21,167 nucleotides of DNA, taken from positions 1-21,167 of the IMG/VR virus record IMGVR_UViG_3300034198_030851; one strand, given 5' to 3'. Below the pieces are notes generated by a model. The model was given only the letters and a program-made list of their open reading frames with translations, was not told the DNA's origin and made no database searches. Position 1 is the first letter of the stretch. Each line of letters opens with the position of its first letter. Source of the stretch: a virus. A program made the position numbers and the translations under genes. Shown piece after piece: positions 1 to 21,167 of this stretch.

Positions 1-360
1 AAAATTGATCAACAGGGCAATCAACGTTGGTATCTCAATGGCCAACTGCATAGAACTGATGGACCTGCTATTATATGGGCAAGTGGAACACAAGAGTGGT
101 ATGCAAATGGCCAACGCCATAGGACAGATGGTCCTGCTGTTATATGGGCAGATGGAACACAATGGTGGTATGTAAATGGCCAACGTCATAGAACTGATGG
201 TCCTGCTATTATATGGGCAGATGAAACACAAGAATGGTTTATTGATGATAAAGATATCACAGAAGAAGTTGAAAAATGGATGAATGAGAGAAATATTAGT
301 TGGCCATTCTCTGATGAAGAAACAAGCAGTAAGCTGAAAACAATGTTGACTTATTTCTGA
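1..360 (+). CDS. C-terminal part of a WYxNGQxHRTDGPA repeat protein (5' partial)
   Basis: The reading frame is open from the first base and ends with TGA at 358-360, so the start lies upstream of the window. The visible 119 residues contain three near-identical 23-residue units of the form WYxNGQxHRTDGPAxIWA(D/S)GTQ, followed by a degenerate fourth start (WFIDDKDIT) and a polar, helical-looking tail. From memory, repeats with alternating WY, NGQ and DGPA motifs occur in many large phage genomes and resemble short beta-hairpin repeats of the MORN/YwqK kind. No catalytic motif is visible, and I do not assign a function. The tail ends just before the promoter of the next gene. Confidence 0.75.
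   Translation, partial: KIDQQGNQRWYLNGQLHRTDGPAIIWASGTQEWYANGQRHRTDGPAVIWADGTQWWYVNGQRHRTDGPAIIWADETQEWFIDDKDITEEVEKWMNERNISWPFSDEETSSKLKTMLTYF
28..234 (+). repeat. Three tandem 69-nt coding repeats
   Basis: Units at 28-96, 97-165 and 166-234 each encode 23 residues beginning WY. They stay in frame and differ mainly at the residue after WY and at A/S-D/G positions, so this is a protein-level repeat that probably expands and contracts in 69-nt steps. The array may continue upstream of the window. Confidence 0.85.
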
Positions 361-374
361 AAGCCTGGTAAGAT
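346..374 (+). promoter_or_regulatory. Sigma70-type promoter upstream of 410-631
   Basis: TTGACT at 346-351 and TAAGAT at 369-374 are separated by exactly 17 bases. The -35 box overlaps the last codons of the preceding gene. The -10 box matches consensus at four of six positions. It sits about 35 bases upstream of the next start codon and has the same spacing as three stronger promoters further along, which supports it. Inferred from motif only. Confidence 0.5.
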
Positions 375-409
375 ATCTTCAATGTAGGGATCATGTGGGA
401 GCAACAAAA

Positions 410-631
410 ATGTCTAGCAGTATGAACTACACAGAAGCAATGGAATTTCTCGGCGAGCAGCTTAATATAGCTATACAAAATTGCAGAGTACAATATCCTG
501 AGTCAATATCGCGTGAATATCACAATGCTTTTTGTCTAGGTTTCTTGCAATCAAAAATTGCCATGGCAATTCAAAGCAATCCGGAGCTTTGTAAATATTT
601 TGTTACAGAGCATATAAATGAAACGCGGTGA
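410..631 (+). CDS. Small hypothetical phage protein (73 aa)
   Basis: I do not recognise this protein. The start ATG at 410 is chosen over an in-frame GTG at 395 because a good ribosome-binding site, GGGAG at 397-401, lies 8 bases upstream of it and the GTG has none. The product begins MSSSMNYTEAMEFLGEQL and looks mainly helical and soluble, with a short hydrophobic stretch near FCLGFLQSKIAMAI. There is no signal peptide or known motif. It is the first gene after a sigma70-type promoter, and its last 14 bases overlap the HD phosphohydrolase gene, so the two are probably co-transcribed and translationally coupled. Confidence 0.6.
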   Translation: MSSSMNYTEAMEFLGEQLNIAIQNCRVQYPESISREYHNAFCLGFLQSKIAMAIQSNPELCKYFVTEHINETR

Positions 632-1070
632 GATGCTTGAGCGAATGTTGTCAATCTGTATCAATGCACATCGTGGTCAGCTTGATAGAGGAGCAATGCC
701 TTATATCTTTCATCCATTGAAAGTCATGCATTATCTCGAGACTGATGATGAAGAATTACAGTGCATTGCTCTAGGACATGATTTGGTAGAGGATACTGAT
801 TGCAATTATGAAGAGCTCTTACAAGAAGGAATGAGTGTACGCGTAGTTAATGCAATTAAGTGCTTAACTAAGCAACCCAATCAGAGTCTGGATGATTATA
901 AACGACAGGTCTTTAGTAATAAAGATGCTATGTTAGTAAAGCTGCAAGACCTCCGTCATAATTCAGACATTAGACGTCTAAAAAAAGTAACAGATAAAGA
1001 CGTTGCGCGTATAGCCAAGTATGATGCATTCACACAGGAAATTTTGACACAACTAAAAGAAATCAGTTGA
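618..1070 (+). CDS. HD-domain phosphohydrolase of the SpoT/MESH1 type
   Basis: The 150-residue product fits the hydrolase half of RelA/SpoT and the small MESH1 enzymes. It has AHRGQ near residue 17, PYIFHP with His32, GHDLVEDT with His54-Asp55 and the ED pair, a TK motif near residue 84, and KLQDLRHN with Asp111 in the place of KLADRLHN. These supply the expected metal ligands (H, HD, D). Family members remove the 3'-pyrophosphate from ppGpp or act on related nucleotides, so the protein could lower host alarmone levels during infection; the substrate is inferred, not shown. There is no synthetase or regulatory domain. The chosen ATG overlaps the upstream gene by 14 bases; an in-frame ATG at 633 is possible but has no correctly spaced Shine-Dalgarno. 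Confidence 0.85.
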   Translation: MKRGEMLERMLSICINAHRGQLDRGAMPYIFHPLKVMHYLETDDEELQCIALGHDLVEDTDCNYEELLQEGMSVRVVNAIKCLTKQPNQSLDDYKRQVFSNKDAMLVKLQDLRHNSDIRRLKKVTDKDVARIAKYDAFTQEILTQLKEIS

Positions 1071-1085
1071 CGTGTAAAAAACCTG

Positions 1086-1114
1086 TTGACATAGTTTAGA
1101 AAGTTTGATATAAT
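1086..1114 (+). promoter_or_regulatory. Consensus sigma70 promoter
   Basis: TTGACA at 1086-1091 and TATAAT at 1109-1114 are separated by exactly 17 bases, a perfect match to the bacterial housekeeping consensus. The predicted transcript would start near 1121, with AAGGAA at 1131-1136 as ribosome-binding site and ATG at 1142. A second TTGACG occurs 19 bases upstream of the -35 box. It should be read by unmodified host RNA polymerase and would therefore be an early promoter. Confidence 0.85.
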
Positions 1115-1141
1115 CAATTTATAATAAAGAAAGGAATATAT

Positions 1142-1411
1142 ATGCAAAATAAGACAGTTATGTTTTCGTATGAAAATAATGATAATGAGCATGGTACAGA
1201 AAATTTTCAATATGTCTTTACTGTAAATGAAGAAGATAGTTATAATATTGTTTTGGAAAAAGTAGAACTGCTTCTCCATGCAATGGGGTTTGTTCTTGGT
1301 AATAAAATGATTCTTGCTGTCAATCCAGAAGAAGATCTTGTTAGTGATATTAAAATTTCTCGAAATCTTGTACACTTTCCAACTGTTTCTAGACCGGACA
1401 CTTATGCATGA
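1142..1411 (+). CDS. Small hypothetical protein, paralogue of 2198-2614
   Basis: The 89-residue acidic product has no family I can name. It aligns along most of its length with the N-terminal half of the protein at 2198-2614. Shared elements are an N-terminal V(M/T)xSY strand, an aromatic FxYxFxV strand (FQYVFTV versus YSYTFSV), and a helix followed by MG(F/Y)xxG. The pattern suggests a small alpha/beta fold. It follows a perfect sigma70 promoter with a good ribosome-binding site, so it is probably expressed early and strongly. Its stop codon overlaps the start of the next small gene (ATGA at 1408-1411), indicating translational coupling. Confidence 0.7.
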   Translation: MQNKTVMFSYENNDNEHGTENFQYVFTVNEEDSYNIVLEKVELLLHAMGFVLGNKMILAVNPEEDLVSDIKISRNLVHFPTVSRPDTYA

Positions 1412-1587
1412 GTAAGAATTCTTTAGATGCCCCTTATGGCCGGGATATATATATTAAAGCACCTTGGGGTACTATGGAAAATGCTAAGATTTTTTCCATT
1501 CGTGATTGGAATGGCAAGTCTGAATATGTATGCATTATGAATCCTATTGGTAATAAGTCTGTTCGTTGTAGTGTTTTTAAGATTTAG
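1408..1587 (+). CDS. Very small hypothetical protein (59 aa)
   Basis: An ATG at 1408 overlaps the stop of the upstream gene (ATGA) and opens a 59-codon frame ending in TAG at 1585-1587. The product starts MSKNSLDAPYGRDIY and ends in KSVRCSVFKI. It is rich in aromatic residues and beta-prone segments (KIFSIRDW, EYVCIMNPIG), suggesting a compact beta fold. I recognise no family. The start-stop overlap, the absence of any gap on either side, and codon use like the neighbours argue that it is a real gene. It is translated downstream of the 1086-1114 promoter as the middle gene of three. Confidence 0.65.
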   Translation: MSKNSLDAPYGRDIYIKAPWGTMENAKIFSIRDWNGKSEYVCIMNPIGNKSVRCSVFKI

Positions 1588-1596
1588 GAATATAAT

Positions 1597-1863
1597 GTGA
1601 CAAAAGAATATTTTATCAAGATTACAGATGAAATTATTAGCAATGCTACTAAAGATGTTTTAATTAATGACTATATATTTAATCTTCGTGAAATAGATCG
1701 CCTTTCTAATATTCTTAAAGATGATTATAATCACCTATATGCTGCAAAAGATCTTGAATATTGTCTTAATTTAGATAATGCTTTCGAAACAATTTTTGAT
1801 TATTATTTTTCAACTACAGAATATAATGAAATTGTGCGTAAAAAGAGATTGACAACTACCTAA
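1597..1863 (+). CDS. Small hypothetical protein (88 aa)
   Basis: The likely start is GTG at 1597, preceded by AGGA at 1586-1589. The next in-frame ATG is not near the beginning, so GTG is the better choice. The product (MTKEYFIKITDEII...) is predicted helical and rich in Asp, Asn, Tyr and Lys, with no signal peptide, membrane segment or known motif. I do not recognise it. It is the last gene of the three-gene unit begun at 1142. Its final codons contain the -35 box of the tRNA promoter, so its 3' end does double duty. Confidence 0.6.
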   Translation: MTKEYFIKITDEIISNATKDVLINDYIFNLREIDRLSNILKDDYNHLYAAKDLEYCLNLDNAFETIFDYYFSTTEYNEIVRKKRLTTT

Positions 1864-1877
1864 ATATATGGTATAAG
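1849..1877 (+). promoter_or_regulatory. Sigma70 promoter for the tRNA cluster
   Basis: TTGACA at 1849-1854 lies inside the last codons of the preceding gene, and TATAAG is at 1872-1877, with a 17-base spacer. The predicted start of transcription, about 1884, is only a few bases before the 5' end of the first tRNA at 1887, which is typical of stable-RNA promoters. Confidence 0.75.
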
Positions 1878-1886
1878 ATATTATGA

Positions 1887-1963
1887 GCTTCTGTAGCTCA
1901 ATTGGATAGAGCATCCGGTTTCTACCCGGCAGGTTGGGAGTTCGATTCTCTCCAGGAGCGCCA
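1887..1963 (+). tRNA. tRNA-Arg(UCU)
   Basis: A complete cloverleaf can be drawn. The acceptor stem is GCTTCTG with CAGGAGC (one G-U), the D stem is GCTC/GAGC, and the anticodon loop is TTTCTAC with anticodon TCT. The T arm is GGGAG-TTCGATT-CTCTC, discriminator G, and CCA is encoded. The top pair of the anticodon stem (27-43) is a T-C mismatch. It reads AGA, the dominant arginine codon of several structural genes in this window. Confidence 0.92.
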
Positions 1964-1968
1964 ATATT

Positions 1969-2055
1969 GGAAGAATGGCTGAGTGGTTTAAGGCACACGA
2001 TTGCTAATTGTGCGATCTTTAATTGGATCCAAGGGTTCGAATCCCTTTTCTTCCT
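1969..2055 (+). tRNA. tRNA-Ser(GCU)
   Basis: The acceptor stem is GGAAGAA with TTCTTCC. The anticodon stem is CACGA/TTGTG around loop TTGCTAA (anticodon GCT, codons AGC/AGT). A long class II variable arm has a GATC/GATC stem, and the T arm is AAGGG-TTCGAAT-CCCTT. The discriminator is T, unusual for serine tRNAs, and CCA is not encoded, unlike both neighbours. The gene starts 5 bases after the Arg tRNA. Confidence 0.9.
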
Positions 2056-2063
2056 TCAAATAA

Positions 2064-2154
2064 CCGCGTCAGAACAGGTGTTCAGAGGAGCCTTATAAGC
2101 TCTTTGCCCCAGATCAGGGCCTTTGGGCTGGTTCGATACCAGCGGCGCGGACCA
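2064..2154 (+). tRNA. Atypical class II-like tRNA, apparent anticodon UAU
   Basis: The acceptor stem CCGCGTC pairs with GGCGCGG over seven pairs (one T-G). The T arm GCTGG-TTCGATA-CCAGC is perfect, followed by discriminator A and encoded CCA. The anticodon arm GGAGC/GCTCT encloses CTTATAA, giving TAT (codon AUA, Ile). A long variable arm (GCCC/GGGC, 2106-2120) is not expected for an isoleucine tRNA. The D arm is reduced to GAAC-AGGT-GTTC with a 4-base loop, and the usual T8 is A. It is either a divergent phage tRNA or a tRNA-like RNA; amino-acid identity is uncertain. Confidence 0.7.
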
Positions 2155-2197
2155 ATTTACTTAAACATGTTTTAATATAATCAAAAGGAAATATACT

Positions 2198-2614
2198 ATG
2201 GAAAAAGATTATTATGAAGGCGAGTCAACAGGTAATAAGCTAGTAACTTTGAGTTATACCACTCTTAATGAAAATAGTGATGATCATAAGCATAGTGATA
2301 ATGATTATTCATATACTTTTTCTGTTAAAGATGGCCAGACATGGTATTCAGTAGTTCGTGCTACACAGCATATGCTTATTAATATGGGTTATAGATTTGG
2401 CGATGATATTGATTTTGTTGAAGTGCTTGATGAAGCAATTCAAAATAATCTAGATTTGTATGTAAATAATAAAAATTTAGAAAGCTATAGTCATCTTAAA
2501 GATAAGATCTTTGAGCTCCAAACTTTGCTTAATAAGAAAGATCGTACAATTTCTGAACTTGAAGCTTATCTTTTAGAAGATACTGAAAATTCTAATGATG
2601 TTGAAGCATCTTGA
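2198..2614 (+). CDS. Hypothetical protein with C-terminal coiled coil, paralogue of 1142-1411
   Basis: The 138-residue acidic product has an N-terminal half (residues about 14-75) that aligns with the 89-residue protein at 1142-1411 (SYTFSV, then MLINMGYRFGD), and an extra C-terminal half. Residues about 97-130 form a likely coiled coil (LKDKIFELQTLLNKK...). I do not recognise the family. The ATG at 2198 follows AAAGGAAA at a good distance. It comes directly after the tRNA cluster, probably by read-through, and its stop overlaps the start of gp33. A duplication with later fusion or loss of the coiled-coil tail explains the pair. Confidence 0.75.
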   Translation: MEKDYYEGESTGNKLVTLSYTTLNENSDDHKHSDNDYSYTFSVKDGQTWYSVVRATQHMLINMGYRFGDDIDFVEVLDEAIQNNLDLYVNNKNLESYSHLKDKIFELQTLLNKKDRTISELEAYLLEDTENSNDVEAS

Positions 2615-2835
2615 TTACAACTAAAAGCTCAACTTTTTTTGCTGATATCCATTCCTTTTGTAATGAAAAAGGAATGGATTATATTGATGCTGTAGTTCAT
2701 TGGTGTGAAATAAATGAATTTGAAATTGAACACGCCGCTGAGTTTATAAAGAAAAACAGAGTTATGATATCTAAGCTTCAAGAAGAGGCAGAAAATCTCA
2801 ATTTTATTAAAAAGACAACAAAGCTGCCTGTATGA
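2611..2835 (+). CDS. 33: gp33-like late-transcription coactivator
   Basis: In T4, gp33 bridges RNA polymerase to the sliding clamp and, with sigma factor gp55, activates late promoters. This 74-residue protein has the pattern I associate with the short gp33 proteins of marine T4-like phages: GMDYIDAVVHWCE (about residues 22-34), followed by a KLQEEAENLNF helix and the tail KKTTKLPV. T4 gp33 is longer (about 112 residues). The start is taken as TTG at 2611, overlapping the previous stop as TTGA, because the next ATG (2677) would remove conserved residues. No Shine-Dalgarno is seen, so translation is probably coupled. Its position directly before gp59 and gp32 matches the T4 gene order and supports the call. 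Confidence 0.75.
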   Translation: MITTKSSTFFADIHSFCNEKGMDYIDAVVHWCEINEFEIEHAAEFIKKNRVMISKLQEEAENLNFIKKTTKLPV

Positions 2836-3407
2836 CAGCATTTGAATGTTATAATCTTTACGTAGCTTTAAAGATGCATTTTAATTCAAAAAGCTATGAT
2901 TTTATAAAATATAATGGTAAAGTTAAGACTACACGTGAAGCTTTTGAAAAACGTAAAGATAAATTTTTCTTTGAAAAATTAGCAAAACATAATGATCCAA
3001 AGTCATTTTTAATTGCTAATTTGCTTGTAAATCCAAATGGTTGGATTCGTGATCTTGCTTACGGTGATAACGCTAAAAACATTTATGAAGAATGGCTTAA
3101 AAGAAAACAATCTTTAAGTTATATTATTCAACAAGAAGTATTACTTTTACATGAAGATTTTAATAGTAATTTCAAAGTAAAAAATAACCAACATCCAACA
3201 ATTGTAAAACTTTACCTTGGATCAAGAATATCACTTGAAACTCTTATAGCTTTAAGTGATATAGTGGATTGTATACATTATTGGAATAAAAATATGATTA
3301 ATGATCCACTATGGAAAGATATCTCACTAAAAATTAGTAAATATCTTCCTTTTTTAAATTATGATAAAGAGAAAGTGCGTAAGATTTGCCTTGACACTTT
3401 CTCTTAG
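2832..3407 (+). CDS. 59: gp59 helicase loader
   Basis: gp59 loads the replicative helicase gp41 onto gp32-coated single-stranded DNA at forks and recombination intermediates. The 191-residue product matches T4 gp59 (217 residues) along most of its length: the N-terminal ECYNLYVALKMHFN segment, YDFIKYN, the basic EKRKDKFFFEKL motif, NPNGWIRD in place of T4's NQDAWIGD, and a helical C-terminal domain. The start ATG overlaps the gp33 stop (ATGA at 2832-2835). The 33-59-32 order is the classic T4 arrangement. The 3' end of the gene contains the -35 box of the gp32 promoter. Confidence 0.93.
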   Translation: MTAFECYNLYVALKMHFNSKSYDFIKYNGKVKTTREAFEKRKDKFFFEKLAKHNDPKSFLIANLLVNPNGWIRDLAYGDNAKNIYEEWLKRKQSLSYIIQQEVLLLHEDFNSNFKVKNNQHPTIVKLYLGSRISLETLIALSDIVDCIHYWNKNMINDPLWKDISLKISKYLPFLNYDKEKVRKICLDTFS

Positions 3408-3421
3408 TGGTATTATAAATA
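3391..3421 (+). promoter_or_regulatory. Overlapping sigma70 and T4-type late promoters for gp32
   Basis: TTGACA at 3391-3396, inside the last gp59 codons, and TATAAA at 3414-3419 are 17 bases apart. The same -10 region extends to TATAAATA at 3414-3421, the exact T4 late-promoter box. Transcription from either would begin near 3426-3428 and give a leader of about 55 bases before gp32. The dual reading is inferred from motif matches only. Confidence 0.7.
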
Positions 3422-3426
3422 TAACG

Positions 3427-3440
3427 TGGATATATATCCA
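3427..3440 (+). promoter_or_regulatory. Palindrome in the gp32 leader
   Basis: A perfect 14-base palindrome, TGGATAT/ATATCCA, lies at the expected 5' end of the gp32 transcript and could fold into a 5-bp hairpin with a 4-base loop. T4 gp32 represses its own translation through a leader pseudoknot followed by an unstructured AT-rich tract. Here the palindrome is followed by about 40 unstructured AT-rich bases up to the start codon, a comparable layout. A protein operator is an alternative. Confidence 0.35.
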
Positions 3441-3483
3441 TACAAAAAATTACACAAATATACTAATATACGGAGATATAAAA

Positions 3484-4419
3484 ATGGACTTTTCGCAACT
3501 CAAGAAGAATTCTGGTAAGACATCCCTAGAAAAGCTCACCAGTGAACTCCAGAAGGTTTCTGGTAATCAAGACAATAATACCGACAATCGTTTTTGGTAT
3601 CCTAATGTAGATAAGGCTGGCAATGGTTACGCCGTAATTCGTTTTCTTCCGGCACCCGGATCTGAATCAGTTCCTTTTGTTCGTATTTGGGAACATGGTT
3701 TTAAAGGTCCAACTGGTAAGTGGTATATTGAAAAGTGTTTGACCACTATTGGAAAAAATGATCCAGTAAGTGAACTTAATAGTTTGCTTTGGAATTCTAC
3801 ACAAGATGATAATTCTCCAGCTCGTAAGCAAGCTCGAGATCAAAAGCGTAAGCTTGGATATATTTCTAACGTATATGTTATTCAAGATCAGCTTAATCCT
3901 GAAAACAATGGTAAAGTTTTCCTATTTAAGTTTGGTAAAAAGATCTTTGATAAGATTAATGAGGCTATGCATCCCCAGTTTGGTGATGAAGATGCTCTCA
4001 ATCCATTTGATTTTTGGCAAGGTGCTAATTTTAAGCTTAAGATTCGTAATGTAGAAGGGTATCGTAATTACGATAAGTCTGAATTTGCCATTCCTTCTGC
4101 TTTGTTTGATGATGATACTGAGATTGAAAACGTCTGGAATCAGGAACATTCTCTTCAAACGTTTCTTGATCCAAGTACATTTAAGTCTTATGATGAGCTT
4201 AAGACAAAGCTCAATAATGTTCTTGGTCTTGTAGCTACAGAACAGGGTTCAAAGCCTTTTCCAATTCAATCAACACAACGTTCTACAATTGATGATGATG
4301 ATATTCCTAACTTTGAACAGCCAAAGTCTTTCAAGGAAACATCACCACCAAAAATTTCTTCAACAAGTTCTGATGAAGATGATGATGACATGGAATTTTT
4401 TAAGCGTTTAGCAAAGTAA
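3484..4419 (+). CDS. 32: gp32 single-stranded DNA-binding protein
   Basis: gp32 coats single-stranded DNA cooperatively in replication, recombination and repair. The 311-residue product (T4: 301) has a basic N-terminal segment, the core OB fold with NRFWYP, AVIRFLP, HGFKGPTGKWYIEKC and KVFLFKFGKKIFDKI, a DYR-like GYRNYDKSEF motif, and an acidic tail ending DEDDDDMEFFKRLAK for partner binding. In T4 the zinc is held by His64, Cys77, Cys87 and Cys90; here His71 and Cys85 remain but CPVC is replaced by DPVS (93-96), so zinc binding is probably lost. The start at 3484 follows GGAG at normal distance. All ten arginine codons are CGN. A hairpin terminator follows directly. Confidence 0.95.
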   Translation: MDFSQLKKNSGKTSLEKLTSELQKVSGNQDNNTDNRFWYPNVDKAGNGYAVIRFLPAPGSESVPFVRIWEHGFKGPTGKWYIEKCLTTIGKNDPVSELNSLLWNSTQDDNSPARKQARDQKRKLGYISNVYVIQDQLNPENNGKVFLFKFGKKIFDKINEAMHPQFGDEDALNPFDFWQGANFKLKIRNVEGYRNYDKSEFAIPSALFDDDTEIENVWNQEHSLQTFLDPSTFKSYDELKTKLNNVLGLVATEQGSKPFPIQSTQRSTIDDDDIPNFEQPKSFKETSPPKISSTSSDEDDDDMEFFKRLAK

Positions 4420-4441
4420 AAATAATCTAATTTTTAAAACT

Positions 4442-4470
4442 AAAAAGGAGCCAAATTGGCTCCTTTTTTT
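4442..4470. terminator. Bidirectional intrinsic terminator between converging operons
   Basis: An 11-bp stem (A-run plus GGAGCC at 4442-4452, GGCTCC plus T-run at 4458-4468) encloses a 5-base loop and ends in a T-tract on the + strand. The complementary A-run makes it work on the - strand as well. It follows gp32 by about 20 bases and overlaps the stop codon of the converging 718-residue gene. Confidence 0.9.
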
Positions 4471-6625
4471 ATGCTAATAATACTTTAAGTCTTGTTGTAG
4501 TATCTGGTTTAATTTCAAATAAGTCCGCTAATCTTTGATGACCATCCAATGGTTCTACATTACCTGGATTATTTGGATCTATTGTATTTAATACCGGTGA
4601 TTTTGGTTTTGATATATTTTGTTGTACATTTTGTGATTTTGGTATATTTGTTGTAGATTGCAATTGTCTTGCTTGTATTTCTTTTTGTATTGATGTTTCT
4701 CGTAATATGGGACCTGTTTTTGGTTGTGGTTGCTGTGGTGTAGCTACTAAAGTATTATCAATAATAGATGGATCAGAGCGACCTATATTTTGAGGTGGTA
4801 TAAAATTAGCTGTAGTATCTATTTTATTAGTTGTAAATTGTTTATTATTATCTATTTTTTGCTGTGGCATAGCTACTGTAGTAATACCCATAGTAGATGC
4901 ATCAGAGCGACCTATATTTTGAGGTGGTGGTATAAAATTAGCTGTAGTATCTATTTTATTAGTTGTAAATTGTTGATTATTATCTATATTTGATTGTGGT
5001 GCAACTACTGCAGTAATACCCATAGTAGATGCATCAGAACGACTTATATTTTGAGGTGGTATAAAATTAGCTGTAGTATCTATTTTATTAGTTGTAAATT
5101 GTTGATTATCTATTTTTTGCTGATTAACTTTTGTAGATGATATTGATGGATTTGAAGATATAGATGTTTCTACTAAATTATTAATTGTTTTTGATTGTCC
5201 AGGTTTAAAATCTTTATCATCAAAAGATAAGCTTCTAGCAGCATTAAGTCTACCTTGAACTCTTGTTTCATGTCCTTTAATACCATAAACACCTGATGCT
5301 ATAGCACTAGGAAAATCTTCTTTCATTGAAGATTCTGTAATATCAATTTTACTAAATTCTTCTAAAAATATATTTGGATCATTACCCGATTTAGTTAAAG
5401 CTTCTTTAATTCTATTTTCTGTTCTAGAAAGATTTGTTGAATTTTTTCCCTGTTGAACTTGTCTATCAGCAAAATATCCAATAACATTTAAATTTTGAGA
5501 TATTTTTTCTGGAACACCGGCTTTTGCTAAATTAGAAGAAGCATTTGAAAGATAATTATCTCTATAATGCTCTGATTCTGCTTTTCTTAATAATTCTGGT
5601 TTAGATGATGCAAGTTGTTGCCATTGTATATCAAATTCATTTGTACCTGCTTTTTCTGTTAATCCAAGTTCTGGATGATCTTTAACAAATTGTTGAAGAT
5701 CTCCACCTTTATGATCCGGGCCTGTATTTAGTCCAAGAATACCATAAGATTTTGAATTATTAGCATCTGCCGAAATATTAGCTGAACCTTTTGTTCCAGT
5801 TTCTAATTTTTCAGTTGGATTTAAAAACTTATTTATTCCAACAACTGATAAACCTGCTATTACACCGGTAGCTGTAGATTTAGCAAGATTACCTCCAATA
5901 TTACCACTAGTACCACCAATATTATTAACACTACTAAGACTCTTTGAATTACCACTTATATTAATATTTGTACGCTTAAAATTAAGCATTTCTTGTTTTT
6001 TTACTATTTCAGCAAGCTTTTCATTTATTTTAATAAGTAATTCAATACTTTCTTTTTGTTCTGAAACAACTGTTTTAAGTTCTTCACTTTCAATTTTTGT
6101 TTCAATTAATGTATTATCAATAGCTGCTGTTTTTAAATTGTTTTCTTTTGATTGATTTTCATCTTTTTGTTTTTTAAAAATTGCATCAATAATACCTGCT
6201 AATAAAGGAGCAGATGCATCAAAACGACTTGAAAGATTTTTTATTGTAGGTGTAATTATTTTAGAAAATAAATTTTGTGATTCAATATTTTGTGATTCAA
6301 TATTTTTTTTATTTCTTTTTTTAACATATTTTCTTTTTTTAATTTTTTTACTATTTTTTTCTACAATAATTACTTCATCTTCATTATTTTCATTATCTTC
6401 ACTTTCTTTTTCTGGTACAGATGACAATGCTTCTTCTATTTGTTTTCTTGCAGATTCACCAAGCAATGGAATATCTTTAGGATATATTTGTCCTACTGGA
6501 GTATTGTTTTTATGTATTTTTTTATTTTTTTCTAGATTCATTTCATTTAATAAATCTTTTAACTGTTTTGCAGCTGGAGTATCACCTAATTTATTTAAAT
6601 CTATATCTTGTGCTTGTAATACCAT
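4469..6625 (-). CDS. 718-aa modular late protein with cell-wall-hydrolase-like domain; candidate tail component
   Basis: I do not recognise the whole protein. Residues 1-115 are charged and end in a very basic stretch (KKIKKRKYVKKRNKK). Residues about 119-215 (LFSKIITPTIKNL..., then a coiled coil) resemble the N-terminus of the neighbouring 616-residue protein. Residues about 290-468 resemble a chitosanase/lysozyme-like module of phage and type VI spike proteins: SYGILGLN, GGDLQQFV, a GTNEFDIQWQQLA segment, then RQVQQG, IFLEEFSKID and ETRVQGRL near the end. Residues about 502-630 hold three 43-residue repeats, and the rest is low-complexity Gln/Pro/Thr. The start is 3 bases after the upstream stop, with GGA in front. 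As the last gene of a tail operon it is plausibly a virion protein that opens the cell wall. The hydrolase call rests on pattern memory. Confidence 0.6.
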   Translation of the reverse strand: MVLQAQDIDLNKLGDTPAAKQLKDLLNEMNLEKNKKIHKNNTPVGQIYPKDIPLLGESARKQIEEALSSVPEKESEDNENNEDEVIIVEKNSKKIKKRKYVKKRNKKNIESQNIESQNLFSKIITPTIKNLSSRFDASAPLLAGIIDAIFKKQKDENQSKENNLKTAAIDNTLIETKIESEELKTVVSEQKESIELLIKINEKLAEIVKKQEMLNFKRTNINISGNSKSLSSVNNIGGTSGNIGGNLAKSTATGVIAGLSVVGINKFLNPTEKLETGTKGSANISADANNSKSYGILGLNTGPDHKGGDLQQFVKDHPELGLTEKAGTNEFDIQWQQLASSKPELLRKAESEHYRDNYLSNASSNLAKAGVPEKISQNLNVIGYFADRQVQQGKNSTNLSRTENRIKEALTKSGNDPNIFLEEFSKIDITESSMKEDFPSAIASGVYGIKGHETRVQGRLNAARSLSFDDKDFKPGQSKTINNLVETSISSNPSISSTKVNQQKIDNQQFTTNKIDTTANFIPPQNISRSDASTMGITAVVAPQSNIDNNQQFTTNKIDTTANFIPPPQNIGRSDASTMGITTVAMPQQKIDNNKQFTTNKIDTTANFIPPQNIGRSDPSIIDNTLVATPQQPQPKTGPILRETSIQKEIQARQLQSTTNIPKSQNVQQNISKPKSPVLNTIDPNNPGNVEPLDGHQRLADLFEIKPDTTTRLKVLLA
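4730..5119 (-). repeat. Three tandem 129-132-nt coding repeats
   Basis: Each unit encodes about 43 residues centred on QFTTNKIDTTANFIPP and SRSDAST/GRSDAST. On the + strand the first two copies are spaced by 129 bases; the next interval is 132 because one unit carries an extra proline codon. The copies are nearly identical at DNA level, which suggests recent duplication. Confidence 0.9.
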
Positions 6626-6628
6626 TTA

Positions 6629-8479
6629 TTAAAATCCAAAAAAACTAATTACTCTTTGTGAAAATGAAACATCTGTATTAGATAAAGCTGGTTTGGTTGG
6701 TGTCGGTAGTAATACTTGATTATTATTTAATTGTTTTTGTGTAGTATTTATTTGCATATTATTCTGTTGTTTTGGTATATTTGATAATTCATCTTGTTGT
6801 GATAATATATTGATAGTTTGACCATTAGTTTGTTTTGGTGGTAAAAGTTTTTGTGTATCAATATTAGGTACATAATATAAATCATCAGTTAATAAAGGAA
6901 GACTTGTAACTGAATTTTTATTTGTATATTCTAATATTTCTTTAATTTTTTGAATACTTAATTTTGAATATTCAATTTTTTCTTTAAGATCTTTTATTTT
7001 ATTATTTCTATATTCTTTTGATTCTGGTGTTTGTTGTATAAGACGACTATTAAGATTTTGTTCAAAAACCGAAAGCATACTTTTATTTTTTTCTAATTCA
7101 AATTGTAATTTTTCTAAACGTTCTTGATAAGATTTTGGTGCATTTTCAATTGCTTTTTGCTCTTCTCTTTTTTGATTATAATCATTAATAGAAAGTATTT
7201 TATTTGTTAGTTCTTTTTTTGTTATTTGAGTTGCTATTTCACCTTTGTTTTGTGATTTTTGGTTTTGTTTTTTGGTAGTCCATTCAACTAATTTTTTAGC
7301 TTTTTCTTCTATATCTTTTTTAATTTTTTCTTTACGTAAAGCTGGAGCGTGCTCATAATCATCACTTAATTGTAATAGTTCTTTTCTTAAATAATCAATT
7401 GAATCTAAATCTTGATCATGATTTTTAATACTTTCAATTAAAATTTTAGTACCTTCTTCACCAAGATATCCTCCAATAATTCCACCAACAACACCACCAG
7501 CTAATGCACCCCAAGGTCCAAGAACTGAACCAGCTGCAGCAAAAGTAGAAGCACCAACTTCCATACCGCCATAAGTACCAGCACCTACAGCAATTGCTTG
7601 AGTCTCGCTTCCAGTTTGATTATAAGTATTTGCTACTGTAAGACCTATAGCTCCAATAGTAGCAATTTTACTAATTGTTTGTGATGCTTTTCCTGATAAT
7701 ATATCAAATATTGGTGTTTGACTTTTAATTGTTGCAGGGGTTCTTATTTGTGTTGCATCTATCTTAGGTTCTATTTTAGGTTCTATCTTTTGTGTTGCAT
7801 CTATCTTAGGTTCTATTTTAGGTTCTATCTTTTGTGTAGATTCTACTTTAGGTTCTACTTTAGGTTCTAATGTAGGTTTTACTTCAGGTTCTACTTTAGG
7901 TTCTAATGCAGGTTTTACTTTAGGTTCTACTTTAGGTTCTATTTTAGGTTCTATCTTTTGTGTAGGTTCTACTTTAGGTTCTAATGTAGGTTTTACTTCA
8001 GGTTCTACTTTAGGTTCTAATGTAGGTTTTACTTCAGGTTCTACTTTTGGTTCTATCTTTTGTGTAGATTCTACTTTAGGTTCTACTTTAGGTTCTATTT
8101 TTTGTATAGGTTCTACTTTTGGTTCTATCTTTGGTTGTGGTAAATTAATATTATTACCGGTATTATTATTTTCTAATACTTTACCAAGTTTTTCAACATT
8201 ATTAAGAATTGATTTTAATATAGAATTTTGTTGATTGATTATTTCAACTGAACGTTCTACTAATTGAGTGTTTTCAACTAATTGTTGTTCTTGTTTTAAT
8301 ATTGTTTCTGTTTCTTCTGATTTTATATTTTCTTTTTTTGATTGAAATGCTAAATCAATAGTTTTTGCTAATGTTGGTGATGCTTTATTAAATTGATTTG
8401 CTAGTCCTTTAACACTAGCACGTGCAATACCTTTAGCAATATTGCCTGTATTATAAAATATATTACTAAGAATTGCCAT
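6629..8479 (-). CDS. 616-aa low-complexity late protein, candidate tape-measure or inner tail protein
   Basis: No family is recognisable from sequence alone. Residues 1-60 (NIFYNTGNIAKGIARASVK..., SPTLAKTIDLAF) resemble residues about 118-155 of the downstream 718-residue protein. Residues 61-105 are coiled coil. Residues 115-244 are an extended Glu-Pro-Lys-Val rod. Residues about 270-345 are hydrophobic and glycine-rich (VLGPWGALAGGVVGGIIGGY), as in many tape-measure proteins. Residues 350-525 are long charged helices, and the tail is Gln/Asn/Pro-rich. Length is close to T4 tape measure gp29 (590). The start overlaps the holin stop (TAATG at 8479-8481). Position downstream of gp26 and its frameshift signal fits a tape measure, but the assignment is inference. 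Confidence 0.6.
   Translation of the reverse strand: MAILSNIFYNTGNIAKGIARASVKGLANQFNKASPTLAKTIDLAFQSKKENIKSEETETILKQEQQLVENTQLVERSVEIINQQNSILKSILNNVEKLGKVLENNNTGNNINLPQPKIEPKVEPIQKIEPKVEPKVESTQKIEPKVEPEVKPTLEPKVEPEVKPTLEPKVEPTQKIEPKIEPKVEPKVKPALEPKVEPEVKPTLEPKVEPKVESTQKIEPKIEPKIDATQKIEPKIEPKIDATQIRTPATIKSQTPIFDILSGKASQTISKIATIGAIGLTVANTYNQTGSETQAIAVGAGTYGGMEVGASTFAAAGSVLGPWGALAGGVVGGIIGGYLGEEGTKILIESIKNHDQDLDSIDYLRKELLQLSDDYEHAPALRKEKIKKDIEEKAKKLVEWTTKKQNQKSQNKGEIATQITKKELTNKILSINDYNQKREEQKAIENAPKSYQERLEKLQFELEKNKSMLSVFEQNLNSRLIQQTPESKEYRNNKIKDLKEKIEYSKLSIQKIKEILEYTNKNSVTSLPLLTDDLYYVPNIDTQKLLPPKQTNGQTINILSQQDELSNIPKQQNNMQINTTQKQLNNNQVLLPTPTKPALSNTDVSFSQRVISFFGF
7748..8137 (-). repeat. Glu-Pro-Lys-Val rod repeat
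   Basis: About 130 codons are built from short variants of EPKVEP, EVKPTL, ESTQKI and EPKIDATQ, with larger 12-codon blocks (EPKVEPEVKPTL) repeated. Proline every third to fourth residue with alternating charge predicts a stiff, extended rod, as in the Glu-Pro/Lys-Pro segment of TonB. It is coding sequence, not a CRISPR array. Confidence 0.9.
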
Positions 8480-8787
8480 TATGTTGTTGTTAGTCTAGCT
8501 AATTTTTCTTGTCCACGTGTCCATGAATTAATACCAAGAACAGCAGCAAAAGTAAAGTGAATAAAACCACCACTTGCAAGAGTCAAACTTTGCCAAGGCG
8601 TATATGTAAGTTGTAAACCAAAATTTTTACCAAATATTGGAATTAAAAGAGAAATTAAAGGAAATAATATAAAATCACATAAAACAATAAGCATATATAC
8701 CCAACCCATGGCTGGGCGCCAATACGCTTTAACCCAATGCTCATTAGCTGTATCATTATAAATTATGGTTTCTTTTACATCAGACAT
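8479..8787 (-). CDS. Holin-like small membrane protein
   Basis: The 102-residue product has a short cytoplasmic-type N-terminus, WVKAYWRPAMGWVYM leading into a long hydrophobic segment (about residues 26-52), a second one at about 66-87 (QSLTLASGGFIHFTFAAV), and a charged tail (RGQEKLARL). From memory the RPxMGWxYM start and SWxRGQEK end match a family annotated as phage holins of the '3TM' group, although I see only two clear segments. Holins time lysis by permeabilising the inner membrane. The ATG at 8787 is preferred over an upstream TTG; AGGA lies 11-12 bases ahead. It overlaps the gp26 frameshift extension by 8 bases and the downstream gene by one base. No endolysin gene is adjacent. Confidence 0.65.
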   Translation of the reverse strand: MSDVKETIIYNDTANEHWVKAYWRPAMGWVYMLIVLCDFILFPLISLLIPIFGKNFGLQLTYTPWQSLTLASGGFIHFTFAAVLGINSWTRGQEKLARLTTT

Positions 8788-8959
8788 TTTTTCTTTTTTC
8801 CTCAAGTTCTTTAAGATATTTGATTAACATTTCTACATAAATGTCACGTTCAAATGGAATTAAATTTTCAATTTCATCTATAGAATACTTATGATGCTGA
8901 GCCATTGAGAACATAGTAGTATAATAGTTCTCTAAATTATTATGGCTCAGCCCAATGTA
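8780..8959 (-). CDS. -1 frameshift extension of gp26 (gpGT-like), 59 codons
   Basis: In the -1 frame relative to gp26, 59 sense codons run from the slippery site to TGA at 8780-8782. The encoded segment (YIGLSHNNLENYYTT..., QHHKYSIDEIENLIPFERD, YVEMLIKYLKELEE) has the aromatic HHxYSxxEIExxxPFERD layout I associate with the second reading frame of tail-assembly chaperones and with short gp51-like proteins after gp26. No Shine-Dalgarno precedes the internal ATGs at 8914 or 8905, and conserved-looking sequence begins before them. The frame is closed just upstream of the slippery site by TGA. Expression by frameshifting would give a gp26 fusion of about 291 residues. T4 itself has gene 51 directly after 26; whether this is its equivalent is not certain. 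Confidence 0.65.
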   Translation of the reverse strand, partial: YIGLSHNNLENYYTTMFSMAQHHKYSIDEIENLIPFERDIYVEMLIKYLKELEEKRKNV

Positions 8960-8965
8960 AAAAAA
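8896..8965 (-). promoter_or_regulatory. Programmed -1 ribosomal frameshift signal
   Basis: Reading on the - strand, gp26 ends ...GAT TTT TTT ACA TTG GGC TGA. The seven Ts (8965-8959) form the heptamer T_TTT_TTT in the correct register. Seven bases later begins GCTGAGCCAT (8951-8942), perfectly complementary to ATGGCTCAGC (8905-8896), giving a 10-bp stem. The 36-base loop contains a second inverted repeat, GAGAAC (8932-8927) with GTTCTC (8912-8907). The zero-frame stop is inside the stem. Slippery heptamer, spacer and stem are all as expected for -1 frameshifting. Confidence 0.8.
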
Positions 8966-9654
8966 TCATTTATAGAATTCATTATAATTTTTCTAGCATT
9001 TCCATTTTGATTTACATAATTTAATTCATGATAAAGTGTTGGTGTATTATCAATAAAAGCTTGAATCTTTTCAAATGACTTTGCGTCTAAATTATCTAAA
9101 AATTCTTCCAATTCTTCTTTAGAAGCATCATCTGCTTCATAGATATCTTCATTATGATAAATTTTATCAATAGATTTTAAAATCAGTTCAAAATAAGACT
9201 CATCTTTAAACTTAAAAAAAGACTTATCATTAAAAATAGAAGCTTGTGGATAACGCATTTTAATAGATAATGATTTATTAACTTTAATTAAATTTTCAAT
9301 ATTTTCAGAAATATTTACTTTAATTTGTGATATGTCAATTTCAAAGTCATAAACTTGTTGATCTTCATTATCACGATAAGCCACTTTAGCAATATTGTTT
9401 ATTGAAACTGCTCGTAATTGAAGAAAAAGATATTCAAGATCAAAAATTGGCAGTTTATCAATATTAAAAGTAGTAGAAATAGCACAATTGTTTATTACTT
9501 GCTTAATTGCTCTAAACATATCTGTAACATCATTAGAACTTTTAGACATAAGAAGAATCTTTTCTTCTTTAACAAGAAAAGGTCTAAACATTTCTTTCTT
9601 TTTAGTAGAAGGAATTACAAATTCATATGTTGGATAATTTATTTTTGGTAACAT
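8947..9654 (-). CDS. 26: gp26 baseplate hub / T4_baseplate family protein
   Basis: The 235-residue product matches the T4 gp26 family. It starts MLPKINYPTYEFVIPST, followed by FRPFLVKEEKILLM, a VINNC segment, IDKLPIFDLEYLFLQLRAVS, a beta-rich middle domain and an acidic C-terminal helix region. T4 gp26 (208 residues) acts in baseplate hub assembly. Sequence and position suggest a role like tail-assembly chaperones that bind the tape measure. GGAG lies 5 bases before the ATG. The last five codons carry a slippery heptamer and a downstream stem, so a fraction of ribosomes may continue into a 59-codon extension. It follows the tube-like gene by 15 bases in the same late operon. Confidence 0.92.
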   Translation of the reverse strand: MLPKINYPTYEFVIPSTKKKEMFRPFLVKEEKILLMSKSSNDVTDMFRAIKQVINNCAISTTFNIDKLPIFDLEYLFLQLRAVSINNIAKVAYRDNEDQQVYDFEIDISQIKVNISENIENLIKVNKSLSIKMRYPQASIFNDKSFFKFKDESYFELILKSIDKIYHNEDIYEADDASKEELEEFLDNLDAKSFEKIQAFIDNTPTLYHELNYVNQNGNARKIIMNSINDFFTLG

Positions 9655-9669
9655 GATAACTCCATTATA

Positions 9670-10263
9670 TTAATTATTACGGTAAATAGCAAAATCAGAA
9701 AATGCAAATGTAGTTGAAATATTTATTAAAGAATTTTTTGATTCCCAATTCAAAAAAATATCATTTATTGCTATTGGAAAAGCGTCATACAAATATATTG
9801 TTATTGCTGCAAGTGCATCTTCATTATTAAATACATTTATTATTGCATCACGTGAATAATCATATTTATATGCTAAATCATATGATGCTAATCCAGCATT
9901 TTTATCCATACTTTTATTAAAAATATATTGCATCCATGCAGATATTCTTTTATAGATATTTCCATTTTTTGTTTCTAAAAAATTAATATTTACATTAGGT
10001 AAATTAATATTTGTTGGAAATTTTTGATAAGGACCAACACCATATCTATTAACAACATTAGTTTCAAATGATAAACCTGGTAAATTTATTTGATGTGCTC
10101 TAAAACGTAAATCATAATCTTCACTAATTATATTACTTGGATTTGATCCATAATCTTCTACAACATCTCTTGGAAGTGGTACAGTTACCCAAAATTTATT
10201 ATTTTGAAGAACATCATAATTAGCAATATTGCTTTTAAAATCTTGAATATTAAAACCAGACAT
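9670..10263 (-). CDS. gp19/gp54-like tail-tube-fold protein
   Basis: The 197-residue protein has the features of the T4 tube fold (gp19, and the initiator and cap gp54 and gp48): NNKFWVTVPLP near the start, DLRFRAHQINLPGLSF, a VNRYGVGPYQKFP loop, VNINFLETKNG, AWMQYIFNKS, a beta-strand containing AITIYLYDAFP, and a closing INISTTFAFSDFAIY strand. gp19 is a tube subunit and gp54 starts tube polymerisation on the baseplate. A single copy within a baseplate operon favours the gp54 role, but this is inference. ATG at 10263 overlaps the upstream stop as TAATG; an in-frame upstream start at 10290 would lie inside the preceding gene and is less likely. Confidence 0.7.
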   Translation of the reverse strand: MSGFNIQDFKSNIANYDVLQNNKFWVTVPLPRDVVEDYGSNPSNIISEDYDLRFRAHQINLPGLSFETNVVNRYGVGPYQKFPTNINLPNVNINFLETKNGNIYKRISAWMQYIFNKSMDKNAGLASYDLAYKYDYSRDAIINVFNNEDALAAITIYLYDAFPIAINDIFLNWESKNSLINISTTFAFSDFAIYRNN

Positions 10264-10865
10264 TAAATCATTTCCCTTGAAAATTTCCAAACATCTTGAG
10301 TACTAGCTTTTCTAAATCTCTCTGTTGGTAACATTAAAGCAGCATCCCAGAGTCTTGGTTCTATGCACATATATTTTGATTTAACATGATCAAGCAAATA
10401 TTGTTTAATACATGGCTTAAAATAGCGATATTTAGAAGATGAATTCAATATTGAGTAAGATATTTTTAATTTTGTTGATTCATCATATTTTGTGTTATTT
10501 ATTGTACTATAGATAGCATTCATCAATTTAGCTCTAAGAACATGTGGTAGATAATGTAAGTTAATTCCTAAAAATCCATTGTTTCTAAATTCAATTGGAA
10601 ATATGAGTGGAAATGTATCATAATATGGTAATTCATTCTTTAATTTTGGATCATAAAAAAACATAAACATTTTACCAATATCTTTAAATTGTATTGCATT
10701 TTGTAATGTTGTTGGTTCCCTCATCATTTTTTGTGCATTAACAGAACTAATTTGTTCAGCTGCATTACGGTACCATGTTCTAGAATCTTTTTGTCGAATA
10801 TTAACATCAATTCCTTCAAGTTTAGCTTTATTTGAAAGCTGTTGAAAAATGTATGCTGTTGTCAT
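10263..10865 (-). CDS. Conserved T4-like phage protein of unknown function, gp2 position
   Basis: The 200-residue protein reads like a conserved core gene: DSRTWYRNAAEQ, GKMFMFFYDPKLKNELPYYD, FPLIFPIEF, GFLGINLHYLP, a helical middle, HVKSKYMCIEPRLW and a PTERF segment. I recall similar proteins in marine T4-like phages but not a firm function. In T4 the neighbour of gp4 is gp2, the protein that protects DNA ends after packaging, so a gp2 counterpart is possible on position alone. ATG at 10865 overlaps the gp4 stop (TAATG) and is preceded by AGGAAT, which fixes the start. It is translated in the same unit as gp4. Confidence 0.65.
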   Translation of the reverse strand: MTTAYIFQQLSNKAKLEGIDVNIRQKDSRTWYRNAAEQISSVNAQKMMREPTTLQNAIQFKDIGKMFMFFYDPKLKNELPYYDTFPLIFPIEFRNNGFLGINLHYLPHVLRAKLMNAIYSTINNTKYDESTKLKISYSILNSSSKYRYFKPCIKQYLLDHVKSKYMCIEPRLWDAALMLPTERFRKASTQDVWKFSREMI

Positions 10866-11305
10866 TAAATTATTCCTAATTCGGTTTCTGTAAATAAACA
10901 AAACTTCCAATTACGATCTTTGCAGTACTCTTCAGCAGCTTTCCATTTTGCTTGATTTATACCCCAAGTAAACACTTCATTAAGATATGCTTTTGTAACT
11001 TTATTTTGCTTTTTAGGTTCTATAGTTTGGATTTTAGGTTTTACTTCTATCATTAAAGTTTCAAAATCACCTTGTTTATTTTTTAAATGCACAATAAAAT
11101 CAGGAAAGTAACGATGAATCTTATTATCTTTAGGTGATTTATATGGTATAACTGTTTCTTCGCTTTTCCACCAAATTATATTTGGATTATTATCTAAACG
11201 AAACATAAGGCGTAATTCCCAGCTAGAACGATAAACTATATTACTATGATCACCTTTATATTTATTTGGATTTTTTGGTTTAAATTTACCTTGATATTTA
11301 GTCAC
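10865..11305 (-). CDS. 4: gp4 head completion protein (nuclease-like fold)
   Basis: T4 gp4 (gene 50/4) completes the filled head and is related in fold to TnsA-type nucleases. The 146-residue product matches it nearly end to end: YQGKFKPKNPNKYKGD, YRSSWELRLM, PNIIWWKSEE, IPYKSP, KIHRYFPDFIV, LMIEVKPK, and WGINQAKWKAAEEYCKDR. The PD-x-ExK-type residues Glu30, Asp69, Glu87 and Lys89 are all present, so catalytic potential appears intact. The start is GTG at 11305 with AGGAA seven bases upstream. It is the first gene of the leftward late operon and faces gp48 across a 50-bp divergent promoter gap. Confidence 0.95.
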   Translation of the reverse strand: MTKYQGKFKPKNPNKYKGDHSNIVYRSSWELRLMFRLDNNPNIIWWKSEETVIPYKSPKDNKIHRYFPDFIVHLKNKQGDFETLMIEVKPKIQTIEPKKQNKVTKAYLNEVFTWGINQAKWKAAEEYCKDRNWKFCLFTETELGII

Positions 11306-11318
11306 ACATAAATTCCTA

Positions 11319-11326
11319 TATAAATA
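11319..11326 (+). promoter_or_regulatory. T4-type late promoter for the rightward baseplate operon
   Basis: TATAAATA, an exact copy of the T4 late -10 box, lies 30 bases before the gp48 start codon, leaving room for a short leader with AGGAAT at 11345-11350. There is no sigma70 -35 box. It would drive the whole + strand structural run with the help of a gp55-type sigma, gp33 and the clamp. Confidence 0.75.
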
Positions 11327-11336
11327 ATTTTAAACA

Positions 11337-11344
11337 TATTTATT
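11337..11344 (-). promoter_or_regulatory. Probable late promoter for the leftward operon
   Basis: On the - strand the box reads AATAAATA, one base from the T4 late consensus, 32 bases before the gp4 GTG start and upstream of AGGAA at 11317-11313. It lies on the opposite strand from the rightward box and the two would give divergent, partly overlapping leaders. Weaker than the + strand box. Confidence 0.5.
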
Positions 11345-11355
11345 AGGAATAAAAT

Positions 11356-12246
11356 ATGCCTAATCCTCTCCCATTGACAAATTTATTAAATGACGAAATA
11401 GCTAAAGCCGGAATAGCTGCCGCCGGATCGGCAGCTGCTTTTGCAGTACAATATAGCACTGGACCAGCCGAGGCTCTCAATCCAATTAATGATTTAACAT
11501 TTCCTCCTGATTTAATTAATGATAAAAGAAATTATTATTTACAGTTGCAATTTATGACATATAAAAAAGGATCACCATCACAGACAGCTACTGTTACACC
11601 AAACGCACAACAAGGTTTAATTAGATTACCAATACCAAATAATTTAGTAAATACTTCATCTATTCATTATGATGAACCTACATTAGGACCCGTAGTTGGT
11701 GCAGTATTAGACGTTGCAACAAATAGTAATAATGGTGTAGATCAGTTTGGTGAAATAGGTACTGCTATAGCTGCAGAACTAAGTCAAAGTGTTTTAGGTG
11801 GTACTGTTTCTGCAGCTTCAAGTTTATATAATGGTAATGCTTTTAATCCTTATCAGGCTGTTCTTTTTAAATCACCAAATTTTAGATCTCATTCTTTTAG
11901 TTGGAAATTAATACCTTCAGAAGCTAAAGAATCTGATATTATTAAAAAGATTATTGATTTATTACATTATAATATGCATCCTGGTATAGAATTTATAAAT
12001 TCTTTGTTCACATTTCCAAGTGTTGTTTATGTTAATTTATATCCAAACTCAGAATATCTATATAAATTTAAGCCTTGTGTAATTACTTCATTAATAGCAA
12101 ATTACGCACCTCAAAATACTCCAGCATTTTATAGAAAATCAAACGCACCAGCTGCTATTGATTTAACAATTAATTTACAAGAAATTGAACTTTGGACAAG
12201 AAATGATTATAAAAGTATTAATCCAGTATTACCACAATTTTCATAA
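11356..12246 (+). CDS. 48: gp48-like baseplate tail-tube cap
   Basis: T4 gp48 sits on the central hub and, with gp54, forms the platform for tube growth. The 296-residue product (T4: 364) has an Ala/Gly-rich N-terminus (residues 16-30), a variable middle, and the characteristic C-terminal half: NPYQAVLFKSPNFRSHSF, SWKLIPSEAKESDIIKKI, a central IEFINSLFTFPSV region, YLYKFKPCVITSLIANYAP, and a closing LQEIELWTRNDY strand. This is the tube-like domain of the family. AGGAAT precedes the ATG by 5 bases. It is the first gene after the rightward late promoter. All five arginine codons are AGA. Confidence 0.85.
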   Translation: MPNPLPLTNLLNDEIAKAGIAAAGSAAAFAVQYSTGPAEALNPINDLTFPPDLINDKRNYYLQLQFMTYKKGSPSQTATVTPNAQQGLIRLPIPNNLVNTSSIHYDEPTLGPVVGAVLDVATNSNNGVDQFGEIGTAIAAELSQSVLGGTVSAASSLYNGNAFNPYQAVLFKSPNFRSHSFSWKLIPSEAKESDIIKKIIDLLHYNMHPGIEFINSLFTFPSVVYVNLYPNSEYLYKFKPCVITSLIANYAPQNTPAFYRKSNAPAAIDLTINLQEIELWTRNDYKSINPVLPQFS

Positions 12247-12304
12247 CTCATTTTTTTGCTTTATTTAATATATTCGAACATTGCCAAATTTAAGGTAAAT
12301 TTAA

Positions 12305-13180
12305 ATGTCAGAAAAATACTTTCAAAAATTTCCATTAATATCATACGCCAACACTTATGCTTTAAATATTACAGAACGTACCAAAATTCTTAATTCTACT
12401 TTTGCATATGCTGGAAATTATAATTTATATGATATATCAAATAATGAAAGACCAGATATTATTGCCGATAGATATTATAATGATTCTTATTTGTCATGGA
12501 TTCTTTATATGTCAAATAACATTACCGATCCTTATTATGATTGGTATATGGATCAAACAACATTTGAAAACTTTATTACTTTAAAATATGGTTCTATTCA
12601 AGCAGCAACAACAAAAATAAGTTATTATAGAAATAATTGGTATGAAAATTTAAATAGTTATTCAATATCTTATTATAATAGTTTAACAAGTGAATTACAA
12701 CAATTTTATGAACCTATACTTCCAGATAATATCTATGCCACAGATGTTATTTCTTATAGAAGAAAAAGAATTGATTGGAATATAAGTACAAATTCAATTG
12801 TAAATTATTCTGTGGCAAATAGTTCTTTTAAAAATAATGAAATTGTAAACGTTTATTTTGATGTTAATCATCAAGGCAGTGGTCAAGTATGTTTTGCTAA
12901 TTCTTCTAGTATTTCTATTCAACATGTACAAAATTATACTTCCGGAATAACAATTACCGGTTCAAGTTATATATATGGCACTGAAAGCCAGACAAATACT
13001 GCATTTACAACCGCCACAGTTTTGATAAATAATATTAATTTAAACCAACAAACTTATTGGTCACCCGTTTATTATTATGATATTGAACAAGAAAAAAATG
13101 AAAATAATAAATCTATTGTTGTTTTAAATAAGAATTATTCTTCTACTATGGCATCTCAATTAAAAAGATTATTATCATAA
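12305..13180 (+). CDS. 53: gp53-like baseplate wedge protein
   Basis: T4 gp53 (196 residues) joins neighbouring wedges around the hub. This 291-residue product has the family pattern in its first 170 residues: YFQKFPLISY, NITERTKIL, YDISNNERPDIIADRYY, SYLSWILYMSNN, and ITDPYYDWYMDQ, followed by a long Tyr/Asn-rich region. Residues about 170-291 form a beta-rich extension not found in T4 gp53. AAGG lies about 10 bases ahead of the ATG. The gap of 58 bases before it contains no recognisable promoter or terminator. The stop overlaps the next start (TAATG at 13178-13182). Confidence 0.82.
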   Translation: MSEKYFQKFPLISYANTYALNITERTKILNSTFAYAGNYNLYDISNNERPDIIADRYYNDSYLSWILYMSNNITDPYYDWYMDQTTFENFITLKYGSIQAATTKISYYRNNWYENLNSYSISYYNSLTSELQQFYEPILPDNIYATDVISYRRKRIDWNISTNSIVNYSVANSSFKNNEIVNVYFDVNHQGSGQVCFANSSSISIQHVQNYTSGITITGSSYIYGTESQTNTAFTTATVLINNINLNQQTYWSPVYYYDIEQEKNENNKSIVVLNKNYSSTMASQLKRLLS

Positions 13181-14427
13181 TGTCTGAAAATTATTCTATT
13201 GGTGATATTGTTGTAAATAATTTATTATTTATTTCACCAAGAGGTTCATTAAATCTTACAACATCATTTGTTTCATTTTCACTCTATGAAAGTATTTTCA
13301 CTCCGGGTGTAATACTTGATATTGATGTTTTAGACACAACTGATTTTCTTGGAACTTTAAAACTTAGTGGTGATGAAACTATAGTTTTAAATGCAAAAGT
13401 ACCAGGTGTCATTAATTCTTCAATTAGTTTAACTCTTCAACTTCATGAGCTTAGTGGACTTTTATCTTTAGGTGCTCAAAAGTCAAAGATGTATACTTTA
13501 AAGTGTGTATCTCTTGAAGCAATGTATGCAAAAACAAATTATATTCAAAAAGCTTATTATGATGTTTGTTCTAATATAGTTAAAGACATACATAGTAATT
13601 TTTTAAGTAGTAAAAAAGATTTAAATCTTGAACAGACAATTGGTCCACAAAATATAATTATTCCTCAAAGAAATCCTTTTGATGCTATTAATATGATTAG
13701 AAAAAGATCTATATCAATTGATAATAAATCTTCACTTTATTCATACTTTGAAAATAGAAAAAATGGAAATCAAATATTTCAGTATGTTACAATTGAGTCT
13801 TTATTTAAAAAAGATGTTGTAAAAAGCTTTAAACAAAGTGATTCAATTAATATAGATTCTAAAATACAACAAGATAATAATATTCTTTCTTATCAAGTAA
13901 ATCGTCAATTCTCATCTATAGATAAAATAATTTATGGTGGGCCAAGAAAGATTGCCACAAAGAATTTTACTACACAAGAATATCAAGTTAATATTATTAA
14001 TACTAGTGATTCTAATTATAAAGATGGTGGTGCTAATGGAAAATCAGATACTTCTGCGTATTTTAAAAATAAATTTTTAAGTAGTACTAATCCACCACAA
14101 AGATATAGACCAAGAGATGAATCACAGAGAGCCCGGGATTATATTCCGGAATATTCTGCTGATAGAGAAGCATATTTAGCGCTTTTATTACAAAACTCAT
14201 TAAAAATAAGAGTACCCGGTGATTTTATTCTTACAGCAGGTGTAATGATTAATTGTGATATTCCAAATAAAAATGCTTTAACAGCAGAACAAGGATTAGA
14301 TCCTTTAATGACTGGTAATTTTTTAATAACTAGAATTCATCATAAAGTTGGACTTGTTCAAGAACGACCAAGATATACATGTATTATTGAGGGAATTAAA
14401 GGTTCTTTTAGTGAGGGAATACAATGA
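13180..14427 (+). CDS. 27: gp27-like baseplate hub protein
   Basis: T4 gp27 forms the trimeric hub ring on which the gp5 spike sits. The 415-residue product (T4: 391) shows the conserved segments of the T4-like hub family: SLYESIFTPGVILDIDVLDT, DFLGTLKLSGDET, LQLHELSGL, KSKMYTLKCVSLEAMYAKTN, VKDIHSN, NPFDAINMIRKRS, SLYSYFENR, and VTIESLFKK. The C-terminal part has a TGNFLITRIHHKV strand, as in gp27/VgrG tube-like domains. ATG at 13180 overlaps the gp53 stop and the stop overlaps gp5 (ATGA at 14424), so hub and spike proteins are translationally coupled. Almost all arginine codons are AGA. Confidence 0.9.
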   Translation: MSENYSIGDIVVNNLLFISPRGSLNLTTSFVSFSLYESIFTPGVILDIDVLDTTDFLGTLKLSGDETIVLNAKVPGVINSSISLTLQLHELSGLLSLGAQKSKMYTLKCVSLEAMYAKTNYIQKAYYDVCSNIVKDIHSNFLSSKKDLNLEQTIGPQNIIIPQRNPFDAINMIRKRSISIDNKSSLYSYFENRKNGNQIFQYVTIESLFKKDVVKSFKQSDSINIDSKIQQDNNILSYQVNRQFSSIDKIIYGGPRKIATKNFTTQEYQVNIINTSDSNYKDGGANGKSDTSAYFKNKFLSSTNPPQRYRPRDESQRARDYIPEYSADREAYLALLLQNSLKIRVPGDFILTAGVMINCDIPNKNALTAEQGLDPLMTGNFLITRIHHKVGLVQERPRYTCIIEGIKGSFSEGIQ

Positions 14428-16046
14428 GTAATTATAATTTAGGTGGATCTTTTGATTGGTTTATTGCAAAAGTTGTTGATGTTATGGATCCGCATCAATC
14501 TGGAAGAGTAAAAATTAGAGTATATGGTCAGCATGATAATATAACAGATATTCCAGATGATGCATTACCATGGGCATTACCAATTCAACCAGTGACTTCT
14601 GCTGCTTCCGGAAGAATAGGTACAGCACCTGTTGGATTAGTTTTTGGAAGCAGAGTTATTGGTTTTTGGGCTGATCAGGATCAACAATATCCAATTATAT
14701 TTGGAAGTATTGGTAAATCAGGTGATGCTTTTAATGGTGAATTTGAAAATGGTGCACCAAAAATAAATATTAAAAATGGATCAGTACCAATATCTGCTGT
14801 TACCGGTAATGAACCAAAAAATCCTTACTCATCTCTTAGTCATAATAGATCTCTTTTAGAAGAAATTAATCAAGGTATTACTGATATTTTCAGTGTTTTT
14901 AATGACACCGGCAGTGTAATTACTCAAGATGTTGAAAAAAAACTAGTAATTCCAAAAGCTAAAACAATTGGCTCTGCAGATAAAGGTGGGAGTTCAAATG
15001 TTCTTGAATTAAGTAGACAAGTAGATCCTTATAACACTATATTTTCTCTTCCTTGTTCTCCATCAATTTTACTACAATTTTTAGATTTATCTAGGTTAAT
15101 TACTAATGCTTATCGTGGTCTTGTTAAATTAGCTGTAAGAGCTGCAATAAATGCATTTTTAAAACTTGCAAAAGAAGTTGGTGTGTATAAGTTTTTACAT
15201 ATGTTAAATACTGCTATACAAGATCTGGAAAGTACAAAAAATGTTCTTGCTGCTTTAAATCAAAATCTTTGTGGTATTAAAGGACTTCAAGGTGCATTTA
15301 GTGTTGCTGATGAAGTATTAGCACAGACAGTTAATGAGTTAAATAATTTGTTTGGTTATGTTTATGGTGTAACTGTAGCTATTCCACAAGTAATAGCAGA
15401 TGCTGCATTTGCTACAATTCCAGCACCAATTCCTATTAATCAAGCAACACTTGATTCTGCAAAGCCAATAAATATTCAATCTAAACCACCAGGTAATTAT
15501 GTGCCATATTATACTGGATCAAATAATGATCCATTTCCTGGTTATATAGGTTACTATGATCCATTAAATCCTTTAGCAGATAAAGTTTATGTTTTAAGAG
15601 GTAATACACCAAACTATAATTCTGCAAAACATCATATTGAAGACGCTATTCATATTGATATTGGTGCTTCTTTTGCTACACCGGTATTAAGTGGTAATTT
15701 AACATCCAGTCATTTAAAAGCAGGTATTGATCAAGCCATGCAAGTAGCTGCTTTTACGGCTCAAGCTGTAAATCTTGGAATAGGTTTAGCAGAAAATCCT
15801 CAAGCCATTGAAGGTATTGCTGCAGCTGCAATTGCAGATGTAATTAATGCTATTAAAACAGTAGAAACAATAGCAAATAGTCTTACTGCTTTGGTTACTA
15901 CTACTACTGGAACACCATTATCATTATTAAGAAAAATAGCAAAGATTGCTAAAAAAATTAAAGCAGCATCACATATTGGAAGTCAATCAAAACTTGCTAT
16001 AAAAAGACAAATGTTTAAAGCTTCACTTGGTCCACTTTCAGTTTAA
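14424..16046 (+). CDS. 5: gp5-like spike base with OB fold, no visible lysozyme domain
   Basis: Residues about 10-98 are the OB fold of gp5/VgrG: FIAKVVDVMDPHQSGRVKIR, VYGQHDN, LPWALPIQPV, GTAPVGLVFGSRVIGFWADQ, and QYPIIFGSIG. T4 gp5 continues into a lysozyme domain and a C-terminal beta-helix. Here residues 150-540 instead hold long Ala/Ile-rich helices (for example around 220-330 and 430-520) and a NPLADKVYVLRGNTPNYN segment. I see no T4-lysozyme Glu-Asp-Thr motif and no beta-helix. The beta-helix is encoded by the next gene, so the T4 gp5 functions are divided. It starts with an ATGA overlap after gp27, and the product should form the platform between hub and spike. Confidence 0.85.
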   Translation: MSNYNLGGSFDWFIAKVVDVMDPHQSGRVKIRVYGQHDNITDIPDDALPWALPIQPVTSAASGRIGTAPVGLVFGSRVIGFWADQDQQYPIIFGSIGKSGDAFNGEFENGAPKINIKNGSVPISAVTGNEPKNPYSSLSHNRSLLEEINQGITDIFSVFNDTGSVITQDVEKKLVIPKAKTIGSADKGGSSNVLELSRQVDPYNTIFSLPCSPSILLQFLDLSRLITNAYRGLVKLAVRAAINAFLKLAKEVGVYKFLHMLNTAIQDLESTKNVLAALNQNLCGIKGLQGAFSVADEVLAQTVNELNNLFGYVYGVTVAIPQVIADAAFATIPAPIPINQATLDSAKPINIQSKPPGNYVPYYTGSNNDPFPGYIGYYDPLNPLADKVYVLRGNTPNYNSAKHHIEDAIHIDIGASFATPVLSGNLTSSHLKAGIDQAMQVAAFTAQAVNLGIGLAENPQAIEGIAAAAIADVINAIKTVETIANSLTALVTTTTGTPLSLLRKIAKIAKKIKAASHIGSQSKLAIKRQMFKASLGPLSV

Positions 16047-16059
16047 AGGATAATATATT

Positions 16060-16920
16060 ATGGAAGAAGATAATTATAATTCAAGACATCCAGATTCTTA
16101 TTTTAATGCGGCATATCCGTATAATAAAGTAACACAAACGGGTGGTGGTCATGAAATTCATATCGATGATACACCTGGAAGTGAAAGATTAAAGATTGCT
16201 CATACTACCGGTACTTATGCAGAAATTGGACCGGCTGGTGATTTAAATCAAGTAGTTGTTGGTAAAACCAATATGTATTTTGCTGATGGTCATACAACCA
16301 CAATTGATGGTCACAAAGATGAAAAAATTCTAGGTAATTATTCAATTAATTGTGGTAATAATAGTTCTACCGGTTCTTTAAGTGTTACTACTACTGGTGG
16401 ACCAATTATTGTACAAACAGATGATGCATTTGCAATTGGCGGTGTTTTTGGTGATATTATGACCACCTCCAATTTCGAAATGGGTATTGGAGGTGATTTA
16501 AATATTCAAGTTGATGGACAAAAAAGTGAAGTTATAACAGATGATTCGACAGAGCAAGTACTTGGTAATAAATCAATAATTGTAACAGGTGATATTGATT
16601 TATCAGGTTTTGGTGTTTCTGTTACAGCATTAGTCGATGATGTTACAGTAGCAGCACCTTTGACTATTAATATGGCAAGTGGTGTACGTACTCATATTGG
16701 TTCAGAAGCATTGATTACTATTATAACACCAACAGGTGTTGTAACAATTGATGCAGGTGGTGCTGTTACTATTAATGCAGGTGGAGCTATTAGTTTAATA
16801 GCTGGTGGTGAAATTAATATGACTGCCGGTGGCGCTATTAATATTAATGCTGGTGGAGCAATTGAAATAGCAGCTGGTGGTACTATTTCAGCCTTTGCAC
16901 CTTTAATTACACTAAATTAA
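16060..16920 (+). CDS. VgrG/gp5-C-like beta-helix spike protein
   Basis: The 286-residue product begins with a segment typical of spike necks (GHEIHIDDTPGSERLKIAH, TTGTYAEIGPAGD), then forms regular short repeats rich in Gly, Val, Ile and Thr. The last 60 residues are eight-residue-type units such as AGGAVTIN, AGGAISLI, AGGEINMT and AGGAININ, the signature of a trimeric beta-helix needle. It corresponds to the C-terminal domain of T4 gp5 and to the VgrG needle of type VI secretion, supplied here as a separate chain. AAAGGA precedes the ATG. Two genes downstream is the PAAR tip expected to cap it. Confidence 0.88.
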   Translation: MEEDNYNSRHPDSYFNAAYPYNKVTQTGGGHEIHIDDTPGSERLKIAHTTGTYAEIGPAGDLNQVVVGKTNMYFADGHTTTIDGHKDEKILGNYSINCGNNSSTGSLSVTTTGGPIIVQTDDAFAIGGVFGDIMTTSNFEMGIGGDLNIQVDGQKSEVITDDSTEQVLGNKSIIVTGDIDLSGFGVSVTALVDDVTVAAPLTINMASGVRTHIGSEALITIITPTGVVTIDAGGAVTINAGGAISLIAGGEINMTAGGAININAGGAIEIAAGGTISAFAPLITLN

Positions 16921-17453
16921 TGACAATACAATTAATTGTATCAAACCCAGTAAATATAGTTTCAATTCCTGGTGATTATGGGAATAATTTATTTCCAGCC
17001 ATTTATGATTCTACAACATTTTCTTTTGATATTACTATAGTTTCGGGCACTACTGATGGTAATGGTAATTTTTTGACTTATAAAAACATTACTAACGTTT
17101 CAGTATTAACATTACCTACAATTGGTGGGTTAACTGTTCAAGTTATAAATAGTAATCCAAATGCTTATGTTATTAGATTTAGTGGTCCTGTTACCGGTGC
17201 ATTTAATCAAACGTTTCAATTTCAGACAGTAAATAATGGTTTGCAGTATCTTCCAGTAGATACAAATGTAAGTTATTATGGAATAGTAAATTGGAATCCG
17301 CCATCTTCTTTTACTGAAACAGTAACTCATACTTTAACTTTGACTTATGATGATTATAGTACTGAGCAAACAAATGTTGACGAAATTATATATTGGAATA
17401 ATTCAGTTTGGATTGCTAAATTTAAAACTGCAGTATCACAAGGAATAGCATAA
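16920..17453 (+). CDS. Unknown 177-aa beta-rich protein between spike and tip
   Basis: I do not recognise this protein. It is predicted almost entirely beta (alternating Thr, Val, Ile, Asn and aromatic residues), with no Cys, few charges until the C-terminus, and a WNPPSSFTETVTHTLTLTYD segment reminiscent of immunoglobulin-like or carbohydrate-binding beta sandwiches. The final 25 residues are amphipathic (YWNNSVWIAKFKTAV). Its start overlaps the spike stop (TAATG) and its stop overlaps the PAAR start (TAATG), so all three are coupled and probably made in fixed proportion. A spike decoration, adaptor or host-surface contact is plausible, but this is inferred from position only. Confidence 0.7.
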   Translation: MTIQLIVSNPVNIVSIPGDYGNNLFPAIYDSTTFSFDITIVSGTTDGNGNFLTYKNITNVSVLTLPTIGGLTVQVINSNPNAYVIRFSGPVTGAFNQTFQFQTVNNGLQYLPVDTNVSYYGIVNWNPPSSFTETVTHTLTLTYDDYSTEQTNVDEIIYWNNSVWIAKFKTAVSQGIA

Positions 17454-17764
17454 TGGCAGCAGCGGCAAGAGCAGTAGTTGATAGAGTATTTTCTTATACT
17501 GGTGTAGGTAAAAATTGTGCTGCACCAATGATTACAGTTACCGGTACCGGTTCACCGACTGTTTTAATAAATGGTGCACCAGCGGTAAGATTAGGTGATA
17601 TTGTTGGACCACATCCGTTTATTGGTTGTGGTCCAGATGTTTCTGTATTGACTACAGGATCAGCTAAAGTATTAATTAATGGATTACCAGCTGGTAGAAT
17701 TGGTGATATATATACTGCAGACAATATTATAATCAGTGGAAGCCCAACAGTTTTTATTTTATAA
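17453..17764 (+). CDS. PAAR-type spike tip (gp5.4-like)
   Basis: PAAR proteins form the sharpened, metal-stabilised tip on gp5/VgrG spikes. The 103-residue product has the two diagnostic half-repeats: GSPTVLINGAPAVRLGD (residues 33-49) with GPHPFIGCGPD, and GSAKVLINGLPAGRIGD (69-85), then ISGSPTVFIL. His54 and Cys59 are candidate zinc ligands, with Cys22 another. The length is normal for the family, with no C-terminal effector extension. The start ATG overlaps the stop of the 177-residue protein. It sits directly upstream of gp25 in the baseplate operon. Confidence 0.95.
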   Translation: MAAAARAVVDRVFSYTGVGKNCAAPMITVTGTGSPTVLINGAPAVRLGDIVGPHPFIGCGPDVSVLTTGSAKVLINGLPAGRIGDIYTADNIIISGSPTVFIL

Positions 17765-17775
17765 AGATATTTCAT

Positions 17776-18195
17776 ATGTTAAAAAGAGCTGATTTAATTA
17801 CACAAACATCTAAGCAGTTAGATTTATTTTCTGACTTTTTAGACGATTTTTCTCCTCATCCAATTACTGGTGATATTGCTCGTTATAAAAATGAGCAATC
17901 GATTAAACAATCTGTTAAGAATTTAGTACTTACTAGTCTTGGAGAAAGATTTTTTCAACCGAGCATTGGTTCTTTAATATATAAAGCTTTATTTGAACCT
18001 AATGATAGTGTGATGGTTAATTCATTATTTTTTTACATACAGAATGCATTACAAAATAATGAACCAAGAGTAAATTTATTGAATGTTTTTTTGTTACCTT
18101 CTGATGATAGTTCCGTTTCACTAAACATTGTTTATTCAATAATAAATAGTCAAACACCACAAAATTTAAATCTATTATTACGAAGAGTTCGATAA
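17776..18195 (+). CDS. 25: gp25 baseplate wedge protein
   Basis: gp25 (T4: 132 residues) is the core wedge protein that contacts the sheath and initiates its assembly, with homologues in type VI systems (TssE). The 139-residue product has the family signature SVKNLVLTSLGERFFQPSIG (residues about 46-65), preceded by DFSPHPITGDIARYKNEQSI and followed by SLIYKALFEP and a NNEPRV beta region. The ATG at 17776 is 11 bases after the PAAR stop; the ribosome-binding site is weak (AAAGA). The stop codon is immediately followed by the gp6 ATG. Confidence 0.92.
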   Translation: MLKRADLITQTSKQLDLFSDFLDDFSPHPITGDIARYKNEQSIKQSVKNLVLTSLGERFFQPSIGSLIYKALFEPNDSVMVNSLFFYIQNALQNNEPRVNLLNVFLLPSDDSSVSLNIVYSIINSQTPQNLNLLLRRVR

Positions 18196-20004
18196 ATGGC
18201 AAACAATTCAATTTCATTAGTAAATCTTGACTTTGACACACTCAAGAATAGTTTTAAGACTTATTTAAAGAGTCAGTCGCAATTTGCTGATTATAATTTT
18301 GATGGTTCAAATATTAATGTATTGCTTGACATTTTATCTTATAATTCTTATTTGAATGCATTTTATTTAAACATGGCAATTAGTGAGTCTTTTCTTGATT
18401 CTGCACAGTTAAGAAGTTCTGTAGTATCAAGAGCTAAAGAGCTTAATTATACTCCTCGTTCTTATAAATCTGCCACTGCAACGTTGCAGTTTAAACAATC
18501 ACAGGCTAGTCAGCAAAATCTTACTATACCGAGTGGTACAAGGTTTCTTGCAAAGACGTCTAATAACTCGTATACTTTTACTACCAACAATGCTGTAGTA
18601 TTATATCCTAGTAATAGTATGTTTGTTGTTAATTTAAATGTATATGAGGGTGTTTATGTAAATGATGTTTACAATGTTGATTATAGTATTGAAAATCAAA
18701 GATTTGTATTAACAAACAGCAATATTGATACAGATTCTTTGACTGTTACTGTAATAGAGAATCTCGGTCAAGTGACTACCACATTTTTACCAGCTCTTAA
18801 TCTTTATGGTTTAACTAACACTTCGCCTATATATTTTCTTCAAGCTATAAATGATAGTAGTTATGAATTAGTATTTGGTGATGGTATATTTGGGAGAATT
18901 CCTTTAAATGGTGCTATTATTTCTGCAAATTATAGAATTACTTCTGGTAGTGATGCAAATTATGCTACCAATTTTAGTATTATTGACATAGTTGGAACTA
19001 ATCCTGGCACCACTTCTATAACGACTTTATTAGCTGCAAGTGGTGGTGCTAATGCTGAATCAATCGATTCAATTCGTTATAACGCACCAAAACATTTTCA
19101 AACTCAAGAAAGAGCAATTACTATTGATGATTATAAGAGTTTGATTCTCAATAATTACCCAAACATTAAATCATGTCATGTATTTGGTGGTGAATCTTAT
19201 CTTACTACCGGTATTAACTATGGAACGGTATATATTTCGCCAGTAACTTACTCTGGTAATTTAATATCTGTTGTTGAAAAGTCTGATATATTGAATTTTA
19301 TTTCACAAAGATGTACTTTGGGCATCACACCACAAATAATTGATCCGGATTTTCTTTATTTACAAATTAATACAACGGTAAAATATAATCCAAATGCTAC
19401 AGTATATACGGCGACAGATATTAAACAAATAGTAAATGCGGCTATATTAAATTATAATTCTGAGTATTTGCAAGACTTTAATACTGAATTTAAATTATCA
19501 AAATTTGATCAAGCTATTAATGATTCAGATCCATCAATTTCATCTAATCAAACTACTGTGACTATTAAAAAAATAGCTTCACCGACATTAAATACATTAT
19601 CTTATATAACTATTCAATATAATAATGCTATAGTTCCTACATCTATAGTATCTTCAACATTTACTTCAAATGGAAAATTGTATAAAGTAACAGATTATAA
19701 TCCAAATATCAATACTTTTAACGTTAAACAAACAAATGGGACAACTATTATAACAAATAGTGTTAATACTTTATATCTAGTTGACGTAACTAATATAAGT
19801 TATACTAGTTATACTAATATTGGTACAATTGATTACAATAATGGTGTAGTAACATTTAATCAATTAAATATTAATGACTTCAATGGATCACAGGGATTAA
19901 TATTGTATGCACAGCCACAAAATCAGAATATAACTAGTTATAATAACGATGTAATTGAAATAGATACAGCTTATGGCATTAATATCAGTGTGGTATCAGT
20001 ATGA
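18196..20004 (+). CDS. 6: gp6 baseplate wedge protein (Baseplate_J-like)
   Basis: gp6 dimers form the inner ring of the baseplate. The 602-residue product (T4: 660) has the well-conserved N-terminal part: FDTLKNSFKTYLKSQ, FADYNFDGSNINVLLDIL, SYNSYLNAFYLNMAISESFL, SSVVSRAKELNYTPRSYKSA. A beta-rich middle carries LVFGDGIFGRIPLNGAII, then the core KHFQTQERAITIDDYKSLIL near residue 300, and a beta-rich C-terminal region. Start and stop abut neighbouring genes: TAAATG at the 5' end and ATGA at 20001-20004. Its order after gp25 matches other T4-like baseplate clusters. Confidence 0.93.
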   Translation: MANNSISLVNLDFDTLKNSFKTYLKSQSQFADYNFDGSNINVLLDILSYNSYLNAFYLNMAISESFLDSAQLRSSVVSRAKELNYTPRSYKSATATLQFKQSQASQQNLTIPSGTRFLAKTSNNSYTFTTNNAVVLYPSNSMFVVNLNVYEGVYVNDVYNVDYSIENQRFVLTNSNIDTDSLTVTVIENLGQVTTTFLPALNLYGLTNTSPIYFLQAINDSSYELVFGDGIFGRIPLNGAIISANYRITSGSDANYATNFSIIDIVGTNPGTTSITTLLAASGGANAESIDSIRYNAPKHFQTQERAITIDDYKSLILNNYPNIKSCHVFGGESYLTTGINYGTVYISPVTYSGNLISVVEKSDILNFISQRCTLGITPQIIDPDFLYLQINTTVKYNPNATVYTATDIKQIVNAAILNYNSEYLQDFNTEFKLSKFDQAINDSDPSISSNQTTVTIKKIASPTLNTLSYITIQYNNAIVPTSIVSSTFTSNGKLYKVTDYNPNINTFNVKQTNGTTIITNSVNTLYLVDVTNISYTSYTNIGTIDYNNGVVTFNQLNINDFNGSQGLILYAQPQNQNITSYNNDVIEIDTAYGINISVVSV

Positions 20005-21167
20005 TTGAAAAATTTGTTTCACCGTTTATTCAATCACAATTTCCACAATTTTATAATGATCAAGGACCTAATTTCATTGCTTTCATGCAAGCTTATTATG
20101 AATGGGCTGAGCAAAGTAATTTATTAGATAATGCATCAGGCATGATTGGCAAAGCACGATCATTACTGAATTATTTAGATATCGATACTACTGATGATCG
20201 ATTTATCGACTATTTTACTAACACTTATATTTCATCATTCCCAGTATCTATTATATCCGATCGCCAGTTACTTGTCAAACATATTTTAGAGCTTTACCGC
20301 ACAAAAGGTACACCGCGCGCTTATCAATTACTTTTCAGAATGATTTTTAATGAAGATATTGATTTGTATATTCCAGGTGATTTTGTTTTTAAAACTTCTG
20401 ATAATTATTGGTCTATTCCGCATTATATTGAAACAACAGATAATCCTTACTTAACACAATTAGTTGGTCAAACAATTTACACAACATCCGGTAGTGCAAC
20501 AGCTGTTGTGGAAAGTACTCTTAAAAAAATTATTAATAATAAGCATATCAATATCTTTTATCTTACCGGCATCAATGGCAAATTTAAATATGGCGATAAG
20601 ATTCTATGTAAAGCGCTTCCTCAGCTTACGATCGACAATACTTCGACTATAATTGGATCTTTAACTGCTATTAGTATTTTGCAAGGCGGGATTGGTTATA
20701 AAGTTGGTGATATTCTTTCTATTAATGGCGGTGGTGTTAATGGAAAAGTAAGAGTAGCTGCTACAATTGATCAAAATGGTAAAGTAATATTCACTCTTAT
20801 AAATGGTGGATCAGGTTTTTCTACTTCTCCTACAATTACAATTGCAACTACTATTAATCTAAACATTAGCATGTTAACTGCAACAACTAGTCAAAATGCA
20901 TTCTCAATTGGTGATACTATTCTTGATACTAGTACAAATGCAAATGGATATGTTACACGAGCAAATTCCACCTTTGTAGAGATTATTAATTACACCGGTA
21001 CACCACAATATAATTTTGCCAATAACGACACCATTTCAAATCTAAATGGTTCCACGGCCACTATAAATGGCGTGTATGGTGGTTCTGGTGCAGGCGCTAG
21101 TTTTCAAGTTGGTGGTTTAGTTAACCAAGAAATTTACATTGTAAATCCGGATTTAATTAGCAGTTAT
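20001..21167 (+). CDS. gp7-position baseplate/structural protein, 3' partial
   Basis: An ATG overlapping the gp6 stop opens a frame that stays open for 389 codons to the window edge. The N-terminal 130 residues follow a pattern I associate with long structural proteins after gp6 in marine T4-like phages: KFVSPFIQSQFPQFY, FIAFMQAYYEWAEQSN, a LLNYLDIDTTDDRFIDYF segment, LLVKHILELYRTKGT, LLFRMIF and IDLYIPGDFVFKTSD. After that come Gly-rich beta repeats (GGIGYKVGDILSING, GGSGFSTSPTIT, GGSGAGASFQVGG). Position corresponds to T4 gene 7, the large wedge protein, but I assign that by order only. The beta repeats could equally belong to a fibre or receptor-contact region. Arginine codons here are mixed CGN and AGA. 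Confidence 0.7.
   Translation, partial: MIEKFVSPFIQSQFPQFYNDQGPNFIAFMQAYYEWAEQSNLLDNASGMIGKARSLLNYLDIDTTDDRFIDYFTNTYISSFPVSIISDRQLLVKHILELYRTKGTPRAYQLLFRMIFNEDIDLYIPGDFVFKTSDNYWSIPHYIETTDNPYLTQLVGQTIYTTSGSATAVVESTLKKIINNKHINIFYLTGINGKFKYGDKILCKALPQLTIDNTSTIIGSLTAISILQGGIGYKVGDILSINGGGVNGKVRVAATIDQNGKVIFTLINGGSGFSTSPTITIATTINLNISMLTATTSQNAFSIGDTILDTSTNANGYVTRANSTFVEIINYTGTPQYNFANNDTISNLNGSTATINGVYGGSGAGASFQVGGLVNQEIYIVNPDLISSY

Follow-up and report, generated by a model that had tools for sequence, protein, structure and literature searches.

The tail chaperone genes of T4-like phages were reportedly identified as genes 26 and 51 by Vladimirov, Gautam and Davidson in 2022. In E. coli, the dnaX frameshift signal consists of a slippery heptamer A_AAA_AAG, a stem downstream of it and a Shine-Dalgarno stimulator upstream. 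For the lambda gpG/gpGT pair, P2 gpE/E′ and their Mu equivalents, the cited source is Xu, Hendrix & Duda 2004. In the case of T4-like phages, two articles contain passages citing Vladimirov, Gautam & Davidson 2022 (Virology 566:9-15). According to these passages, polyT frameshift signals occur in TAC-N genes (PMC12846349), and in some T4-like phages frameshifting is replaced by two chaperone genes, a short one and a longer, fused one (PMC10885494).

Here, we analysed a 21,167-nt stretch of DNA from an uncultured phage (the window). The original prediction, made from the letters alone, was that a gp26-type gene and a gp51-type domain are joined there by a -1 frameshift into a gpG/gpGT-like pair, and that such a frameshift was not known to have been described for T4 gp26/gp51. 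The 2022 report, as cited in the passages of PMC10885494 and PMC12846349 named above, already covers it; therefore, the claim of novelty falls, and the reading of the sequence stands. The window is a clear new example of the known T4-like chaperone frameshift and not a discovery.

The slip site, the stem-loop and the -1 extension

The 3′ end of gp26 in the window carries the following features.

8947-9654, - strand: gp26-type gene, TAC-N short form, 235 aa (PF12322 7.6e-53; phrog_150 1.8e-57)
8968-8966, - strand: -1-frame TGA closing the frame just 5′ of the heptamer (base-by-base reading)
8965-8959, - strand: slippery heptamer T_TTT_TTT, in the register of the gp26 frame
8958-8952, - strand: 7-nt spacer ACATTGG (base-by-base reading)
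8949-8947, - strand: zero-frame stop TGA, three codons (9 nt) past the heptamer
8896-8951, - strand: stem-loop with a 10-bp outer stem and a nested 6-bp stem (z -5.5)
8780-8959, - strand: -1-frame extension of 59 codons plus stop, gp51 C-terminal domain (TAC-C)

A base-by-base check returned the same coordinates as the original prediction for the heptamer, spacer, stem, 59-codon extension and upstream TGA. On the - strand, the 3′ end of gp26 reads ..AAT GAT TTT TTT ACA TTG GGC TGA, and the extension runs from TAC (8959) to GTC, followed by the stop TGA at 8782-8780. Open runs of at least 50 codons in the -1 frame made up 0.2% of the 5215 runs found inside gp26. Judging from the sequence, it is very likely that -1 frameshifting at this slip site gives rise to a 235-aa TAC-N and a 291-aa TAC-NC, the latter comprising gp26 and the gp51 C-terminal domain. 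In the predicted 291-aa product, the peptide spanning the slip site would be ..NDFFYIGLSHNN.

The outer arms of the stem, GCTGAGCCAT (8951-8942) and ATGGCTCAGC (8905-8896), are paired at 10 of 10 positions, and the nested 6-bp stem in the loop is formed by GAGAAC/GTTCTC. The fold of this RNA has an energy of -23.2 kcal/mol, and none of 200 shuffled sequences was equally stable. In 38 relatives of the window's type, 88.7% of the cells of the outer stem were paired, and the structure as a whole was 79% paired versus 34-40% after sliding. The covariation was modest (0.148 versus 0.127 in shuffled data), with little variation at most outer pairs and an overlap with coding constraint; it is too weak to carry the case alone.

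Identity of the two parts and the genes downstream

The -1 extension matched phrog_634 (baseplate hub assembly catalyst, gp51) with an E-value of 2.1e-25 and, weakly, the C-terminal end of phrog_150. It was found by tblastn in 549 phage records (611 in the case of gp26). The matched records came mostly from cyanophages and also from Vibrio, Aeromonas, Sinorhizobium, Caulobacter and other phages.

Sequence searches of the PDB gave no credible relative for gp26 (best E 0.12) or for T4 gp51. The AlphaFold model of gp26 had a pLDDT of 89.4 and was compared with 872 candidate chains. The three best matches, over about residues 1-94, were 3fgx (Z 7.6), 2ob9 (6.9) and 3klu (6.3), all below 8, and the next one had a Z of 2.2. 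Foldseek alone gave a weak match of the model to 2ob9 (E 0.97). Thus, among the solved structures compared, the predicted fold of gp26 appears closest to the HK97 tail assembly chaperone (2ob9) and two prophage proteins, YqbN (3klu) and RBSTP2171 (3fgx), which we take to be prophage chaperone homologues. The likeness covers residues 1-94 only; gp26 is about twice as long as these three proteins, and the identity is 10-13%. The -1 domain modelled alone was predicted to consist of helices, with low confidence (pLDDT 68).

Three reading frames follow the extension.

8479-8787, - strand: holin-like gene, 3-TM, overlapping the end of the extension (PF11351 1.6e-5; phrog_3427 1.1e-10)
6629-8479, - strand: 616-aa ORF, tape-measure candidate by position, only weak PHROG matches
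4469-6625, - strand: 718-aa ORF, repeats around TANFIPPQNI, match below threshold to a VgrG3-like C-terminal domain

The expectation that the tape measure would be revealed downstream is not supported, as the holin-like gene comes next and neither the 616-aa nor the 718-aa ORF matched the T4 tape-measure family PF25671. A BLASTP comparison of the 616-aa ORF with the Cr30 gene annotated as tape measure found no similarity. The equivalents of the downstream ORFs in Cr30 and phiM12 are annotated as tape measure or are similar to it. The 616-aa ORF contains a charged-proline repeat tract (7482-7541). It is the one place where megablast matched the window to a phage (60 bp of Escherichia phage EP335, 91.7%); this match is likely a low-complexity repeat. 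Elsewhere in the window, three tRNA genes, Arg (tct), Ser (gct) and Ile (tat), lie on the + strand at 1887-2154.

Conservation of the signal and its putative stimulators

The original prediction had proposed a comparison of gp26 3′ ends among related phages. Viral contigs were found with the gp26 and extension queries, and nine phages annotated with the frameshift arrangement were included; removal of identical sites left 156 non-redundant loci. The heptamer T_TTT_TTN was present in the gp26 register in 156/156 loci (T in 73, C in 70 and A in 13), and the gp51 domain lay in the -1 frame in all 155 testable loci, the remaining one stopping at the end of gp26. In other Phe-Phe pairs of the same genes, six T in register occurred in only 11/143 cases. 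The codon before the heptamer always ended in T despite a varied residue (Asp, Ser, Asn and others), and the first Phe codon was always TTT. The joint probability of the T-ending codon and TTT under pooled codon usage (log10 p -50) is overstated, the loci being related to each other; for the same reason, locus counts overstate independence. Since the second codon is TTT, TTC or TTA, the nucleotides are kept even where Phe is replaced by Leu. In 151 of the 156 loci, the stretch from the upstream -1 stop to the heptamer contained no ATG, GTG or TTG.

RNA structure was also elevated at the site. Just 3′ of the heptamer, the mean fold z was -2.3 (155 loci, 65% of them below -1.5); three control positions gave -0.05, -0.28 and -0.06. 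Where relatives have a stable stem, its first paired base most often lies 5-7 nt from the heptamer. Many relatives have GGAG, GAGG or AGGA motifs clustered 8-11 nt 5′ of the heptamer, and Shine-Dalgarno-like GGAGG/GAGGG occurs within 25 nt upstream of it in, for example, loci L018, L155 and L170. The Glu codon at this Shine-Dalgarno-like site was GAG in 35 of 53 Glu-Gly cases versus 20 of 96 elsewhere (odds ratio 7.4, p 6e-8). No Shine-Dalgarno-like element was found upstream of the heptamer in the window.

The strongest stems belonged to T_TTT_TTT loci without the Shine-Dalgarno element (mean z -3.4) and the weakest to T_TTT_TTA loci (z about -0.6 to -0.7). The absence of this element was associated with a stronger stem at p 0.004, a value that ignores phylogeny, and the relation may reflect compensation or ancestry. 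The stimulator pattern is possibly the new aspect of this locus, with a strong stem in the window's lineage and an upstream Shine-Dalgarno element in many cyanophage-type loci. We tentatively propose, with somewhat less than even confidence, that the stimulators are interchangeable. The T_TTT_TTT lineages, including that of the window, would use a strong stem 5-7 nt downstream, many cyanophage-type loci would use a dnaX-like Shine-Dalgarno element 8-11 nt upstream, and the T_TTT_TTA loci would have the weakest stems; in the T4 line, a duplication would have swapped the whole device for two genes.

Probable frameshifting, its alternatives and known systems

The T4 gp26 and gp51 proteins are paralogues (PF12322 8.8e-64 and 3.9e-52), gp51 being full-length and having the C-terminal domain already fused (phrog_634). 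The slip site is missing from gp26 in all seven phages with separate genes 26 and 51 (T4, ECD7, Acj9, Aeromonas phage 31, Stupor, HY126 and RB43); the Stupor record annotates both products as tape measure protein assembly chaperones. When an unrooted tree was built, the gp26 and gp51 proteins of these phages, seven of each, fell on one side (99/95) and the 29 frameshift-type proteins on the opposite one. The gp51 proteins formed a single group (100/99), and the grouping of gp26 was less firm (82/31). The simplest reading is that one duplication and the loss of the slip site explain the split genes. In RB43 (L189, 2501-3794), a gp51-like gene is followed by an adjacent gp26-like gene on one strand, and in the annotated T4-type relatives fetched the two are divergent; the RB43 order may be a relic of an early stage after the genes were duplicated. 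The window is not of the split type, as its slip site is intact and the extension lies in the -1 frame, although the 21-kb contig is an incomplete genome and a second gene 51 could lie elsewhere in that genome.

The -1 segment could instead be a separate small gene, gp51, translated by reinitiation or coupling at the gp26 stop. Such stand-alone gp51 genes are annotated in many GenBank records, and in some lineages an ATG overlaps the gp26 stop, as in TGATG of Cr30. However, the earliest -1-frame ATG in the window is codon 16 of the extension (8914-8912), which has no clear ribosome-binding site, in agreement with the original prediction for the internal ATGs, and sits within the conserved domain, the conservation beginning 5′ of it. 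Across the loci, the extension is 53-75 codons long and its first start codon is at median codon 14. A separate gene is also at odds with T4 gp51 being a fused protein and leaves the heptamer in 156/156 loci unexplained, so we regard it as very improbable. A decayed gp51 gene with an incidental slip motif could be imagined from the separate, longer gp51 of T4; it is strongly disfavoured, and scarcely credible, given the conservation of the -1 segment in 549 phage records and of the heptamer and structure in the relatives examined.

Transcriptional slippage on the T run would produce a mixed mRNA encoding the fused protein. The T7 of the window and the longer T runs of a few relatives are compatible with it. 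In about half of the loci, however, the run is broken after six T (TTTTTTC in 70 and TTTTTTA in 13 of 156), and a six-T run is short for transcriptional slippage. The strict codon register and the structure at a ribosome-stalling distance favour translation, and slippage of the polymerase is a most unlikely source of the fused protein. In the preferred reading, ribosomal frameshifting, most ribosomes would end at the gene 26 stop and release the 235-aa short form. Some would be held up on T_TTT_TTT by the stem-loop 7 nt downstream; their two Phe-tRNAs would re-pair one base back, and reading would continue in the -1 frame to give the 291-aa TAC-NC. By analogy with lambda gpG/gpGT, both forms would hold the tape measure protein during tail assembly. 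The analysis itself shows the sequence signal, its conservation, the domain identity and the structural resemblance of the predicted fold; the slipping, its rate and the binding of the tape measure are inferred.

The predicted gpG/gpGT-like pair, with gp26 joined to a gp51-type domain, is supported by the phrog_634 match, the -1 relation in 155/155 loci and the gp51 paralogy. In an uncultured phage and more than 150 related loci, the sequence evidence confirms that T4-like phages are to be counted among those with frameshifting tail chaperones, and the separate genes 26 and 51 of T4 are the exception. Many phage records with a stand-alone gp51 should probably be re-annotated with a joined coding sequence that includes the -1 frameshift. 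The likeness to lambda gpG/gpGT is proposed only for the way of working; unlike lambda, P2 and Mu, the window has a holin-like gene before any tape-measure candidate. The signal resembles that of dnaX in its slippery heptamer and downstream stem, and in many relatives also in a Shine-Dalgarno-like element 8-11 nt upstream; the window differs from dnaX in lacking the upstream element and in having a T run instead of A_AAA_AAG. Compared with the described T4-like chaperones, in which gp26 is the TAC-N and gp51 the TAC-NC, the window represents a new uncultured lineage with an exceptionally strong 10-bp stem.
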